Assembly: GCF_001485575.1 (NCBI RefSeq)
Contig: NZ_BCNB01000006.1
Coordinates: 1,860,001 to 1,924,000, forward strand
DNA from: Haloarcula sp. CBA1127
GTDB lineage: Archaea > Halobacteriota > Halobacteria > Halobacteriales > Haloarculaceae
Reading direction: 5' to 3'
Length of the DNA: 64,000 bases
Shown here: piece after piece, positions 1 through 64,000 of the stretch
Layout of the letters: every line of letters starts with the position of its first letter
Numbering within the stretch: position 1 is the first letter of the stretch
The notes under the pieces: generated by a model
The model's input: the letters and a program-made list of their open reading frames with translations, nothing else
Database searches by the model: none
What the model was told of the DNA's origin: nothing
Position numbers and translations under genes: made by a program

Positions 1-162
1 AAGCGACAGCCACAGGGTCCCGCGTGTGGCGGTGAGTTCGTAGAGGAACAGCTCCGCCTGGCTAGCCGGCTGGGCAGAGAGCACGACGATACTCCCGGCA
101 GGGATGCCACCATCGAGCTTTCTGTCGAGGACGTCGATCCCCGTTCGCAACCGGTTGGCCAT
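1..162 (-). CDS. RecA/KaiC-like ATPase-fold protein, N-terminal part only
   Basis: Reading from ATG at 162 down to the window edge gives 54 residues, beginning MANRLRTGIDVLDRKLDGGI and continuing with PAGSIVVLSAQP. The GIDVLDRKLDGGIPAGS pattern matches the start of RecA/RadA/KaiC-type domains, where a target-defining strand leads into the P-loop. The expected Walker A lysine is not present in the visible segment (SAQPASQAEL follows), which resembles degenerate KaiC-like proteins of haloarchaea. The gene starts 28 bp after the MinD-like gene ends on the same strand, so the two are probably co-transcribed. The gene runs off the window and its function cannot be assigned. Confidence 0.7.
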   Translation of the reverse strand, partial: MANRLRTGIDVLDRKLDGGIPAGSIVVLSAQPASQAELFLYELTATRGTLWLSL

Positions 163-190
163 ACCACTGAGGACTTATTTTCCCACGAGA

Positions 191-817
191 TTAAGTATTC
201 CGCTTGGCGAGAACGTTCGCTATCTCGACGTATTTTGCCGCCGCCCGGTCCGATTCCAGCGGCTTCGACACCGACGGAACGTGTACTGTCTCTGGGCAGG
301 ACAGCAGTGGCGATGGGTCTACGGACCCGTCACTGCCGACGAGGACTGTGAGGGCAGGCGGTGCGTCAAGCGCACGGGCAATCGCCGCGGTTTTGGCTGT
401 GTCGGTGAGGCTCTGGCGGGTTGGTGCGCTCACGAGCACTGTCCTGTCAGCCGCCCGTAGCGGCCGCGCGGCGTCCGGGCCAGCGCCGGCTGGACAGTCG
501 AGTACTACAGGGCCATCACACCGGGACAGACTGCCGATAGCATTGTCGATAGCGGCTCCGGGTGCGGTCTGACAGGGAAGTACGTCGACGTTCTCGACGG
601 TCGTGGCGGGCTGGGCAACTGCGGTCGGCTCAGCCGAGGCTGTGATATCAGCGATTCCGGGTGTCGGAGCGACGCCAGCGCGACGGTGGAGGTTCGGCAT
701 GTCGCGGTCGGTGTCCACGACTAGCGACCGCCGGGTGGGCGTTCCCAGTGCCTGGCCGAGCCCGAGGGCGATGGTCGTTTTGCCACAGCCACCCTTGCCG
801 CCAGCGATTGCGAGCAT
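191..817 (-). CDS. MinD/ParA-type P-loop ATPase (208 aa)
   Basis: The protein carries a deviant Walker A motif, GGKGGCGKTT, at residues 6-15, with the signature lysine of the ParA/MinD/SIMIBI class. VVDTDRDMPNLH follows as switch region and VVLDCPAGAGPDAARPL as Walker B. At 208 aa it is shorter than canonical MinD (about 260 aa), and no amphipathic membrane-targeting helix is evident at the C-terminus. Such proteins act as ATP-dependent dimeric switches for positioning or partitioning. Its partner here is probably the RecA/KaiC-like gene immediately downstream (start at 162). Family confidence is high; the cellular role is not known. Confidence 0.88.
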   Translation of the reverse strand: MLAIAGGKGGCGKTTIALGLGQALGTPTRRSLVVDTDRDMPNLHRRAGVAPTPGIADITASAEPTAVAQPATTVENVDVLPCQTAPGAAIDNAIGSLSRCDGPVVLDCPAGAGPDAARPLRAADRTVLVSAPTRQSLTDTAKTAAIARALDAPPALTVLVGSDGSVDPSPLLSCPETVHVPSVSKPLESDRAAAKYVEIANVLAKRNT

Positions 818-1031
818 AGTGAGGGTGGACTGCCTATCGGTTTTGAATCCTCGTACTATGAATCACAAACAGTGACCGCAAAACTGGGCCGGAAGGTCTG
901 ACTTACGTCGGTTGGCTGTTGCCTACTCTTACACGCTGGGTTCCGTTGCCGGGCAAAGTTCGAGACTGTGACCGCTGTCGGTCGGTGTTAGCCCGGCCAT
1001 AACAATAGCGATACACCCGAACGGCTGGGAC

Positions 1032-2168
1032 ATGAACCTACATCACGAGCGCATCGAAGCCTCGCCGCCGGCGAGCACGATGAGCTTCTGTCTCACAACC
1101 GACCTCACGGGAAATGGTCGACCGGACGTCATCGTCGGGGCGCTCGGCGACGAGCACGAGGTCCAGTTCCCGCTGGTCGATAAGTCGGTCGACTTGCTGT
1201 CCGTGTTCGGCATGGGGCCGCTGGCCCGCTGGCTTCAGACGAACGTGTTCTGGTACGAAAACCCCGGCTGGGAGCGCCACGACGTCGCCAGCGCACCGGA
1301 ACTCTCTGTCGGTGGCTCGCTCGGCGACATCACGGGGAACAGCCGACCGGACATGGTGGCCGGCCAGAACATCCACCAGCACAAACTGTGGTGGTTCGAG
1401 ATACCGGACAACCCGCGGAAGCAGTGGACGCGCCGGCTCATCACCGACGATTTCGAGAAATATCACGACACCGCTGTGGCGGACGTGGACGGCGATGGAC
1501 AGAACGAGGTCGTTGGGCTGTCCCAGGAGTCAAAGACAGTGTTCTACTACGATATTCCTGCGGACCCGACGCGAGAACCGTGGCCGGTGGCCAACCGACA
1601 CGTCGTCGCCGAGGACCTCGATGTTGAGGGTGTCGCTGTCGAGGACATTGACGGGGACGGTGCGGTCGAAATCGTCGCCGGCCCCAACGTCTTCCACCGG
1701 ACGGCCGACGGGTGGGACCGGGAGCCAATCGCCGAGGACTGGCAGTGTACTCGCGTCGCTATCAAGGACGTTGACGGCGACGGCGACCTAGAGATAATCC
1801 TCGTCGAGGGTGACGAACCGTATCTCGACGACCGCCCGGCCAGGCTGGGCGTGTTCGACCCACCCGAGTGGGACCTGACCCTGCTGCACGACGACCTTTC
1901 GAACCCGCACAGCCTCGACGTGGCGGACTTCGACGGTGACGGTAATCCCGATATCTTCGTCGCAGAAATGGGTTTAGAGGACGGACACGAACCGCGACAG
2001 CTCGTGTTCCACAACGACGGCGCGGGGAATTTCGAGCAGAAAGAACTGAACACCGGCATCCCCACCCACGAGGCGAAGGTCGTCGACCTTGACGGTGACG
2101 GCATCCCAGACATCGTCGGCAAGGCGTACACCGAGCCCCGCGTCGATGTCTGGCAGAGCAACCCCTGA
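1032..2168 (+). CDS. FG-GAP/VCBS-repeat beta-propeller protein (378 aa)
   Basis: At least seven calcium-binding-like repeats are readable: DLTGNGRPDVIVG, DITGNSRPDMVAG, DVDGDGQNEVVG, DIDGDGAVEIVAG, DVDGDGDLEIILV, DFDGDGNPDIFVA and DLDGDGIPDIVG. These are FG-GAP/VCBS blades, predicting a seven-bladed integrin-like propeller. Most family members are secreted, but this one starts MNLHHERIEASPPAST with no Sec or Tat signal, so it appears cytoplasmic or is exported by another route. An AT-rich ataacaatag stretch about 27 bp before the ATG is a plausible TATA box and implies a leaderless transcript. It stands alone between the MinD-like gene and pyrB. Ligand and role are unknown. Confidence 0.85.
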   Translation: MNLHHERIEASPPASTMSFCLTTDLTGNGRPDVIVGALGDEHEVQFPLVDKSVDLLSVFGMGPLARWLQTNVFWYENPGWERHDVASAPELSVGGSLGDITGNSRPDMVAGQNIHQHKLWWFEIPDNPRKQWTRRLITDDFEKYHDTAVADVDGDGQNEVVGLSQESKTVFYYDIPADPTREPWPVANRHVVAEDLDVEGVAVEDIDGDGAVEIVAGPNVFHRTADGWDREPIAEDWQCTRVAIKDVDGDGDLEIILVEGDEPYLDDRPARLGVFDPPEWDLTLLHDDLSNPHSLDVADFDGDGNPDIFVAEMGLEDGHEPRQLVFHNDGAGNFEQKELNTGIPTHEAKVVDLDGDGIPDIVGKAYTEPRVDVWQSNP

Positions 2169-2326
2169 CGAGTCGCCTCGTCCTGATATTTTGGCCGCTA
2201 CGCGCCCTCTGGCCTCGCTTTCGAACCCAGTACCGATGCTCTCGAAGCCGAACCTGACGATGTACGTGACCGTTCAATTCCCGTGTCGGGGGATTCAAGA
2301 GCGTCCGGAGCGCGGTATCGAGTGAA

Positions 2327-3241
2327 ATGCGGCACGACCACATCATCAGCGCGAAACAACTCTCGCGGGGCGACATCGAGACGGTGCTCGACCACGCGGC
2401 TGACATCGCGGCTGACCCGGGAGCGTTCGCGGACCGGCACAGCGACACGCTGCTTGGCCTCCTCTTTTTCGAGCCGAGCACCCGGACGAAGATGAGCTTC
2501 ACAACGGCGATGAAACGCCTCGGCGGCGACATCGTCGACATGGGCTCCGTCGAGTCCTCCAGCGTGAAAAAAGGCGAGTCACTGGCCGACACTGTCCGCG
2601 TCGTCGAGGGGTACACCGACGCGCTCGTGCTCCGGCACCCAATGGAGGGCTCTGCGAAGATGGCGAGCGAGTTCGTCGACGTGCCGCTCGTCAACGCCGG
2701 CGACGGGGCCGGTCAGCACCCGACACAGACGCTGCTCGACCTCTACACGATCCGTGAGAACGCCGGCTTCGACGACTTGACTATCGGCATCATGGGCGAC
2801 CTGAAGTACGGACGAACCGTCCACTCGCTGGCCCACGCACTCACGACCGTCGACGCCAGGCAGCACTTCATCAGCCCCGAATCGCTCCAGCTCCCGCGCT
2901 CGGTCCGGTACGACCTCCACGAGGCCGGTGCGGGCATCCGCGAGCACACCGACCTCGACGAGATTCTCCCCGATCTGGACGTGCTCTACGTGACACGCAT
3001 CCAGGCCGAGCGGTTCCCCGACGAGAGCGAGTACCGCGAAGTCGCCGGCCAGTACCAGATCGACGCCGACACGCTGGACGCGGCCAAGGACGACCTGACC
3101 GTGATGCACCCGCTCCCGCGCGTCGACGAGATCGCCCACGATGTCGACGAAACCACCCACGCACAGTACTTCCAGCAGGCCCACAACGGCGTCCCGGTAC
3201 GGATGGCCCTGCTCGACCTGATTCTCGGAGGCGACCAATGA
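2327..3241 (+). CDS. pyrB: Aspartate carbamoyltransferase catalytic subunit
   Basis: PyrB condenses carbamoyl phosphate with L-aspartate to N-carbamoyl-aspartate, the second step of de novo pyrimidine synthesis. The 304-aa protein has the carbamoyl-phosphate motif [11 protein letters not shown] (STRT at residues 51-54), the [11 protein letters not shown] motif in the middle and [10 protein letters not shown] near residue 260, all diagnostic of ATCase rather than OTCase. Its stop codon overlaps the start of pyrI by 4 bp (ATGA), so the two subunits are translationally coupled. Length is normal for the family (about 305 aa). Confidence 0.98.
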
Positions 3242-3705
3242 GCGACAACGACCAGCAACTCCGCGTCTCGAAGATCCAGAACGGCACCGTCATCGACCAC
3301 ATTGCGGGCGGCCAGGCGTTGAACGTCCTGGCAATTCTCGGCATTGACGGCACCAGCGGCGACTCCGTCTCCGTCGCGATGAATATGCCATCCGACCGTC
3401 TGGGGCACAAAGATGTCGTCAAAGTCGAGGGCCGCGAACTCTCTCAGGACGAGGTCGACGTGCTCTCGCTCATCGCCCCCGCAGCGACGATCAACATCAT
3501 TCGCGACTACGAGGTCGTGGAAAAAGGCCGCGTCGAGCGCCCGTCGGTCGTCGAGGGCGTCCTCGAATGCCCGAACCACAACTGCATCACGACCGAGAAC
3601 GAACCCGTCGACTCGCGCTTTGCCGTCAGCGACGACGGTGTCCGCTGTGAGTACTGCGATACGATCATCCGCGATGACCTGCCGGCACACATCCTCGCAG
3701 AGTAA
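3238..3705 (+). CDS. pyrI: Aspartate carbamoyltransferase regulatory subunit
   Basis: The 155-aa protein has an N-terminal allosteric nucleotide-binding domain, starting with [20 protein letters not shown], and a C-terminal zinc domain whose four cysteines are visible as CPNHNC (C111, C116) and CEYC (C137, C140). In the known enzyme the zinc domain docks PyrI dimers on PyrB trimers and the N-domain binds ATP/CTP/UTP to set catalytic activity. It overlaps pyrB by 4 bp. Length and motifs are typical and nothing is missing. Confidence 0.98.
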
Positions 3706-3726
3706 ACCGACCCTGTCGCCGTCTGG

Positions 3727-4593
3727 CTACTGCAACCAGATGCTCGCAAACGAGTCGAAGTAGTCTTCGCCAGTATCGACCAGTACGTGGTCCGCGCCTA
3801 GTGCTGTAACGCGATTGGAAACCGAGTCGACATGGGCGTCGAGTCGCGACTGGTACGTCTCGGCCAGTGAGCCGCTGAAATACGACCGTCGCGTCTCGTC
3901 GCTCTCGGGGTTGGCGAACAGCACGTCACCGACGACGCCGGGGTCCCGTTCCGCCGGGGCGACCACGCGGACCAGCAACACGTCGGCGTCGTTGCGTGCA
4001 AGCGCGGCGATACCGGATTCGAGTGCCTCCGGCTCGGTCAGGCAGTCGCTGAACACGACGACGAGCGAGCGCGACCGAATGCGCTCGGCGTAGCTCTCCA
4101 ACGCGGATTCGAAGTCGGCTGTCCCGTCGGGCGTCATCTCGTTCAACTGGTCGATGAGCGAGAGGAGTTCGCCGCGGTTCGACTGGCCCGTATCGATCCG
4201 GTTCACCCGGTCGCGGAACGTACAGAACTGGAAGTCGTTGTTCTCCTCCGCGGTGAGGTATGCGAAGCCGAGCCCGAGCTTGGCGGCGTACTCGAATTTG
4301 TGACTCGACGCGTCGCCGTAGTCCATCGACGCGCTCGTGTCGACGAGCAGGTTGACGGTCAGGCTCCGCTCTTCCTCGTACTGCTTGATGAAGTACTCCT
4401 CTGTGCGGGCGAACAGCTTCCAGTCGATCCGTCGCGTGTCGTCCCCCGGCGAGTAGCGACGGTAATCGCTAAATGTGAGCCCCTCGCCGACCCGGGGGGA
4501 CTGCTGGTCGCCCTGCCGAATCGAGGTCGTTTGGCGGTTCAGTGCGGCGGTGAACCGGCCGAGTTCGTCGAGAAAGTCCGGTTCGATAGTCAC
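3727..4593 (-). CDS. DUF58 domain protein with VWA-like fold
   Basis: The GTG start at 4593 is chosen because a purine-rich GGGAGGG lies just upstream and the family homology begins at TIEPDFLDELGRFTAALNR. The open frame extends to 4917, but that part is only the shadow of the MoxR gene. The 288-aa protein contains the DUF58 signature YSPGDDTRRIDWKLFARTEE and the metal-site-like motif LLVDTSASMDYG of a VWA domain. DUF58 proteins are regularly encoded next to MoxR ATPases and are thought to be chaperoned partners or clients. No membrane segment is present. It is the last gene of the 11.4-3.7 kb operon, 55 bp after moxR. Confidence 0.9.
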   Translation of the reverse strand: MTIEPDFLDELGRFTAALNRQTTSIRQGDQQSPRVGEGLTFSDYRRYSPGDDTRRIDWKLFARTEEYFIKQYEEERSLTVNLLVDTSASMDYGDASSHKFEYAAKLGLGFAYLTAEENNDFQFCTFRDRVNRIDTGQSNRGELLSLIDQLNEMTPDGTADFESALESYAERIRSRSLVVVFSDCLTEPEALESGIAALARNDADVLLVRVVAPAERDPGVVGDVLFANPESDETRRSYFSGSLAETYQSRLDAHVDSVSNRVTALGADHVLVDTGEDYFDSFASIWLQ

Positions 4594-4648
4594 GGCTGTC
4601 CCTCCCACTCTTGCTGGGCCGCCCGCTGAACTGCGGTCACTGCGTCGC

Positions 4649-5590
4649 TCATTCCAGCAGGGCTGCGATGAGGTCGTCTGCCGTTCGACCCTCCCGCTCG
4701 GCCCGGAAGTCAACGATAATCCGGTGGCGGAGCACGGGGGCTGCCAGCGCCTCGATGTCCTCGCCCGTGACGTGCGATCGGCCGCGGAGGAACGCCCGCG
4801 CCTTCGCCGTCTGGACGAGCGCCATGCTCGCCCGCGGGCTGGCCCCGAACTCGATGTCGTCAGCCTCGCGCGTCCGGCGGACGAGCTGGACCGCCCGGTC
4901 GCGCAGGTCGTCGGCAATGGGCATCTCGCGGACCAGTTGCTGGATTTCCTGAATCTCCGGACGGGTCAACGAGCGCTCGACGGGGACTTGCTCTGCGCCG
5001 GCGGTGTACATATCGACGATGGTCCGCTCTTCCTCGTAGTCGGGGTAGTCGACCAGCAGCTTCAGCATGAAGCGGTCGGTCTGGGCCTCCGGGAGCGCGT
5101 AGGTCCCCGACTGGTCGATGGGGTTCTGGGTGGCCAGAATAAAGAACGGGCGCGGCAGCTCGTAGGTCTCGCCCGCGGCAGTCACCTGTTTCTCCTGCAT
5201 CGCTTCCAGCAGGGCAGCCTGTGTCTTCGGCGTCGCCCGGTTGATCTCATCGGCCAGTACGACGTTGGCGAACACCGGTCCCTTCTCGAAGACGAAATCG
5301 CGGCCGCTGTCGGTTTCACGGATGATTTCGGTCCCCGTGATGTCGGACGGCATCAGGTCGGGCGTGTTCTGAATGCGGGAGAACTGGAGGTCGGTCACCT
5401 CCGCGACGGTCCGGACCATCGTCGTCTTCCCCAGTCCCGGGTTCGATTCGAGCAGGGCGTTGCCGTCGGCCAGGATACAGATGAGCAGTTGCTCCAGTAC
5501 CTCCTCCTGACCGACGATCCGCGTGCCGATCTGTTCGCGTGCGTTCGCGATCTTCCGCTGTAGTTCGTCGATGTCTTGCTCTGAGCTCAT
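4649..5590 (-). CDS. MoxR-family AAA+ ATPase
   Basis: This is a 313-aa AAA+ ATPase with Walker A NPGLGKTT at residues 50-57, Walker B VVLADEIN at about 110-117, sensor-1 FILATQNP and the arginine-rich C-terminal lid (ASMALVQTAKARAFLRGR). MoxR proteins act as chaperone-like remodelers that insert cofactors or mature complexes, typically with VWA-domain partners. Here the partners are evidently the DUF58 protein downstream and the two VWA membrane proteins upstream. The start overlaps the previous gene by 4 bp. No gene symbol is given because many MoxR paralogues exist in haloarchaea. Confidence 0.95.
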   Translation of the reverse strand: MSSEQDIDELQRKIANAREQIGTRIVGQEEVLEQLLICILADGNALLESNPGLGKTTMVRTVAEVTDLQFSRIQNTPDLMPSDITGTEIIRETDSGRDFVFEKGPVFANVVLADEINRATPKTQAALLEAMQEKQVTAAGETYELPRPFFILATQNPIDQSGTYALPEAQTDRFMLKLLVDYPDYEEERTIVDMYTAGAEQVPVERSLTRPEIQEIQQLVREMPIADDLRDRAVQLVRRTREADDIEFGASPRASMALVQTAKARAFLRGRSHVTGEDIEALAAPVLRHRIIVDFRAEREGRTADDLIAALLE

Positions 5591-6540
5591 GGGTCGGTGT
5601 CCTCGTCGTCCGTGTCTTGCTCTCGAATCCTGAGATTGTACTCGCGGATGAGGTCCGCGTCCGCGACGTCTTCCTGGCCGGCGAACCCGGCCTGCTGGCT
5701 GTCGACTGTGCCGCTTCCGCTCCCCGGTCCTCCGGTGTCCGACGACGGAAACGACTGGCTCCGGTCGATTTCTTCGTCGCCGCCCGTCGAATCAATCTCG
5801 GCGGTGAGGTTCTCGCCGCCCGCCTGCACGTCCTCGCTATCGCCGAGTATCGCGTCGCCGTCTTCGAGCCCCTCGTACTGGCTTGGCCGGTCGTTCGGTG
5901 ACTCCGTCTCGACCGGGTCGCGGTCGAGCAAGCCGATGTCGACGACAGCTACCTGCACTGTCGCCAGGCTCAGCAGGATAACGACGATAAGCGTCCCGAG
6001 CAGTCGCCGACTATCGACAAGGGCGACGCTCGAACTCTGTTTCAGCCCATCGAGGACATCCTCGTAGAGCCGGGCCGCCATCCGTGTCTCGGCCCCGTCT
6101 TCCACCGCATCCCGCGCCGTTCGGAGCGCGTCGGTGACGTTCGCGTTCGCCGCCTCGAACTGCTCGACGAGCGGCTGGCGGACTCGGTACAGATACTCGC
6201 CGACGAGCCAGCTCACTCCGACGGCGATGCCGACAACTGCGCCCGTGGGGAACGACAGCGCAGGTACCGAGCGGCCGACAGCCGCCCCAACCGGGTCCGT
6301 CACCGCCGTGGGAACCGACACCTGTGTCGGGAGTTCGGCCGGCGAAAGGACAGTCAGGAGGATGTTCACCAGAAGAAAGAGCAACACCGCGTCGACGACG
6401 GCGTAGACGAACGCCGCCTTCTTACCCTCGCGTCTCACCTCGGCGATGGCGGCGGCCATCCGTTCGCGTGCTTGCGCCCGTCCCTTCTCGGGCGGTTCCT
6501 TGTTGCCGTTCTCTCCGGTATCTGTGTCTGGTTCGTCCAT
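5587..6540 (-). CDS. Membrane protein of the MoxR operon (317 aa, unrecognised)
   Basis: I do not recognise a named domain. The first 40 residues are hydrophilic and charged. Hydrophobic segments follow at about residues 46-66, 98-117 and 178-200, and the tail is a long acidic, Gly/Asp/Ser-rich stretch (about 205-317) with no obvious fold. The region between the second and third segments is helical and charged, reading like a cytoplasmic four-helix or coiled segment. The gene overlaps the neighbours by 1 and 4 bp, so it is part of the MoxR/VWA membrane apparatus. A role as membrane anchor or scaffold is inference from context only. Confidence 0.75.
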   Translation of the reverse strand: MDEPDTDTGENGNKEPPEKGRAQARERMAAAIAEVRREGKKAAFVYAVVDAVLLFLLVNILLTVLSPAELPTQVSVPTAVTDPVGAAVGRSVPALSFPTGAVVGIAVGVSWLVGEYLYRVRQPLVEQFEAANANVTDALRTARDAVEDGAETRMAARLYEDVLDGLKQSSSVALVDSRRLLGTLIVVILLSLATVQVAVVDIGLLDRDPVETESPNDRPSQYEGLEDGDAILGDSEDVQAGGENLTAEIDSTGGDEEIDRSQSFPSSDTGGPGSGSGTVDSQQAGFAGQEDVADADLIREYNLRIREQDTDDEDTDP

Positions 6541-7202
6541 CAGTAGCCCTCGCAGGTAGCTTTGTCCTGGTTCTCTGGCTGGCTACAGAGCGTCTCGATA
6601 TCGTCTCGCAGCTCTTGGTTCTGGTTTTCGAGGTCCTCGATATCGTCTTCGAGCGTACTTATCCGTGATTCCAGACTGTCGATTTCGTCCTGCAGGTCTG
6701 ACACTTGGTCCTCCAGTTTGGCACGCTCGTCCTCTAGATCCTCGTTTTCGCTCTCCAGATCGCCGATTGTTGATTCGAGGTCATCGACCTCGTTCTCGAG
6801 CGTGTCGCGCTCATCCTGTAGGTCATCGACTGTCCCCTCCAGTTCTTCGACGCGGTCCTCGCTATCGCGGAGCGACCGCCGGGTCTCTGCTAACTGGCTC
6901 TGCGTGGCGTTCAACTGCTCCTCTGTCTGGTTCAGATTGGTCGCGACCTGATCGACGTCCTCCGACCGCGTCTCCAACTGCTCTTGGAGTTCGTCGACGC
7001 GAGTCCGGGTAGATTCCAGTTCACTTCTGGTGTCGTCCAGATTCCCTCGAAGTTCGGCGTTTTCCTGTCTGAGATCCTGGTTCTGCGATCGCAGTTCGCT
7101 CGCGGAATCCTGGTACAGCACCGTCGTTCCGCCGGTTCCGACCATCGAGAGGACGACGAACACCACGAGTCCGAGGTTGATTCGGCGACCGATTGCGCTC
7201 AC
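6540..7202 (-). CDS. Single-pass coiled-coil protein (220 aa)
   Basis: A transmembrane helix at about residues 9-30 (LGLVVFVVLSMVGTGGTTVL) is followed by an almost uninterrupted coiled coil from about 32 to 205, rich in Glu, Asp, Leu and Gln with heptad-like patterns such as LEDQVSDLQDEIDSLESRI. The last 20 residues carry two cysteines (LCSQPENQDKATC) that could form a disulfide if the coil is outside the cell. Coding overlaps both neighbours (4 bp and 1 bp). The long coil is consistent with a rod or stalk linking the VWA proteins to something else; that is inference. Confidence 0.8.
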   Translation of the reverse strand: MSAIGRRINLGLVVFVVLSMVGTGGTTVLYQDSASELRSQNQDLRQENAELRGNLDDTRSELESTRTRVDELQEQLETRSEDVDQVATNLNQTEEQLNATQSQLAETRRSLRDSEDRVEELEGTVDDLQDERDTLENEVDDLESTIGDLESENEDLEDERAKLEDQVSDLQDEIDSLESRISTLEDDIEDLENQNQELRDDIETLCSQPENQDKATCEGY

Positions 7203-9565
7203 GGGAGACCACTCTCCAGAGAGGTGCGACCGCGGTACACTTGAACACGCCGGGCGACCACCTCGCCGGTGAACAGCAGGAGTGCGCCGAGCAGGGCGAC
7301 CCAGTCCCAGGTGTCCCGAACGGTGCGGACCCGGGTGGACTTCTGGCGTGCCTCACTGGCTATCTGTTCGCCCTGGCTCGGGCTGAAGGTCTGCCCACCC
7401 GTCGTTTCGACGAGCGCATCGAGGCTGTCACTCGGGCCGAAGGTCGCGTACTCGACGGGGTAGTTCGCCGCGTACTCGGTGTCGAGTGCGGTCTGATATC
7501 CTGCTTCCTGAGGCGTAAACTCGCCGCGATACCGGCCGTCGCCGATCTGGCGGAAGGAGATGTTTGCCGCCTCCGGGCGGCTATCGCCCCGGTAGGTCAG
7601 CGTTGTCGGACGCCCCACACGGGCGTCACCGACCGCCGTGACGCCGGTCTGGGAACGCATGGGATCGCCGACCGCGTAATTGACCGATTTCGTGACGACC
7701 AGCGAGTCCGGCCGGTCGAGCAGGCCGCCCATCGTGTTGTCCGAATCGTAGGCGGTGATAGAGACCACGCGGCCCAACCCGAACCGCCAGGAGGCGATGG
7801 CCGGCTTCCCGTCCGCGGTGGCGACTTGGTAGTCGGCACCGGGCTTGACCTGAACGTTGTTCGCCTGACCGGGATTGGCTGTCAGCTCGACGCCGGAGGT
7901 GATGAACGTGTCCTCTGTGACGATGGTGAGGTTCTCCCCCTGGTAGCGCCGCGAGGAGCCGCCAAAGAGGAGCCGCAGCCGCTCGGTCTCGTCGGCCGCG
8001 AAGTACGAGCCGCCGGACTCGCTGGCGATCTGGCGCATCGTTGTGACGCCAACGCGCTTGCCGACGCCGACCGAGACGACGCGGGTCCCTTCGCGGCCCA
8101 GTTGGTTGGCGACGGCTGCTGGCGGGCCGAGCTGGTCCTGACCGTCACTGAGGAGGATGATCGTCCCTTCGCGGTCGCCCAGCAGTTCGTCAGCACCCTG
8201 AAGCCCGACGGCGATGTCCGTCGCGCCACCACTTTCCAGCCGTCGGATCTTGTCTTCGGTTTCCGCCCGGTTCTGTCCGAGCGCCTGCATCTCCGAGACG
8301 CGGTACGCGTTGTGGTTGAACGCGACCACGCCGACCTGGTTCTCGTCGCCGAGCTGGTCGAGCACGTCAAGCGCGACAGCTTTCTGTATCGAGAGTCCGC
8401 TCTCGGCGCTACCGGACACGTCGACGAGGATGACGATGTTCGACTCGCCGCCGGACGCGTTCCCGACACGGACCGGAAGCATCGAGCCCACCGACGACGT
8501 TTCGTAGCCGCCGTTCTCGTAGGCGTTGTCGCCGCCCGCGACGACCAGCCCGCCACCATTGATGACGAAGTCCTGCAACGCGGTGGCGTTCCCGATATTG
8601 CCCGACGGCGTGTCTTGCATGACGACGGCGGCGTAGTCGTCGAGGTCCGCCGGAACCGACGAGGCCGTCGAGACGTTGTACAGCGAGTCGAGATAGTTTC
8701 GCAGCGGGTACTCGCCCTGTGAGACGTACAGCACGTCGGGCTGCTCGACGACGCGGACGCTCTTGTAGAACACGTCGTTTCGCGCGTACTCGTCGTCGCC
8801 GGACAGCGTCGCAGTCACGCGGTGTGACCCGATTTCCTCGAACGTATGGTCGACGGTGAGCGTCCCGTCCGGTCGGAGTTCGCCTTCAGTGACCGTCTCG
8901 CCGTCGATGGTCACCTCGACTGGCACCGCTTCGATGACACTCACGCCCTCCATCGAGACGGTGTACTGCGACTGGACGCCGCGGCTCACCGTCGACGGCC
9001 CTGCTATCGCCACGGCCCGCTCGGTGCGTGGCGACTGGGGAGTGACGCTATGGACAGTCGCGTTGAGCCCGGCGGCGTCCTCGGCGGCCGTCGCCAGGCT
9101 TCGCCCCTCCGTGACGCGCCCGTCGGAGACGACGACGACCGTTCCATTCTCTTGAAGATTTGCCGCCACACCGTCGCCGATCCGCGAGTTCGACCCGCTG
9201 CCGATCGTCGCTCGCGTCACCGGAACCCCCTCGTCCTCGATGTCCTGTACCATCTCGTCGGTCGTGTTCGGATAGATCCCCATGCTCGCGGATTCGTCTG
9301 TCAGCAGTGTCACGCCCGGCTCGCCAGGCGTCTCTCTGGTCTGGACGGTGTACGGTCCCATCGCGCCGAGGACGAGCAGGCAGACGATGAGCACGCGGCT
9401 GGCAAGCAGGAGTCGGCGGCTCCGGTTCGAGGCCGACCGCGGCCCGCCCTCGCCACGCCGGATGAGATACGCGAGGAGACCGACGGCGACCGGCAGAACC
9501 ACCAGCGGCCACAGGTGCTCGACACCGACGGTGAGTCCCTCCGCGAGGGTGTATGAAACGCTCAT
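7199..9565 (-). CDS. Large membrane protein with two VWA domains (788 aa)
   Basis: The N-terminus has two hydrophobic helices (about 18-37 and 51-70), a layout like BatA/BatB aerotolerance proteins. A first VWA-like domain begins near LLTDESASMGIY, and a second, canonical one at NIVILVDVSGSAESGLS, with LLSDGQDQLG further on. Between them are an immunoglobulin-like region and a class-I glutamine-amidotransferase-like fold segment (FVINGGGLVVAGG). A C-terminal helix (WVALLGALLLFTGEVVA) returns the chain to the membrane, leaving most of the protein probably outside. It overlaps the upstream VWA gene by 1 bp and the coiled-coil gene by 4 bp, so stoichiometric synthesis with both is likely. Confidence 0.88.
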   Translation of the reverse strand: MSVSYTLAEGLTVGVEHLWPLVVLPVAVGLLAYLIRRGEGGPRSASNRSRRLLLASRVLIVCLLVLGAMGPYTVQTRETPGEPGVTLLTDESASMGIYPNTTDEMVQDIEDEGVPVTRATIGSGSNSRIGDGVAANLQENGTVVVVSDGRVTEGRSLATAAEDAAGLNATVHSVTPQSPRTERAVAIAGPSTVSRGVQSQYTVSMEGVSVIEAVPVEVTIDGETVTEGELRPDGTLTVDHTFEEIGSHRVTATLSGDDEYARNDVFYKSVRVVEQPDVLYVSQGEYPLRNYLDSLYNVSTASSVPADLDDYAAVVMQDTPSGNIGNATALQDFVINGGGLVVAGGDNAYENGGYETSSVGSMLPVRVGNASGGESNIVILVDVSGSAESGLSIQKAVALDVLDQLGDENQVGVVAFNHNAYRVSEMQALGQNRAETEDKIRRLESGGATDIAVGLQGADELLGDREGTIILLSDGQDQLGPPAAVANQLGREGTRVVSVGVGKRVGVTTMRQIASESGGSYFAADETERLRLLFGGSSRRYQGENLTIVTEDTFITSGVELTANPGQANNVQVKPGADYQVATADGKPAIASWRFGLGRVVSITAYDSDNTMGGLLDRPDSLVVTKSVNYAVGDPMRSQTGVTAVGDARVGRPTTLTYRGDSRPEAANISFRQIGDGRYRGEFTPQEAGYQTALDTEYAANYPVEYATFGPSDSLDALVETTGGQTFSPSQGEQIASEARQKSTRVRTVRDTWDWVALLGALLLFTGEVVARRVQVYRGRTSLESGLP

Positions 9566-11358
9566 CAGAGATCACCTCGCCGGCGGAGATATCCAATCTC
9601 GGCCAGTGCGAGTACCAGCCCGGCCAGCGCGAAGTATTCGGTCAGCGGCTGTGGCACCGACCGGCGTTCGGTCCGGGTGAGGTTCCCGGCCGTTCCGGAG
9701 CGCTGGTCGAGCGCTTCGACGTTGGTGTTTGACTCGCTCTCGTCCAGCAGCGACGCGCTCACCTGCCGGCTCTCGCTCCGGTAGAGGCCGGCTCGCTGGA
9801 GCCGGACCGAATTCCCGGAGAAAGGGCCAGCCGGCCCCTCGACAGTGGTGTTGCCGAACCGGACGGTCTCGCCGGTCTCGTGGTTCAGCGCCGGGAGCTG
9901 TTCCCTGTCCGCGAGATAGTACACCGCCCGCTTCCAGAACACGGGGTACTGGTAGTTGAACTTGAAGCTGGACCGGTCCTCGATGTAGCCGTAGTACATG
10001 ACGCGGCCACCGCTCCGGTCTTCGGTCGCGATGAGCGGCGTCCCGTCGCTCAGTTGGACCTGGGCCGACCCGGAGCGCAGCGAGCCCGAAACGTACTCGT
10101 CGGGAGGCTGGAAGTCGATGCCGCGGGTGAGCTGTGTCTGTGCTGTCTGGCCCACCGTTGCGCCCGCCTTGGTCTCGCCGGGTTCGATGAGGAGGAGGTC
10201 TCGGTACCGCTGCGGGAGGTTGTCCTGTGCCAGCACCGCCACGCCGCCACCGTCTTCGACCAGTTCGCGCCCGGTTTCGACGTTCCCCGGGAGCAACGAA
10301 CTCCTGTCGACGTTGCTGTACAGGATGATGTCGTAGTCGCCCTGAATCGTTGTCGGCGGCTGCCTGACCGTCACGTTCACCCGGTCGACGACCGACAGCG
10401 CGGTGGTCAGGTACCGGTTCCGGTCGTTTGTCAGCACCAGCACGTCAACGGCCGCGTCCGCCGGTGCGGCGACGTAGACGCTGTCATCCGTCGTGAAACT
10501 GTCGCCCGGGCTAAGCTGGGCTTCGCTCCCGCCGGCCGGGACCGGGAGCGTCACCGAACCCACGTCGTCGGGCCCAAGCTGGATCTCTTGCTGGGTGTTC
10601 CCCAGCCGGACAGTCCGGGTCACGGTCGAGTCGCCGTAGTTTTTCACCGACAGCGTCACCGCCGAGCCGGAGAACCGCCGGTCGATGAAGCCGACGTTCC
10701 CGTCGCCGCCGCCACCGAACTGCTGGAGGTCGACGGAGAGGCCGCGCCCGCGCGCCGTCGTGACCGCGGTGGTCCACTCCTCACCTGCGAAGTCGCTGAG
10801 GACGACGACTCTGGCGTTCTCGCCGGCGAGCGAGGCTGCCTGCGAGATAGCACCGCTGAGCGCTCCCGGCGCATCCGTCGGGCTGAGTCCGTCCAGCGTT
10901 CCCTGTGCCGCTGTCGGCGTGCCGCGCTGGAGCACTACCTCGCCACCGTTGGTCGTGGTGACGATAGAGGTCGTCCCCGTCACCTCCTCCTGGGCGGCCG
11001 CGACGGCCCGCTGGAAGCGTGTCTGCCCGTCGGCGTCTGTCTGCATGGACGCGCTCGTGTCGACGACGATGACCGTTTCCTCAACCGTCGCCCGCTCGGA
11101 GACGGTGACGTACGGTGTCGCCAGTCCGACCGCAAGCACCAGTACAACGAGCACCTGCAACAGCAGCAGGAGGCTCCGTGAGATCCGTTCGAGAAACGGC
11201 GTCGCTGACTGCTGGCGTTCTCCGGCGACGAGAAACTGGAACGTCGGCAGCGTGAGTTCCTGTGGGTCCGGTCGAATGAGATACAGCACCACAATCGGCA
11301 CCGCAAGGAGGAGGGCGGCCAGTCCCAGGGGGGCAAGCAAAACGTCCGAGAGGACCAT
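9565..11358 (-). CDS. BatA-type membrane protein with VWA domain (about 597 aa)
   Basis: The N-terminal segment MVLSDVLLAPLGLAALLLAV, then VVLYLIRPDPQELTLPTFQF, is the BatA/aerotolerance-regulator N-terminal domain with two helices. I therefore place the start at the ATG at 11358, although an in-frame ATG nine codons upstream at 11385 is possible. A VWA domain follows with metal-site motif VIVVDTSASMQTDADG. The middle has Ig-like strands and a GATase-like segment (RELVEDGGGVAVLAQDN), and a single helix lies near the C-terminus (FALAGLVLALAEIGYL). It is the first gene of the operon running to DUF58. The layout mirrors its 788-aa neighbour, suggesting an ancient duplication and a heteromeric complex. 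Confidence 0.86.
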   Translation of the reverse strand: MVLSDVLLAPLGLAALLLAVPIVVLYLIRPDPQELTLPTFQFLVAGERQQSATPFLERISRSLLLLLQVLVVLVLAVGLATPYVTVSERATVEETVIVVDTSASMQTDADGQTRFQRAVAAAQEEVTGTTSIVTTTNGGEVVLQRGTPTAAQGTLDGLSPTDAPGALSGAISQAASLAGENARVVVLSDFAGEEWTTAVTTARGRGLSVDLQQFGGGGDGNVGFIDRRFSGSAVTLSVKNYGDSTVTRTVRLGNTQQEIQLGPDDVGSVTLPVPAGGSEAQLSPGDSFTTDDSVYVAAPADAAVDVLVLTNDRNRYLTTALSVVDRVNVTVRQPPTTIQGDYDIILYSNVDRSSLLPGNVETGRELVEDGGGVAVLAQDNLPQRYRDLLLIEPGETKAGATVGQTAQTQLTRGIDFQPPDEYVSGSLRSGSAQVQLSDGTPLIATEDRSGGRVMYYGYIEDRSSFKFNYQYPVFWKRAVYYLADREQLPALNHETGETVRFGNTTVEGPAGPFSGNSVRLQRAGLYRSESRQVSASLLDESESNTNVEALDQRSGTAGNLTRTERRSVPQPLTEYFALAGLVLALAEIGYLRRRGDL

Positions 11359-11550
11359 TATCGATGTATCAGGCGGAGGCGGCATTTATCTTGTGAATCT
11401 GGTGACACCAACTTGTGGACATGCCCACGACGCCGTCACGGTGGGGCACAGTTTATATCTGGGACCGTCGTGATTGCTGGGGGATATTTATACATGAACG
11501 TTCGGGACGAACATCTCGCAGTCTGCCGATTACGGTGAGAATTGACAAAA

Positions 11551-11560
11551 CGTATTTAAG
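11551..11560 (+). promoter_or_regulatory. TATA box for the dms regulator gene
   Basis: The stretch cgtatttaag is centred about 29 bp upstream of the ATG at 11586, the spacing of archaeal TATA boxes. The implied transcript is nearly leaderless. Two further AT-rich TATA-like stretches lie upstream (gtttatatc near 11451 and gatatttatac near 11483). The divergent spacer to the VWA operon may therefore hold several promoters on both strands. Confidence 0.55.
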
Positions 11561-11585
11561 TAAACGACGGAGAGGTGCAAACAGG

Positions 11586-12224
11586 ATGGACCAAGCCGAG
11601 AGCGGGCGTACAGGGACGACAACGGGTACCGCAACCGAACGGCCCCTCAAGATCCTGTTCGAAATTGAGCTGTCCGATAACTGTTCGTGTCCACTCTCGG
11701 ATCCGGACGCAGACATCGAGAGCGTTCACAACCAGATCGACGACGGAATCTGCCACGCAGAGATGACTGTCTCCGATGAAACCGGTACTCCGCGGGTCCT
11801 GCATTCGACAAATCAGGTCGGGGACGGCTGCCTCTGTCTCGCGTTTGGCGAGGTCGGGTGTGTACCACGAACCCGACGCGCAGACGGTGACACCCTCTTC
11901 ATCGAAACGTACGTCTCAGACCGGAGCGTCATCAGTGAGCTAGTCGAGCAGTTGCAATCGGCGGCTGAACGAGTCCGTCTGCGACGGCTAACATCCCGGC
12001 AGGACGACGAGACGGAGTCGGAGCCTGCGACTGTCGACCTCTCCTGTCTCACGACAAAACAACGGGAAGCGGCAATACTCGCGGTCGACGAAGGCTACTA
12101 CCGGCAGCCCCGACAGACGACCCTCGACGAACTCGCATCGACACTGGACATCTCGAAATCGGCGCTCTCTCAGCGCCTGAACGCCGTCGAATCGAAACTC
12201 GCGACGGCCGCCTTCGACCCGTAG
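11586..12224 (+). CDS. dmsR: HTH-10 (Bat-like) regulator, DmsR-type, with cysteine cluster
   Basis: The start is placed at 11586, just after the TATA box; upstream in-frame codons look non-coding. The C-terminal region (LTTKQREAAILAVDEGYY, then TLDELASTLDISKSALSQRL) is the HTH-10 DNA-binding domain of the Bat family. The N-terminal half has a cysteine-rich set (DNCSCPLSD, DGICHAEM, DGCLCLAFGEVGC), suited to an Fe-S or redox sensor. In Halobacterium a Bat-like DmsR activates the dms operon under anaerobic conditions. The position directly upstream of dmsABCD, in the same orientation, supports that assignment. The protein is 212 aa. The symbol is by analogy and position. Confidence 0.85.
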   Translation: MDQAESGRTGTTTGTATERPLKILFEIELSDNCSCPLSDPDADIESVHNQIDDGICHAEMTVSDETGTPRVLHSTNQVGDGCLCLAFGEVGCVPRTRRADGDTLFIETYVSDRSVISELVEQLQSAAERVRLRRLTSRQDDETESEPATVDLSCLTTKQREAAILAVDEGYYRQPRQTTLDELASTLDISKSALSQRLNAVESKLATAAFDP

Positions 12225-12403
12225 CCTCATTTCTTCGGTCAAGACTGGCGGTAGCATCGACGCCGGTGTTGTAGCGACCGAGACAAACGCGACCAGGCCG
12301 TTCCATGGGTGAAACCGCGTTTCGGCCGGCAGTCTAGCTCCTCGACACGCCATCGGCCTATCGCTACACCGTGGGTTCAAGCTGAGTGGCGCGGTTCTCA
12401 CCT

Positions 12404-12412
12404 GTATTTAAA
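12404..12412 (+). promoter_or_regulatory. TATA box for the dms operon
   Basis: The sequence tatttaaac lies 60 bp before the ATG of the first structural gene, predicting a start near 12434 and a leader of about 38 nt. About 90 bp upstream, at 12311-12323, is the perfect 5-bp-arm inverted repeat gaaac-cgc-gtttc, a candidate regulator site. Its pairing with DmsR is inference. Confidence 0.5.
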
Positions 12413-12471
12413 CCCCTTCATAATACAGCGCGTCTCCTACCGAGTTCCGAGAGAAATCGATAACTAGAGCC

Positions 12472-12714
12472 ATGGACAACCCACAGCAGCCGAGATTGAC
12501 GCCGATTGATGAGTGGGAAGATGAAGCAACAGCGATGCTTGACGGCGTCGACTACGACACTGACTTGGGACTACGGATGGCTCGTGACGCGATTCGTGTC
12601 TCGAACGGGGAACTGAGCGACGCCGAATTCCACGAAAAGTACCACGAGGCGGTACTGGCGGAGTTCGGTGAAGACGAGCGGCCGACCAAACCCGAGGGAT
12701 TCGACGATGACTGA
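12472..12714 (+). CDS. Small acidic protein at the head of the dms operon (80 aa)
   Basis: The 80-aa acidic protein (starting MDNPQQPRLTPIDEWEDEAT) has no cysteine, signal peptide or membrane segment. It is mostly helical by composition, with the central motif LRMARDAIRVSNGELSDAEF. It overlaps dmsA by 8 bp, so it is translationally coupled. Its position matches that of dmsE in the dmsREABCD operon described for Halobacterium, but I make that link by position only. Plausible roles are a maturation factor or a cytoplasmic proofreading helper for DmsA. Coding status is supported by codon bias and operon position. Confidence 0.75.
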   Translation: MDNPQQPRLTPIDEWEDEATAMLDGVDYDTDLGLRMARDAIRVSNGELSDAEFHEKYHEAVLAEFGEDERPTKPEGFDDD

Positions 12715-15202
12715 CAACGATGGCCTGTACCGACGTGACGTACTGAAAGCCGGGGGAGCGGCTGCTGCACTTGGCCTCGGCGGCGGTGAGTTCCTTCAGG
12801 GACTGGCCGAACGCGGAGACGAAACGGCGGCGTCAAAACACGACACGGGTATCGAGAACTATGTCGGGCAAAACGAGGTCATCCAGACCGTCTGTTCGCC
12901 GAACTGTCGTGGGAAGTGTCCCATCGACGTCCACGTCCGTGACGGACAGGTGAGGAAGGTCGAGCCACACCCGCCGGAAGACGAGCAGTACAAGCGGGCC
13001 TGCGTGCTCGGCCTCTCACACACCCAGCGCGTGTACGACCCGACAAGACTCAAATACCCGATGAAGCGCACCGACTGGTCGCCCGACTCCCCTAATCCCG
13101 ACGGACGCGGTCCGGACGCCGAGTTCGAGCGCGTCTCCTGGGACGAGGCGCTCGACCTCGTCGCCGACAAAATGCAGTCGCTGAAAGCAGATCACGGCGC
13201 AGAGAGCATTCTCCTCCACGCAGGGTCGGGGAATTACGGCCAGTCCGGACAGGCGTTTAGTCGCCTGGGCTCCCTGTTCGGCACGAGCCAGTCAGCCTGG
13301 GGCATCGACACCAACGTCGGACGCGGATTCAACCGAGTCACCGGGACCGGCTTCTTCCTGCCACCGACGAACGAAGCCGAGGACTGGGAGAACGCGAACA
13401 CCATCATCGTCTGGGGGTCGGACATCTTCTCCAGTCAGTTCCAGATGGATGCCTCGAAGGTCCTCGATGCTGTCGAGAGCGGGGCGAAACTCGTCGTGGT
13501 GGATCCGGTATATACGACGACTGCGTCGAAAGCCGACCTGTGGCTCCCGGTCAGGCCCGGGAAAGACGTGCATCTCGCGCTTGCGATGATGCACACCGTC
13601 TTCGAGGACGGGACGTACGACGAACAGTTCCTCCGGAAGCGAACGACCGGTCCGGCGCTAGTGCGGAAAGACACCGGTGACCTGCTCAAGTCGAGCACCG
13701 TCTTCGACGATGGCAGCGACGACCAGGTCGTCGCGGTCGAACGGGGCAGTAACACGCCGGTCGAACTCGAACCCGAGACCGACGGCCCGTACGCCCTCTT
13801 CGGTGAGTACACCGTCGACGGCATCGAATGTGAGACAGCACTGACCCGACTCCGTGACCACGTGGCCGACTACGCCCCATCGAAAGTCGCGGAGAAGACT
13901 GGTGTCGACGCGGAGAACATCCGCACTGCAGTCCGATGGCTGGCGACTCGCGGCCCCGGTGGCATCGCCCCGAGTTACGCGATCGGGCGGTACAAACACG
14001 GGCACGTCTTCGGCCAGACCTACGCGATGCTGCTGGGGCTGACCGGTGACTACGGCCGGCACGGGAACATCCACGCGCACCATTCCGGCGGTGCGTCGCT
14101 CAGTACCGGTGGCTGGAGCGCTCCCGAGGACGCCGACCCCGGACCGTCGCTGTACTTCCCCGAATATCCGGACGCGATACTCGACGGTGACCCGCACAAG
14201 GTCAGGGCCGTCTACTCTATCGAGTCGAACATGATGGGGAACCAGTTCCCGGACCGCCAGCGGTTCAGAAAGGCTATCAAGAGCCTTGAGATGTACGTCG
14301 TCGCGGACATGCACCACACGGACACGGTCCAGCACGCGGACATCATCCTCCCGGCCCCACACTGGTTCGAACAGGAGGACATCACGTCCAGCTGGGGGTC
14401 CCACCCACACATCAGCTATCGACACAAGGTCCAGGAACCGATGTGGGAGGCCAGAGACGACTACTACGCGATCCGCGGGCTTGCGAAGCGACTCGGATTC
14501 GGTGATTACTTCCCGGAGACAAAACGCGAACTGCTCCGGGAACTCGCCAGCCGGGACGACGCCATCGACTTCGAGACGCTGTTCGAACAGGGGACCCAGA
14601 AGAAACAGACCGTTCCCATCGTCAAGTACACCGATGCATTCCCCACTGACACGGGGCGCATCAAAATGTACGACGATGACGCCCCGAGCGAGGAGGGCGT
14701 AACGTTCGATGTCCCACGGCCACTCGAAGACCGGACAGCCGACGACTACGAGAAGGCCGACGAGTACCCGCTGATGTTCATGCAGAAGCACAGTCGGTTC
14801 CGCATCCACTCACAGTACGAGATGCTGAACTGGGTGCGCGAGGTAAACCCCGAACCGCAGCTGGACATCCATCCGTCGGATGCGAAGGCTCGCGGTATCG
14901 AGGACGGCGAGTACGTCCGCGTGTACAACGACCGCGGCGAGATGATTGTGAAGGCGAAGTACAACGAGGCGTTCCAGCCCGGGCTGGTAAACACTGACCA
15001 GGGATGGTGGTCGCGTGACTACCTCAAGGGCCACCACAACGACCTCACACACAACGAGGTCAGTGAAGTCGGCCAGACAATGTCGTTCTACGATGTCCGC
15101 GTCGCCGTCGAGCCGGCCCCCGACGACCTCGGCACGGAGAAGTACGAATCGGACAACCCGCGTGGGACTGGCGCTGAAACATCACGTGCAGGAGGTGACT
15201 AA
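12707..15202 (+). CDS. dmsA: DMSO/TMAO reductase-type molybdopterin catalytic subunit
   Basis: The ATG at 12707 is chosen because it puts the Tat motif YRRDVLKAGG at residues 8-17, followed by a hydrophobic AAALGLGGG stretch. The protein (831 aa) is therefore exported folded to the outer face of the membrane. The iron-sulfur motif CSPNCRGKCPIDVHV, with a further cysteine in KRACVLGLSH, and many Mo-bisPGD-binding motifs (such as IIVWGSDIFSSQ and IDTNVGRGFN) mark a complex iron-sulfur molybdoenzyme. DmsBC and DmsD follow with gaps or overlaps of a few bases. Substrate (DMSO, TMAO or another oxide) cannot be decided from sequence alone, and I could not identify the Mo ligand with certainty. Confidence 0.93.
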   Translation: MTDNDGLYRRDVLKAGGAAAALGLGGGEFLQGLAERGDETAASKHDTGIENYVGQNEVIQTVCSPNCRGKCPIDVHVRDGQVRKVEPHPPEDEQYKRACVLGLSHTQRVYDPTRLKYPMKRTDWSPDSPNPDGRGPDAEFERVSWDEALDLVADKMQSLKADHGAESILLHAGSGNYGQSGQAFSRLGSLFGTSQSAWGIDTNVGRGFNRVTGTGFFLPPTNEAEDWENANTIIVWGSDIFSSQFQMDASKVLDAVESGAKLVVVDPVYTTTASKADLWLPVRPGKDVHLALAMMHTVFEDGTYDEQFLRKRTTGPALVRKDTGDLLKSSTVFDDGSDDQVVAVERGSNTPVELEPETDGPYALFGEYTVDGIECETALTRLRDHVADYAPSKVAEKTGVDAENIRTAVRWLATRGPGGIAPSYAIGRYKHGHVFGQTYAMLLGLTGDYGRHGNIHAHHSGGASLSTGGWSAPEDADPGPSLYFPEYPDAILDGDPHKVRAVYSIESNMMGNQFPDRQRFRKAIKSLEMYVVADMHHTDTVQHADIILPAPHWFEQEDITSSWGSHPHISYRHKVQEPMWEARDDYYAIRGLAKRLGFGDYFPETKRELLRELASRDDAIDFETLFEQGTQKKQTVPIVKYTDAFPTDTGRIKMYDDDAPSEEGVTFDVPRPLEDRTADDYEKADEYPLMFMQKHSRFRIHSQYEMLNWVREVNPEPQLDIHPSDAKARGIEDGEYVRVYNDRGEMIVKAKYNEAFQPGLVNTDQGWWSRDYLKGHHNDLTHNEVSEVGQTMSFYDVRVAVEPAPDDLGTEKYESDNPRGTGAETSRAGGD

Positions 15203-15204
15203 CG

Positions 15205-16035
15205 ATGACGAACTATGGCCTCGTAATCGACCAGGAGCGGTGTATCGGCTGTCAGGCATGCGCAGTGTCGTGTAAACAGGAGAACAACGTCCCAATGGGG
15301 CAGTTCTGGAACCGCGTCCTGACGAAGGGCGGCGACAAGATGGACACCCCGTCAGGTGGCTACCCCGAAGACGGCGGCAGCGGGTCGCTGGATATGCAGT
15401 ACCAGCCGACGGCGTGCCAGCACTGCGAAAACGCGCCCTGTGTAAAGGTCTGTCCGGTCAACGCGACGTACACCCGCGACGACGGGATCGTCGAAATAGA
15501 CTACGACAAGTGCATCGGCTGTCGCTACTGCATGGCCGCCTGCCCGTACAACGCGCGGGTGTTCAACTGGGACGAACCCGAGCATATGCCCGAAGAGGGA
15601 ACGGGCGACGTTGCCGCCCGGCCACAGGGCGTCGTCGAGAAGTGTACGTTCTGTAGCCATCGCGTCGACGAGGGACTCGACCCGGCCTGTGTCGTCAACT
15701 GTCCCGCCGACGCGCGCATCTTCGGCGACCTCGACGACGAGGGGAGCACCGTCTCGAAATACATCAACGAGTACGAGACGGACCAGCTCCTCGAAGACCG
15801 CGGGACGAACCCGAAGACACACTACATCAGCGGCGAGATGAGTCCCGGTCGGCCACAGACGTCGGATAAAATGGAGAGCGAACTCGACGATGTCTCTCCG
15901 TGGTCCGACGGGGCCGAGGACGTGCCAGCTGAGGCCGGTGAAAGCGACAGCAGTGGCTCGGGTGGAAGCCACCACTCCATCGAGGGTGATGCCGCTCCAC
16001 ACGTCCCAGCAGTGGGGTCCGGAGGTGATGACTGA
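15205..16035 (+). CDS. dmsB: Four-cluster ferredoxin-type electron transfer subunit
   Basis: Four iron-sulfur motifs are visible in order: CIGCQACAVSCKQ, CQHCENAPCVKVCPVNA, CIGCRYCMAACPYNA and CTFCSHRVDEGLDPACVVNC. This is the DmsB/PsrB/NrfC arrangement that passes electrons from the membrane subunit to the catalytic subunit. There is no signal peptide, so it is presumably exported bound to DmsA. A Ser/Gly/Asp/Glu-rich tail of about 60-70 residues follows the last domain and is not part of the family core. Spacing is 2 bp from dmsA and a 1-bp overlap with dmsC. Confidence 0.95.
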   Translation: MTNYGLVIDQERCIGCQACAVSCKQENNVPMGQFWNRVLTKGGDKMDTPSGGYPEDGGSGSLDMQYQPTACQHCENAPCVKVCPVNATYTRDDGIVEIDYDKCIGCRYCMAACPYNARVFNWDEPEHMPEEGTGDVAARPQGVVEKCTFCSHRVDEGLDPACVVNCPADARIFGDLDDEGSTVSKYINEYETDQLLEDRGTNPKTHYISGEMSPGRPQTSDKMESELDDVSPWSDGAEDVPAEAGESDSSGSGGSHHSIEGDAAPHVPAVGSGGDD

Positions 16036-17330
16036 TGGCCGCTGACTCATCCCGAATCGCGATTCCGGCCTTCGGAACGAAAGGAAAGCTGTGGCTCGGC
16101 CTGCTCGCGAGCCTCATGGTCGCTGGACTGGTAGCCTGGGGCTACCAACTCACCACGGGACTTGTGGCCACGGGGATGCGCAACGTCTTCTCGTGGGGGC
16201 TGTACATCATGATGTTCGTCCTGTTCGTCGGGCTGTCCGCCGGCGGGCTCATCATTTCGAGCGCACCGAAGTTCTTCCACTCACACCGCTACGAGGGGTT
16301 CGCGCGGCTTGGCGTACTGGTCAGCCTCGCCTGTATCATCGTTGCCGGCCTGCTCATCCTCCCAGACATCGGGCGGCCCGAGCGGCTCTACCAGTTCTTC
16401 ACCTCGCCGGACTTCCGCTCGCCGATGGTGTGGGACTTCGGGATTGTCATTCTCTACGGCGTGCTAAACCTCTGGTATCTGTGGCTCCTGACGCGCCGTG
16501 ACCTTGCTGCGCGGGGGTCGCCGCTCGCACTGGGTGTCGATGACACCGCCGACGGACGTGAGCGCGACCGCACGCTCATGTTCTGGACTGCAGCACTCGC
16601 ACTCCCGACTGCGGTCGCCCTCCACTCCGTGACTGGGTGGATTTTCGCGACGCAGATCGGACGTGGCGACTGGTTCAGCCCCCTCGTTGCACCGGTGTTC
16701 ATCGCCAAGGCGCTCGTCTCCGGCCTCGGATTGTTGCTGGTCGTGTCAGTCCTCGCAGACCGGCTCACGAACTACGAGGTCGACCGCGAGGAACTCGCGA
16801 GTCTCGGCAAGCTACTCGGTATCTTCCTCGCGCTGCACGTGGTGTACCTGCTTGCGGCCGAACGACTGCCCCACGCCTGGGCGGACCACTTCGAGTTCTG
16901 GGCCATCACCAGTGGCTTCCTCATCGGCGAGTCCGTCTACTTCTGGCTCTGGACTGTTGTCGGCGGCGCAGTCCCGCTTGTCATGCTGATGATCCCATCG
17001 CTCCGGAAACGCGTGTCGGTCATCTTCACCGCGAGCCTCCTCGCGGTCTTCGGCACGATGTTCGAAGGGATCCGGCTGGTGTTTACAGGATACGAGGTCG
17101 CCAACATCGACCTCCCACCGGGCATCTCGCTCGGTGGCGAGTACGCCGGCATCACGACCGACATCTGGGCGACTGCGGGGGCCTACACCCCGACGCTAGT
17201 CGAGGTGGTTGTCACCCTCGGTATCGTCGCCTTCGGCGCGCTCATCGTCACGCTCGGCCTCAAGTACGTCCCAATCCAGCGAGTCGACGAACAGTACGCG
17301 ACTGATGGCGGCACACAGGAACGACAATGA
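16035..17330 (+). CDS. dmsC: NrfD/PsrC-type membrane quinol-oxidising subunit
   Basis: This 431-aa polytopic protein has about nine or ten hydrophobic helices (for example VAGLVAWGYQLTTGLVATGM and YIMMFVLFVGLSAGGLIISS) and matches the NrfD/PsrC family. Such subunits take electrons from menaquinol and hand them to the DmsB ferredoxin subunit without haem. It starts 1 bp before the dmsB stop codon ends and its own end overlaps dmsD by 4 bp. The order catalytic-ferredoxin-membrane subunit is the standard one for outward-facing enzymes of this type. Confidence 0.93.
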   Translation: MAADSSRIAIPAFGTKGKLWLGLLASLMVAGLVAWGYQLTTGLVATGMRNVFSWGLYIMMFVLFVGLSAGGLIISSAPKFFHSHRYEGFARLGVLVSLACIIVAGLLILPDIGRPERLYQFFTSPDFRSPMVWDFGIVILYGVLNLWYLWLLTRRDLAARGSPLALGVDDTADGRERDRTLMFWTAALALPTAVALHSVTGWIFATQIGRGDWFSPLVAPVFIAKALVSGLGLLLVVSVLADRLTNYEVDREELASLGKLLGIFLALHVVYLLAAERLPHAWADHFEFWAITSGFLIGESVYFWLWTVVGGAVPLVMLMIPSLRKRVSVIFTASLLAVFGTMFEGIRLVFTGYEVANIDLPPGISLGGEYAGITTDIWATAGAYTPTLVEVVVTLGIVAFGALIVTLGLKYVPIQRVDEQYATDGGTQERQ

Positions 17331-17914
17331 CTGGACAGACTGACACCTCCACCACACGTGAGCGATCGCCCGAACGCGACATCGGGAGCGATGGGTTTCG
17401 GTCGGACGCCGCGGCGACCTACGCCGTCCTTGCCGAATGCTGGCGGGAGCCGACCGAACAGCTGATCGAAGCCATTGAGGCCGGTGAGTTGGCTCCGGTG
17501 GTCGGTGACATCGGCTCGGCCGACCGCCATCGTCTCAGGACCGAGTACACCCGACTGTTCGTCGGTCCAGCGGGACCGCCGTGTCCGCCCTACGAGAGCG
17601 TCTATCGTGACGGTGAGGACCCGGATGCACTCGGCCCGGTCAAGGGACCAGCCACGATGGCTGTCGTGCGCTGGTACAGAGAGTTCGGCGTCCAGCCCGC
17701 AGCTACCCATTCGGACCTCCCGGACCACATCGCCACGGAACTGGAGTTCGCCGCCTACCTCGCGGAAGCGGGCTTCGACGAACACCTCGACCAGTTCTTC
17801 GAGGAGCATCTCGCTGTTTGGGCTGACGAGTTCCTCGAGCAAGTCGAGGCGGAGACACGCGAAACCTTCTACGCGTCGCTGGCAACGACGACCCGAGCGG
17901 TCATCCGTCAGTAG
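17327..17914 (+). CDS. dmsD: TorD/DmsD-family molybdoenzyme chaperone
   Basis: The 195-aa all-helical protein carries the TorD-family signatures EYTRLFVGPAGPPCPPYESV and DHIATELEFAAYLAEAG. These chaperones bind the Tat signal of the catalytic subunit and hold it until the molybdenum cofactor is inserted. It is the last gene of the dms operon, overlapping dmsC by 4 bp, and is followed directly by a GC-rich hairpin. A second, distinct TorD-family chaperone serves the nar operon at 22847-23527. Confidence 0.93.
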   Translation: MTGQTDTSTTRERSPERDIGSDGFRSDAAATYAVLAECWREPTEQLIEAIEAGELAPVVGDIGSADRHRLRTEYTRLFVGPAGPPCPPYESVYRDGEDPDALGPVKGPATMAVVRWYREFGVQPAATHSDLPDHIATELEFAAYLAEAGFDEHLDQFFEEHLAVWADEFLEQVEAETRETFYASLATTTRAVIRQ

Positions 17915-17920
17915 CGACGC

Positions 17921-17942
17921 TCCGGGGCACTCCCCGGATTTG
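17921..17942 (+). terminator. Hairpin after the dms operon
   Basis: The perfect 7-bp inverted repeat tccgggg-cact-ccccgga begins 7 bp after the dmsD stop and is followed by a short T stretch (tttg). It is a reasonable transcription terminator or transcript-end stabiliser. Haloarchaeal termination depends mainly on T-rich tracts, so function is not certain. Confidence 0.45.
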
Positions 17943-18056
17943 TAGCGGTGACGAACCGCACCTCTCGGCGGTTGGACCGACGCCCACCTCGCCGGCGGCG
18001 TCGGGGGGCGTCCGCCACGGCGGCGTCTATTTGCTTCCCGGCGTCGAATCCTGCGT

Positions 18057-19094
18057 ATGCGTTTCAGTCGCGCCCGTACGGAGGAGGTTCTGCGGGCTCT
18101 CGTTCACGAAATCAGGGCGGAACGGCTCACGTTCATGGCTGGCTCGATAGCCTATCATGCGTTCCTGTCGATTCTTCCGCTGTTATTGCTGGTGTTGACC
18201 TTTGTCCAGCGGACGGAGAACGTCACGCTACGGGCCTCCATCGTCGGCATCATGGAGACCGTTTTGACCACACAGGCAAGCGGCATCATCCAGCAGGGAC
18301 TGACCGAGGCCGACGCGTCCGTGTCGGCGCTGGGCGTGGGCTTTCTTCTCTGGGGCTCGCTGCGAATTTTCCGGGGGCTGGACACAGCCTTCTCGGACAT
18401 CTACGAGACGGGCGCGTCGAACACCTTCTTCGACCAGCTCGGCGACGGGCTGCTACTACTCGTGACCGTCGCGGTGGCGATACTCAGCGCCAGCGCGCTC
18501 GGCAGCGTCTTACCCGAGGCCGGGAGTGGCCCGCTGTGGGCGGTCGCCAGCGGGCTGGTCCGGGCCGCCGGCTTGTTCGTCGTCTTCTATCCGATGTACT
18601 ATATTTTCCCAGACACGGACGTCTCACCGCTTGAAGTCGTTCCCGGTGTCGCGTTCGCCGCAATCGGGCTTACTGTCGCGCAGGTCCTCTTTACCGCGTT
18701 TAAGTCTGGCTCGACGGGCGGGAACATCATCGCCAGCATCCTCGTCCTACTGAGCTGGCTGTACATCATTGGGCTGGTGATACTGCTCGGGGCGGCCATC
18801 AACGCCGTTCTCTCGAACCGCTCTGCGGACGTGGATATCGACCCTGTCGTTGGCGACCACCGCCAGCAGCATACTGCTCGGGAGACGACGATGTCCCGCG
18901 AGGCGCTGCTGGCCGAACTTGAGGCACTTGCCGACCGTTTCCAGCAGGCACAGGGGCCAATCACCGTCGAAATCGCCGACGAGCGTACCGAAATCGACTG
19001 CCCGGAAACCGCGACCGTCGACCGTTCGTCGGACGTGTTCGGTCTGGACCAATCGGTCGCGCTCACACTCAGATGGTGGCCAAGCGAAAAATAG
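18057..19094 (+). CDS. YihY/RbN-like (UPF0761) inner membrane protein
   Basis: The N-terminus LTFMAGSIAYHAFLSILPLL is the hallmark of the YihY/virulence factor BrkB family. About six transmembrane helices follow (for example LGVGFLLWGSLRIFRGLDTA, NIIASILVLLSWLYIIGLVI), then a hydrophilic C-terminal tail from about residue 260 that may be cytoplasmic. The family was once misannotated as ribonuclease BN; its true function is not settled. A TATA-like tctatttgc at about 18025 suggests an own promoter and a leaderless message. Length 345 aa. Confidence 0.9.
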   Translation: MRFSRARTEEVLRALVHEIRAERLTFMAGSIAYHAFLSILPLLLLVLTFVQRTENVTLRASIVGIMETVLTTQASGIIQQGLTEADASVSALGVGFLLWGSLRIFRGLDTAFSDIYETGASNTFFDQLGDGLLLLVTVAVAILSASALGSVLPEAGSGPLWAVASGLVRAAGLFVVFYPMYYIFPDTDVSPLEVVPGVAFAAIGLTVAQVLFTAFKSGSTGGNIIASILVLLSWLYIIGLVILLGAAINAVLSNRSADVDIDPVVGDHRQQHTARETTMSREALLAELEALADRFQQAQGPITVEIADERTEIDCPETATVDRSSDVFGLDQSVALTLRWWPSEK

Positions 19095-19101
19095 GGTCGT
19101 T

Positions 19102-19734
19102 CTACTGTGCGTCGCGTCGCTCCCACGCCTGCACCGTCGGGAGCGACCACCCGCGACCGATGCCCAGCCCTCGGGCCAACAGCACCGCGAGTGCGCACCC
19201 GGCCGATGCTACGCTGACGCTGACGCCAATCTGTGCCAGCGCCCAGAAGGTGAGGCCGCCGATAACAGCACAGGACGCGTAGAAGTCCTGGCGGAGAATA
19301 AAGGGCGTTCGGCCCAACAGCAGGTCCGATATCGCGCCGCCGCCGGCCGCGTTGACCGTCGCCAGCGCGACGACGGCGAACACCGGGAGGCTGGCCTGCT
19401 GGCCCAGCAGCGCCCCGGTGGTCGAGAACGCGGCCAACCCGATGGCGTCGGCCGTCAGGACCACCGGGTGCTGGTGGCCGTCGTCGAGGAAATGCACGAA
19501 CAGCACAGCGGCGGTGACACCAAGGAGTGACAGGGCGACCTCACCGGGAGACTGCAGGGAGTTCGGCACTCTGTTCAACAGCAGGTCCCGCGTCGTCCCG
19601 CCACCCAGCGCCGTCATTACGCCGACGACCGTGACGCCGAACACGTCGTAGCGCTCTTCGATGGCTTTCGCTGCGCCGACGAACGCGAACCCGACCAGCC
19701 CGATAGCGTTCATCACCGCAAACGGATCGGTCAC
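19102..19734 (-). CDS. TRIC-like (UPF0126/YadS) cation channel family protein
   Basis: The 210-aa protein has two repeats of three helices with the family glycine motifs FAFVGAAKAIEERYDVFGVT, ALGGGTTRDLLL and, in the second repeat, AAGGGAISDLLLG. Prokaryotic TRIC proteins form homotrimeric monovalent cation channels, so potassium or sodium conductance is possible, which matters for a salt-in halophile. Translation begins at GTG 19734, preceded by a strong Shine-Dalgarno-like GGAGGGAT. It is convergent with the YihY-like gene (7 bp between the stops). Confidence 0.88.
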   Translation of the reverse strand: MTDPFAVMNAIGLVGFAFVGAAKAIEERYDVFGVTVVGVMTALGGGTTRDLLLNRVPNSLQSPGEVALSLLGVTAAVLFVHFLDDGHQHPVVLTADAIGLAAFSTTGALLGQQASLPVFAVVALATVNAAGGGAISDLLLGRTPFILRQDFYASCAVIGGLTFWALAQIGVSVSVASAGCALAVLLARGLGIGRGWSLPTVQAWERRDAQ

Positions 19735-19864
19735 GCTATCCCTCCGGTCCGCCCGAACCTGACACGTTCCCGACCGTGCGCGAGTCGGCCCGCCGCCACG
19801 AGTATAGCGGTCATTACCGTACTACTACGGGTGCGGACCATTATGCCTTTAGACCTGCTCTGGC

Positions 19865-19887
19865 GGCGTGTTAATTATTACCACGCC
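19865..19887 (-). terminator. Inverted repeat after the nar operon
   Basis: Arms ggcgtg and cacgcc enclose an 11-nt AT-rich loop (ttaattattac) just beyond the stop codon of the last nar-operon gene. The position suits an end signal for the long nar transcript. The AT-rich loop could also be a TATA element for some shorter RNA, which I cannot exclude. Confidence 0.35.
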
Positions 19888-19906
19888 CTACTGCCAGCGA
19901 TCACAC

Positions 19907-21145
19907 CTACGGCTTGACTGTCTCCAGCACCCAGGCCTCGGGCGTTTCCCGGCGGACCTCGAACGGGTCGAAGGCCTCGCGTGGGGCCTCCGCGAGCTGG
20001 CCTAGGAATTGTCCGACCGGCGTCGGGTCGCGGTCGCTGACGAGGACGAACGGCTCGCCGCTGTCCAGCGCGGTGAACTGGTCTCGAACCAGATCCTTGC
20101 GTTCCTGTGGCGGCAGGTCCCGAATATCGGCGGTCGGGTCGACGCCCACCTCGCCTGCGGTGTCGAGGGCGGACTCGACGGCGTCCCCGAGGTCGCTGAC
20201 AGTCTCTGGCACGTCGCCGGGTGCTGGCGTCCCCTGCAGGTCGTGCGAGAACGGGAGTTCGGCCAGTACCTCCGCATCGAGGTCTCCTAGCGCGTCGCCG
20301 GTGAACAGGTCGTTCGGTTCGCCACAGCAATCACAGACGTACTCGGCCATGTTGACGACGGTTCCCAGCACCGGCACGTCGTTGTCGCGGAACAGCTCGA
20401 CGGTTCGGCTGGTGTCGCTGACGCTTGCATGAAACGGCGTCGTGACGACGACGACGCCATCGACGGGGACCTCCTGCAGCGTCGTCAGTACCACGTCGCC
20501 CGTCCCTGGCGGCAGGTCGAGCACCAGTACTTCGTCGTTACGCCAGGCGGTGTTCTCGAACAGGTCATCGAGCGCGTCGTGGGCCATCGCGCCGCGCCAG
20601 GCCAGCGGCGCGCCGCTTTCCATCAGGCCGACGCTCATCACGTCCATGTCGCCCGCTCGGACCGGGAGCGGGTCGCCTTCCTCGCTGGAGTGGACCGGCC
20701 CGCTCACCTCCAGCAGTTCGGGCACGTTCGGCCCGTGGATGTCGGCGTCGAACAGGGCCACGTCGTTGTCAGCGGCCAGCGCACAGGCCAGATGTGTGGC
20801 GACCGTCGACTTGCCGACGCCGCCTTTCGCGCTGGCGACGGCCACGACGTGGTCGAAGGACTCGACGCCGCTTTGCCCCTCACTCGTCGGTGTCGTCCGC
20901 TCGACGTGGACGCTCTCGACGCCGTCCACGTCGTCGACCGCGTGGAGCATCGCCTGAACGACCTGCGTACTTGTCCCGCCGTCCAGCGCGGTCAGGTCGG
21001 CCTCGATGGTCACGTCGCCGTCGGTCGCGTCGATGTTCTCGACGAAGCCCGCGTCGAACACGGAGAGGTCGGCGTTCGGGTCGCGCACGTCTCGCAGTGC
21101 GGCTTCGATACGGTCGGTCAGTGTAGTGGGCGTTCCGTCAGTCAT
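19907..21145 (-). CDS. Mrp/ApbC-type P-loop Fe-S carrier with N-terminal MIP18 domain (nar operon)
   Basis: The start is set at ATG 21145; the frame continues upstream only as shadow of the HEAT gene. Residues 1-90 form a MIP18/DUF59 domain (IEAALRDVRDPNADLSVFD). The central domain has the deviant Walker A VASAKGGVGKSTVATHLACA and Walker B VLVLDLPPGTGDVVLT, and CDCCGEPN provides the cysteine pair of the Mrp/Nbp35 family. These proteins carry and transfer [4Fe-4S] clusters. The C-terminus has an extra region of about 70 residues. Being the last gene of the nar operon (2-bp gap after the HEAT gene), it may be dedicated to cluster assembly for NarH/NarG, but housekeeping use is equally possible. 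412 aa. Confidence 0.9.
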   Translation of the reverse strand: MTDGTPTTLTDRIEAALRDVRDPNADLSVFDAGFVENIDATDGDVTIEADLTALDGGTSTQVVQAMLHAVDDVDGVESVHVERTTPTSEGQSGVESFDHVVAVASAKGGVGKSTVATHLACALAADNDVALFDADIHGPNVPELLEVSGPVHSSEEGDPLPVRAGDMDVMSVGLMESGAPLAWRGAMAHDALDDLFENTAWRNDEVLVLDLPPGTGDVVLTTLQEVPVDGVVVVTTPFHASVSDTSRTVELFRDNDVPVLGTVVNMAEYVCDCCGEPNDLFTGDALGDLDAEVLAELPFSHDLQGTPAPGDVPETVSDLGDAVESALDTAGEVGVDPTADIRDLPPQERKDLVRDQFTALDSGEPFVLVSDRDPTPVGQFLGQLAEAPREAFDPFEVRRETPEAWVLETVKP

Positions 21146-21147
21146 CG

Positions 21148-21999
21148 TCAGAGGTCGGGCATCCGATTGAGTCTGTCTTCGCCGGGCAGTAGTCGCGCGT
21201 CGTTCTCCAGCGCACCGCCGAACTGCCGTCGGAACCGTCCGGGGTCCACGTCGAGCGACCGTTCGGCGGTCTGGCGGACCACGGTGGCCGGGTCGTCGGT
21301 GAGTTCGCGCAGTCGCTCGCGAGCGCGGTCCTCGTCGACGCCGCCGAGCATGTGAGCGGCCCACTCACGGACCCGCTCGCTGTCGTCGCGGCTCTGTTCT
21401 AACAACAGGTCGGCCATTTCCTCACCGCGAAGCTTGAACAACGAGATGGCCGCGTTCCGCCGGACTGCGTGGTGGTCGTCGTCGATAGCGGCCGCGATAT
21501 CGTCCTCGTGGGCCTCGCGGTCGACGTTGTCCAGTGTGACGACGGCTTCCGCCCTAACCCACGGGTCGGGGTCGTCCAGTAGTTCCACCGCTACCGCCGC
21601 GGCCCGCTCGCCGCCGTGGGCGGTCAGCGCCTCGACGGCGAACTGGCGCACGTCGCTGTCGTCGTCGGTCGTCGCAGCACGGGCGAGCGCCGCCACGATC
21701 TCGTCGGTGGACGCCCGGTCTTTGAGTTCGAGAGCGGCGCGGCGACGGTCCGTCTTCCCGCCGTGTTCGATATCCGACAGCAGCGACGCCACCGCGTCGT
21801 CCTCGACGGGTTCGGTGTCGCTGGCGGCCAGTTCTTCCGGTGTCGCCTCGCCGATGGTCACGTCCTCGCGGCTCACCTCAATGTCTTCCAGCGCTTCGAT
21901 ATCGGTGTGCAGGCCCGGGCTGCGCTCGGGGTCCAGTTGCGGGTCCGGGTCCTCTTCGAGGTGCTTCTCGAACTCGTCGTCGTCGTGACAGCCGGTCAT
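21148..21999 (-). CDS. HEAT-repeat protein of the nar operon (283 aa)
   Basis: The start is set at ATG 21999, overlapping the upstream gene by 4 bp. After an acidic N-terminus (GCHDDDEFEKHLEEDPDPQ), at least five HEAT/PBS-lyase-type repeats are readable, for example DVRQFAVEALTAHGGERAAA, PWVRAEAVVTLDNVD, HAVRRNAAISLFKLRGEEMA and ERVREWAAHMLGGVDEDRAR. It is probably a cytoplasmic scaffold. Its fixed place between NarJ/membrane protein and the Mrp ATPase suggests a maturation role, though no enzymatic motif is present. Its function is unknown. Confidence 0.85.
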   Translation of the reverse strand: MTGCHDDDEFEKHLEEDPDPQLDPERSPGLHTDIEALEDIEVSREDVTIGEATPEELAASDTEPVEDDAVASLLSDIEHGGKTDRRRAALELKDRASTDEIVAALARAATTDDDSDVRQFAVEALTAHGGERAAAVAVELLDDPDPWVRAEAVVTLDNVDREAHEDDIAAAIDDDHHAVRRNAAISLFKLRGEEMADLLLEQSRDDSERVREWAAHMLGGVDEDRARERLRELTDDPATVVRQTAERSLDVDPGRFRRQFGGALENDARLLPGEDRLNRMPDL

Positions 22000-22850
22000 T
22001 GTGTTCCCTCCTGTGCGGTGAGTACGGCGATGCCGAGCGCGAACGGGAGCGCGCGCGGAAGCGACGCCGGAATGCCCGCAAACGCGACCAGCGCGACACC
22101 GGCGAGCAGCGGCCACCGCCGCGTTCGGCTGGCCGCGCTGGCCGTCGTCACCGCACCGGCAGCGGCCAATGCAACGACGGGTAGGCTCGTCCCGACGACG
22201 CCGGTTCCCGTGAGTGTGACCGCGCCCGTAACGAACGGGACGGCGCGACCGATGGCAAGGACGACGGCGAAGGCGGCGAGGCCGCCGATTACTGCGCCCC
22301 AGTCCGCCGTCGACAGCGAGCGCCAATCCGTCGCGGCGAACGCTGGTGTCGACGCGATGCCGAGCAGTGCCACGGTGGAGGCAACCGGACGGAGACCCGT
22401 CCAGCCGCCGACGCCACTTGCAAGCCCAATGCTCAGCGCCGCGACGAGCAGGGCGACAGCGGCGGCCGAGATGAGGTCTAGCCGTCGGCCCGCGACGGCG
22501 GCGACGGTCGCCGTCCCGAGGACGATTGCGACAGCCGCCGGCAGCGCCGCGGCGTTACTGAGCAGCGACAGCAGGCCGAACACGCCGACAAACAGCAGAC
22601 CGATGCCGGTGAGCGGGTCGGCGTCGGTGACGGCAACGGCGATCGCCGCGGCGGCGACGACGACCGTTGACACCCCTGTCGCCAGGCCGGGCGAAATCGG
22701 GACGCCGCCGTACCCCGGTGCGTTGACGAACAGGACGGCGAAGTACCGGGCGGCGACCGCGACGGCCGCAGCGCCGACCGCCAGATCCGCGGCCGAATGG
22801 CTTCCGCCGTGTAGCAGCGGTCTGACCCGTCGCTGTAGCGCCGCCGTCAT
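21996..22850 (-). CDS. Polytopic membrane protein of the nar operon (284 aa, unrecognised)
   Basis: The protein is extremely rich in Ala, Val, Leu and Gly and contains about eight or nine predicted transmembrane helices with very short loops. I see no transporter or haem motif and only scattered charged residues between helices. It overlaps NarJ and the HEAT gene by 4 bp each, so it is translated as part of the nar transcript. It is not a canonical NarI (no conserved paired histidines) nor a NarK transporter (too short, MFS motifs missing). Function unknown. Confidence 0.78.
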   Translation of the reverse strand: MTAALQRRVRPLLHGGSHSAADLAVGAAAVAVAARYFAVLFVNAPGYGGVPISPGLATGVSTVVVAAAAIAVAVTDADPLTGIGLLFVGVFGLLSLLSNAAALPAAVAIVLGTATVAAVAGRRLDLISAAAVALLVAALSIGLASGVGGWTGLRPVASTVALLGIASTPAFAATDWRSLSTADWGAVIGGLAAFAVVLAIGRAVPFVTGAVTLTGTGVVGTSLPVVALAAAGAVTTASAASRTRRWPLLAGVALVAFAGIPASLPRALPFALGIAVLTAQEGTQ

Positions 22851-23527
22851 CGCTCACCCTCCAACCGTTCCGCGAGGTCGTTGCGGTCGGCCCGGACGAA
22901 CGCCTCCAGCAGTTCGCCGAAGCCGCCGTAGATGTCGGTCCCTGGCTCGTCGGCCAGTCGGTCCGCGACGCCGGCCGCTGCGTGGCCGAGGTGCCGGTCG
23001 TGGAAGTCCAGCCGAGCGATCGCGGCGTCCTCGCCGACGGCGGCTTCACGGCGGGCCAGATAGCCCGCGAACTCCAGCTCGTAGGTCAGCGCGTCGTGGT
23101 TGTCCCGATCGTCCTGGTCGATCTCCAGGCCGTAGTGACTGTAGGCACGCGACAGGTCGAGGTTCACGTCGTTCCAGGAATGGTCCGGCCGGTACTTGGA
23201 CTCGTACAGCGGGACCGGCGGTCCCTCCGCTTCGAGCGAGCCGTCGGTCCGGTCCGTGTACTCGCTGTAGCCGAGTTCGAAGATGTCGTTGTAGCGGGCC
23301 GCGAGCGTCTCGTAGTCGTCGTCAGTGGTCAGTGCCGGGGCGGCCACATCAAGGCCTGACTGGTCGAGACACGCTCGCAAATCGGCTTCCAGCGTCCCGT
23401 CGGCCGCCGCGCTGTGGAACGACTCCTCGGGGTACTCGAACGCTTTGGCGAGCGTCGCGTACACCGCACCGCGGGCGGCCGCGTTCTCGTCGAGGTCGTC
23501 CATCGGGTCGGTTGGCGTGGTCGCCAT
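22847..23527 (-). CDS. narJ: NarJ/TorD-family nitrate reductase chaperone
   Basis: The start at ATG 23527 overlaps the stop of the haem-subunit gene by one base (TAATG). The 226-aa helical protein shows TorD/NarJ motifs: ARGAVYATLAKAFEYPEE, then GPPVPLYESKYRPD, and HDALTYELEFAGYLARRE. Such chaperones hold NarG during Mo-bisPGD insertion and check its Tat leader. It is more like TorD than bacterial NarJ, as expected for an exported nitrate reductase. Position downstream of narGH agrees with the narABCGHJ order reported for Haloarcula and Haloferax. Confidence 0.9.
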   Translation of the reverse strand: MATTPTDPMDDLDENAAARGAVYATLAKAFEYPEESFHSAAADGTLEADLRACLDQSGLDVAAPALTTDDDYETLAARYNDIFELGYSEYTDRTDGSLEAEGPPVPLYESKYRPDHSWNDVNLDLSRAYSHYGLEIDQDDRDNHDALTYELEFAGYLARREAAVGEDAAIARLDFHDRHLGHAAAGVADRLADEPGTDIYGGFGELLEAFVRADRNDLAERLEGER

Positions 23528-24360
23528 TACTCGGCCCCCCGCGTGCGGTAGATGCCGAAGCTGGTGACGCCGACGACAGCGACGATGGCGATGCCGGCGA
23601 GGGTCCACAGTAGCGTCTCGTAGGGCGGACCTTGCGGGCCGCCGCTGAACGGGTAGTAGTGCCACTCGCTGACTGCTTTCTGCCCGGACCGCTCGCCGTT
23701 AGAGCCGTTCCAGACGGCGAAGGCCACGTCGAGGTCGCCGTCGGTTCGCAGGTCGGTCCGGTTCTCGCTTGGTGCGTCAAGCTGGCGCGAGTAGACCACC
23801 GCCCAGGTGGCGTTTCCGCCAGTGCCGGTGTAACTCGCGTTCGTCCGGACGGTCGGGTTTTCGAACGGCGTGGTTGAGCCTGCGCCGCCGGCCAGCAGTT
23901 CCTGGGTTCCGGTCGATCCGCTCCAATACCAGACGTTGACCCGGTTATCCGGGCCGCCCATCGCTATCGGCGGCCGGGAACTCGTGTTCGCCGGGAACTG
24001 GACCGCGACCGCGTCGGCGAACTCCCGTGTGGCGCTGGCGTTCCTGTCCCGTGTCGCGTCGTGCCACTCCAGACGGACGTACAAGCGCTCGTCAGTCCGA
24101 GCCGCCTGCACGTCGACCGCCTCGACGGACGTGTCGTCGGCGTTCGGGACGCTACTCGGGGCGCTCGAAAGCGGCACGTCCGAGGCCGGAACCTCTGCCC
24201 AGCCGTCCGCATTTGGTTCGGCGAGGTCGGCCGTCGATACCTCCGAAACCGGGATTTCGTGTGCTGGCCGGGCGCTCACCATCGGCGCGGCCACCGTCGA
24301 AACGACAATGAGCGCCGAAAGCACCGCTGTGAGTGTGAGTGTGCGTCGGTGGTCAGCCAT
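23527..24360 (-). CDS. Haem-b (ethylbenzene dehydrogenase gamma-like) subunit, membrane-anchored
   Basis: The ATG at 24360 gives a Sec-type leader (RTLTLTAVLSALIVVSTVAA) ending near ARPAHE. The body (SVEAVDVQAARTDERLYVRL, EWHDATRDRNASATREFADA, NRVNVWYWSG) matches the EB_dh domain, which in EbdC, DdhC and SerC binds haem b as gamma subunit of exported type-II DMSO-reductase-family enzymes. Unlike the soluble gamma subunits, this one has a C-terminal helix (LLWTLAGIAIVAVVGVTSFG) that ties it to the membrane, leaving about 220 residues outside. It likely carries electrons to extracellular NarGH. 277 aa, N-glycosylation sequons present. Confidence 0.85.
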   Translation of the reverse strand: MADHRRTLTLTAVLSALIVVSTVAAPMVSARPAHEIPVSEVSTADLAEPNADGWAEVPASDVPLSSAPSSVPNADDTSVEAVDVQAARTDERLYVRLEWHDATRDRNASATREFADAVAVQFPANTSSRPPIAMGGPDNRVNVWYWSGSTGTQELLAGGAGSTTPFENPTVRTNASYTGTGGNATWAVVYSRQLDAPSENRTDLRTDGDLDVAFAVWNGSNGERSGQKAVSEWHYYPFSGGPQGPPYETLLWTLAGIAIVAVVGVTSFGIYRTRGAE

Positions 24361-24409
24361 CGTTGACCACCCCCTGAGCACGCTCCGGCACAGTCAACTG
24401 GGGCCGCTC

Positions 24410-24571
24410 GCGGGCATCGCCCGCTCGCGTTTCCGAGCCGCGTAGCGGCTCGCTACTCATCGTCGAACACCGCTGGCCTATTCGCCAGCGCATTCGAACT
24501 CGCTCACTACGCTCGCTCGTTCGAACACCGGAAGACCGCAGGTCTTCCGAGCTCGACGTTCGTTCGCGGTG
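24410..24571. repeat. Cluster of intergenic palindromes between narH and the haem-subunit gene
   Basis: Within 160 bp there are several perfect or near-perfect hairpins: gcgggc-atc-gcccgc (24410-24424), cgagccg-cgtag-cggctcg (24434-24452), cgctggc-ctattc-gccagcg (24471-24490), ttcgaac...gttcgaa (24493-24525) and cggaagacc-gca-ggtcttccg (24529-24549). This is the only sizable gap (212 bp) inside an operon whose other joints overlap. The pattern resembles REP-type or miniature mobile palindromic elements, and hairpins may adjust transcript stability between narGH and downstream genes. Confidence 0.75.
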
Positions 24572-24591
24572 CTCACTCATCGTCGAACACC
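24455..24591. repeat. 17-bp direct repeat duplicating the 3' end of narH
   Basis: The sequence actcatcgtcgaacacc occurs at 24455-24471 and again, identically, at 24575-24591, 120 bp apart. The second copy is the real end of narH (codons for Val-Phe-Asp-Asp-Glu and stop). The first copy still reads as the same codons followed by a TAG stop. The interval contains three of the palindromes. The simplest reading is insertion of an element of about 103 bp with duplication of its target, or a tandem duplication. Confidence 0.7.
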
Positions 24592-25649
24592 TCCAGTCGG
24601 TACTGTTTAGCCGGGTTCTTGTCCTGAAGCAGTTCCATCAGTTCGCTCTCTCCACCCTGTCGAACGCGCTGCCGGTGGGCGTCGATAGTGTCGAGCGCTT
24701 CGTCGACGCTATCGCCGAACAGGTTCCGGAGGTACTGGCGGGGAATCCGGTCGATATCGACCGTCTCGCCGTCCTCCGTGTGCTGGCCGGGGGCGAAGGG
24801 TGGGATGTAGTAGACGTTGGGCTGCGTGCGGAACTCCGGATGGAGCGGCAGGGCCACCTCGTACTCATTGACGAGCTTGTGGATGGGTCCTTCCTCGTCG
24901 TCGAGGAAGCCGACCAGCCGGAGCTGGGGCGGGCACTCCTCGGCACAGGCCGGGGCGAACGTCTCTCCCTCGGGGCCTTCCCCCTCGATGCGGGGGTAGC
25001 AGAAGATGCACTTCTCGGATTTCTTCGAGACGGTGTTGTAGTACACCTTCTTGTACGGACACCCCTCGACGCAGTAGCGGTAGCCCCGGCAACGGTCCTG
25101 ATCGACGAGGACGATGCCGTCCTCCTGGCGCTTGTACAGCGCCGAGCGTGGGCAGGCCTCGACACAGGACGGGTGGGTGCAGTGGTTGCAGATGCGCGGG
25201 AGGTAGAAGTAGTAGCTGTTGGGGTACTCGCCGGCCCCTTGGTCCTCGTCCCAGTTCGGCCCCCACTCCGCGCCGTCGCGGGGCCGCAGCGGTTCGTCGC
25301 TGCCCTCGTACATGATTTCCTCGTGGTTGAACTCCCAGGCGCGGCCGTAGTCTTCCTCGTCGGGAATCTCACCGGGCGAGCGGTCCGAGTGTTCGCCCGA
25401 TTCCCAGCCACCGCCGGAGTCCTCCCAGCCGCGGGGGTAGCCCTCGCCGGGCTTGGTTTCGACATTGTTCCAGTACATGTACTCGCTGCCGCCGTCCTCC
25501 GTCCAGAGGTTCTTGCAGGCGATTGTACACGTCTGGCAGCCGATGCACTTGTTCAGGTCCATCACCATCGCGACCTGGTGGTCGACGCCGTCGGCGACGT
25601 TGACCAGCGTGTCCTCCTCGCCCTGTTCGTCCTGTTGGTCGGTACTCAT
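24573..25649 (-). CDS. narH: Respiratory nitrate reductase iron-sulfur subunit
   Basis: The 358-aa protein has four cysteine groups: CIGCQTCTIACK (C35, C38, C41, C45), CNHCTHPSCVEACP, CRGYRYCVEGCP and CIFCYPRIEGEG with CAEECPP. In the third group Tyr stands where a cysteine of a normal motif would be, as Trp does in Escherichia coli NarH, predicting a [3Fe-4S] centre beside three [4Fe-4S]. It relays electrons to NarG. There is no leader, so export should be piggy-back on NarG. It overlaps narG by 4 bp. The last codons are duplicated downstream (see repeat). Confidence 0.96.
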   Translation of the reverse strand: MSTDQQDEQGEEDTLVNVADGVDHQVAMVMDLNKCIGCQTCTIACKNLWTEDGGSEYMYWNNVETKPGEGYPRGWEDSGGGWESGEHSDRSPGEIPDEEDYGRAWEFNHEEIMYEGSDEPLRPRDGAEWGPNWDEDQGAGEYPNSYYFYLPRICNHCTHPSCVEACPRSALYKRQEDGIVLVDQDRCRGYRYCVEGCPYKKVYYNTVSKKSEKCIFCYPRIEGEGPEGETFAPACAEECPPQLRLVGFLDDEEGPIHKLVNEYEVALPLHPEFRTQPNVYYIPPFAPGQHTEDGETVDIDRIPRQYLRNLFGDSVDEALDTIDAHRQRVRQGGESELMELLQDKNPAKQYRLEVFDDE

Positions 25650-28504
25650 TCGGTGTCACCTCCGCTCGGTCGGACATCGACACGCACGTCGCTGTTGACC
25701 CCGGTCGGCCCCCAGTAGTTCGGGAAGAAGTGCAGGTGTTCCCCGGTGTCTTCCGGGTACTGGACCAGCTGGGTCGGCTTCATGTACATCGGGACGAGCG
25801 TATTGAAGTTGTCCCGGTCGGGGTACTGGAACTTCTCCCATGAGAAGAAGTGCCGAACGGTCCCCGGTTCGCTGGAGGGGTAGATTTTCGCCTGCACCTC
25901 GACGCTCCCGAGGTCGTTGTACACCTCCACGGTGTCGCCGTCCTCGATGCCCCGCTCCTTGGCGTCCTCGGGGTTCAGATACACCACGGGCTCGCCGCGC
26001 TGGAGTCTGAGCATCTTGGTGTCGTCGCGCCACGTCGAGTGGATGGACCAGCGACCGTGGGGCGTGTTGTACGACAGCGGGTAGTCGCCGCCGGTGTTCT
26101 CCGGCCCTTCCTTGTGGGTCGGAAGCTCCTCGCCGAGTTCGAGGTACCAGTCGTGGTCGATGTAGTACTGCTGGCGGCCGGTGAAGGTCGGCCAAGGGTT
26201 CTTGTCGTGGACGTAGTCTTGCCACGGAACGTACGCCTCGCCGTCTTTGATGTCCGAACTCCAGTGGTCGCCAGCTTCGAGGAACCGCTGTGGCTGCTCG
26301 TCGATGTCGTCGAAGGTTATCTGCTCGTCACTGCCCTCGGGGTTGGTCTCTTCGGAGTGTTCTAAGATGAACTCCGCCGCAGCTTTGTCCTCGACGAGCC
26401 CTTCTTCCTCGCCAGTCTCCCAGTCTCGGACGTAGTCGTCGTAGATGGTCGTCAGGTCGATAGTCCGGTCGAACTTGCGGTCCTCGATGGGTTCGACGCC
26501 GCGCTCCTGAGCCTGTTCCTGTATCTTCTCGGCGATCAATCGGAATATCTCCCAGTCGGTCTTGGCCTCACCGAGCGGCTCGACGGCCGGCGTGAACGGG
26601 TGCACGTACGTGTGCATGTCCGTCTCTGAGAGGTCGTACTTCTCGTAGTGGCTGGCCGCCGGCAGGACGATGTCGGAGTACATCGCCGTCGAGTCCATTC
26701 GGAAGTTGATGTCGACGACGAGATCGAGTTTAGGCCAGAGCTGTTCCTCGAGGGCGACGTTTCCCTTGGCCTGGTTGAAGTAGTTCCCGCGCCAAATGAA
26801 CATCGTCGATGGGTCCGGTCGGCTCCCGTCGTTCCGTTCCTCGGGGTAGACCGGCATCCACCCCTTGTCGATGGACTCGCGTATCTTCTCGGCGGTGTCC
26901 GGGTCCGTGTTGTCGAGGATGCCCGCGTGGAAGTAGGTCCACAGCGTCGTCGGGACGCCGCGGACGTTTCCGGTCGGGAACGAGAGGACCTTCCAGCCGT
27001 GGAACGACCAGATCTTCTCCTGTCCCACGTAGTGGTCCAGCCCGGTGCCGGGGTCGCCGAGATTGCCCGTCAGCGTCACGAGCAACTGGATGGCGCGGTT
27101 GCCCAGGTCGTTGTGATACCAGTCGTTGACGCCCTTGCCATGGATGATTTTGGCGGCGTCGGCTTCGGCGAACTCGCGGGCGATCCGCTGGTAGGTGTTC
27201 TCGCCGACGCCGGTCTCCTCGTGAACGACATCCGGCGTGTACTGGCTGAGTTCGTCGGTGAGGTTCTCCCAGACGGACCGGACTGCGACGCTGCCCTCGT
27301 CGGTGTCGACGCTTCGCTCGACCGATAACTGCGGGTCGAAGTCGAGTTCGATGCTCTTCGAGTGGTCGTGCTGGCCGTCCCGCTCACCCAGCGAGCCGGG
27401 CGCACGGCGGAGGTTCCCGTCGTCGTCGACCATGACGAACACCTTCTCGGGGTCGTCGGCGTCCTCGGCAAGGCCGACCTCGCTTGCTCGGAGGAACTTG
27501 CCGGTGTCCTCCCGGACAAGCAGCGGCATGTCGGTCTGCTCTTTGAGATGGTCCTCGTCGTGCAGTCCCTCGTCGACGATTGTCTGGGCCATACCCAGCG
27601 CGAGTGCGGTGTCGCTGCCGCCGTGGGGTGAGAGCCACTCGTCGGTGTGGATGGCCGTCTGGGAGTAGTCTGTGAAGATACCGACGCGCTTTGCACCCTC
27701 GTAGCCGGCGTCGAGGAAGTACTTCGCGTCGGGGATGCGCGTGACGTTGATGTTCGACCCCCAGGCGATGATGTAATCGGCGTTGTGCCAGTCGGCGGAC
27801 TCGGCGTTGTCCGTCTGGGTGCCCCACGTAATCGGCTGGCCCGGCGGCAGGTCCGAGTACCAGTCGTAGAAACTGTGTGAGACGCCGCCGAGCAGATTGA
27901 CGAGCCGGGAGCCGGAGGCGAACGACACCGGACTCATCGCCGGAATCGGCGTGAATCCCGAGATCGCGTCGTACCGGCCCGCCTGCACTTCGTCGATGAC
28001 GTGGTCGGCAATCTCGGTCAGCGCCTCGTCCCAGCTAATCCGCTCCCACTGGCCCTCGCCGCGTTCGCCCGTGCGACGGAGCGGGTGGAGCACGCGCTGG
28101 TCTGCGTTGACGTAGTCCGTGTAACAGGCCCCTTTCTGGCAGCCCCGCGGGTTCGGGTCCGGGAGGCTCTCGTCGAACGTCGGGTAGTCGCCGGCCTGTT
28201 CCTCCCGCCAGACCTGTCCGTCCTTGACGTAGACGTTCCACGAACAGGAGCCGGTGCAGTTGACGCTGTGGGTCGACCGGGCGACGGAGTCCCAGTCCCA
28301 CTCGTCGCGGTACAGGTCCTCCCAGTCCCGATACGGATACGACCCGATGGGGTCGTCGACCGCTTCGAGGCCGTCCATGCCGTCGTCGGCGAAGGACAGC
28401 CCCGTCGCACCCAGTAGCGACGCGGCACCGAGACCGCGCACGAAGTCGCGGCGACTGATTCCCGCACTGTCCGTTTTGTCGTCGGTCAGGTCGTTTCTAC
28501 TCAT
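25646..28504 (-). CDS. narG: Respiratory nitrate reductase catalytic subunit, Tat-exported
   Basis: The 952-aa protein opens with a Tat signal (ISRRDFVRGLGAASLLGATG, RR at 18-19), placing the mature enzyme outside the cell, unlike bacterial NarG. The FS0 cluster motif HSVNCTGSCSW has the histidine ligand typical of NarG. The segment SFYDWYSDLPPGQP near residue 213 contains the aspartate that ligates molybdenum in type-II enzymes. It reduces nitrate to nitrite using Mo-bisPGD. It overlaps both narH (4 bp) and the small membrane gene upstream (8 bp). Confidence 0.97.
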   Translation of the reverse strand: MSRNDLTDDKTDSAGISRRDFVRGLGAASLLGATGLSFADDGMDGLEAVDDPIGSYPYRDWEDLYRDEWDWDSVARSTHSVNCTGSCSWNVYVKDGQVWREEQAGDYPTFDESLPDPNPRGCQKGACYTDYVNADQRVLHPLRRTGERGEGQWERISWDEALTEIADHVIDEVQAGRYDAISGFTPIPAMSPVSFASGSRLVNLLGGVSHSFYDWYSDLPPGQPITWGTQTDNAESADWHNADYIIAWGSNINVTRIPDAKYFLDAGYEGAKRVGIFTDYSQTAIHTDEWLSPHGGSDTALALGMAQTIVDEGLHDEDHLKEQTDMPLLVREDTGKFLRASEVGLAEDADDPEKVFVMVDDDGNLRRAPGSLGERDGQHDHSKSIELDFDPQLSVERSVDTDEGSVAVRSVWENLTDELSQYTPDVVHEETGVGENTYQRIAREFAEADAAKIIHGKGVNDWYHNDLGNRAIQLLVTLTGNLGDPGTGLDHYVGQEKIWSFHGWKVLSFPTGNVRGVPTTLWTYFHAGILDNTDPDTAEKIRESIDKGWMPVYPEERNDGSRPDPSTMFIWRGNYFNQAKGNVALEEQLWPKLDLVVDINFRMDSTAMYSDIVLPAASHYEKYDLSETDMHTYVHPFTPAVEPLGEAKTDWEIFRLIAEKIQEQAQERGVEPIEDRKFDRTIDLTTIYDDYVRDWETGEEEGLVEDKAAAEFILEHSEETNPEGSDEQITFDDIDEQPQRFLEAGDHWSSDIKDGEAYVPWQDYVHDKNPWPTFTGRQQYYIDHDWYLELGEELPTHKEGPENTGGDYPLSYNTPHGRWSIHSTWRDDTKMLRLQRGEPVVYLNPEDAKERGIEDGDTVEVYNDLGSVEVQAKIYPSSEPGTVRHFFSWEKFQYPDRDNFNTLVPMYMKPTQLVQYPEDTGEHLHFFPNYWGPTGVNSDVRVDVRPSGGDTE

Positions 28505-28679
28505 TGGTGATGAACACTGTCGCAGTCGCGCAGGCAGTGCCGGCCACGGCCAGCGCGATGCCGGCGAGCGTGCTGCCGCCGACTTCGAGGCCGGCGGCGA
28601 CCAGCACGAGGCCGACCAGCTTGCTCGTCGTATCCAGCAGGCGATACTGTCGCTCAGTCAGTCTGATGCTCGCGGTCAT
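28497..28679 (-). CDS. 60-aa two-helix membrane protein between narC and narG
   Basis: The small protein has a charged N-terminus ([15 protein letters not shown]) and two hydrophobic segments, [17 protein letters not shown] and [20 protein letters not shown], predicting a helical hairpin. It overlaps narC by 4 bp and narG by 8 bp, so it is translated in the nar operon. It contains one cysteine and no haem ligand pair. A role as small stabilising subunit of the cytochrome b/NarGH complex is plausible but unproven. Confidence 0.78.
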
Positions 28680-30070
28680 CTGTCCTCCTCCGGTTCGGTG
28701 CTGTCAGATTCGTCGCCGACGGACCCGCCGTCCGCGGCGACATCGCTCTCCTGTGACGGCGTGGCCTCGCCGTCGCGCAACAGCAGGTACGTGATGCCGC
28801 CGAAGACGGGTGGGACGACCAGCAGCGCGGCCGTCAGAATGGGGTTGACCACGTTCGTCGTCGTTCCGAGCACCTGATCCGCGAGGATGTTGTTCATCCC
28901 CGCGATGGAGGCGATCATGATGAACGCAACGGCGGCCACGCCCACACCGGTCTGCCAGGCCCGGTCCAGCGGGTCCGCAGTGAAGTGGGTCGGCCCGGTC
29001 CGGTCGATGAACGGCCAGACGGCGACCGCGGCAAACACCAGCCCCGGAAGGACGATGCCGCCGACAAACTCCCCATTGATGTGGGCTGGCCCGATATTGA
29101 AGCTAATCTGTGGCAAGAGCTTCAGGAAGCCGTACACCCACATCAGGAACCAGTCCGGCATGATGAGTTCCGGCGTTGACGCGGGGTTGTTCGGGCCGTA
29201 TTCAGCGACGTTGTGGACCGGCAGCAGGCCAGCAAGCGCCGATAGCGTCGCCGCCGTGACGAAAAACACCACCGCGGAGACGGCGGCCTGATTCGGGAAC
29301 GCCGGCAGGCCGATGATGATGTCGTCGTTCTCCTCGTCGACAGTCTGGCGACCGGCCGTCACGTCGCCGTCCCGCGGGGCCTCGGTGTGTTTCTGTCTGA
29401 TGAGGATGGCCATGTGGACGGCTAGGCCCACAGCGATGGCCGCCGGTATCACGAGGACGTGCAAGAAGTACAGCCGGGGGATAGTGGCACTGGAGGGGAA
29501 CTCACCCCCGAACACCACTTGGCCGAGGAAATCACCTAACAGGGGGATGGATATCGTGAGGTTGTAGCCGATGCTCGTGGCTGTGGCAGCAAACTCGTCA
29601 AATGGTAAGGCATAGCCGGTGTAGGCCGCGCCCATCGACAGGGCCGCGAGGCCCGTGCCGACGACCCAGTTCGGCTCCCGCGGATTGCGGTACGCGCCGG
29701 TGAAGAACACCCGTAACATGTGCAACCCTATCGAGGCGACAAAGAGGTGGGCCGCCCAGTGGTGGAGCCGGCGGATGAACATCCCGAAGGGCACGTCGTA
29801 GGTGATGTGCAACACCGAGACGAACGCTTCGGGCATCTCCTCGCCCTGGAACTTCTGGACGCTGCCGTCGTACTCCACGTCGGAGGTGGAGGGTTCAAAG
29901 AAGAACCCGAGGAAGATCCCCGACAGAATCAGGAGAAGGAAACAGAACAGGGCCACCTCGCCCAGCAGGAACGAGTCCTCGGCCGGGAACGCCTTGCCGA
30001 GGAACTTCTGGCCGTTCTCAAGATCGAGGCGCGTGTCGAACCAGTCATAGACAGCTTTGGCGCGGGACAT
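28676..30070 (-). CDS. narC: Cytochrome b of the nar quinol module
   Basis: The 464-aa protein fuses cytochrome b6-like and subunit-IV-like parts. Haem ligands are visible as H103 and H117 ([15 protein letters not shown]) and H204 and H219 ([16 protein letters not shown]); the 14-residue spacing in the second pair is b6-type. GFFFEPST and [15 protein letters not shown] mark quinone-site and later helices. With the Rieske protein it should oxidise menaquinol and feed the extracellular nitrate reductase. Its start overlaps the Rieske stop by one base. The narB/narC naming follows Haloferax mediterranei usage as I recall it. Confidence 0.93.
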
Positions 30071-30726
30071 TATCCACCTCCGGGGCCGACTGGCCCCTCG
30101 AAGTCACCGGTGGCGACGAGGAATCCGTCGCTGGTCACCGTAATCGGCAGCTGTGGGAGCGGTCGCCCTGGTGGGCCGCCGCTGACCGCCGCCCCTTCCA
30201 AGACGTTGAATTTCCCGAAGTGGCAGGGACAGACGACTAGATCCTCCTCCCGGTCCGACACCATACAGCCGGCGTGGGTACACACCTTCGAGAAGGCGGC
30301 GTAGCCGCTGACGGTGAACCCCTCTGAGATGTCGCTGCCGTAGTCGGACTCGGCGTAGCGCACCAGCAGCGTCGGCGCGTCCTCGATACCGGGTCGGGGC
30401 TCCGGGAACACAGTCATGTGTTCGCCCTCGGAGAGCCGGGTTTCCGTGATGCGCTCGCCCTCGCCGTCGACGAGGTGGATGCCGTCGGAGTACACAGGTC
30501 CCTTGTAGCCTCGCTCGAACACCTGCGTGGTGCTGGCGAGGGGCGCGGTGAGGCTGGCGACGGCAGTCAGGCCGCCGACGGTCGCGAGGAACTTCGCGAA
30601 GTCACGCCGGCGGAGTTCCGCACGGGCGTCCCCGTACAGCGTTGGAGACGTCCCGGTGGCCCCGTCACACGAGCAGTCGTCGCCCTGTTCCTCGTCGTCG
30701 TCATCGGGTTTCGGATACTCTATCAT
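30070..30726 (-). CDS. narB: Rieske iron-sulfur protein of the nar quinol module
   Basis: The start at 30726 overlaps narA by 4 bp. The 218-aa protein begins with a cytoplasmic acidic segment holding a CSC pair and then a Tat-like motif ([20 protein letters not shown]). This retains the protein as a membrane-anchored outside domain. The Rieske boxes CTHAGC (C149, H151, C154) and CPCHFGKFN (C166, C168, H169) bind the [2Fe-2S] cluster and include the disulfide cysteines. It transfers electrons from quinol via cytochrome b towards NarGH. Confidence 0.95.
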
Positions 30727-31298
30727 TCGTGCCCCCTGAGTTCGGCGACTTCGACGTGTGGCATGAACCAGGCGTAGTACGCGACCGTCGAGAGCGCGAG
30801 CGAGAGGAACATCCCGGTCGCGTACAGCCCGAAGTACTGGGTGCGAGCGAGCGTGAGGTACTCGCCGGTGAACAACGCCGCGAAGACGATAGAGAGGACC
30901 GTCAGACCGCTCATGGCGACAAGCCCTTCTATGGCGTCTGAGGCGTCGTGGTACTCGACGACCCAGCGGTGCTCCGTGTTGAGCCACGGTAGCGAGACGG
31001 TCCCGCCGTCAGTGACAGGCTCGGCCTCGTCGGGCGGCCGGACCGCCCTGTTCATGAACTGGTGAGCGGCCGTCAGCACGCCCACGAGGCCGAACAGGGC
31101 GACCCAGACAACGACACCGACCTGGCTCGGTGACAGCTTGTTCGGCGTCTCTACTGGGCTTTCGAGCGGCCGGATGTCGCTGACGCTCTCGTCGATAGCG
31201 ATTTCTTCCGACGGTGGTTCGCCGTGCAAGGCGACGTACCACATCGGCAGCAACACCGCCGTTATCAACAGACCGATGAGTATCGTGTTGCGTCTCAT
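30723..31298 (-). CDS. narA: First gene of the nar operon: four-helix membrane protein
   Basis: The start is set at ATG 31298 (MRRNTILIGLLITAVLLPMW). The 191-aa protein has four hydrophobic helices, near residues 6-24, 59-79, 115-135 and 145-165. No haem or Fe-S motif is seen; histidines occur in HQFMN, EHRWVVEYH and MPHVEV. It occupies the narA position of the haloarchaeal narABCGHJ operon. A function in assembly or anchoring of the cytochrome b/Rieske unit is likely from context, not from motif. Confidence 0.82.
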   Translation of the reverse strand: MRRNTILIGLLITAVLLPMWYVALHGEPPSEEIAIDESVSDIRPLESPVETPNKLSPSQVGVVVWVALFGLVGVLTAAHQFMNRAVRPPDEAEPVTDGGTVSLPWLNTEHRWVVEYHDASDAIEGLVAMSGLTVLSIVFAALFTGEYLTLARTQYFGLYATGMFLSLALSTVAYYAWFMPHVEVAELRGHE

Positions 31299-31419
31299 AA
31301 TCTTGTGGTATCTCGGTTCGCCAGCGATTCGAACGGCTACGCTGTGTCGCTGTGTTCGGGGTTTGTCCCAGAACCCGGATGAACTGCCAGCCCGACATCT
31401 TAGGCCCATTATATGGCGG

Positions 31420-31428
31420 CTTTTTATA
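31420..31428 (-). promoter_or_regulatory. TATA box of the nar operon
   Basis: On the minus strand the sequence reads tataaaaag, a strong archaeal TATA box, predicting initiation near 31398 and a leader of about 100 nt before narA. It directly abuts the palindrome at 31429-31440, so a protein bound there would touch the TBP/TFB site. Confidence 0.65.
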
Positions 31429-31440
31429 CGAACATGTTCG
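31429..31440. promoter_or_regulatory. NarO-type operator CGAACATGTTCG between narO and narA
   Basis: A perfect 12-bp palindrome of the form CGAA-N4-TTCG lies immediately upstream of the nar TATA box and about 40 bp before narO. The same consensus has been reported for the NarO regulator of Haloferax volcanii, from memory. Its place at the BRE side of the narA promoter suits an activator that recruits TFB. It could also influence narO itself, whose own TATA-like tttcttatg lies about 8 bp away on the other side. Confidence 0.7.
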
Positions 31441-31478
31441 CCTGACCTTTCTTATGTGAGCCAAGTCATCTATAGGAC

Positions 31479-32138
31479 ATGTCGGGCCGAATGCTCGCCG
31501 AGGTCGAAGTGTTCGGTCCTCGGTCCTGCCACGTACAGCCACACGCTGACGAGGAGTGGTCAGTGTCGTCGGTCTCCCGGAGCGTAACGAGTGTTGATGC
31601 TGACCCCGTCATCGAAGAGTTCACCCTCAAAGGCGGCGACGAGCCGCCGTCAGTGCTACAGAATGATGATTTGAACGTTGATCACGTGTTCGCCTACGAG
31701 CAGCGACACGTTTTCCAACTGTCCAGAGCGGCCGGTCAGGGCTGCGTGTGTGAACGTATCGAAGCAGCCGGTTGCGTTGTTCATGAGTTCTCGGCGGACA
31801 CCGACTCTCTTGTCGTCACATTCCTCGTCGACGATGTTCCGACCCTCCGAGAGATCGTCGACGACCTCCAGTCGGAAGGTGATACTGTCAAACTCCGGCG
31901 GCTACTGGAAGACACGTCTACAGAGACGGACCGACCGGTCGTGCTCGACCGCGCGAAACTGACAGGCCGCCAGCGCGAGGTACTGACTCGTGCCCACAAG
32001 ATGGGCTATTTCGAACATCCGCGCGATGCGACCGCCGGTGACGTGGCCGACGCACTAGATATCTCCACCTCGACGTTTACCGAACATCTCGCTGCGGCTC
32101 AGCGAAAACTCCTCGACGACCTGCTTGACTTCCGTTGA
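31479..32138 (+). CDS. narO: NarO-type HTH-10 regulator with cysteine cluster
   Basis: The 219-aa protein has a C-terminal HTH-10 domain (LTGRQREVLTRAHKMGYFEH, then DVADALDISTSTFTEHLAAA) and four N-terminal-half cysteines (PRSCHVQPH, GQGCVCERI, AAGCVVHEF) that may bind an Fe-S cluster sensing oxygen loss. In Haloferax, NarO activates nitrate respiration genes. Divergent placement beside narA and the intervening CGAA-N4-TTCG site agree with this. The ATG sits about 26 bp after a TATA-like tttcttatg, so the message is probably leaderless. Confidence 0.88.
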   Translation: MSGRMLAEVEVFGPRSCHVQPHADEEWSVSSVSRSVTSVDADPVIEEFTLKGGDEPPSVLQNDDLNVDHVFAYEQRHVFQLSRAAGQGCVCERIEAAGCVVHEFSADTDSLVVTFLVDDVPTLREIVDDLQSEGDTVKLRRLLEDTSTETDRPVVLDRAKLTGRQREVLTRAHKMGYFEHPRDATAGDVADALDISTSTFTEHLAAAQRKLLDDLLDFR

Positions 32139-32231
32139 CACGGACTATTGCGCGACGCACTCATGTGTCATTGAATCTGATATATTTCATAGCAGTTATT
32201 CCAGCCAGAACGTGAGGTGCCACTGCCGTCA

Positions 32232-32897
32232 ATGACACAGGAACTAGGCCCTCTTGCTCGAACACTGTCGCTGCCGTACTACGAAGACGCCCTCCCAGCA
32301 CACGACCAGTTTCACGCCAAGCGAGTGCGAGACGTCGCGCTTCGGCTCGCGAACGACTGCGACGGCTCGGTCGACCGAGATATCCTCGTCGCGTCGGCGT
32401 GGCTCCACGATATCGGTCGGCCCCGGGAGCGGGCCGGTGAGATCGATGACCACGACGAATGGGCCACGGCGGAAGCCGCGCAGTTACTCGCGGCCGAGGG
32501 TGTGGAGCCCGACCGAATCGACCGTATCAAACACTGTATCCGAGCACACAGCATCCGCGCAAGTTCTCCGGAACCGAGAACGCTGGAGGCGAAACTCCTC
32601 TTCGATGCGGACAAACTGGACGCTGCCGGGGCGCGCGGCCTCGTCCGACTGGCCTGTATCGTCGGCGAACGGTCCGGACGGACCGGCGAAAAGTATGCCG
32701 TCATCGATGACACGTCAGATGCAGATCTCGAAACGTCGGCGTCTCCGGATATCGAACTGCTTCGGGACTGGGCGGAGGAACGCTTAGATACGCTGTACAC
32801 CCAACCCGGCCGGCGTCTCGGTCGGACGCGTCGGGAATTCATGGACGAGTTTTTCACTCAGTTCGCCGGTGAAATCGGGGTTACGGGGGAGTGGTAG
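32232..32897 (+). CDS. HD-domain phosphohydrolase
   Basis: The ATG at 32232 is preferred over an in-frame GTG at 32217, because GAGGTG stands upstream of the ATG and a TATA-like gatatatttc lies at about 32179. The 221-aa protein has the HD signature in order: HDQFHAKRV, ASAWLHDIG, KHCIRAHS and LFDADKLDAAG. HD enzymes hydrolyse phosphate esters of nucleotides or related compounds using divalent metals; the substrate is unknown. It stands alone after narO and shows no link to nitrate respiration. Confidence 0.9.
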   Translation: MTQELGPLARTLSLPYYEDALPAHDQFHAKRVRDVALRLANDCDGSVDRDILVASAWLHDIGRPRERAGEIDDHDEWATAEAAQLLAAEGVEPDRIDRIKHCIRAHSIRASSPEPRTLEAKLLFDADKLDAAGARGLVRLACIVGERSGRTGEKYAVIDDTSDADLETSASPDIELLRDWAEERLDTLYTQPGRRLGRTRREFMDEFFTQFAGEIGVTGEW

Positions 32898-32952
32898 GTG
32901 GCGTCCACGGAGTCACAGAACCCTTTAGCCTCGCCCCGGCGACACTGCATCC

Positions 32953-33270
32953 ATGACCGAGTTCGACGCCGAGAAGTTCGACGAGAAGTACGTCCACTAC
33001 TTCGAGGAGCTCGAAACGGCATACTCGAACGCGTATCAAGAGTTACACGGGCAATACGACTCCGAGGTCCTTCGTGGGATCGACCGGCAGATTCTCAGCG
33101 AGAGCGAGCCGGTGTACGAGGGCGACGGAACGTTTAGCATCCGGCTGCCCGACGACACTGCGGCGCGTGCACAGTCTCTGCCGGGCGACGAAGCGACGTT
33201 CGACACAGTGCTGTCGGCGTTCACTGACGCCATCGAGCGCGAACTCCGTCGGCTGTTCGAGTTCGAGTAA
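32953..33270 (+). CDS. Small acidic haloarchaeal protein (105 aa)
   Basis: The protein is very acidic (starts TEFDAEKFDEKYVHYFEELE), has no cysteine or membrane segment, and appears to combine two helical parts around a short beta segment (EGDGTFSIRLPDD). I do not recognise the family with certainty; it looks like a domain-of-unknown-function family restricted to haloarchaea. Codon bias and acidity fit a real gene. It follows the HD gene by 55 bp and may be co-transcribed. Confidence 0.75.
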   Translation: MTEFDAEKFDEKYVHYFEELETAYSNAYQELHGQYDSEVLRGIDRQILSESEPVYEGDGTFSIRLPDDTAARAQSLPGDEATFDTVLSAFTDAIERELRRLFEFE

Positions 33271-33408
33271 TCCCCGAGTTCTGTCCGACGGATCACTCGA
33301 TAGCGGGCGTGCACAGTCTGTTTGTCACCCTTCCAGCAGCGCTCGACCCGGCGGATCGAAAACACCAGAATCAATGCAGTTCCGCTCCTAGCCGAACCAA
33401 TTATACTA

Positions 33409-33933
33409 ATGGCGACCGATTCAGATCTTCACTGTCTCTTTACCGCATCCGTTGAGGAGCAGCACGACTCGTACGTGATCGAAATTCCGAAACAAGAGGT
33501 CGAACTGGGGACGCTGGCTCCTGAGACGCTGTACCGGATCGCACTGTTCCGGTCGGCGGCTGCGGCACCCACGTCCCAGCCACAGTCAAGTTCCCAATCC
33601 AGGCCTGAGCCACAGTCCAATTCCCACTCGGAGCCCGAGCCTCGGTCCAATTCACAATCCAAGTCTGAGACCCAGTCCGATTCCCGGTCCGACGGGCGGA
33701 GCAGGGAACCGGAGTTTGGACCGTCGTCCCCGCCAGTTGCCGAGGGTGAAACGCGCGTGGTCGAGATCGAAAACATCGGCGACAAAGGCGACGGCGTCGC
33801 GCGTATCGACGGCGGGTACGTCGTCATCGTCTCCGACGCAGATGTCGGCGAGCGTCTCCGCGTCGAGATGGACCAGGTCCGCGAGAACGTCGCCTTCGCG
33901 GAGATCGTCGAACGGCTCCCCTACTACGAGTAA
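33409..33933 (+). CDS. TRAM-domain protein with repeat linker
   Basis: The ATG at 33409 follows an AT-rich ttatactaat. Of 174 residues, the last 55 (VVEIENIGDKGDGVARIDGG, YVVIVSDADVGERLRVEMDQ) form a TRAM domain, a small RNA-binding beta barrel with the typical GDGVAR pattern. The first 50 residues are a compact unknown segment (FTASVEEQHDSYVIEIPKQE). Between them lies a linker of four 10-residue Ser/Gln/Pro/Glu repeats (see repeat at 33580-33699). Haloarchaea have many small TRAM proteins thought to act as RNA chaperones; this two-part version with repeat linker is unusual. Confidence 0.85.
   Translation: MATDSDLHCLFTASVEEQHDSYVIEIPKQEVELGTLAPETLYRIALFRSAAAAPTSQPQSSSQSRPEPQSNSHSEPEPRSNSQSKSETQSDSRSDGRSREPEFGPSSPPVAEGETRVVEIENIGDKGDGVARIDGGYVVIVSDADVGERLRVEMDQVRENVAFAEIVERLPYYE
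33580..33699 (+). repeat. Four 30-bp tandem repeats encoding a 10-residue linker unit
   Basis: The units start at 33580, 33610, 33640 and 33670. They encode PQSSSQSRPE, PQSNSHSEPE, PRSNSQSKSE and TQSDSRSDGR. Units 1 to 3 are well conserved and unit 4 is degenerate. The 30-bp period, in frame, points to expansion by slippage or unequal exchange within the TRAM-protein gene. Confidence 0.85.
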
Positions 33934-34039
33934 GCCACCGCTGCTGTCGACTGGCCCTGCTTTCGGACGCTACGGGCAGTGGCTCACCGGCCGGCCACGC
34001 AGCCGAGGGTATATTTCGCCGCCGCCTATCATCTCCGGT

Positions 34040-34675
34040 ATGGGGCACGACCACGACGAAACGACTGGCCACGACGAGACGGGTCACAGCCACAGCGAGC
34101 ATGAACACGGAGAGCATAGCCACGACCACGGAGAGCACGACCACGATAGTGACCACGACCATAGCCACGAGGAACACACCCATGACGACCATCACGCCCA
34201 CGACGCTGAAGGGGTTGACATAGGGGTTCTCACAGTTTCTACCTCCAGAACACTCGATGATGACCCGGCGGGCGACATCATCGCCGCGGCCTGCGAAGAC
34301 GCGGGCCACGAAATCGCCGAGCGCCGCCTCGTCGCGGACGAGGTGGACGCTATCGAGGACGCTGTCGCTGCCCTGCTAGATGACGGCGTCGACGTGGTTC
34401 TGACGACAGGCGGGACCGGCCTCACGCCCGACGACGTGACCGTCGATGCTATCGAACCGCTGTTCGACCGCCCGGTTCCCGGCTTCGGCGAACTGTTCCG
34501 CTGGCTCTCTTACGAGGAAGTCGGGCCGATGGCGATGGCCTCGCGCGCCACCGCCGGCGTCGTCGACGACCGCCTAGTGTTCTGTCTTCCCGGCAGCGAG
34601 AACGCCGCCCGGACGGGCGCCGAGAAACTCGTCGCGCCAACCGTGGGCCACCTGCTAGGGCTCGTCCGACGGTAA
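34040..34675 (+). CDS. moaB: MoaB/MogA-type molybdopterin protein with His-rich N-terminus
   Basis: The ATG at 34040 lies 25-30 bp after the TATA-like gtatatttcg. Residues about 60-211 form the MoaB/MogA domain (IGVLTVSTSRTLDDDPAGD, VVLTTGGTGLTPDDVTVDA, ATAGVVDDRLVFCLPGSENA). MogA-like proteins adenylylate molybdopterin before metal insertion. The first about 52 residues are an added tail containing about 20 histidines with Asp and Glu (for example HDHDETTGHDETGHSHSEHE), a clear metal-binding or metal-storage sequence not found in typical MoaB. The three downstream genes continue molybdenum cofactor synthesis and uptake. Confidence 0.93.
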   Translation: MGHDHDETTGHDETGHSHSEHEHGEHSHDHGEHDHDSDHDHSHEEHTHDDHHAHDAEGVDIGVLTVSTSRTLDDDPAGDIIAAACEDAGHEIAERRLVADEVDAIEDAVAALLDDGVDVVLTTGGTGLTPDDVTVDAIEPLFDRPVPGFGELFRWLSYEEVGPMAMASRATAGVVDDRLVFCLPGSENAARTGAEKLVAPTVGHLLGLVRR

Positions 34676-34719
34676 CCTGGACCCGCACGGTTTTGGGCCG
34701 GCATCGGCTACGGATAGCT

Positions 34720-35193
34720 ATGTCCGAGGAATTCACGCACGTCGACGAGGAGGGCGACGCACAGATGGTCGATGTGGGCGACAAAGCCGAGAGCCAGCGC
34801 CGCGCAGTCGCGCGCGGACAGATTCGGCTCACCGAGTCCACGCTGGCGGCCATCGACGCCGACGAGGTGGAGAAAGGCGATGTGCTGGCGACAGCCCGTA
34901 TCGGTGCGATTCAGGCGGTAAAACACACCTGGGAGACGGTGCCGATGTGCCATCAGATTCCCATCACGAACGTCGACATCGAGTTCACCGTTGGCGACGC
35001 GGCCGTCGAAATCGTCGTCGCCGTCGAGACGGTCGGCAAGACCGGCTGCGAGATGGAGGCGCTAGAGGGCGTGACGACCGGCCTCAACGTCGTCTGGGAT
35101 ATGGTGAAAGCAAACGAGAAAGACGATGACGGCGAGTATCCCACGACGGCTATCGAGGATGTCCGCGTGGTCGAGAAAACTGTCGACCGCTAA
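34720..35193 (+). CDS. moaC: Cyclic pyranopterin monophosphate synthase
   Basis: MoaC converts 3',8-cyclo-7,8-dihydro-GTP into cyclic pyranopterin monophosphate, the second step of molybdopterin synthesis. The 157-aa protein has the family signatures FTHVDEEGDAQMVDVGDKAE, KHTWETVPMCHQIPITNV and GCEMEALEGVTTGLNVVWDM, the last with the catalytic Lys/Asp-rich end region. Length is standard. It lies 44 bp after moaB on the same strand. Confidence 0.96.
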   Translation: MSEEFTHVDEEGDAQMVDVGDKAESQRRAVARGQIRLTESTLAAIDADEVEKGDVLATARIGAIQAVKHTWETVPMCHQIPITNVDIEFTVGDAAVEIVVAVETVGKTGCEMEALEGVTTGLNVVWDMVKANEKDDDGEYPTTAIEDVRVVEKTVDR

Positions 35194-35266
35194 GGAAGGG
35201 CTACTGACGACAGCCGCGACGCCGCTATGAAAAAGGTCTATCTACGTCGCCCTGCTACTGGCGCGT

Positions 35267-36094
35267 ATGCAAGTCCTCGGTATCGTCGGCCACTCCGACT
35301 CGGGGAAGACCACGCTGGTCGAGCGGTTGACACAGCGGCTCTCCGGGACCGGCCGTGTCGCGACGGTGAAACACTGCACGCACGCGCCGGATGTCGACAC
35401 GGATGGGAAGGATACGGCTCGCCATCGCGATGCTGGGGCGGCTGAGACCGTCGCGCTCACCGACGATGGCGAGTGGTACGCAACGGGGCAGTCGCGGACG
35501 CTTGATGAGGCGCTGGATGCCCTTGCGCCTGACTACGACTATGCACTCGTAGAGGGATATTCGGACGCGAGCATCCCGAAAGTCGTTCTCGGCGACCGTG
35601 CGGTCGCTGATCCCGTCGTGCATCGCGCGCCCCATGGCGCGGACGCTGACCTTGACGACATCGTCACCGCGATGGAGGAGCGAGACCCCTACATCACGCT
35701 GGAAACACTCGTTGCGGACGTAAAGCGGGACCCGGACGAGGTGTACTCGGGCGCAATAGCGACGTTTACTGGGCGGGTCCGCGCACAAGAGGGGCCGGAG
35801 GACCCGCCGACGGAGTTGCTGGAGTTCGAGCGCTACGACGAGGTCGCCGCCGAGAAGATGGCCACGCTTCGCCGGGACCTCGAAGCGCGGGACGGTATCT
35901 ACGCGGTTCGACTACACCACAAAACCGGCGTGGTTGATGCTGGCGAGGACATCGTTTTCGTCGTCATCCTGGCTGGCCACCGAACTGAGGCGTTCCGCGC
36001 CGTCGAAGACGGTATCAACCGGCTGAAAGAGGAAGTGCCGCTGTTCAAGAAGGAGGTCACCGTCGACGAGGAGTTCTGGGCACACGAGCGATAG
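35267..36094 (+). CDS. moaE: MobB-MoaE fusion protein
   Basis: Residues about 1-125 are MobB, a GTP-binding protein that assists guanylylation of molybdopterin (P-loop GHSDSGKTTL, then TVKHCTHAPDVDTDGKDTAR). Residues about 135-275 are MoaE, the large subunit of molybdopterin synthase (YSGAIATFTGRVR, LEFERYDEVAAEKMATLRRD, RLHHKTGVVDAGED, HRTEAFRAVEDGINRLKEEV, PLFKKEV), which inserts the dithiolene sulfurs with MoaD. The joining segment (AMEERDPYITLETLV) is short. Fusing the dithiolene step with the last nucleotide step is notable. No MoaD gene is adjacent. Confidence 0.95.
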   Translation: MQVLGIVGHSDSGKTTLVERLTQRLSGTGRVATVKHCTHAPDVDTDGKDTARHRDAGAAETVALTDDGEWYATGQSRTLDEALDALAPDYDYALVEGYSDASIPKVVLGDRAVADPVVHRAPHGADADLDDIVTAMEERDPYITLETLVADVKRDPDEVYSGAIATFTGRVRAQEGPEDPPTELLEFERYDEVAAEKMATLRRDLEARDGIYAVRLHHKTGVVDAGEDIVFVVILAGHRTEAFRAVEDGINRLKEEVPLFKKEVTVDEEFWAHER

Positions 36095-36125
36095 GCCGGC
36101 GATGCGACTTTTCCCGCGGTGACCG

Positions 36126-36926
36126 CTACCGCCACGGCGTCGCCCGCAGTGCATGGACCACCAGCAGCGTCCCGAGTGCGACGCCCAGCAGCACTACTGC
36201 CACGGGTAGCGCCGCATCCAGCCCGTCAGAGATAAAGGAGGCCCAGATCTGCACGGGGAGCGTCCGCGGGTAGTACGCCAGCATCATCGTCGCGCCGAAC
36301 TCGCCCATCGCGCGTGCGAACGTCAACACAAGTCCGGCGAGCAACCCGGGCTTTGCGAGCGGAATCGTCACCGAGCGCATCGTCCCGACCCAGTCGCGTC
36401 CGAGTGACCGTGAGGCTTCTTCGAGTCGGTCGTCAATGCCATCGAAGGCAGCTTTGGCAGTGACGACGAAGAACGGCGACGCGACGAACGTCTGGGCGGC
36501 GATGACGCCGAGCAGCGACCGCGTCAGTGTCAGGTCGGTAAGCCCCCCGAGTCCGCTCGGCCCGACAACGGTCAACAGCAACATCCCGCTGACGACCGGT
36601 GGGAGGACGAGGGGGAGGACGACGGCACCCATCGCTGCGGTCGCCAGCACGCTGGTGTTTCGCGAGAGCCAGTAAGCAAGCGGGAGGCCAAATACGACAG
36701 CGATGGTCGTACTGCCGAGTGCGGCAACGAGAGATGTGACTGCGGCGTTGATGACGTACGTCTCTGTCAGACTCGTCAGCAGCGCCGCTGGGGAGTATGT
36801 GATAACGAGCACCAGCACCGGAACGACGAAATACAGGAGCAGCACCGCTCCCAGCACGGGAACGAGCTCGCGCACGCCGACCGTATGGCCGGCTCTGGTC
36901 TCACCGCGTGACAGTGCTCGGGACAT
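36126..36926 (-). CDS. ABC transporter permease, tungstate/molybdate type
   Basis: The 266-aa protein has six or so helices and the permease EAA-like loop EEASRSLGRDWVGTMRSVTI with the GxxxxxxxxxxP spacing. It resembles ModB/WtpB/TupB oxyanion permeases (LVLTFARAMGEFGATMMLAY is the conserved ARALGEFG motif of molybdate/tungstate/sulfate permeases). It overlaps the binding-protein gene by 26 bp. No ATP-binding cassette gene follows within the window, since the next gene on this side is on the opposite strand; one must be encoded elsewhere. Confidence 0.9.
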   Translation of the reverse strand: MSRALSRGETRAGHTVGVRELVPVLGAVLLLYFVVPVLVLVITYSPAALLTSLTETYVINAAVTSLVAALGSTTIAVVFGLPLAYWLSRNTSVLATAAMGAVVLPLVLPPVVSGMLLLTVVGPSGLGGLTDLTLTRSLLGVIAAQTFVASPFFVVTAKAAFDGIDDRLEEASRSLGRDWVGTMRSVTIPLAKPGLLAGLVLTFARAMGEFGATMMLAYYPRTLPVQIWASFISDGLDAALPVAVVLLGVALGTLLVVHALRATPWR

Positions 36927-37782
36927 CTCCCACTAGTCGAGGATAGGCCTGGCGGAGGGTAAATCCGTGTGATGCGAGCCAGTCACCGGATATGACTGTC
37001 TCGAAGGCTGTACGCGTCGCTTCTTGATTATCACGGCGGACAGCCCCGTACTCGATAGGGCTGCCAGTGATTCTCGAGCCGTTCGGCAGCTTGTAGCTGG
37101 TGGTCTGATACTGCTCGGCGTATGCGGGGTCGCCAAGATGTATCTCCGCCGGGAACTCTCGGAACGGGTAATCCCGTTCGACCGCCATACTCCGGTAGAC
37201 GAAGGCGGCGTCGACGGCTCCCGTCTCGAACTGCGCGAGCAGTTGCGTTTCGGGGTACGTCTGGTCTGGCGAGAGGACTGCACCGGCCAAGCTAGGCTCA
37301 TCGTAGTAGGTGGCTGCAAGGGACAGCACGAACAGCGTTCGATACCCAAGCGGGTCGAGCGCCGGGTCAGTGCGGCCGAGCGAGACACTGTCACGTTTGA
37401 GCGGGGCGTACCACGGCTCTGCGTCCGTGATTCGGGTCCCGGCGTCCGTCTCTGGGTTGTACGCAAGCACCATTTCGTTGCTGGCGATCACGGCGTGCCA
37501 GGCGGTGTCCATGACCCGACTGAACAGGGTCGGATCCGCCAGCGCGACGATATCCGGGTCGCGCTTCCCGTCGGTGACCAATCGCGCGGCCTGAACAGAG
37601 CCGCGGGCTTCGACAGCAATCTCAGCGTCTGTTTGTGCTTGCAGCGTCTCACTGGCCGCTTTCTGCAAACTCCCCGCGACCAGTACGTCCACCCGTTCCC
37701 GATTGAACGCCCCACACCCTGCCGTCGCGGCGATACCACTCCCCAGCGCTGTGAGTATTTCGCGGCGGGTCCGGCGGGCCAT
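36901..37782 (-). CDS. Oxyanion-binding lipoprotein of the ABC transporter (WtpA/ModA-like)
   Basis: The 293-aa protein starts with RRTRREILTALGSG, then AATAGCGAF, a Tat-type leader with lipobox cysteine at about residue 23. VDVLVAGSLQKAASETLQAQ and DPDIVALADPTLFSRV belong to ModA/WtpA-type binding proteins that trap molybdate or tungstate. In NEMVLAYNPETDAGTRITDA the usual periplasmic-type fold continues, and VDAAFVYRSMAVERDYPF is the second ligand region. Context among moaB/C/E genes supports Mo or W uptake. Which metal is preferred cannot be told from sequence alone. Confidence 0.88.
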   Translation of the reverse strand: MARRTRREILTALGSGIAATAGCGAFNRERVDVLVAGSLQKAASETLQAQTDAEIAVEARGSVQAARLVTDGKRDPDIVALADPTLFSRVMDTAWHAVIASNEMVLAYNPETDAGTRITDAEPWYAPLKRDSVSLGRTDPALDPLGYRTLFVLSLAATYYDEPSLAGAVLSPDQTYPETQLLAQFETGAVDAAFVYRSMAVERDYPFREFPAEIHLGDPAYAEQYQTTSYKLPNGSRITGSPIEYGAVRRDNQEATRTAFETVISGDWLASHGFTLRQAYPRLVGDVPSTVTR

Positions 37783-37872
37783 TGTTCGTCTATTTTCCGT
37801 TCGCGTACATCGGTGTTGGGGTCCATCCCAGTATTGACAGGGTCTCTTTACCGCGACCGATCACCACAGTTA

Positions 37873-37896
37873 TATAATCTAGTAATATAACCTAGT
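37873..37896 (+). promoter_or_regulatory. thiC promoter with 11-bp direct repeat
   Basis: Two copies of TATAAYCTAGT occur at 37873-37883 and 37886-37896, differing at a single base and spaced 13 bp. The first overlaps the TATA box (tatataat, 37871-37878). The second lies between the TATA box and the ATG at 37900, so transcription must start at or next to the ATG. Such placement suits repression by a dimeric regulator; in Haloferax thiC is controlled by ThiR rather than by a TPP riboswitch. Binding is inference. Confidence 0.5.
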
Positions 37897-37899
37897 GGT

Positions 37900-39342
37900 A
37901 TGACGCAGCTAGCAGCGGCCCGGAACGGGACCGTCACTGAGGCGATGAAGCGAATCGCAGAGCGCGAAGGTGTCGAACCGGGGTTTGTCCGGCAGCAAGT
38001 CGCCGACGGACAGGCGGTGATTCCGGCAAACGTCGGTCACGACTCACTGGACCCGATGATCATCGGCCGGGAGTTTGCGACGAAGGTCAACGCAAACATC
38101 GGCAACAGCGAGGAGACGAGCGATATCGAGGGCGAACTGGAGAAGCTCCACACTGCTGTCCACTACGGCGCGGACACGGTGATGGATCTCTCGACTGGGA
38201 GTAACCTCGACGAGATACGGTCGGCCAACGTCGAGCACTCGCCGGTCCCGATTGGAACAGTCCCCATCTACGAGGCGGTCAAGCGCGCCAGCGACCCGAG
38301 CGAGATTACCCACGAACTGCTGCTCGACGTCATCGAGAAGCAGGCGAAGCAGGGCGTCGACTATATGACCATCCACGCTGGCGTCCGGATGGAACACTTG
38401 CCGTTGACTGACGGCCGAAAAACGGGTATCGTCTCCCGTGGCGGATCTATCCTCGCCCAGTGGATCGAGGAGAACGGGATGGAGAACCCGCTGTACACGA
38501 AATTCGAGGACATCTGCGAGATATTCCGTGAGTACGATGTGACCTTCAGCCTCGGCGACGGCCTCCGACCGGGCTGTCTCGCCGACGCCGGCGACGACGC
38601 GCAGTTCGCCGAACTGGACACGCTCGGGGAACTCACGCGGACCGCCTGGGACCACGACGTACAGGTGATGGTCGAGGGGCCGGGTCACGTTCCAATGGAC
38701 CAAGTCGCCGAGCAGGTCGAGCGCCAGCAGGAGGTCTGTGACGGCGCGCCGTTCTACGTGCTTGGGCCGCTCGTGACCGACGTTGCACCGGGCTACGACC
38801 ACATTACGAGCGCTATCGGTGCGACGGAGGCAGGCCGTGCTGGTGCGGCGATGCTCTGCTACGTGACTCCCAAAGAGCACCTCGGTCTCCCGGAGAAATC
38901 CGACGTGCGGGACGGACTTGCGGCCTATCGCATCGCTGCCCACGCCGCTGACGTGGCAAACGGCCGGGAGGGGGCACGGGACTGGGACGACGCCCTCTCG
39001 GAAGCCCGGTACGCCTTCGACTGGCGCGAGCAGTTCGACCTGGCGCTGGACCCCGACCGGGCCCGCGAGTACCACGACCAGACGCTCCCCGGTGACAACT
39101 ACAAAGAGGCGCGCTTTTGCTCGATGTGTGGCGTGGAGTTCTGTTCGATGCGTATCGACCAGGACGCGCGGGAAGCCGGCGAGATGGAGACAATCGAGGC
39201 TGACGCTGACGACCGGACTGCCCTCGAAGACTCGTCAGCGGCGGAGGTAAACCGGCCACCCGTCGGAACCCACGACGAGGCCGATATTCCCGGCCCTGAC
39301 GCCGATACCGCCTCTGATACAGGCGGGCGTGCCGACGATTAG
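37900..39342 (+). CDS. thiC: Phosphomethylpyrimidine synthase
   Basis: ThiC is a radical-SAM enzyme that turns aminoimidazole ribotide into HMP phosphate for thiamine synthesis. The protein (480 aa) shows core motifs such as [49 protein letters not shown] and, near the C-terminus, the Fe-S motif [11 protein letters not shown] (CxxCx4C). A hydrophilic tail of about 65 residues ([20 protein letters not shown] onward) follows and is specific to this lineage. It is transcribed alone from the promoter above. Confidence 0.97.
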
Positions 39343-39385
39343 CACGGCGGTAGTTCTTTATAATCGGTGTTCGTTTATTGAAACG

Positions 39386-39454
39386 ATGTCAAAGAAAGTC
39401 ATCGCCCTCGTCGCGGTCATGGCGCTTGCCCTCGTGTACGTCGTCAAGCGGTAA
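39386..39454 (+). CDS. 22-aa single-helix membrane microprotein
   Basis: A complete short frame begins ATG-TCA-AAG-AAA and ends TAA at 39454. It codes for a positively charged start (MSKK), about 14 hydrophobic residues (VIALVAVMALALVYVV) and a positively charged end (KR). The pattern is that of a single transmembrane helix with basic ends. A TATA-like ctttataat at about 39355-39363 sits 25-30 bp before the ATG, as for a leaderless gene. No other gene explains this promoter. It is too short for standard gene finders. Confidence 0.6.
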   Translation: MSKKVIALVAVMALALVYVVKR

Positions 39455-39638
39455 GGCTGCGCGAATCGACTGTATCGCCCTCTGAATCTACTGTCGGCCG
39501 CCCTGCCCACTGGTCCTCATCGGCGTCGTATGGGTGGGGTACACCGATGGCCGGCAGTATTCTCTTGGCTTCTGCACTGTCAGCGAGAGCGCCGTCGCTT
39601 TCCGAACCCTTACCCGGCGAACCGCCGTACCAGCGTGC

Positions 39639-40463
39639 ATGTACGGCGTCGTCACCCGTAACGAGGAGGAGACGGAGTGGTCCGAGTTCGACCGGGCGTT
39701 CTACGAAGTCAAGGACGTGACCGGCCGCGCTGTCGAACCGATTGCCGGCGCGGTAAACATGGTGTCCTGTTTCGGCGACAACGCGGTCGAAAGCGAGGAG
39801 GACCTGCTCGCGTTCGACGACGAGGGAACGCCGGCGACCCGGAACCAGCCCTACTTCGACTGGACGTACGTCTGCCCGACCCACGACCGCTACCGCGAGG
39901 GCCTGCTCGACATCATCGAGGAGGCCGCCGCCGTCAACGAGGACGTCCGCCTCGACGACGTGGGCTTCCCCCGCGACGAGTACTGCCACTGTGACCGTTG
40001 CGAGCAGCGCTTCGCCGACAGCGAGTTCGAGGACTGGTCAGCCTGGCGCAGCAACGTCATCACGGAGTTCGTCGCCGAGGCCCGCGAGCGCGTACCTGGT
40101 GACATGTACCTCACGCTGTATCCGGACCCTTACCCCGGCCACCTCGAAGCCCGGTCCGGCGTCGCCGTCGACGACATCGCCGAGTACGTCGACGAATTCG
40201 TCGTCCCCATCTACGACATGGCGTACTCGACGACCTACTGGCTTGAGATTCTCGCGAAAGGCTGGCAGGATCGACTCTCGACACCCTTCAGCATCGAACT
40301 GTATGCCGTCGACGTGGACGTCGACGATCTTTCGAAGGCTGTCGAGGTGGCTGATGAGTACGCCGAGACTGTGCTGTTCGGCTACGACGCTAGCAACGCC
40401 CGTGCGACCATCCGGCGGATGAACGCCGACGCTCGCGAGGGCCAGTCGTTCGGGCCGGAGTAA
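39639..40463 (+). CDS. Conserved TIM-barrel-like protein, function unknown (274 aa)
   Basis: The ATG at 39639 is preferred over open frame upstream, since family-like sequence begins MYGVVTRNEEETEWSEFDRA. The chain contains VRLDDVGFPRDEYCHCDRCE, with three cysteines in a C-x-C-x2-C metal-like knuckle, MYLTLYPDPYPGHLEARSG and FVVPIYDMAYSTTYWLEILA. Alternating strand and helix with these aromatic/acidic loops recalls glycoside-hydrolase-like TIM barrels (GHL type). I cannot name the family. No signal peptide, so substrate would be intracellular. Stand-alone gene between the microprotein and Nudix genes. Confidence 0.78.
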   Translation: MYGVVTRNEEETEWSEFDRAFYEVKDVTGRAVEPIAGAVNMVSCFGDNAVESEEDLLAFDDEGTPATRNQPYFDWTYVCPTHDRYREGLLDIIEEAAAVNEDVRLDDVGFPRDEYCHCDRCEQRFADSEFEDWSAWRSNVITEFVAEARERVPGDMYLTLYPDPYPGHLEARSGVAVDDIAEYVDEFVVPIYDMAYSTTYWLEILAKGWQDRLSTPFSIELYAVDVDVDDLSKAVEVADEYAETVLFGYDASNARATIRRMNADAREGQSFGPE

Positions 40464-40482
40464 CGCACTCAACATCGGTGGA

Positions 40483-41073
40483 TTACGCGCCGCCGAACCG
40501 CTGTCCGCGCCACTCTAAAATCTCCTCGCGGTCGCGCGTGTCGGCCGGCAGTTCGTCGAACCACTGGGCCTCGCTGATTTCCTGATCCGGGTCGTCGACG
40601 GCGATGTCGGTCGTCTCCGCTTGCGCCTCGTACACTGGCAGCACGCCCCAGGCCATATTACCGTCGCAGTAAAACTCGACCCGTCCGAGCATCCCCAGTC
40701 CCTCGATGGTCGCCTTGATGCCGCTCTCCTCGCCTAATTCCCGCAGTGCGGCCTCCTGAAAGGATTCGCCGACGTCAAGCTCCCCGCCGGGCAGAACCCA
40801 CATATCGACACCCTCGTGGCGGACGAGCAGGAGTTCACCGGTGGGTCGGTAGGCGAGCGTGTGCGCGCCGTAGGGTGCACCGTGATCCCGGGCGACGGTC
40901 GCCACGTCCCGGAACCGATTTCGCGGGACGTTGCGGTGGCGCGTGAACTCGACGAAACCCGTGTAGCGCTTCCGCAGGTCGTGATACGTCTGCTCGGCCG
41001 TTTGACAGGCTCCGTCGGAGAGGAACCACAGGTCGTCGACGCTCGTCATCTGTGTCCTATCTGTGTCTGACAC
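40483..41073 (-). CDS. Nudix hydrolase
   Basis: The Nudix box GGELDVGESFQEAALRELGEESG is present, with its glycine, REL and EEsG residues (part shown GGELDVGESFQEAAL). It hydrolyses a nucleoside diphosphate linked to another group; the substrate is unspecified. The 196-aa protein has a N-terminal helical extension of about 65 residues (LWFLSDGACQTAEQTYHDLR) common in haloarchaeal Nudix proteins. A second in-frame ATG eight codons in (41049) could be the true start. It is convergent with the preceding gene, 19 bp apart. Confidence 0.92.
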   Translation of the reverse strand: MSDTDRTQMTSVDDLWFLSDGACQTAEQTYHDLRKRYTGFVEFTRHRNVPRNRFRDVATVARDHGAPYGAHTLAYRPTGELLLVRHEGVDMWVLPGGELDVGESFQEAALRELGEESGIKATIEGLGMLGRVEFYCDGNMAWGVLPVYEAQAETTDIAVDDPDQEISEAQWFDELPADTRDREEILEWRGQRFGGA

Positions 41074-41678
41074 CTCGACGAAACAACCGTCTCGATGGGG
41101 GAAAGCGGTGGGCTGATCATGTCGATTGTTAGTTTAGAGAGTCCCATAACAGTTGTTGTGACAGATCGGTTGTCGTGACGGATCTCGGGGGTTTGCCACC
41201 GAATCCGCTGTGCTGCTGACGCTGGTGGAGCAGTTGCAGACGCGGATACACGTCTGGTCTAGCCATTCGAAGCGAAACACGGGAAGGGGCCCGAACAAGG
41301 ACAGCCACGCTCCCGTGTAGCAGGAACTCTTTGGCTGTTGCGACGACCTGACGGTTCGTCCTATTCACTCGATCTGTACGACTTCGCGTTCCGTGGGTGA
41401 CGGAACGCACGTGGATGTGGAAGCCCCCGCCACTTAATTCTATTTGTCTAACTAAATATTTAGACTAATCTAATACGCGTCGTACCTTCCGTACCGGAAG
41501 CGATAGAGAACAATCGGAGCGGTCGGCACACTGCCCGGTCTACTCTGATCGAGGTTTATACCCGTCCCGAATGGTCCAGACAGGACGTGTCACAGGTGGA
41601 TGTTCTGACCGCTCCCGCGGTTGGGCTGAGCAAACCTGAATCAGTCCCTTTTTGACGAGCCACCGAGTACCGCACGGT
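41074..41678. other. 605-bp spacer without recognised gene
   Basis: No protein family is recognisable here. An AT-rich patch (41437-41475) contains the perfect palindrome ctaaatatttag at 41452-41463 flanked by gtcta and gacta, a possible operator or promoter. A separate TATA-like gtttatac at 41554-41561 faces right and precedes a 22-codon frame starting GTG at 41587 and ending TGA at 41655; it may be a leader peptide or nothing. An open frame of 93 codons on the minus strand (41129-41410) has atypical Arg/Ser/Gln-rich composition and looks like non-coding or decayed DNA. Confidence 0.5.
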
Positions 41679-41864
41679 ATGGCATTCGAAGAGGACGACA
41701 GCGTTATTCTCCACGACGAGCACAGCGACTACGACGGCGAAGAAGGGACGGTCACGCAGGTCGTCGAGACGATGTTCGGCGACGCCAACTACACGGTTTC
41801 CTTCGAGGACGGACAGGAGCAGGGCGTCCCCGAGGACAACCTCGAAGCCGCCGAGGACGAGTAG
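41679..41864 (+). CDS. Small acidic protein, SH3/KOW-like (DUF1918-like), 61 aa
   Basis: The ATG at 41679 gives the acidic MAFEEDDSVILHDEHSDYDG, then EEGTVTQVVETMFGDANYTV and SFEDGQEQGVPEDNLE. The five-stranded barrel pattern with the GTVTQV turn resembles short SH3/KOW-like proteins of the DUF1918 type. A T-rich ctttttga about 27 bp upstream fits a leaderless start. It is 7 bp from the next gene and heads the RNA-processing/proteasome cluster. Function unknown. Confidence 0.82.
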   Translation: MAFEEDDSVILHDEHSDYDGEEGTVTQVVETMFGDANYTVSFEDGQEQGVPEDNLEAAEDE

Positions 41865-41871
41865 GGCCTCG

Positions 41872-42297
41872 ATGTCGTCGGTTCCGTTCCACTACGTCGA
41901 CCTCCGGACCTTCTGCTACGCGACAGAGGACGACAAGCGTGTCGAGGGAGCGCTCCGGACGTTTCTCCCGGAGGACTACCCTGTCGAGCGCGCACAGAGC
42001 GAGGGGCACTACGGCGACCGGATTATCGTCCTTTCGGCTCGCGTCGAGAACGCCGACGACATCCGGCACGTGCTCACGCAAGTAGCGTCAGCGTCGGAGA
42101 TAGACGCGGTGCGTGCGGAACTGGACGACCGGGTTGACGACAACTGCTCGTTTTTCCTCACCTTCGACAAACAGGCCGCGTTCGGCGGCGATGTCGAACG
42201 CGGCGACGGCATCACGCTCCGGGCGAAAGTCGAGGCCTACCCCGCAAAGCGGGAGAAGGCCGTCGAGAACGCCCGTGAACTCCTCGAGGAGTTGTGA
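41872..42297 (+). CDS. Exosome-associated RNA-binding protein (COG1325 type)
   Basis: The 141-aa protein (VPFHYVDLRTFCYATEDDKR, LRTFLPEDYPVERAQSEGHY, DNCSFFLTFDKQAAFGGDV) belongs to the archaeal RNA-binding family regularly found next to RNase P and exosome genes. It presumably helps RNA processing. Its stop overlaps the rnp3 start by one base (TGATG), so it is translated with it. Confidence 0.88.
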   Translation: MSSVPFHYVDLRTFCYATEDDKRVEGALRTFLPEDYPVERAQSEGHYGDRIIVLSARVENADDIRHVLTQVASASEIDAVRAELDDRVDDNCSFFLTFDKQAAFGGDVERGDGITLRAKVEAYPAKREKAVENARELLEEL

Positions 42298-43016
42298 TGT
42301 ACGAGGCCGTCTACGCTCACCCCGACGGCGACAGCACCGTCGCCCGGCACGCGCTGACGGCCGCCGACTCGGACTACGACGGCATCGTCGTCAGGAACCA
42401 CGGCGACGAGCCGGCCGAGTACGATGCTGACGCTATCAGCGACGCGTACGACATTGACGTCGCCGCCGGCGTCGAGGTTCGGGCCGACGACCCGTCGCGG
42501 GCGAGCGGTTTCGTCGGGAACTACCGAAGTGAGCGGACGGTCGTCGTCGTCCACGGCGGCGACCGCCGCATCAATCGGTTCGCGGTCGAGCAACCGACCG
42601 TCGACGTACTCGCCCACCCGATGCGCGAGGACGGCGATTTCAACCACGTGCTAGCGAACGCGGCGGCCGACAACGGCGTCCGCATCGAGTTCGACTTCGG
42701 CCCGGTGCTCCGGGCCTCCGGCGGCAGTCGCGTCCGGGCCATCAAGGAACTCCGGAAGCTCCGGGAACTGGTCGAGAACGCTGGCGCGCCCTTCGTCGTC
42801 TCGGCGTCGCCGAGCACTCATCTCCAGATTCGGACACCGCGAGATATCATTGCCGTCGGAGAGACCATCGGCTTTGACGCCGACACGGTCCGTGAAGGCC
42901 TGGTAGAGTGGGGCCGCGTCGTGGAGCGCAACCGCGAGCGCCAGAGCGATGCCGTCATCGAACCTGGCGTTCGGCTGGAAGACGACGGAAGCGACGCCAG
43001 TGATGGCGAGCAGTAG
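42297..43016 (+). CDS. rnp3: Ribonuclease P protein component 3 (Rpp30)
   Basis: Rpp30-type protein (239 aa) with TIM-barrel (PHP-like) sequence such as YEAVYAHPDGDSTVARHAL, VDVLAHPMREDGDFNHVLAN and FVVSASPSTHLQIRTPRDII. With Pop5 (rnp2), Rpp21 and Rpp29 it supports the RNase P RNA that trims the 5' ends of tRNA precursors. The ATG at 42297 is chosen over a GTG one codon earlier. The neighbour order RNA-binding protein-rnp3-rnp2-psmA is the well-known archaeal cluster. Confidence 0.95.
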   Translation: MYEAVYAHPDGDSTVARHALTAADSDYDGIVVRNHGDEPAEYDADAISDAYDIDVAAGVEVRADDPSRASGFVGNYRSERTVVVVHGGDRRINRFAVEQPTVDVLAHPMREDGDFNHVLANAAADNGVRIEFDFGPVLRASGGSRVRAIKELRKLRELVENAGAPFVVSASPSTHLQIRTPRDIIAVGETIGFDADTVREGLVEWGRVVERNRERQSDAVIEPGVRLEDDGSDASDGEQ

Positions 43017-43085
43017 CCCTGCTACCGCCGTCCTGACCGGGCGCCACACCGCACCGCTCATTGTCCTCCGCGCCAACGCTGGCGT

Positions 43086-43571
43086 ATGAAACACCTCCCG
43101 AAGCATCTCCGGCCCCGGTGGCGTTATCTTGCTGTCGGCATTGAGACATGGCCGACGGCGACGCTCGACCGTCGGGCGTTCCAGCGGGCGGTGTGGTACG
43201 CCGCCCAGAACCTGCTGGGCGACACCGGCAGCGCCGAGACAGACATGACGGTCCTCCAGTTCCACGACCACGACGGCACGGCCGAGGCTATCGTCCGGAC
43301 CAGACGCGGCCAGACGAACCCGGCACGGGCCGCGCTGACCTGTCTGGACAGCGTCGATGACGATGACGTTCGGGTCCGTGTCCGGGGGATTAGCGGCACC
43401 GTGCGTGCCTGTGAAGAAAAGTATATACGCGGGCCGCCGGAATCCACTGAACAGAGACACGTCGTGTTCGAGAACGCAGACCGGAGCGCTACTGTTCGGC
43501 CTCCGCGCTACGATGTCGAAACGGCCTCCGACGGTGCGTTCGTCGGCGCGACAGCACTCGATTTCCGATAA
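43086..43571 (+). CDS. rnp2: Ribonuclease P protein component 2 (Pop5)
   Basis: The 161-aa protein has the Pop5 features: MKHLPKHLRPRWRYLAVGIE, then FQRAVWYAAQNLLGDTGSAE and VRVRGISGTVRACEEKYI. In the archaeal holoenzyme Pop5 pairs with Rpp30 and stabilises the catalytic core of the RNA. The last about 30 residues, after IRGPPESTEQR, are longer than the family core. It ends 2 bp before psmA, so both belong to the same transcript. Confidence 0.94.
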   Translation: MKHLPKHLRPRWRYLAVGIETWPTATLDRRAFQRAVWYAAQNLLGDTGSAETDMTVLQFHDHDGTAEAIVRTRRGQTNPARAALTCLDSVDDDDVRVRVRGISGTVRACEEKYIRGPPESTEQRHVVFENADRSATVRPPRYDVETASDGAFVGATALDFR

Positions 43572-43573
43572 CT

Positions 43574-44356
43574 ATGCAGGGACAAAACCAACAGCAGGCC
43601 TACGACCGCGGGATTACTATCTTCTCGCCGGACGGACGCCTCTACCAGGTCGAGTACGCCCGCGAAGCGGTCAAACGCGGCACAGCAAGCATCGGCGTCA
43701 GAACGAGCGACGGCGTCGTTCTCGCCGTGGACAAGCGCATCCGGTCGCCGCTGATGGAGCGCTCCTCCGTCGAGAAGATCCACAAGGCTGACGACCACAT
43801 CGGCATCGCCTCGGCCGGCCACGTCGCTGACGCTCGACAGCTCATCGACTTCGCCCGCCGACAGGCACAGGTGAACCAGCTCCGCTACGGCGAGCCGGTC
43901 GGCGTCGAGACCCTCACCAAGGAAATCACCGACTACATCCAGCAGTACACGCAGGTCGGTGGCGCGCGCCCGTTCGGTGTCGCCCTCATCATCGGCGGCA
44001 TCGTCAACGGCGAGCCGCGCCTGTTCGAGACCGACCCCTCCGGGACGCCCTACGAGTGGAAGGCCCTCGCCGTCGGGGCCGACCGCGGCGACATCCGGGA
44101 CTACCTCGAAGAGCACTACGACGAAGGGATGGACCTTGACGAGGGTGTCGACCTCGCACTGGCCGCCCTCGCGTCGGTCAACGAGGACGGACTCACGCCG
44201 GAAGGCATCGGCGTCGCCACGGTCGACGTGGAGACGGAGACATTCGGTCAGCTGACCGACGAGGAGAAGGAGACCCACCTCGCAGAGGCTGACCTGCTTG
44301 ATACCGGCGAAGACGTGGACGACGAAGGCGAAGACGAAGACGGCACCGAAGAGTAA
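43574..44356 (+). CDS. psmA: Proteasome alpha subunit
   Basis: The 260-aa protein begins with the alpha-ring signature YDRGITIFSPDGRLYQVEYA, with REAVKRGTASIGVRTSDGVV next. Alpha subunits form the outer gate rings of the 20S proteasome; gating N-terminal residues and the YDR motif are intact. There is no catalytic threonine, as expected. The acidic tail (DVDDEGEDEDGTEE) is common in haloarchaea. The beta subunit is not in this window. Confidence 0.97.
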   Translation: MQGQNQQQAYDRGITIFSPDGRLYQVEYAREAVKRGTASIGVRTSDGVVLAVDKRIRSPLMERSSVEKIHKADDHIGIASAGHVADARQLIDFARRQAQVNQLRYGEPVGVETLTKEITDYIQQYTQVGGARPFGVALIIGGIVNGEPRLFETDPSGTPYEWKALAVGADRGDIRDYLEEHYDEGMDLDEGVDLALAALASVNEDGLTPEGIGVATVDVETETFGQLTDEEKETHLAEADLLDTGEDVDDEGEDEDGTEE

Positions 44357-44442
44357 CCCTTCCGACGACCCTTGCGGGCGACTGAATTTTTCTGTCCGAC
44401 CACGCAGTAAGGCCTTTAACTGGCCCACTGCTACCGACGGGT

Positions 44443-45171
44443 ATGATATCGCTTGACGAGGCGGTGACGGCGCGCCTCGAATCCCACGGCCAACGGTTCG
44501 AGGTACTGGTGGATCCGGACGCTGCGCTGGCGATAAAACGTGATGACTTCGACGACGACCTCGAGGACGTTATCGCAGCGGAGGACGTGTTCGAGGACGC
44601 CTCGCGGGGGGACCGGCCGCCCGAGAATATGCTCGAAGAGGTGTTTGACACGACCGATCCGATGGCTATCATTCCCGAAGTCATCAAGCGGGGGGAGATT
44701 CAGATCACGGCCGACCAGCGCCGCGAGATGCAGGAACAAAAGCACAAACAGCTCATCCAGCGGATTACGCGTAACGCGGTCAACCCGCAGATGGATGATG
44801 CGCCACACCCGCCGGAGCGAATCGAATCTGCCCTCGAAGAAACGGATTTCAGAGTTGACCCGATGGAGCCCGTCGAGGCGCAGGTCGACGACGCCCTTGA
44901 TGCGCTCCGGCCGGTCATCCCGATCCGGTTCGACGAGGTCACCGTCGCCGTGCAGGTCCCCGCGGACTACGCCGGAAGCGCACAGGCACAGATCAGACAG
45001 TTCGGCGACCTCGAACGCGAGGAGTGGCAGTCCGACGGCTCGTGGGTCGGCGTCATGACGTTCCCGGCCGGTCTGCAGAACGACTTCTATGACGTGGTGA
45101 ACGAGCACACAAGCGGCGAGGCGGAGACCCAAATCATCAAAGACGAAGACGACATCAGTACACGCGGCTGA
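44443..45171 (+). CDS. SBDS/Sdo1 ribosome-maturation protein
   Basis: The 242-aa protein has the SBDS layout: N-terminal FYSH domain (SLDEAVTARLESHGQRFEVL, VDPDAALAIKRDD), central helical domain (IPEVIKRGEIQITADQRREM, LIQRITRNAVNPQMDDAPHP) and a C-terminal ferredoxin-like domain. In eukaryotes SBDS with EFL1 removes eIF6 from the 60S subunit; archaeal copies sit beside proteasome and exosome genes, as here. A TATA-like cctttaactg at about 44412 fits a leaderless start. Confidence 0.95.
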   Translation: MISLDEAVTARLESHGQRFEVLVDPDAALAIKRDDFDDDLEDVIAAEDVFEDASRGDRPPENMLEEVFDTTDPMAIIPEVIKRGEIQITADQRREMQEQKHKQLIQRITRNAVNPQMDDAPHPPERIESALEETDFRVDPMEPVEAQVDDALDALRPVIPIRFDEVTVAVQVPADYAGSAQAQIRQFGDLEREEWQSDGSWVGVMTFPAGLQNDFYDVVNEHTSGEAETQIIKDEDDISTRG

Positions 45172-45186
45172 CGCCCCGGCGTCGCG

Positions 45187-45534
45187 TTACCCCTTCTTGA
45201 ATCCGACGAGGAAGCCAGCCGTGAAACCAGCGCTGACCGGCAGGGCCGAAAGCAGCGACGTGACCCAAGACGGCGGTTGCGTCGCCGCCGCGTTCCCGGC
45301 GGTGCCAGTCGCGTTCTGTGCGGCCCCGCCTATCGCGTTCCAGTTCACCTCGAGAATCCCGCGTGTCTCAAGGAACTTGAACAGCGCCAGCTCAATGCCG
45401 ACGATGACGGCAATGAGCTTTGCGACCTTCTTTGCGGCGAACCCGATGATACCGCCGATAAGGCCGCCGCCACCGAATTCGAGGCCCATCTGCTGGAGGC
45501 CCAACCCATCTAGTTGGAGTACGAACTCACCCAT
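45187..45534 (-). CDS. FUN14-family membrane protein
   Basis: The ATG at 45534 is preferred because the minus-strand TATA-like atttaaaag lies about 25 bp upstream. The 115-aa protein begins MGEFVLQLDGLGLQQMGLEF and has glycine-rich helices (GGGGLIGGIIGFAAKKVAKL, IAVIVGIELALFKFLETRGI, AGFTAGFLVGFKKG), the FUN14 pattern. The eukaryotic member FUNDC1 is a mitochondrial outer-membrane protein; archaeal function is unknown. It is convergent with the SBDS gene. Confidence 0.87.
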   Translation of the reverse strand: MGEFVLQLDGLGLQQMGLEFGGGGLIGGIIGFAAKKVAKLIAVIVGIELALFKFLETRGILEVNWNAIGGAAQNATGTAGNAAATQPPSWVTSLLSALPVSAGFTAGFLVGFKKG

Positions 45535-45561
45535 ACCGCGTACCTGACCGCCTGCTTTTAA

Positions 45562-47934
<2,373 letters not shown>

Positions 47935-48118
47935 GCCGGAGCGAACGCCACCGCTGTGGTGGCTGTCTCAGATATCGCGAGACAGAACGGGCAAAGGTTA
48001 GCAATCGACCGCCGCTGCGCTTCAGTATCTGCCATTTTACCGCTTTCCGCCGGCGCACTGGCCGTTACTGCGAGCCGCCCGGGGGGTTAAATAATCGGAC
48101 GCCGTATCTTCACAACGA

Positions 48119-49429
48119 GTGACGGCGACACACACCACCGAACGAGCGGTCATCGCGAAGCGCGTCGACAGTGGCACCGCCGACACCGAAGAGATCCGGG
48201 ACCTTGCCCGGGCGGCCGGGTACGATGTCGTCGGCGAAGTGACACAGACCAGAACGGAGGACCCAGCGTACCACCTCGGCGAGGGGAAGGTAACGCGACT
48301 GAGCAACGCGGTCGCCCGTGAAGAGGCTGCTGTCGTCATCTTCGACAACCAGCTCGGCCCGTACCAGACGTACAACATCGGGAACGAACTCCCCGAACGA
48401 GTGCGCGTCATCGACCGTTTCCGGCTCATCCTCGAAATCTTCGGCCAGCGAGCCCAGACTCGAAAGGCCCAGCTGCAGGTCGAACTCGCGGAGCTACGCT
48501 ATGAACTCCCGCGTGCCGAGGCCAAGGCGAGCCTAGCCAAACGCGACGAGCGCCCGGGGTTCATGGGCCTCGGCGAGTACGACGAGTCCCGCGAAGAGGA
48601 CATCAAAAAGCAGATCGCCAACATCCGGGACGAGCTGGAATCCATCGAGGAGACCGAGCGACACCGTCGGGAACAGCGCCGGGAGTCCGGCTTCGACCTC
48701 GTTGCCCTCGCCGGCTACACCAACGCTGGAAAATCAACACTCCTGCGCCGCCTCGCTGATGACCTCGACGTGGACGAGAACGACGATCTCCACCCCGACC
48801 TCGACACTACGGCCGAGAGCGAGGACCGCCTGTTCACGACGCTCGGAACGACTACTCGCCGCGCCGAAGTCGGGAAGCGCGAGGTGCTTGTCACCGATAC
48901 GGTGGGGTTCATTCAGGACCTCCCGCACTGGCTCGTCGAGTCGTTCAAGTCCACGCTGGGGTCGGTGTACCACGCCGACCTCGTCTTGCTCGTCGTCGAT
49001 ATTTCGGAGTCAGTCGAGGAGATCCGCGAGAAGTTGGTGACGAGCCACGACACGCTGTACGAGCGCAACGAGGCCCCGATCGTCACGGTCCTCAACAAGA
49101 CGGATATGGTCGACGACGAGGAGGTCCGTCGCAAGAAAGACGCACTCTCGTCGCTGGCCCCGAACCCCGTCGCCGTCAGCGCCAAACAGGGGCTCAACAT
49201 CGACGACCTGGCGGACCGCATTGATCACGAACTGCCGGACTACGAACGAGAGCGGCTCGTGCTTCCGATGACCGACGATACGATGAGCCTCGTCTCGTGG
49301 ATTCACGATCACGCCAGCGTCGAGACCGTCGATTACGGCGACCAGGTGGTCATCGAGTTCGAAGCGCGGCCGGCCATCATCGAGCAGTCCCGGGCGAAAG
49401 CGGGGGACTTGGTCGGTGCGTCGGCCTGA
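48119..49429 (+). CDS. hflX: HflX-family GTPase
   Basis: The start is GTG at 48119, about 27 bp after a TATA box (ttaaataa, 48087-48094), so the transcript is leaderless. The 436-aa protein has the HflX N-domain (ARAAGYDVVGEVTQTRTED, YHLGEGKVTRLS, DNQLGPYQTYNIG) and a long helical arm. The GTPase domain carries G1 GYTNAGKSTLL, G3 DTVGFIQDLP and G4 NKTDM. HflX binds ribosomes and can split stalled ones. Length is normal. Confidence 0.96.
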   Translation: MTATHTTERAVIAKRVDSGTADTEEIRDLARAAGYDVVGEVTQTRTEDPAYHLGEGKVTRLSNAVAREEAAVVIFDNQLGPYQTYNIGNELPERVRVIDRFRLILEIFGQRAQTRKAQLQVELAELRYELPRAEAKASLAKRDERPGFMGLGEYDESREEDIKKQIANIRDELESIEETERHRREQRRESGFDLVALAGYTNAGKSTLLRRLADDLDVDENDDLHPDLDTTAESEDRLFTTLGTTTRRAEVGKREVLVTDTVGFIQDLPHWLVESFKSTLGSVYHADLVLLVVDISESVEEIREKLVTSHDTLYERNEAPIVTVLNKTDMVDDEEVRRKKDALSSLAPNPVAVSAKQGLNIDDLADRIDHELPDYERERLVLPMTDDTMSLVSWIHDHASVETVDYGDQVVIEFEARPAIIEQSRAKAGDLVGASA

Positions 49430-49436
49430 CTACGGC

Positions 49437-50879
49437 CTACGGTTCTGCTTCTCGCTGCCACAGGACGCTCGGTATCTCGTCTAGCAGGTCCGTCGCGACC
49501 AGCCCGTAGCCGCGGTCGTCGACGACACGGTCGCCGACGCTGCCGACAGTGTAGGCGGCAATAGCGGCCGCATCAAGTGGGTCCTGCACGGAGGCGAGTG
49601 CGCCCGTCACACCTGCGAGCACGTCACCGGTTCCGCCGACCGTCATCCCCGGATTGCCCGTCCGGCCGACGCGGGTCTGCTCGCCGTCGGAGACGATGTC
49701 GTACGGGCCTTTGACCAGCAGCGTCTGGCCGACCTCCGATGCGAAGGATTCTACGAGGTCCGCTCGTTCTCGCCAGTCTTCGGCGGTCTCACCACCCATA
49801 CCGAGCAGTTCGCCCTGGTGGGGCGTACAGACGAGTTCTGCGTCCGTTTCGATGTCCGGGACCACTGACAGGGCGTCGGCGTCGACAACGGCCGTTCCCT
49901 CGAACCCGGACAGCAGGTCCCCAACCGCTTCTAGCGTCGCGTCGGCATCCCCGAGCCCCGGTCCGACAATCAGGGTGTCGTGGTCTGCCGCCAGTTCGGC
50001 GAGGCGGTCGACGTGCGGCGGCGCGAGGTGATCCCCGTCGAAGGGTCTGAGGATGAGGTTCTCGCTGTAGGACTGGATCTCGCGAGCGACGACAGCGGGG
50101 CAGGCGACTCGAACGAGGTCGGCCCCGCCTCTGAGTGCAGCCTGTGCGGAAAGCGCCGGCGCACCGGTGTACGGACCGCCGCCGACGACCAGCACTTCGC
50201 CGTTGTCGCCCTTGTGGCTCGCGGGGTCACGTTCGAGCCGGGTGAGGTCGCCCCGCTCGATGAACAACTCCGCTGCGTCGGGGATGCCGATGTCAGCGAC
50301 TGTGACTGGTACGTCGAGGTCCGGCAGGCCGGGCTTGGTGTCGTGAAACGTGACGACGTGATCGGCGTCGACGGCGTTCTCGGCCAGCCGCCCCGTTTCG
50401 GCGTCGAGGCCGGACGGGACATCCACAGAGAGGACGGTCGCGCCGCTCTCGTTCATCGCTTGAGCGGCTGTTGCCGCTGGTTCCCGGAGATCGCCGTCGA
50501 TACCCGTGCCCAGCATCGCGTCGACAACGATGTCGGGTGTTCCGAGGTCCAGCGCTGCGGAATCCGTGACCGTCTCTGCCGGATACTCTGCGTGCTGGAG
50601 CGCATCCCAGTTCTCCCTGGCGATTGTCGTCGAAATAGCGCCCGGACGGCCCAACAGGAGGACGCGGAGGTCGTAGTCGTCGAGAAAGCGGGCGGCGACG
50701 AGCGCGTCCCCGCCGTTGTTTCCCCGTCCGGCGACGATAGTGACCTGGTCGCCGGGGTCAGCGATGGTACGGACCGCCTGTGCGACGGCGTGTCCGGACG
50801 ACTCCATCAACTGCTTGCGCGGGACGCCGAGCGCAGCGGCGTTCTCATCGACGACACCTATTTCGGAGCCGGTGAGCAT
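49437..50879 (-). CDS. nnrDE: NAD(P)HX epimerase/dehydratase fusion (YjeF type)
   Basis: This bifunctional repair enzyme restores damaged NADH/NADPH hydrates. The N-terminal half is the epimerase NnrE (VAGRGNNGGDALVAARFLDD). The C-terminal half is the ADP/ATP-dependent dehydratase NnrD (GPGLGDADATLEAVGDLLSG, VVDADALSVVPDIETDAELV, TPHQGELLGMGG, GGTGDVLAGVTGALAS). The start is set at ATG 50879; the 25 codons upstream lack family similarity. 480 aa, typical for the fusion. Convergent with hflX, 7 bp apart. Confidence 0.95.
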   Translation of the reverse strand: MLTGSEIGVVDENAAALGVPRKQLMESSGHAVAQAVRTIADPGDQVTIVAGRGNNGGDALVAARFLDDYDLRVLLLGRPGAISTTIARENWDALQHAEYPAETVTDSAALDLGTPDIVVDAMLGTGIDGDLREPAATAAQAMNESGATVLSVDVPSGLDAETGRLAENAVDADHVVTFHDTKPGLPDLDVPVTVADIGIPDAAELFIERGDLTRLERDPASHKGDNGEVLVVGGGPYTGAPALSAQAALRGGADLVRVACPAVVAREIQSYSENLILRPFDGDHLAPPHVDRLAELAADHDTLIVGPGLGDADATLEAVGDLLSGFEGTAVVDADALSVVPDIETDAELVCTPHQGELLGMGGETAEDWRERADLVESFASEVGQTLLVKGPYDIVSDGEQTRVGRTGNPGMTVGGTGDVLAGVTGALASVQDPLDAAAIAAYTVGSVGDRVVDDRGYGLVATDLLDEIPSVLWQREAEP

Positions 50880-50925
50880 AGCCGCGGGTTCGCTCGCCAG
50901 TGAAGTAACTCTACGGGACGGCGGC

Positions 50926-51201
50926 CTACCAGCGGACCTCGAAGCCGTCGACACCCTCCGGGTCCTCGTCCTCGATTTCGACGTCGGTCACGTTCGCGCG
51001 TTCGCTCCCCTCGTGGCAGAACTCGATCATCGCCTCAACGTCGGCTTCAGGGCCTTCGAACACCGCTTCGACGCGGCCGTCGTCGAGATTGCGGACCCAC
51101 CCGTCGACTCCCTGGTCCTGTGCGCGCTCCCGCGTGGTCGCTCTGTAATAGACGCCCTGAACACGACCGGAGACGAACACGTGTGCTCGCGTGCGAGCCA
51201 T
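50926..51201 (-). CDS. acyP: Acylphosphatase
   Basis: Acylphosphatase hydrolyses carboxyl-phosphate bonds. The ATG at 51201 gives 91 aa, the family length; an upstream in-frame start would add 16 residues with no similarity. The active-site motif VSGRVQGVYYRATTRERA holds the catalytic arginine, and GWVRNLDDGRVEAVFEGPEA holds the catalytic asparagine. It sits 46 bp upstream of nnrDE on the same strand and may be co-transcribed. Confidence 0.95.
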   Translation of the reverse strand: MARTRAHVFVSGRVQGVYYRATTRERAQDQGVDGWVRNLDDGRVEAVFEGPEADVEAMIEFCHEGSERANVTDVEIEDEDPEGVDGFEVRW

Positions 51202-51254
51202 ATCCGAGGGTTTGCTGGCGGACTCCGTTATACTGTCGCCTTCCGCCACGCGTG

Positions 51255-52163
51255 TCAGTCCTCGTTGCTGCCCGTTCGGAGGTAATGGAACAGATACGTC
51301 TGCGTGTAGCCGGCGTACTCACCACCCAGTGCTGCCCGGATAGCCCGCGACGTATCGGCGTAGTTCCCTCGCTCGCATTCCGGATAGTACTCCTCGATTG
51401 TCGTTCGGATCCAGGTGTCTAGCGGGACCGCTTCGAGGTAGTCAAGCGAGAATAGCAACACGCAATCTGCGACCTTGTCGCCGACGCCGACGAAGCGGGT
51501 GAGCGATTCTCTGGCCTCCTCGTAGTCGAGGCCAACGGCTTCCTCGGGGTCGGCCTCGCCGCCTGCGACCATCTCCGCAGTGCGCTGGACGTACGGCGCG
51601 CGATAGCCCAGCCCGAGGTCCCGGAGTCGTTCCTCTGTTGTTTCGGCCAGTGCCGACGGCGTCGGATAGGCGTTGTACGTCCGCCCGTCGAACTCGACTG
51701 TTTCGCCGAACGCATCACGGAGTGCCTGCTGCATACTGTGTATTCGGGCGACACGCATCTGTGCCGAGCAGATGAACGAGATGAGGGACCCAAACGGAGG
51801 GTCCTGAACCAGTCGCATCCCCCAGAACCGATCGTAGGCTGACTGGACCACGTCGTCGTCCGGTGCCGTCTCCCGAATCGCGAAGAGATCGTCTTCAAGC
51901 CGAAGGAGTCGCCTGAGGTCGGTTTCGGCGTCGACTGTCGATTCCCATTCGAGCATCGCATCTCGCTGTCGGACGCGGATGACCTCCGGTGACCCATCGC
52001 GGCGGACTGTTGTCCAGTACCATGCGTCCCCACCAGTTGCCCCATCGCGCTGGTACATTTCGCCGTCATCGCGGTCCCAGAGGTAGGATTGCCCGCTCTC
52101 GACAGTTGCCTGCAAATCGATACCGCCTGCCAGCGACCCGACGTCGATGACGCCCTGTTCCAT
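51255..52163 (-). CDS. OGG1/AlkA-family DNA glycosylase
   Basis: The 302-aa protein has the N-terminal OGG_N-like domain (IDLQATVESGQSYLWDRDDG) and the helix-hairpin-helix glycosylase domain: ISFICSAQMRVARIHSMQQA, then LTRFVGVGDKVADCVLLFSL with the catalytic-type Lys, and YLEAVPLDTWIRTTIEEYYP with the Asp. It should remove 8-oxoguanine or alkylated bases and cut by beta-elimination. The spacing to acyP downstream is 53 bp. Which base lesion it prefers is not decidable here. Confidence 0.9.
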   Translation of the reverse strand: MEQGVIDVGSLAGGIDLQATVESGQSYLWDRDDGEMYQRDGATGGDAWYWTTVRRDGSPEVIRVRQRDAMLEWESTVDAETDLRRLLRLEDDLFAIRETAPDDDVVQSAYDRFWGMRLVQDPPFGSLISFICSAQMRVARIHSMQQALRDAFGETVEFDGRTYNAYPTPSALAETTEERLRDLGLGYRAPYVQRTAEMVAGGEADPEEAVGLDYEEARESLTRFVGVGDKVADCVLLFSLDYLEAVPLDTWIRTTIEEYYPECERGNYADTSRAIRAALGGEYAGYTQTYLFHYLRTGSNED

Positions 52164-52413
52164 TGTCTGTGTGTACGGACCCGGAGGTAATGGCGTTACG
52201 AGTTCCGCTCACACTGGCGTTGCACGTGTACCAGCAGTTCAGGAACCGCAGTTGTCTTACCTGTCACTGGTTTTGTCGTCGTGACGTTTTGGAGTGCTCG
52301 TGTGTGTCCCGCTCGATTGGGCGCTCCGCCTCTCTGGCTCTCGATATCCGTCGCGTGTGGTACACACTGGTTCAGGGCTAACCTTCATTATATTGGGAAA
52401 CAAACATACTGGC

Positions 52414-52887
52414 ATGAATTGCCGAGTTGTTGTTGAGGCCGCAGTCCCAGTGTATGATGTGGCATCTGCGGACGAGGCAGTTCGCATCGCCATCTCGAAG
52501 ACGGGGGAAATGCTGAACCCCGACCTCAACTACGTCGAGATCAATATGGGCGACCGGCACTGCCCGCACTGCGGCGAGACACTGGAACCGGCTTTTCTCG
52601 CGGCAGATGAGAGTCTCGTCGCACTCGAACTGGAGATGACCGTCTTCAACGTCGAACGGGACGAACACGCCGCCCGGATCGCCCGCAAGGAGATCGGGCA
52701 ACGGCTCGAAAACATCCCGCTCGACGTGCTCGAAATCGAAGAGATTCCAGAGGAGTCAGACGAGACGGCAGAAGACGAGTCCTCGTCCGAAGAGTCGGCA
52801 ACCGAGACCGACGACCTGCCAGCGGACCAGTCAGAGGACAAATCGGACGACGTGTTACCCGAGTTCGAGGAATTAATCGACGAGTAA
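52414..52887 (+). CDS. UPF0212/DUF555 family protein
   Basis: The ATG at 52414 follows a TATA-like ttcattata by about 25 bp. The 157-aa protein begins MNCRVVVEAAVPVYDVASAD and carries a zinc knuckle-like HCPHCGETLEPAF, then a helical segment ERDEHAARIARKEIGQRLEN. The acidic C-terminal tail (about 50 residues, Ser/Glu/Asp-rich) is species-specific. This archaeal family has no proven function; conservation suggests a housekeeping one. Confidence 0.9.
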   Translation: MNCRVVVEAAVPVYDVASADEAVRIAISKTGEMLNPDLNYVEINMGDRHCPHCGETLEPAFLAADESLVALELEMTVFNVERDEHAARIARKEIGQRLENIPLDVLEIEEIPEESDETAEDESSSEESATETDDLPADQSEDKSDDVLPEFEELIDE

Positions 52888-53025
52888 GCACAGCCACCGA
52901 GCGGCAGGGAAATCTCTGTGCTGCACTCTCGACGTATTGCAACTCTGATATATGTCTGACAGCGGTTATACGGTCACTAATTGCAGTGCTGGTCGGGAGA
53001 ACTGCGTAGAAACTACGGAGAACCG

Positions 53026-53262
53026 TTAGTCCGCGGCGGCAGAAACAGGCTCTTTGGTTTCGTCAGCCATTTCGGAGGCAATACCGTCAGCAATCGCAAA
53101 GACAGCGGCCTTGTGGTCTGTTTTCGACTTGTGAATCGATGTCGGCTTGACACCCAGTTCCTCGTATTCGTCGTGGTCCACTTCTGTCCCGGATTCGGCT
53201 TCGTAGTGGTTCTGTACCTGTGCAAGCAGGCCGTGAAGGTGGATGAGCTCCTGCTTTTTCAT
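53026..53262 (-). CDS. UPF0058 family small protein (78 aa)
   Basis: The ATG at 53262 opens MKKQELIHLHGLLAQVQNHY, the conserved start of UPF0058, followed by a helical KPTSIHKSKTDHKAAVFAIA. It is short, soluble and has no cysteine. A minus-strand TATA-like tactataacc about 30 bp upstream supports an independent promoter. Many paralogues exist in haloarchaea. Function unknown. Confidence 0.88.
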   Translation of the reverse strand: MKKQELIHLHGLLAQVQNHYEAESGTEVDHDEYEELGVKPTSIHKSKTDHKAAVFAIADGIASEMADETKEPVSAAAD

Positions 53263-53546
53263 AGTCAACCCAAGGTAACAACTCGAAGGTTATAGTACTA
53301 CTCTGATGAAGGTTAACACACGGCCCTGCTAGTAATACGTAATAGTTCATGAATAATTCCTGGCACGGAGTATATTCTGAGATTTTTACACTAAATTTTA
53401 CTATTCTCTAAAGACACTGTCGCGTGCTAGCAACGCACTATCCCTCGATGACGGACTGCACCGACTCGAACACTGCCGACTCAAACTCGTTGCGGGTGTC
53501 TACGGCTGGCACCCAGAATTATGGGCTGTCTATGCCTGCTATCGAT

Positions 53547-54380
53547 ATGGACCAGGCAACTCTCCCATCAGAAACCGAGATCGGCCGGGTGGCCCTGACC
53601 GTTGCTGACTTACCACCTACTGTCGATTTCTACCGTGATGTTGTCGGCCTCCACGTCCTACACTCAGACGACGACTGGACGATACTCGGTGCGGGTGGAC
53701 AGGAACTGCTGATCCTGAACCATCGGCCAGACGCACCAGCGAGAGGTTCTGCCGGGACCGGGCTGTATCACGTCGCGTTTCGCGTTCCATCGCAAGCGGC
53801 GCTGGGTGACGCATTCCAGCGTATCAACTCGGAGTGGACACTCGACGGCGCATCGGACCACGGTGTCAGCGAGGCGCTGTACCTGTCGGACCCGGACGGG
53901 AACGGCGTCGAGATCTATCGGGACTTTCCGCGGGCATCGTGGAGTGAGGCACCGTCGGGGCACGTCGAAATGGTGACAGAGCCCCTCGATACGCAGTCAG
54001 TCGCGGCTGCTGCGACCGGCGAACAGTCGATGCCCGCCAGGTCCGATATTGGACACGCACATCTGGAGGTTTCGTCAGTGGAGACAGCCCGGTCGTTCTA
54101 CGCCAACGCACTCGGACTGCGCGTCAGGGCCACGTACGACGGCGCGGTGTTCCTGGCGGCTGGTGACTACCACCACCACATCGGGGCCAACGTCTGGCAG
54201 CAGCGGTCCAGGCCCCACACCGGGCAGGGACTGGCGTGGTTTGAGATTCGACTCCCCGACGAAGCGACTCTTGAGGCGGCAGAGAAGCGCCTCCGTCAGT
54301 CCGACTATGCTGTCGCGGAAACCGATGCCGGTCTCACAGTGCACGACGGCGACGACATCGAACTCCGCCTGCGAACCTGA
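53547..54380 (+). CDS. Two-domain VOC (glyoxalase/extradiol dioxygenase-like) protein
   Basis: The start at ATG 53547 (MDQATLPSETEIGRVALTVA) is preferred because family similarity begins here and a TATA-like aattatgg lies about 27 bp upstream. The frame is open back to 53424, with an ATG at 53448. Two VOC modules are visible: DLPPTVDFYRDVVGLHVLH with LYLSDPDGNGVEIYRDFPR, and DIGHAHLEVSSVETARSFYA with HHHIGANVWQQRSRP. The layout is that of CatE-like enzymes: metal-dependent ring-cleaving or glyoxalase-related. Substrate unknown. 277 aa. Confidence 0.85.
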   Translation: MDQATLPSETEIGRVALTVADLPPTVDFYRDVVGLHVLHSDDDWTILGAGGQELLILNHRPDAPARGSAGTGLYHVAFRVPSQAALGDAFQRINSEWTLDGASDHGVSEALYLSDPDGNGVEIYRDFPRASWSEAPSGHVEMVTEPLDTQSVAAAATGEQSMPARSDIGHAHLEVSSVETARSFYANALGLRVRATYDGAVFLAAGDYHHHIGANVWQQRSRPHTGQGLAWFEIRLPDEATLEAAEKRLRQSDYAVAETDAGLTVHDGDDIELRLRT

Positions 54381-54546
54381 ATACGGGACATTTCGACCGA
54401 TTGACCGAAGTGCCAACTCAAGTGTCTTCACGCGCTATCTGGAGTATGCACACGACACGGTGGCTGACTACGGTGGCCGGGCGAACTGTAGGAGAAACCG
54501 ACTGCGCGGGCGTGACAGGTCGCAGCCGACGACCGGAAGGAGAGCG

Positions 54547-55185
54547 ATGAGCGGCCCCCATCAGGGCCAGCAGCTCGTGACCGCGGGAACCGCGCTGCCG
54601 GAGGCGAGTGCGGCGGCAGTGCTGGTCCATGGACGGGGTGCGACTGCCCGGAGCATCGTCCAGATGGGGGCAGAGTTCCAGCAGGACGGCCTGGCTCTGC
54701 TCGCCCCACAGGCCGCGCGGAACACCTGGTATCCGAACTCCTTCCTTTCGCCGGTCGAGCAGAACGAACCCGGGCGGACATCGGGACTGCAGACTATCGA
54801 GGACGCCGTCACGGAGGCCGAGGAAGCCGGGATTCCAACCGACCACGTGCTTGTTCTGGGCTTCTCCCAGGGGGCCTGTCTCGCCAGCGAGTTCGTCGCC
54901 CGTAACCCACAGCGCTACGGCGGGCTCGTGGCTCTCAGTGGCGGCCTCATCGGCGAGACCATCGACGAAAGCGAGTACGAGGGCGACATCGAGGAGACGC
55001 CGGTGTTCCTGGGCTGTAGCGACGTCGACCCGCACATTCCCGAAGAGCGCGTTCACGTCACGGCCTCGGTCTTCGAGCAACTGAACGGGGACGTGGAGGA
55101 ACGCATCTACGAGGGGATGGGCCACGGCGTGAACGAGGACGAACTGGCGTACGTCTCGTCGCTGACCGCTGGCCTCGTCAATTAG
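54547..55185 (+). CDS. Phospholipase/carboxylesterase (alpha/beta hydrolase)
   Basis: The ATG at 54547 has a good upstream GGAAGGAG. The 212-aa protein carries the oxyanion segment AAAVLVHGRGATARSIVQMG, the nucleophile motif LVLGFSQGACLASEF, the aspartate in FLGCSDVDPHIPEERV and the histidine in YEGMGHGVNEDEL, completing a Ser-Asp-His triad. It belongs to the LYPLA/carboxylesterase family. It follows the VOC gene by 166 bp on the same strand; a joint pathway (ring-cleavage product hydrolysis) is possible but not shown. Confidence 0.93.
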   Translation: MSGPHQGQQLVTAGTALPEASAAAVLVHGRGATARSIVQMGAEFQQDGLALLAPQAARNTWYPNSFLSPVEQNEPGRTSGLQTIEDAVTEAEEAGIPTDHVLVLGFSQGACLASEFVARNPQRYGGLVALSGGLIGETIDESEYEGDIEETPVFLGCSDVDPHIPEERVHVTASVFEQLNGDVEERIYEGMGHGVNEDELAYVSSLTAGLVN

Positions 55186-55294
55186 GCGGTCCGACCGCTG
55201 GCACGTTCACCGAAAAACCTCTCGATGAGTGGCCCAACAGGGAGTTACCGGCCCCTCACCGCGAGGTTTAGTGGTTGGGAATATCACACATAGC

Positions 55295-56410
55295 ATGAGG
55301 ATTTCCCGCCGACGGTTTCTCGCCACAGTTGGGGCCGGTGTGACGCTCGGCGGCGCAGGCTGTGTTGGGGATGACGGTGCTACTGCTGGAGCGGGCTCGG
55401 AACCCGACTCCAGTACTGGAACCAGCGCGGCATCGACGGTAACCGATCGGAACGACAGACCAGAACCGCCCACAACTGATAGCCACCTGCATCTGGATTA
55501 CGAGACTGGGACACTCGAAGAGAATATCGTCAGCGGTGGTGTTCCAAAAGATGGGATTCCAGCCATCGACGACCCGACGTTTGCGGATACGCCCCCGGAC
55601 GGATTAGCTCCGGACGACCCAGTATTCGGCGTGGTCCGCGACGGCGAGGCGAAAGCCTATCCCCAGTACATACTCGTCCATCACGAGATCGTGAACGACA
55701 CCATTGCCGGCGACGCCGTCGCTGTGACGTACTGTCCGCTGACGGGCACCGCACAGGGGTTCGAGCGTGGCCCGGTAGAGTTCGGCGTGTCCGGACGGCT
55801 GGTAAACTCGAATTTGACGATGTACGACCGGGGCACCGATAGCTGGTGGCCACAGATGCTCGCGACGGCAATTACAGGCCCACTAACTGGCGAGTCGCTG
55901 CGTGAGTTCCGGGTCACCTGGACAACGTGGAGCCACTGGTCCGGCGTCTATCCGGAGACGCGCATCCTCACCGAAGACACGGGGTTCTCGCGGCGCTATG
56001 GCGTTGACCCGTACGGCCAGTACAACGAGAACCGCGGCTACTATTCGAGTACGCGAACGCTGTTTGAGCCCTTGCAGAGCGACAGTCGTGCTCACCCAAA
56101 AGCCGTAGTCATCGGAACCCGGACGGAAACCGGGGCACTCGCATTCGACAAGGAAACACTGCTGGATCAGCGCGTGCTGACCGGCCGTATCGACGACACG
56201 CCGCACGTCGCGGTCGCCGATACCGACCTCGCAACCGGCTACGTGTACGCGAACCCAGAACCGATGTCAGTTGCGGCGTCGGACGACGGCTACATGATCG
56301 ACGGGACGGCACATGACGCCGATTCCCTTCCGCTGGACCGCACGCTGTCTTTCGACGCGATGTGGTTCGCCTGGGCCGGCTTCTATCCGGAGAGTGGGTA
56401 TGTCAACTGA
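55295..56410 (+). CDS. DUF3179 lipoprotein
   Basis: The ATG at 55295 is about 25 bp after a TATA-like ggtttagtgg. The leader SRRRFLATVGAGVTLGGAGC has a Tat motif and a lipobox with cysteine at about residue 23, so the protein is a cell-surface lipoprotein. The body is a DUF3179 domain with typical YPQYILVHHEIVNDTIAGDA, VTYCPLTGTAQGFERG, SWWPQMLATAITGPLTGESL and FAWAGFYPES. The conserved cysteine of the family (TYCPLTGT) is retained. 371 aa. Function unknown. It overlaps the next gene by 11 bp. Confidence 0.9.
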   Translation: MRISRRRFLATVGAGVTLGGAGCVGDDGATAGAGSEPDSSTGTSAASTVTDRNDRPEPPTTDSHLHLDYETGTLEENIVSGGVPKDGIPAIDDPTFADTPPDGLAPDDPVFGVVRDGEAKAYPQYILVHHEIVNDTIAGDAVAVTYCPLTGTAQGFERGPVEFGVSGRLVNSNLTMYDRGTDSWWPQMLATAITGPLTGESLREFRVTWTTWSHWSGVYPETRILTEDTGFSRRYGVDPYGQYNENRGYYSSTRTLFEPLQSDSRAHPKAVVIGTRTETGALAFDKETLLDQRVLTGRIDDTPHVAVADTDLATGYVYANPEPMSVAASDDGYMIDGTAHDADSLPLDRTLSFDAMWFAWAGFYPESGYVN

Positions 56411-57014
56411 CAGCCCGACCGACGGGGTAGGTGTGGTTGCCAGCACCCAGCGCCTGTTTCGGAACACTGTGGTTGCGGTCAGCGGGGCACTCAGCCGCCG
56501 TGACGGACGGGTGTCTCTGGGTGTGTCCGGACTGGCGTACTTCCTGCTGTATCTCGCTGGTCTCAGACATCTCGGTTTCGGCCCATCCGGATACGAGGTG
56601 TCTGTCGTCAGTAACCCGCTTACCCGTGCGTTCCGACAGGTCGGCCCGTTTCAGTGGGAACCGATTGCATTAGTGATCGTCGGCCCAGTCGAACTGCTCG
56701 TCGCGCCGCTGAATATGCTTCTCGGGGCAGTTCTGGCAGCGCTGGTCGGACTCAACCTCGCCGTCTCCGTCGTCGTGTGGCGCGGCCCATCGGCCTGCCG
56801 TCTCGGCCCGGGCGCAGGGGCTGTGTCGGGACTACCGGGACTGCTCTCCGGGTTCGCCTGCTGTGGGCCCACTATCCTGCTCGTTGTCGGCGTGCAGGCA
56901 AGCGCTGGGCTCCTCTCGCTGTTCCAGTGGCTCCTTCCCCTCACTGTCGTGGCACTGCTCGGAACCCTTCTCTGGGTCGGGAGCCGAGTCGAGACGGCGC
57001 AACAGGTCGCGTAG
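56400..57014 (+). CDS. Membrane protein with CC motif, coupled to the DUF3179 gene (204 aa)
   Basis: The ATG at 56400 lies inside the last codons of the DUF3179 gene. Five or so helices are predicted (SLGVSGLAYFLLYLAGLRHL, PIALVIVGPVELLVAPLNML, LVGLNLAVSVVVWRG, GLLSGFACCGPTILLVVGVQ, LFQWLLPLTVVALLGTLLWV). The paired cysteines in FACCGPTIL, inside a helix, recall metal- or thiol-transfer membrane proteins. I cannot name the family. Coupling to DUF3179 suggests a two-part surface system, perhaps thiol or metal related. Confidence 0.82.
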   Translation: MSTDSPTDGVGVVASTQRLFRNTVVAVSGALSRRDGRVSLGVSGLAYFLLYLAGLRHLGFGPSGYEVSVVSNPLTRAFRQVGPFQWEPIALVIVGPVELLVAPLNMLLGAVLAALVGLNLAVSVVVWRGPSACRLGPGAGAVSGLPGLLSGFACCGPTILLVVGVQASAGLLSLFQWLLPLTVVALLGTLLWVGSRVETAQQVA

Positions 57015-57051
57015 ATAGTACCTACTACTGGGGGATAGATAGTAGCAACAG

Positions 57052-57085
57052 GCTACCGTCCAAGGTAGCGGTTGGAACTTTTTTT
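57052..57085 (+). terminator. Hairpin plus T-run after the DUF3179 operon
   Basis: Arms gctacc and ggtagc with a 6-nt loop (57052-57069), followed within 10 bp by seven T residues (57079-57085), form a convincing terminator. A second repeat (ctacta...tagtag, 57022-57043) precedes it. Confidence 0.6.
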
Positions 57086-57112
57086 CCCTCGATTTGAGGG
57101 AAACATATAATT
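57083..57112. promoter_or_regulatory. Inverted repeat and TATA box before the VWA-kinase-phosphatase cluster
   Basis: The perfect 8-bp-arm repeat tttccctc-gattt-gagggaaa (57083-57103) abuts the TATA-like catataatt (57104-57112), which lies 25-30 bp before the ATG at 57137. It could be an operator next to the TFB site, or part of the terminator that precedes it. The start implies a leaderless message. Confidence 0.5.
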
Positions 57113-57136
57113 ACTCCGTACGACCCATCTACCAGT

Positions 57137-58321
57137 ATGACCGCTACTGTCGTGAGCGAGGTCAACCGACCCTACGTGCCGACGGGCGGGGCGAAACTGA
57201 CTGCTGAAATCGAAGTTGAGCCCGGTCAGCTGGAGGAACCACCCACGCGACAGATTGCCCTCTGTATCGACGCCAGTGGGTCGATGGCCGGTAACGACAT
57301 CGAGCAGGCGCGCGCGGGTGCGGAGTGGGTGTTTGGGCTGCTCGACGAGGAGGATTACATCTCGATCATCGCCTTCGACAACGAGGTCACGACGGTACTT
57401 GCGCCGACGCGGTGGGGGACGATTTCGCGCGACACGGCAGTGGACGCGGTCGCTGACATCTCCGCTGGCGGGGGCACTGATATGTACAGCGGCCTGCTGG
57501 AAGCGAAGGCATCCCTGCAGGATCTACCGACCGACGATAACACGGCCCGGCGAGTCTTGCTTCTCTCCGACGGGAAGGACAACTCCCACGACCCGGAAGC
57601 GTTCGGGACGCTAGCACGCGAAATCGACACCGAAGGTATCAGGATCAAGGCGGCCGGCATCGGGAGCGACTACCGCGAGGAGACGATCCGGACGCTCGGA
57701 ACCGTTGCCCGCGGCGAGTGGACACATCTGGACGCCGCCGGTGACATCGAGTCGTTCTTCGGCGACGCAGTCGAGGAGGCCGGGACCGTTGTCGCTCCTG
57801 ACGCCCGTCTCGAACTTGACGTGTCCGACGGCGTCGAGGTGAGTGAGGTGTACCGCTCGCTCCCACAGACCCAGTCCGTGAACCCTGACTGGGAGGACAA
57901 CACGGCCGTCGTGCCGCTGCCCGACCTGCTTGAGCGGGAGACCCAGCGGGTCGTGCTGAAGATACACGCCCCGGCCAATGACCCGCAGGACGCCGTGTCC
58001 CTGGCGGATGTCACGCTGCACGCCGGCGGCGAGACGACGCGGGAATCAATCACCGTCGACTACACCGACGACGAGGCGAAACTGGCCGAGCACAACGAAC
58101 AGGTCGACGTGGACCACCGACAGACCGTTATCAAGACCGAACTCGGCAAGGGCAACGTTGCCGAAGCCCAGACGCAACTGGAGCGGATGACGCGCATCCA
58201 CGGCGAGGATACCGAGGCCGTCGAGACAGCCGAACGGGAGACGCGCATCGTGATGGAAGGCGGACGCAAGGAGCAAAACAAGGCGACGAAAATCGTCACC
58301 GACGAGGGTATCCAGAAGTGA
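57137..58321 (+). CDS. VWA-domain protein of the phosphosignalling cluster (394 aa)
   Basis: After an N-terminal beta segment (VVSEVNRPYVPTGGAKLTAE) comes a canonical VWA domain with the MIDAS residues in ALCIDASGSMAGN (D45, S47, S49), ISAGGGTDMYSGL and LLSDGKDN. A C-terminal region of about 150 residues (from LLERETQRVVLKIHAPANDP onward) forms a beta part and a long charged helix (DTEAVETAERETRIVMEGGR). No signal or membrane segment exists, so it works in the cytoplasm, as TerY-type VWA proteins do. Followed by the FHA kinase 56 bp on. Confidence 0.93.
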   Translation: MTATVVSEVNRPYVPTGGAKLTAEIEVEPGQLEEPPTRQIALCIDASGSMAGNDIEQARAGAEWVFGLLDEEDYISIIAFDNEVTTVLAPTRWGTISRDTAVDAVADISAGGGTDMYSGLLEAKASLQDLPTDDNTARRVLLLSDGKDNSHDPEAFGTLAREIDTEGIRIKAAGIGSDYREETIRTLGTVARGEWTHLDAAGDIESFFGDAVEEAGTVVAPDARLELDVSDGVEVSEVYRSLPQTQSVNPDWEDNTAVVPLPDLLERETQRVVLKIHAPANDPQDAVSLADVTLHAGGETTRESITVDYTDDEAKLAEHNEQVDVDHRQTVIKTELGKGNVAEAQTQLERMTRIHGEDTEAVETAERETRIVMEGGRKEQNKATKIVTDEGIQK

Positions 58322-58377
58322 CCGTCCCGATCTGTGGTGTCAGCAGGGCCGCTACTGGCCGGAGAAACGGGTGATTC

Positions 58378-59616
58378 ATGAACTGGGAACCTGAGAGCGG
58401 TGATGTCATCGCCGGCCAGTACGAGCTTGAGGAGTTCCTCGGCAAGGGGGGGTTCGCAAAGGCGTTCCGCGCTACAGACATCGACAGCGGCGAGTCGGTC
58501 GCCGTCAAGTACCCCAACTACACCGAATCCCAGAACGACCCCGACATCATCGAGGAGTACTTCAAAAAGGAGGTCGGCTCACTGGAACGCATCCGCCGGG
58601 CCGGCGGGCACGAGAACGTGATGGATTACTACGACCAGGTCACAGAGCGTGACGTTCCATTTCTGGTCGTCCAGTTGATCGTCGACGGAATCGAACTCGA
58701 CGAAGTCATCGACCAGCACGGCCCGATCGACGACAGCGAGCAGGTCCGCCAGATCGGCATCGATCTCTGTGACGCGATGGGCTTTCTTCACGAGAACGAG
58801 ATCGTCTACCGGGACCTGAAACCGGAGAACGTGATGCTTACGCCTGACATCACGCCCACACTAATCGATTTCAATACGGCGACGGGCTTCGATGCGACCG
58901 AGGACCCGTCCTCCGGGAACACCGGGACGACGATTCTGGGGCCGTTCAAGCCCCGGGAAGTCGCCGAGGCCAGTCGAACCGACGTTCGGCAGGGTCCCTG
59001 GTCGGACGTGTATTCTATCGGCAAAATACTCTTGTTCCTGCTCAAGGGGAGCGTCCCGAAAAAGGACGGCGTGAACCCGCAGGCGTTCGGGGCCGACTGC
59101 GACGATTATCTGGCCGAAATCGTCGAACGGGCCACGCAGTCACACTACCGTGACCGATACCGGAACGCCACGGTCCTCAAAGAGGTCCTCGAACGGCGAG
59201 ATCCGACGCCGCCCGCGACGGCGTCGGTGACGTATATACAGGCGGACAGGCAGTTCACCGTCGAACCGGGCGACACCATTGGGCGACAGGGCGCGAGCGG
59301 TCCCCCGGCATCGATAACAATCGAAGACCCACAGGGGGAGTACATCTCCTCCGTGCAAGTACAGTTCGATATCGAGGACGGCGAGTGGTCCCTTCACGAC
59401 CGGAGCCTCAACGGGACGTTCGTCCAGAAAGGGGCCGGTTGGCAGCGGGTCCTTTCTGAACCCGGACGCAACCGGCTGCGCTCCGAGGGCGAGGACCCGA
59501 CTGACAGACACGGCAACGTGCCCCCCGAGTCGGTGACACTCACTGACGGCGATCTGGTATCGCTGGTTCATCCGACCTACGGGGTTACGTTCGAGTTCCA
59601 TCCGGAGGAGTCATGA
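58378..59616 (+). CDS. Hanks-type Ser/Thr protein kinase with C-terminal FHA domain
   Basis: Residues about 15-285 are a kinase domain: glycine-rich LGKGGFAKAFRA (21-32), lysine K44 in VAVKYPN, helix-C glutamate E65, catalytic loop IVYRDLKPENVML with the Asp near 146, and LIDFNTATGF where the usual DFG is DFN. Activation segment NTGTTILGPFKPREVAEASR follows. Residues about 295-410 form a FHA-like domain (DTIGRQGASGP, DGEWSLHDRSLNGTFVQKG), but the position of the usual phosphopeptide-contacting S-R-x-H reads SSVQVQF. The kinase should phosphorylate Ser/Thr and recruit partners. Stop overlaps the PP2C start by 4 bp. Confidence 0.95.
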   Translation: MNWEPESGDVIAGQYELEEFLGKGGFAKAFRATDIDSGESVAVKYPNYTESQNDPDIIEEYFKKEVGSLERIRRAGGHENVMDYYDQVTERDVPFLVVQLIVDGIELDEVIDQHGPIDDSEQVRQIGIDLCDAMGFLHENEIVYRDLKPENVMLTPDITPTLIDFNTATGFDATEDPSSGNTGTTILGPFKPREVAEASRTDVRQGPWSDVYSIGKILLFLLKGSVPKKDGVNPQAFGADCDDYLAEIVERATQSHYRDRYRNATVLKEVLERRDPTPPATASVTYIQADRQFTVEPGDTIGRQGASGPPASITIEDPQGEYISSVQVQFDIEDGEWSLHDRSLNGTFVQKGAGWQRVLSEPGRNRLRSEGEDPTDRHGNVPPESVTLTDGDLVSLVHPTYGVTFEFHPEES

Positions 59617-60821
59617 GATACAGCACGAACTACGACATCGGCGACAGGAAGCGAGGGCAGGGAATCAACGAGGACAGCGTCTCGCTGACGGTGTTCGAGG
59701 AGGGCCATCGGGACGGCTACCGCGGGCAAGACAGACCGCAGTCGCAGGACCCGACCACAGCAGACGACGGCGAGGCGGCGGACGTGACCGACGAGCCAGC
59801 CGATACTGAGACGACAGCGGATACCGATGACGACACGGACACAGCTGACGCTGAGGACGCGGATACGTCCGGCGCTGATGACAGCGGACTCCCGATGAAC
59901 CGCTCGGCCGGCGTGTTCGTGGTCGCTGACGGGGCCGGTGGGCACGACGCCGGCGACATCGCGTCGTACATCACGACGACTATCGTGGCCGAACAGCTTG
60001 CTCCCGTGGCGATCCGGACGGCCCGGAGCTATCCCGGGGGCTTTGATGTCGATGTGGCCCGTGATGTCCTGCCGGACCCACCCGGTGAGCGGGAACTCGA
60101 AACTGCCGTGGCGGAGGCGATGACAGCGGCCCACCGCGAGATCATCCGGTACGCAAGTGAGACCGGGACACAGTCCTACACGACGGTTGTCGCGGGGATC
60201 TACGCCGACGGCAAACTCCATTACGGCTGGGTCGGTGATAGCCGGGCCTACGTTGTCAACAGTGCCCGTGAGACGATTTCGCCGTTGACCAGAGACCACG
60301 CCGTTGTTCAAGAGTGGGTCGACAGCGACGAGATCGACCCTGTGGAGGCACATGTCCACCCCAACGGGAACGAAATCACACGCGCACTAGGCGGGTCCGG
60401 CTACGAGGACCCCGACGAGGCGACTGTCGGGGTGGACACGCGAACGGTCAGGCTGTACGCGGAGGACACGGTGTTGGCGACCAGCGACGGACTCATTGAC
60501 GCACAGACTGACGCGCCGGAGCTGTACGAAGAGTACGTCGATTCAGACCACGCCGATTCGGTGGCCGAGCGTATCCGCGACGAGGTTGTCACCGACGACG
60601 AGATCCGTGACGTGGTCCTCGATGCATCGTCCCTCGATGCGGCGAGTCAGGAGTTCGTGTCGCTGGCAAACGACCGCGGCGGGAAAGACAACATCTCCGT
60701 GCTCCTGTTTGCTGACAGTGCGCTCCCGAAAACACCGGAAAGCGGTGGGATGCCAGTTCGAGATATCGACCCTGACCTCGATATTTCCGAACGTGACACG
60801 GTGATTATGACAGACGAATAG
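59613..60821 (+). CDS. PP2C-type Ser/Thr phosphatase with acidic insert
   Basis: The 402-aa protein has PP2C metal-site motifs in order: RGQGINEDSVSLTVF, VFVVADGAGGHDAGDIA, LHYGWVGDSRAYVVN, DTVLATSDGLIDAQT and NDRGGKDNISVLLFA. An insert of about 55 residues of Asp, Glu, Thr and Ala (38-94) lies between the first two motifs and has no equivalent in standard PP2C. The gene overlaps the kinase gene by 4 bp; the pair should act antagonistically on shared substrates. Regulation by the FHA partner downstream is likely. Confidence 0.95.
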   Translation: MRYSTNYDIGDRKRGQGINEDSVSLTVFEEGHRDGYRGQDRPQSQDPTTADDGEAADVTDEPADTETTADTDDDTDTADAEDADTSGADDSGLPMNRSAGVFVVADGAGGHDAGDIASYITTTIVAEQLAPVAIRTARSYPGGFDVDVARDVLPDPPGERELETAVAEAMTAAHREIIRYASETGTQSYTTVVAGIYADGKLHYGWVGDSRAYVVNSARETISPLTRDHAVVQEWVDSDEIDPVEAHVHPNGNEITRALGGSGYEDPDEATVGVDTRTVRLYAEDTVLATSDGLIDAQTDAPELYEEYVDSDHADSVAERIRDEVVTDDEIRDVVLDASSLDAASQEFVSLANDRGGKDNISVLLFADSALPKTPESGGMPVRDIDPDLDISERDTVIMTDE

Positions 60822-60881
60822 AGAGAAAGTTTCGTGGGACAAGTATTTTATTTCTCGACTCTGTAGGACCTAACGAAACCC

Positions 60882-62042
60882 ATGCCTGAATCCGACCGCA
60901 CGGTAAAATGCCCCATATGCGACGAGGACTTTGATCCGACAGTCGCGGGCGGATGGTGCACAAACCCAGACTGTGGTGAGTGGAAACACACCGACGAAAG
61001 CGCTGCTGATTTTGACACCGATGATGGGGTGCCGAACGATGCTGACCTGATACCGGAAGGCACGGACGAGGCGGACCCGATGGATGGCCGGTCGGTGGAG
61101 GCTAGCGACGAAACCGAGGCTCAGGACGGGCACACTGTCGACGATGATAGCGCCGACGAAGTCTCGGAGGATGAGGTCTCGGACACTGGGGCAGCTGAGG
61201 CCGGAGACGAGACGGCGGAGACAGCGGAGACGGCGGAAACCGCGGAGACAGCGACGGAATACGAAACTGAAGCCGACACCGAGGCCGAAAACGGAACCGA
61301 GCCGAACGCTGCGGAAGAACCCGACGAGGCCGACGAAACTCCGGACCAGTCCAGCGGTGACTCCGATGCGGACGCCGAGGTATCCGACGAAACCGCGGAG
61401 ACAGATGACGACGCGGCGACGATTAGCTGTCCGGACTGTGACCGCGAACTCGACGCCGACGCGAATTTCTGTGTCGCCTGCGGTGCCGACGTACAGGACA
61501 TCACACCGGGCGACGACGGCTCGCTCGACGCATGCCCGTCCTGTGACACCGCTGTCGACGACGATGCCAGTTTCTGTGTCAACTGTGGGGAGGACTTGGA
61601 CGCGCATCGCGGCGAGAGCGACACGCCGGCGGCTGACTCGGCAGGGTCGTCGACCGCCGACGAGACGGAGAGTGAGTCAGCAGCCACGGGCAACGCCGTC
61701 GACACACTCGCGTCACAGTCCACCGACGACGCGGCGGTACCGGACAAACTCGTCCTCTCGGTCGAGGGTCGTGACATCACCATCGAAGACGGTGACCGCA
61801 TCGGCCGGGAGATACGGGCGGCACTATTGGACGCCGGGCGACCGGAAGACGAAGCGGTTCGGATCCACCGCGAACACGTCCGGTTCGACCGCCAGCCGGA
61901 CGGGTACTATCTGGTCGACCTCGGGGATAACCCGACACGGCTGAATGAGACCCAATTGAAGAAAGGAGACCGGGAACCGATCCAACCGGGCGACGAACTC
62001 GAACTGTCGGGCGTCGCCACGATGACACTTCGGGCGGCGTGA
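60882..62042 (+). CDS. Zinc-ribbon and FHA domain adaptor protein (386 aa)
   Basis: Three cysteine-pair elements are present: CPICDEDF with WCTNPDCGEW (C10, C13, C26, C31), CPDCDRELDADANFCVACG (from about 183) and CPSCDTAVDDDASFCVNCG (from about 218). The last 90 residues (DRIGREIRAALLDAG, AVRIHREHVRFDRQPDGYYL, VDLGDNPTRLNETQL) form a FHA domain with the core arginine and the S/H-type contact region varied to HREHVRF. Between is a highly acidic stretch with AET-type repeats. A TATA-like gtattttattt at about 60843 may give it an own promoter. It probably links phosphorylated partners. Confidence 0.88.
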   Translation: MPESDRTVKCPICDEDFDPTVAGGWCTNPDCGEWKHTDESAADFDTDDGVPNDADLIPEGTDEADPMDGRSVEASDETEAQDGHTVDDDSADEVSEDEVSDTGAAEAGDETAETAETAETAETATEYETEADTEAENGTEPNAAEEPDEADETPDQSSGDSDADAEVSDETAETDDDAATISCPDCDRELDADANFCVACGADVQDITPGDDGSLDACPSCDTAVDDDASFCVNCGEDLDAHRGESDTPAADSAGSSTADETESESAATGNAVDTLASQSTDDAAVPDKLVLSVEGRDITIEDGDRIGREIRAALLDAGRPEDEAVRIHREHVRFDRQPDGYYLVDLGDNPTRLNETQLKKGDREPIQPGDELELSGVATMTLRAA

Positions 62043-62082
62043 CCACCCACAATTAAGCGGTCGGTCGGGAAATATCAGGCTG

Positions 62083-63354
62083 ATGGAGCGTGGTCGACTG
62101 GGGTTGGAACTCCGCGAGTCCGCCGCACTACTACGAGCTGAAACCTGGCTATTTGTGGGTGTGGGTCTGGCATGGCTCGTCTACGGTGGCTGGGTACTCG
62201 CGACGGGGCTGCTGCTGGCGCAGTTCCCAGGGCTCGAACGGACTGTTCTTGCGACACTCGCTGGCCGAACTGTCACGCTACGAACTGTACTCGCCGCTGG
62301 TCTCTGGCTCCTCGGTCCGTCGCTGGCGACCGTTGTCCTTGTCAACCGACGGCTTCGGAACAGCTACGGCAACCTTGCCGACGCGTATCGGCTGGACCAT
62401 CCAAGCCTGTTACTCGCTATCCCCGGCAGTGTACTCCTCGGCTGCCTGCTGCTCAGTGTCATACTCGGGCAGCTGTGGCCGCTCACGGTAGTCGTACTGT
62501 TCGGGACAGTGCACCTCGTCGCCCGGACCGTTGCCTACGGACACCGCGTCTACACGCTCTCGGTCCCACCACTCCTGTCGTTGCTGGTGTTCGTGAGCGC
62601 CGCCGCCCTCGGGACTGGGTGGCTGACCCAGCCGGTCATCGCACGCGGCGTGTCGTCGTCCCTGTCTCCGTGGCTGGTGCGGGCGGGCGTCGGCCCCGTG
62701 GCCGAGACGGCGCTGCAACTGACGGGCGTACAGCCATCGCAAGCCACACCTCTGTTCATCGCCGTCCCCGGTGTGCTGGCGGGCGTGTACCTCCTGTTCC
62801 AACTGCTCGCTGGAACCGTCGTTCGAATCCGCGCGCCGCTTTCGAACCCGCAACGCCGTCCGGACCAGCGGTTCCCTATCATGCCACCGGTCAGGACGTC
62901 GGAAAGCGGCACCGAGCGTCCAACTGCCGAGCGGGCTGTCGACGCTGCACCGGACACCCGGGAACAGACCGAGGACGGGACCGACCCCGCAGATACTGGT
63001 AGCGACGACGAGTCGCCGGGACACACCGGGACCCGAGTGTTTTCGCCCGACGAGGTTCCGGCGGCGGAACCGCCCGCTCACGGATCGGAACAGGACAACG
63101 CACAGCCGTCGGACGACGACGCGGAGCCGGAGACACCGGTCGACGACAGCGGTACAGAAACGGAATCGGAGACGGCCGGGACGGACGATACGGATGAGGC
63201 TGCCTCGGCGACAGACGAGGCATGGATGGACGATACGTCCGTCTTCACGCCGGGCGGCCGCGACGCCGGACAGTCGTACTGCGGCGAGTGCGGCGAGTCG
63301 CTCCCGCCCGACGCTAACGCCTGCCCGTCCTGTGGCGATCCCGTGGACGGGTGA
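62083..63354 (+). CDS. Polytopic membrane protein with C-terminal zinc ribbon (423 aa)
   Basis: About seven helices fill residues 20-250 (WLFVGVGLAWLVYGGWVLAT, LLLAIPGSVLLGCLLLSVIL, SLLVFVSAAALGTGWLTQPV, FIAVPGVLAGVYLLFQLLAG). Then come about 130 residues of acidic, disordered linker and a C-terminal zinc ribbon (YCGECGESLPPDANACPSCG). The ribbon is of the same type as those in the preceding adaptor. It likely anchors the signalling cluster to the membrane. A TATA-like acaattaagc about 30 bp before the ATG suggests its own leaderless transcript. Confidence 0.85.
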   Translation: MERGRLGLELRESAALLRAETWLFVGVGLAWLVYGGWVLATGLLLAQFPGLERTVLATLAGRTVTLRTVLAAGLWLLGPSLATVVLVNRRLRNSYGNLADAYRLDHPSLLLAIPGSVLLGCLLLSVILGQLWPLTVVVLFGTVHLVARTVAYGHRVYTLSVPPLLSLLVFVSAAALGTGWLTQPVIARGVSSSLSPWLVRAGVGPVAETALQLTGVQPSQATPLFIAVPGVLAGVYLLFQLLAGTVVRIRAPLSNPQRRPDQRFPIMPPVRTSESGTERPTAERAVDAAPDTREQTEDGTDPADTGSDDESPGHTGTRVFSPDEVPAAEPPAHGSEQDNAQPSDDDAEPETPVDDSGTETESETAGTDDTDEAASATDEAWMDDTSVFTPGGRDAGQSYCGECGESLPPDANACPSCGDPVDG

Positions 63355-63359
63355 GACGG

Positions 63360-63908
63360 TCAGCGGTTCGAAACGGGGATGTCACCGAGCGCAACGGTGT
63401 ATTGCGTCGATTGTACCGAGCCCCCGTCCGGATACACTAGCACCGTCACAGAGACGGTGTCCGGTCGTTCGCCGGGGGGCAGTAGCCACGACTTGGTCAC
63501 GTCGTCAGTTTGCTCCACTGATAGCTGTCCAGTGCTTGCGGATCCCTCAACCGTCTCGCCGCTGCGGGTAGTGACGCTGTCGAGACGAACTGCCGCGGGG
63601 TCTGACCCGGTGTTCGTCACGTTCACCGTGAGCGTGAACCGCCACCCTTCGTCAGCGGTGACAACAGACGCCGCATCGATGTGGGCTGAGACGTTCGCGG
63701 ACTCCAGGATCGGGTCACCGATGCCGGCACCGGCTTCCGCCGCTGTCGGCGTTTCGGGGACCGCCTCTCCTCCGGTGTCCCCGGTCAAATGATGCCCCAT
63801 CATACTCCCGAAGGTAACGACCTCGATGAGGATCGGCAAGCCGATTCCAACGATGATGAGGAGTCGTAGTAGCGTCTTCTGCTCCGGACCGTCGACGTCG
63901 TCGAACAT
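63360..63908 (-). CDS. Single-pass protein with Ig-like (CARDB-type) domain (182 aa)
   Basis: A helix at about residues 15-37 (LLIIVGIGLPILIEVVTFGS) is followed by a linker and a beta-sandwich segment (WRFTLTVNVTNTGSDPAAVR, VTKSWLLPPGERPDTVSVTV) resembling CARDB/NEW3-type Ig-like folds, with sequons for N-glycosylation. It would be anchored by its N-terminus and face outside. It is convergent with the zinc-ribbon membrane gene (5 bp between). Function unknown. Confidence 0.8.
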   Translation of the reverse strand: MFDDVDGPEQKTLLRLLIIVGIGLPILIEVVTFGSMMGHHLTGDTGGEAVPETPTAAEAGAGIGDPILESANVSAHIDAASVVTADEGWRFTLTVNVTNTGSDPAAVRLDSVTTRSGETVEGSASTGQLSVEQTDDVTKSWLLPPGERPDTVSVTVLVYPDGGSVQSTQYTVALGDIPVSNR

Positions 63909-63931
63909 GATGAGAGAGTAGTGAAGTTGTG

Positions 63932-64000
63932 TTAGACCGGGATCGGCGGGCTACCGGGCGCGAACAGTCCGTCAGCGACCATACTGGCAAGTGGCGGCCC
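63932..64000 (-). CDS. C-terminal end of a gene cut by the window edge
   Basis: On the minus strand the frame enters from the edge, reads GPPLASMVADGLFAPGSPPI plus two residues, and stops at TAA 63932-63934. Only 22 residues are visible, too few for a family call. It lies 23 bp upstream of the Ig-like gene and may form an operon with it. Confidence 0.5.
   Translation of the reverse strand, partial: GPPLASMVADGLFAPGSPPIPV

Follow-up and report, generated by a model that had tools for sequence, protein, structure and literature searches.

Why a molybdopterin (MPT) adenylyltransferase should begin with some fifty residues made up largely of histidine and acid is the question raised by moaB of Haloarcula sp. 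CBA1127. The window analysed here, a stretch of 64,000 nucleotides, carries the moaB open reading frame (ORF) on its + strand (34040-34675), with an ATG at 34040, 211 residues whose last codon ends at 34672, and a stop codon at 34673-34675. The protein can be divided into a variable His/Asp/Glu-rich tail (residues 1-50, 34040..34189, + strand), recognized by composition, low model confidence (pLDDT) and a length that differs among species; a core-proximal motif, DHHAHD (residues 50-55, 34187..34204, + strand), whose His51 aligns with an N-terminal His of archaeal MoaB; and the MoaB core (residues 58-211, 34211..34672, + strand), identified by PF00994 and by Foldseek matches to 1y5e, 3iwt and 4lhb.

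The enrichment in histidine is real. The first-pass annotation placed about 20 His in the first 52 residues; the exact count is 19, alongside 18 Asp/Glu, and the number reaches 20 within residues 1-55. With a His frequency of 2.19%, taken from the 47 window ORFs of at least 250 aa, at least 19 His in 52 residues has a binomial P of 1e-18, and elsewhere in the whole window, in any frame, 52 residues never hold more than 9 His. At 80 named loci, a density of at least 9 His per 40 residues was found in 64 of 80 MoaB rows versus 1 of 383 control ORFs (non-overlapping neighbours of at least 200 aa at the same loci), and that sole His-dense neighbour, which is rich in Arg, looks like a wrong-frame ORF. 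Six His per 30 residues never occurred in 12,600 random draws from the cores of the tailed rows themselves. When the Haloarcula genome was probed with the tail as query, the sole match was the MoaB tail itself; the DNA pattern for H.H.H.H occurs there at 21 places versus 8 for the reversed pattern, and the stretches around seven groups of these places were extracted. The start codon is supported by a BRE/TATA-like promoter element, CGAGGGTATATTT (34004..34016, + strand), that lies ∼30 nt 5′ of the ATG and recurs in 12 of 24 Haloarcula loci, with close variants in 2 more and TTTA at -27 to -29 in several further loci. This spacing implies a leaderless mRNA of the haloarchaeal type, as far as can be read from sequence. 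The possibility that the tail is a chance or misread frame is ruled out by the His statistics, the promoter element, and the conservation and dN/dS values among Haloarcula described below.

Downstream of the tail, the match to PF00994 (MoCF_biosynth) covers residues 62-203 with 121.2 bits against a cut-off of 26.6 (E 3.8e-35), which bears out the earlier description of a normal MoaB domain. The GGTG active-site motif is present (residues 124-127, 34409..34420, + strand), as are Asp100 (34337..34339, + strand), a family-invariant residue that is the counterpart of the catalytic Mg-binding Asp (MogA Asp49, Cnx1G Asp515, PfuMoaB Asp56), and Asp132, which we take to match MogA Asp82; both stand in the places of the MogA and Cnx1G catalytic aspartates. 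Roles have been described for the catalytic aspartates of MogA (Asp49, Asp82), Cnx1G and PfuMoaB (PMC9458074, PMC3896444, both in excerpt) and for the GGTG motif (PMC3896444, in excerpt). The AlphaFold2 model superposes on 1y5e_B, which is B. cereus MoaB (PMC3896444, in excerpt), with a TM-score of 0.93 by target and an rmsd of 1.2, indicating a MoaB fold. The nearest solved structures found by Foldseek are MoaB of B. cereus, S. tokodaii and E. coli, with those of T. thermophilus and P. furiosus also within the top ten rows. The equivalog TIGR02667 (moaB_proteo) was missed, with 166.9 bits against a cut-off of 222.4; none of the 294 genomes of the phylum sample reaches this cut-off, which shows the model to be too narrow to cover archaea, and we did not assign the Haloarcula protein to it. 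Judged by its sequence, the protein is an ordinary MPT adenylyltransferase MoaB with the corresponding predicted activity.

The dense His-rich stretch (19 of 52 residues) coincides with low pLDDT in the AlphaFold2 model, where block means are 44-58 over residues 1-50, the mean for residues 51-60 is 72, and the core is confident. The tail is thereby predicted to be disordered to about residue 50, with order beginning at about residue 51.

Of 391 genomes sampled across the class, 390 contained a MoaB-like match, and the best match was classified in one genome per genus for 86 haloarchaeal genera. The His-tailed form, with a His/Asp-rich tail ending in a short HHxHD, was found in 57 genera, which excludes a peculiarity of a single genome. 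A His-rich tail had been called not typical of MoaB, and this does not hold within haloarchaea, where it is the typical form. A second form, T2, occurs in 27 genera, mostly of one family; it reads like RRxTDxHGHDxIDPLYV, with a median His count of 2 over the last 30 residues, and carries an HGHD or DGHD-like motif only. The remaining two genera were set apart by our own classification rule and are represented by the His-poor cupin fusion L237 and by L238, in which the degenerate type described below was the only one found. In 50 of the 57 tailed genera, the last 30 residues ahead of the core contain 6 or more His, a count that disregards the position of the start codon and therefore undercounts short tails, and 52 have HH at -7/-6. 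Across 63 tailed rows, position -7 is His in 94%, position -6 in 98% and position -4 in 79%, and position -3 is acidic (Asp/Glu) in 98%; a variable array thus ends in a nearly fixed short motif. Within Haloarcula, MoaB ranges from 168 to 212 residues and the tail is very variable in length, while all 24 aligned loci are tailed, the shortest with 4 His, so the close orthologues do not lack it. In L080, a Halobacteriales metagenome-assembled genome from ALOHA, GGPSCGHIGEFN precedes the core in place of the His array. The bacterial MoaB of Limosilactobacillus fermentum (L275) has no N-terminal extension and instead ends in a His cluster, HHHAH.

In a tree of 141 MoaB cores, in which several deep branches are weak and the bootstrap is not settled, T2 forms a single clade (100/99) and the His-less rows nest inside the tailed ones, with the exception of L237. 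The tailed form would therefore most simply be ancestral in the class, with the array lost clade by clade. Its absence in 27 of 86 genera indicates that the array is dispensable and not needed for the reaction.

These losses bear on the explanation that low-complexity sequence expanded beside a functional His, neutrally or under weak selection, or that the array is a solubility bristle there, in either case without any role in metal handling. That one large clade (T2) lives without the array would agree with this, as would the wide variation in tail length even inside Haloarcula and the gaps and near-repeats (HDHDHH, GHDH) that are common in the tails. However, it is His, beyond mere acid, that is kept across the 57 genera, and the tail codons appear constrained. 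Among six close Haloarcula, pooled pairwise dN/dS falls from 0.14 in the tail to 0.07 in the motif and 0.04 in the core, and over twelve loci the values are 0.15, 0.07 and 0.05, respectively; these values point to purifying selection and, the pairs being non-independent and the tail alignment gappy, to nothing stronger. The His codons of the tails are also mixed (244 CAC, 55 CAT), so the tail is no fresh pure repeat.

A degenerate MoaB-like paralogue in the same genome (L002 997-1974, = L291) provides a further comparison. Its long acidic tail starts MVDFQSRDTRRG and has 49 Asp/Glu but only 2 His among 165 residues; the start MVDFQSRDTRR is shared by the paralogue and many true His-tailed MoaB. 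Since this acidic-tailed protein is nearly His-free, salt adaptation alone does not yield the tail His, which weakens the proposal that they are a by-product of an acidic proteome and argues, from sequence comparison, that His is selected for. The same near-absence of His speaks against neutral expansion, which we consider rather unlikely. The catalytic Asp is lost in 18 paralogue rows, and GGTG is broken in part of them. PF00994 has seven matches in the Haloarcula genome; they include MoaB, L002/L291, and the CinA-like L286 and MoeA-type L289 and L290 named by a family scan, while two more, at 679158 and 1460176 on contig 6, lie outside that scan. The MoaB at 34040 is the only one found in the genome with an intact catalytic Asp, and no MogA was identified among the PF00994 matches covered by the family scan.

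The origin of the tail can be approached from MoaB outside the class. PfuMoaB (4lhb), S. tokodaii MoaB (3iwt) and B. cereus MoaB (1y5e) share the fold, the GGTG motif and the catalytic Asp with the Haloarcula protein, but the solved MoaB N-termini are short, with few His at most, and Haloarcula MoaB adds ∼50 His/Asp-rich residues. In outgroup MoaB, taken singly from 25 further families of the phylum, the N-terminus is likewise short, and 25 of 25 rows have a His at -5 to -9, where chance would give ∼10%. Both 3iwt and 4lhb align an N-terminal His with His51 at the same spacing from the core; in PfuMoaB it is His6, counted from the numbering of Ile59. We therefore interpret the tail of haloarchaeal MoaB as sequence that expanded upstream of a His already inherited.

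This inherited residue might itself be the working part. In that case His51, perhaps together with His204 (34649..34651, + strand), which lies in the last helix (187-209) and is invariant in tailed, T2 and outgroup rows, would close over the active site or interface during adenylylation, or bind metal, and the array would be secondary. All 122 archaeal rows of the tailed, T2 and outgroup sets combine the core-proximal His with Asp100 and His204. In the set classed as X, 18 of 19 rows, all of them paralogues, are without a His at -5 to -9 and without Asp100, 5 of these 18 keeping His204, and the one remaining row, cupin fusion L237, has all three residues. E. coli MoaB, which has no counterpart of the N-terminal His, Asp100 or His204, is reported to be inactive in vivo and in vitro (PMC3896444, in excerpt). 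On the other hand, the paralogue losses form one clade and so count as about one event, and among 10 bacterial MoaB the Asp is present in 9 but the N-terminal His in 1 (Anoxybacillus). A strict link between the N-terminal His and the catalytic Asp across all MoaB was rejected on these grounds, as it holds in the archaeal rows and is broken in bacteria. In PfuMoaB crystals, moreover, residues 1-9, 1-10 or 1-11 are disordered (PMC3896444, in excerpt), and His6 falls inside this stretch. A working role for His51 with a secondary array is, on balance, unlikely.

We favour a reading in which an inherited anchor His was joined by an added metal-binding His/Asp array that buffers or intercepts metals near MPT, and we regard it as about an even bet. 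The tail would consist of two parts, DHHAHD touching the folded core and the disordered array upstream, with His51 inherited from the short archaeal MoaB N-terminus and the His/Asp/Glu array of variable length a haloarchaeal addition upstream of it. Most likely, the array would offer loose binding to several divalent ions of transition metals (Zn, Ni, Co or Cu). Relatives of MoaB are trimers or hexamers, and a mobile array on each subunit of such an oligomer would therefore surround the active sites with metal ligands. The MPT dithiolene is a strong metal ligand, and the array may buffer or intercept metal ions in the vicinity of this metal-greedy group.

The expectation of metal binding comes from other haloarchaeal proteins. 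Haloferax volcanii PitA, in which a His-rich linker joins a ChdC and an ABM-like domain, was purified by Co affinity and was present in the haloarchaeal genomes then available (PMC5746218, in excerpt), and nickel binding by PitA has been described as well (PMC8576121, PMC7688916, in excerpt). PitA resembles the Haloarcula protein in carrying a natural, flexible His-rich segment on a haloarchaeal cofactor-biosynthesis enzyme; it differs in that the segment is an inter-domain linker and the pathway is that of heme, and Co-column binding, shown for PitA, is for MoaB a prediction by analogy. Haloferax LarC co-purifies on Ni-NTA (PMC12853182, in excerpt), and the LarC of the present genome (L273, contig 6 near 1594400; TIGR00299, 95.1 bits against a cut-off of 90) has a long His-rich stretch (DSHDHTHNDHSHSHSHDDEHGH...). 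Here too a metal-cofactor enzyme, of nickel pincer cofactor biosynthesis and from the same genome, bears a His-rich stretch, although LarC acts in nickel insertion and its stretch is internal while that of MoaB is N-terminal. Because the His-rich PitA and LarC bind to or co-purify on Co or Ni columns, the MoaB tail is expected to bind divalent transition metals. The same genome encodes L268, presumably a Cdc48d-type AAA ATPase, with the His/Asp-rich end SDHDHDHDH. Cdc48d has been grouped with PitA as naturally His-rich (PMC11169840, in excerpt), but it is no cofactor enzyme and its His cluster is C-terminal. Another protein of this genome, L267 (contig 6 near 1062800), carries HSHDHAHEHGHG, a short His cluster within the chain, and is acidic at its end.

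Of the first-pass proposal of a metal-binding His-rich tail, the His-rich tail on a normal MoaB stands, and metal binding is probable by analogy with PitA and LarC; the buffering role may follow from it. For storage, copper sensing and targeting, which had also been put forward, we found no supporting sequence evidence for any of the three. Both archaeal MoaB and haloarchaeal proteins with natural His-rich stretches have been described before, and their combination appears to be new, as we found no report of a His-rich tail on MoaB in the open-licence literature. Against the favoured reading, the Haloferax papers searched by term name no MoaB among contaminants of nickel columns (PMC12853182, PMC11169840, PMC8576121). 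If the tail does bind metal, MoaB is predicted to be another native His-rich protein of Haloferax and a possible contaminant of nickel-column preparations. If it binds metal beside MPT, it would offer a genetic handle on whether a metal occupies or avoids the dithiolene before molybdenum or tungsten insertion, and which metal this is, and haloarchaea supply the natural variants: long-tailed, short-tailed, array-less T2, cupin-fused, and the His-less degenerate paralogue.

A copper-specific version of metal handling, with the tail as a sensor or chaperone that supplies or removes copper on the MPT dithiolene as seen in Cnx1G, takes its support from the Cnx1G-MPT structure 1uux/1uuy, the title of which links molybdenum and copper metabolism (cited in PMC9458074, in excerpt). 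But the tail contains no copper motif of Cys or Met, no copper gene was noticed in passing next to moaB, binding by His/Asp tails extends to several metals, and no sequence feature selects for copper, making this version quite improbable. A broader proposal is that archaeal MoaB possesses an overlooked N-terminal His element with a part in handling a metal on the MPT dithiolene, either a protecting or a counter metal, that haloarchaea multiplied the element into a metallochaperone tail, and that the cupin-MoaB fusions of basal lineages, some with a His-rich linker, are its furthest extension; we think this unlikely. Cupin-MoaB fusions were seen in L123 (G021), L206 (G217) and L237 (G285), from haloarchaeal families f5 and f11, each with the cupin N-terminal. 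The linker is His-rich in L123 and weaker in L206 and L237, and the Cupin_2 family scan covered L123 and L237 only.

In the window, moaB is followed in the same direction by moaC (34720..35193, + strand; NF008999, 241.9 bits against a cut-off of 171) and a mobB-moaE fusion of molybdopterin synthase (35267..36094, + strand; NF011061, 399.4 bits against 215), and then by WtpA/WtpB-like tungstate/molybdate ABC transporter genes (36126..37782, - strand), named from best NCBIfam matches, none of which reaches its curated cut-off. TIGR03479 marks a DMSO-reductase-type molybdopterin enzyme at 25646-28504. Binding is a common function of disordered tails, and the adjoining moaC and mobB-moaE would suit a tail that docks or targets MoaB to partners such as MoeA or molybdopterin synthase. 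This is very improbable, as sequence and length are unconserved for a docking peptide, the last six residues excepted, and a conserved moaB neighbourhood was not found among the 68 related loci with full flanks, only 14 of which have moaC within 4 kb. Upstream of moaB, a TRAM-domain protein (window 33352-33933) has a long Ser/Gln/Pro/Glu-rich low-complexity middle (SQPQSSSQSRPEPQSNSHSEPEPRS...). Elsewhere in the class, a T2-type MoaB directly follows a gene annotated as a GTP-binding protein on a Halocatena marina plasmid (L284) and on a Halorubrum ezzemoulense megaplasmid (L285), and in the latter it is followed in turn by an Fe-S scaffold protein and a cobalt-factor II C20-methyltransferase. 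This gene order suggests a role for the T2 protein in a cobalamin or metallochaperone setting.
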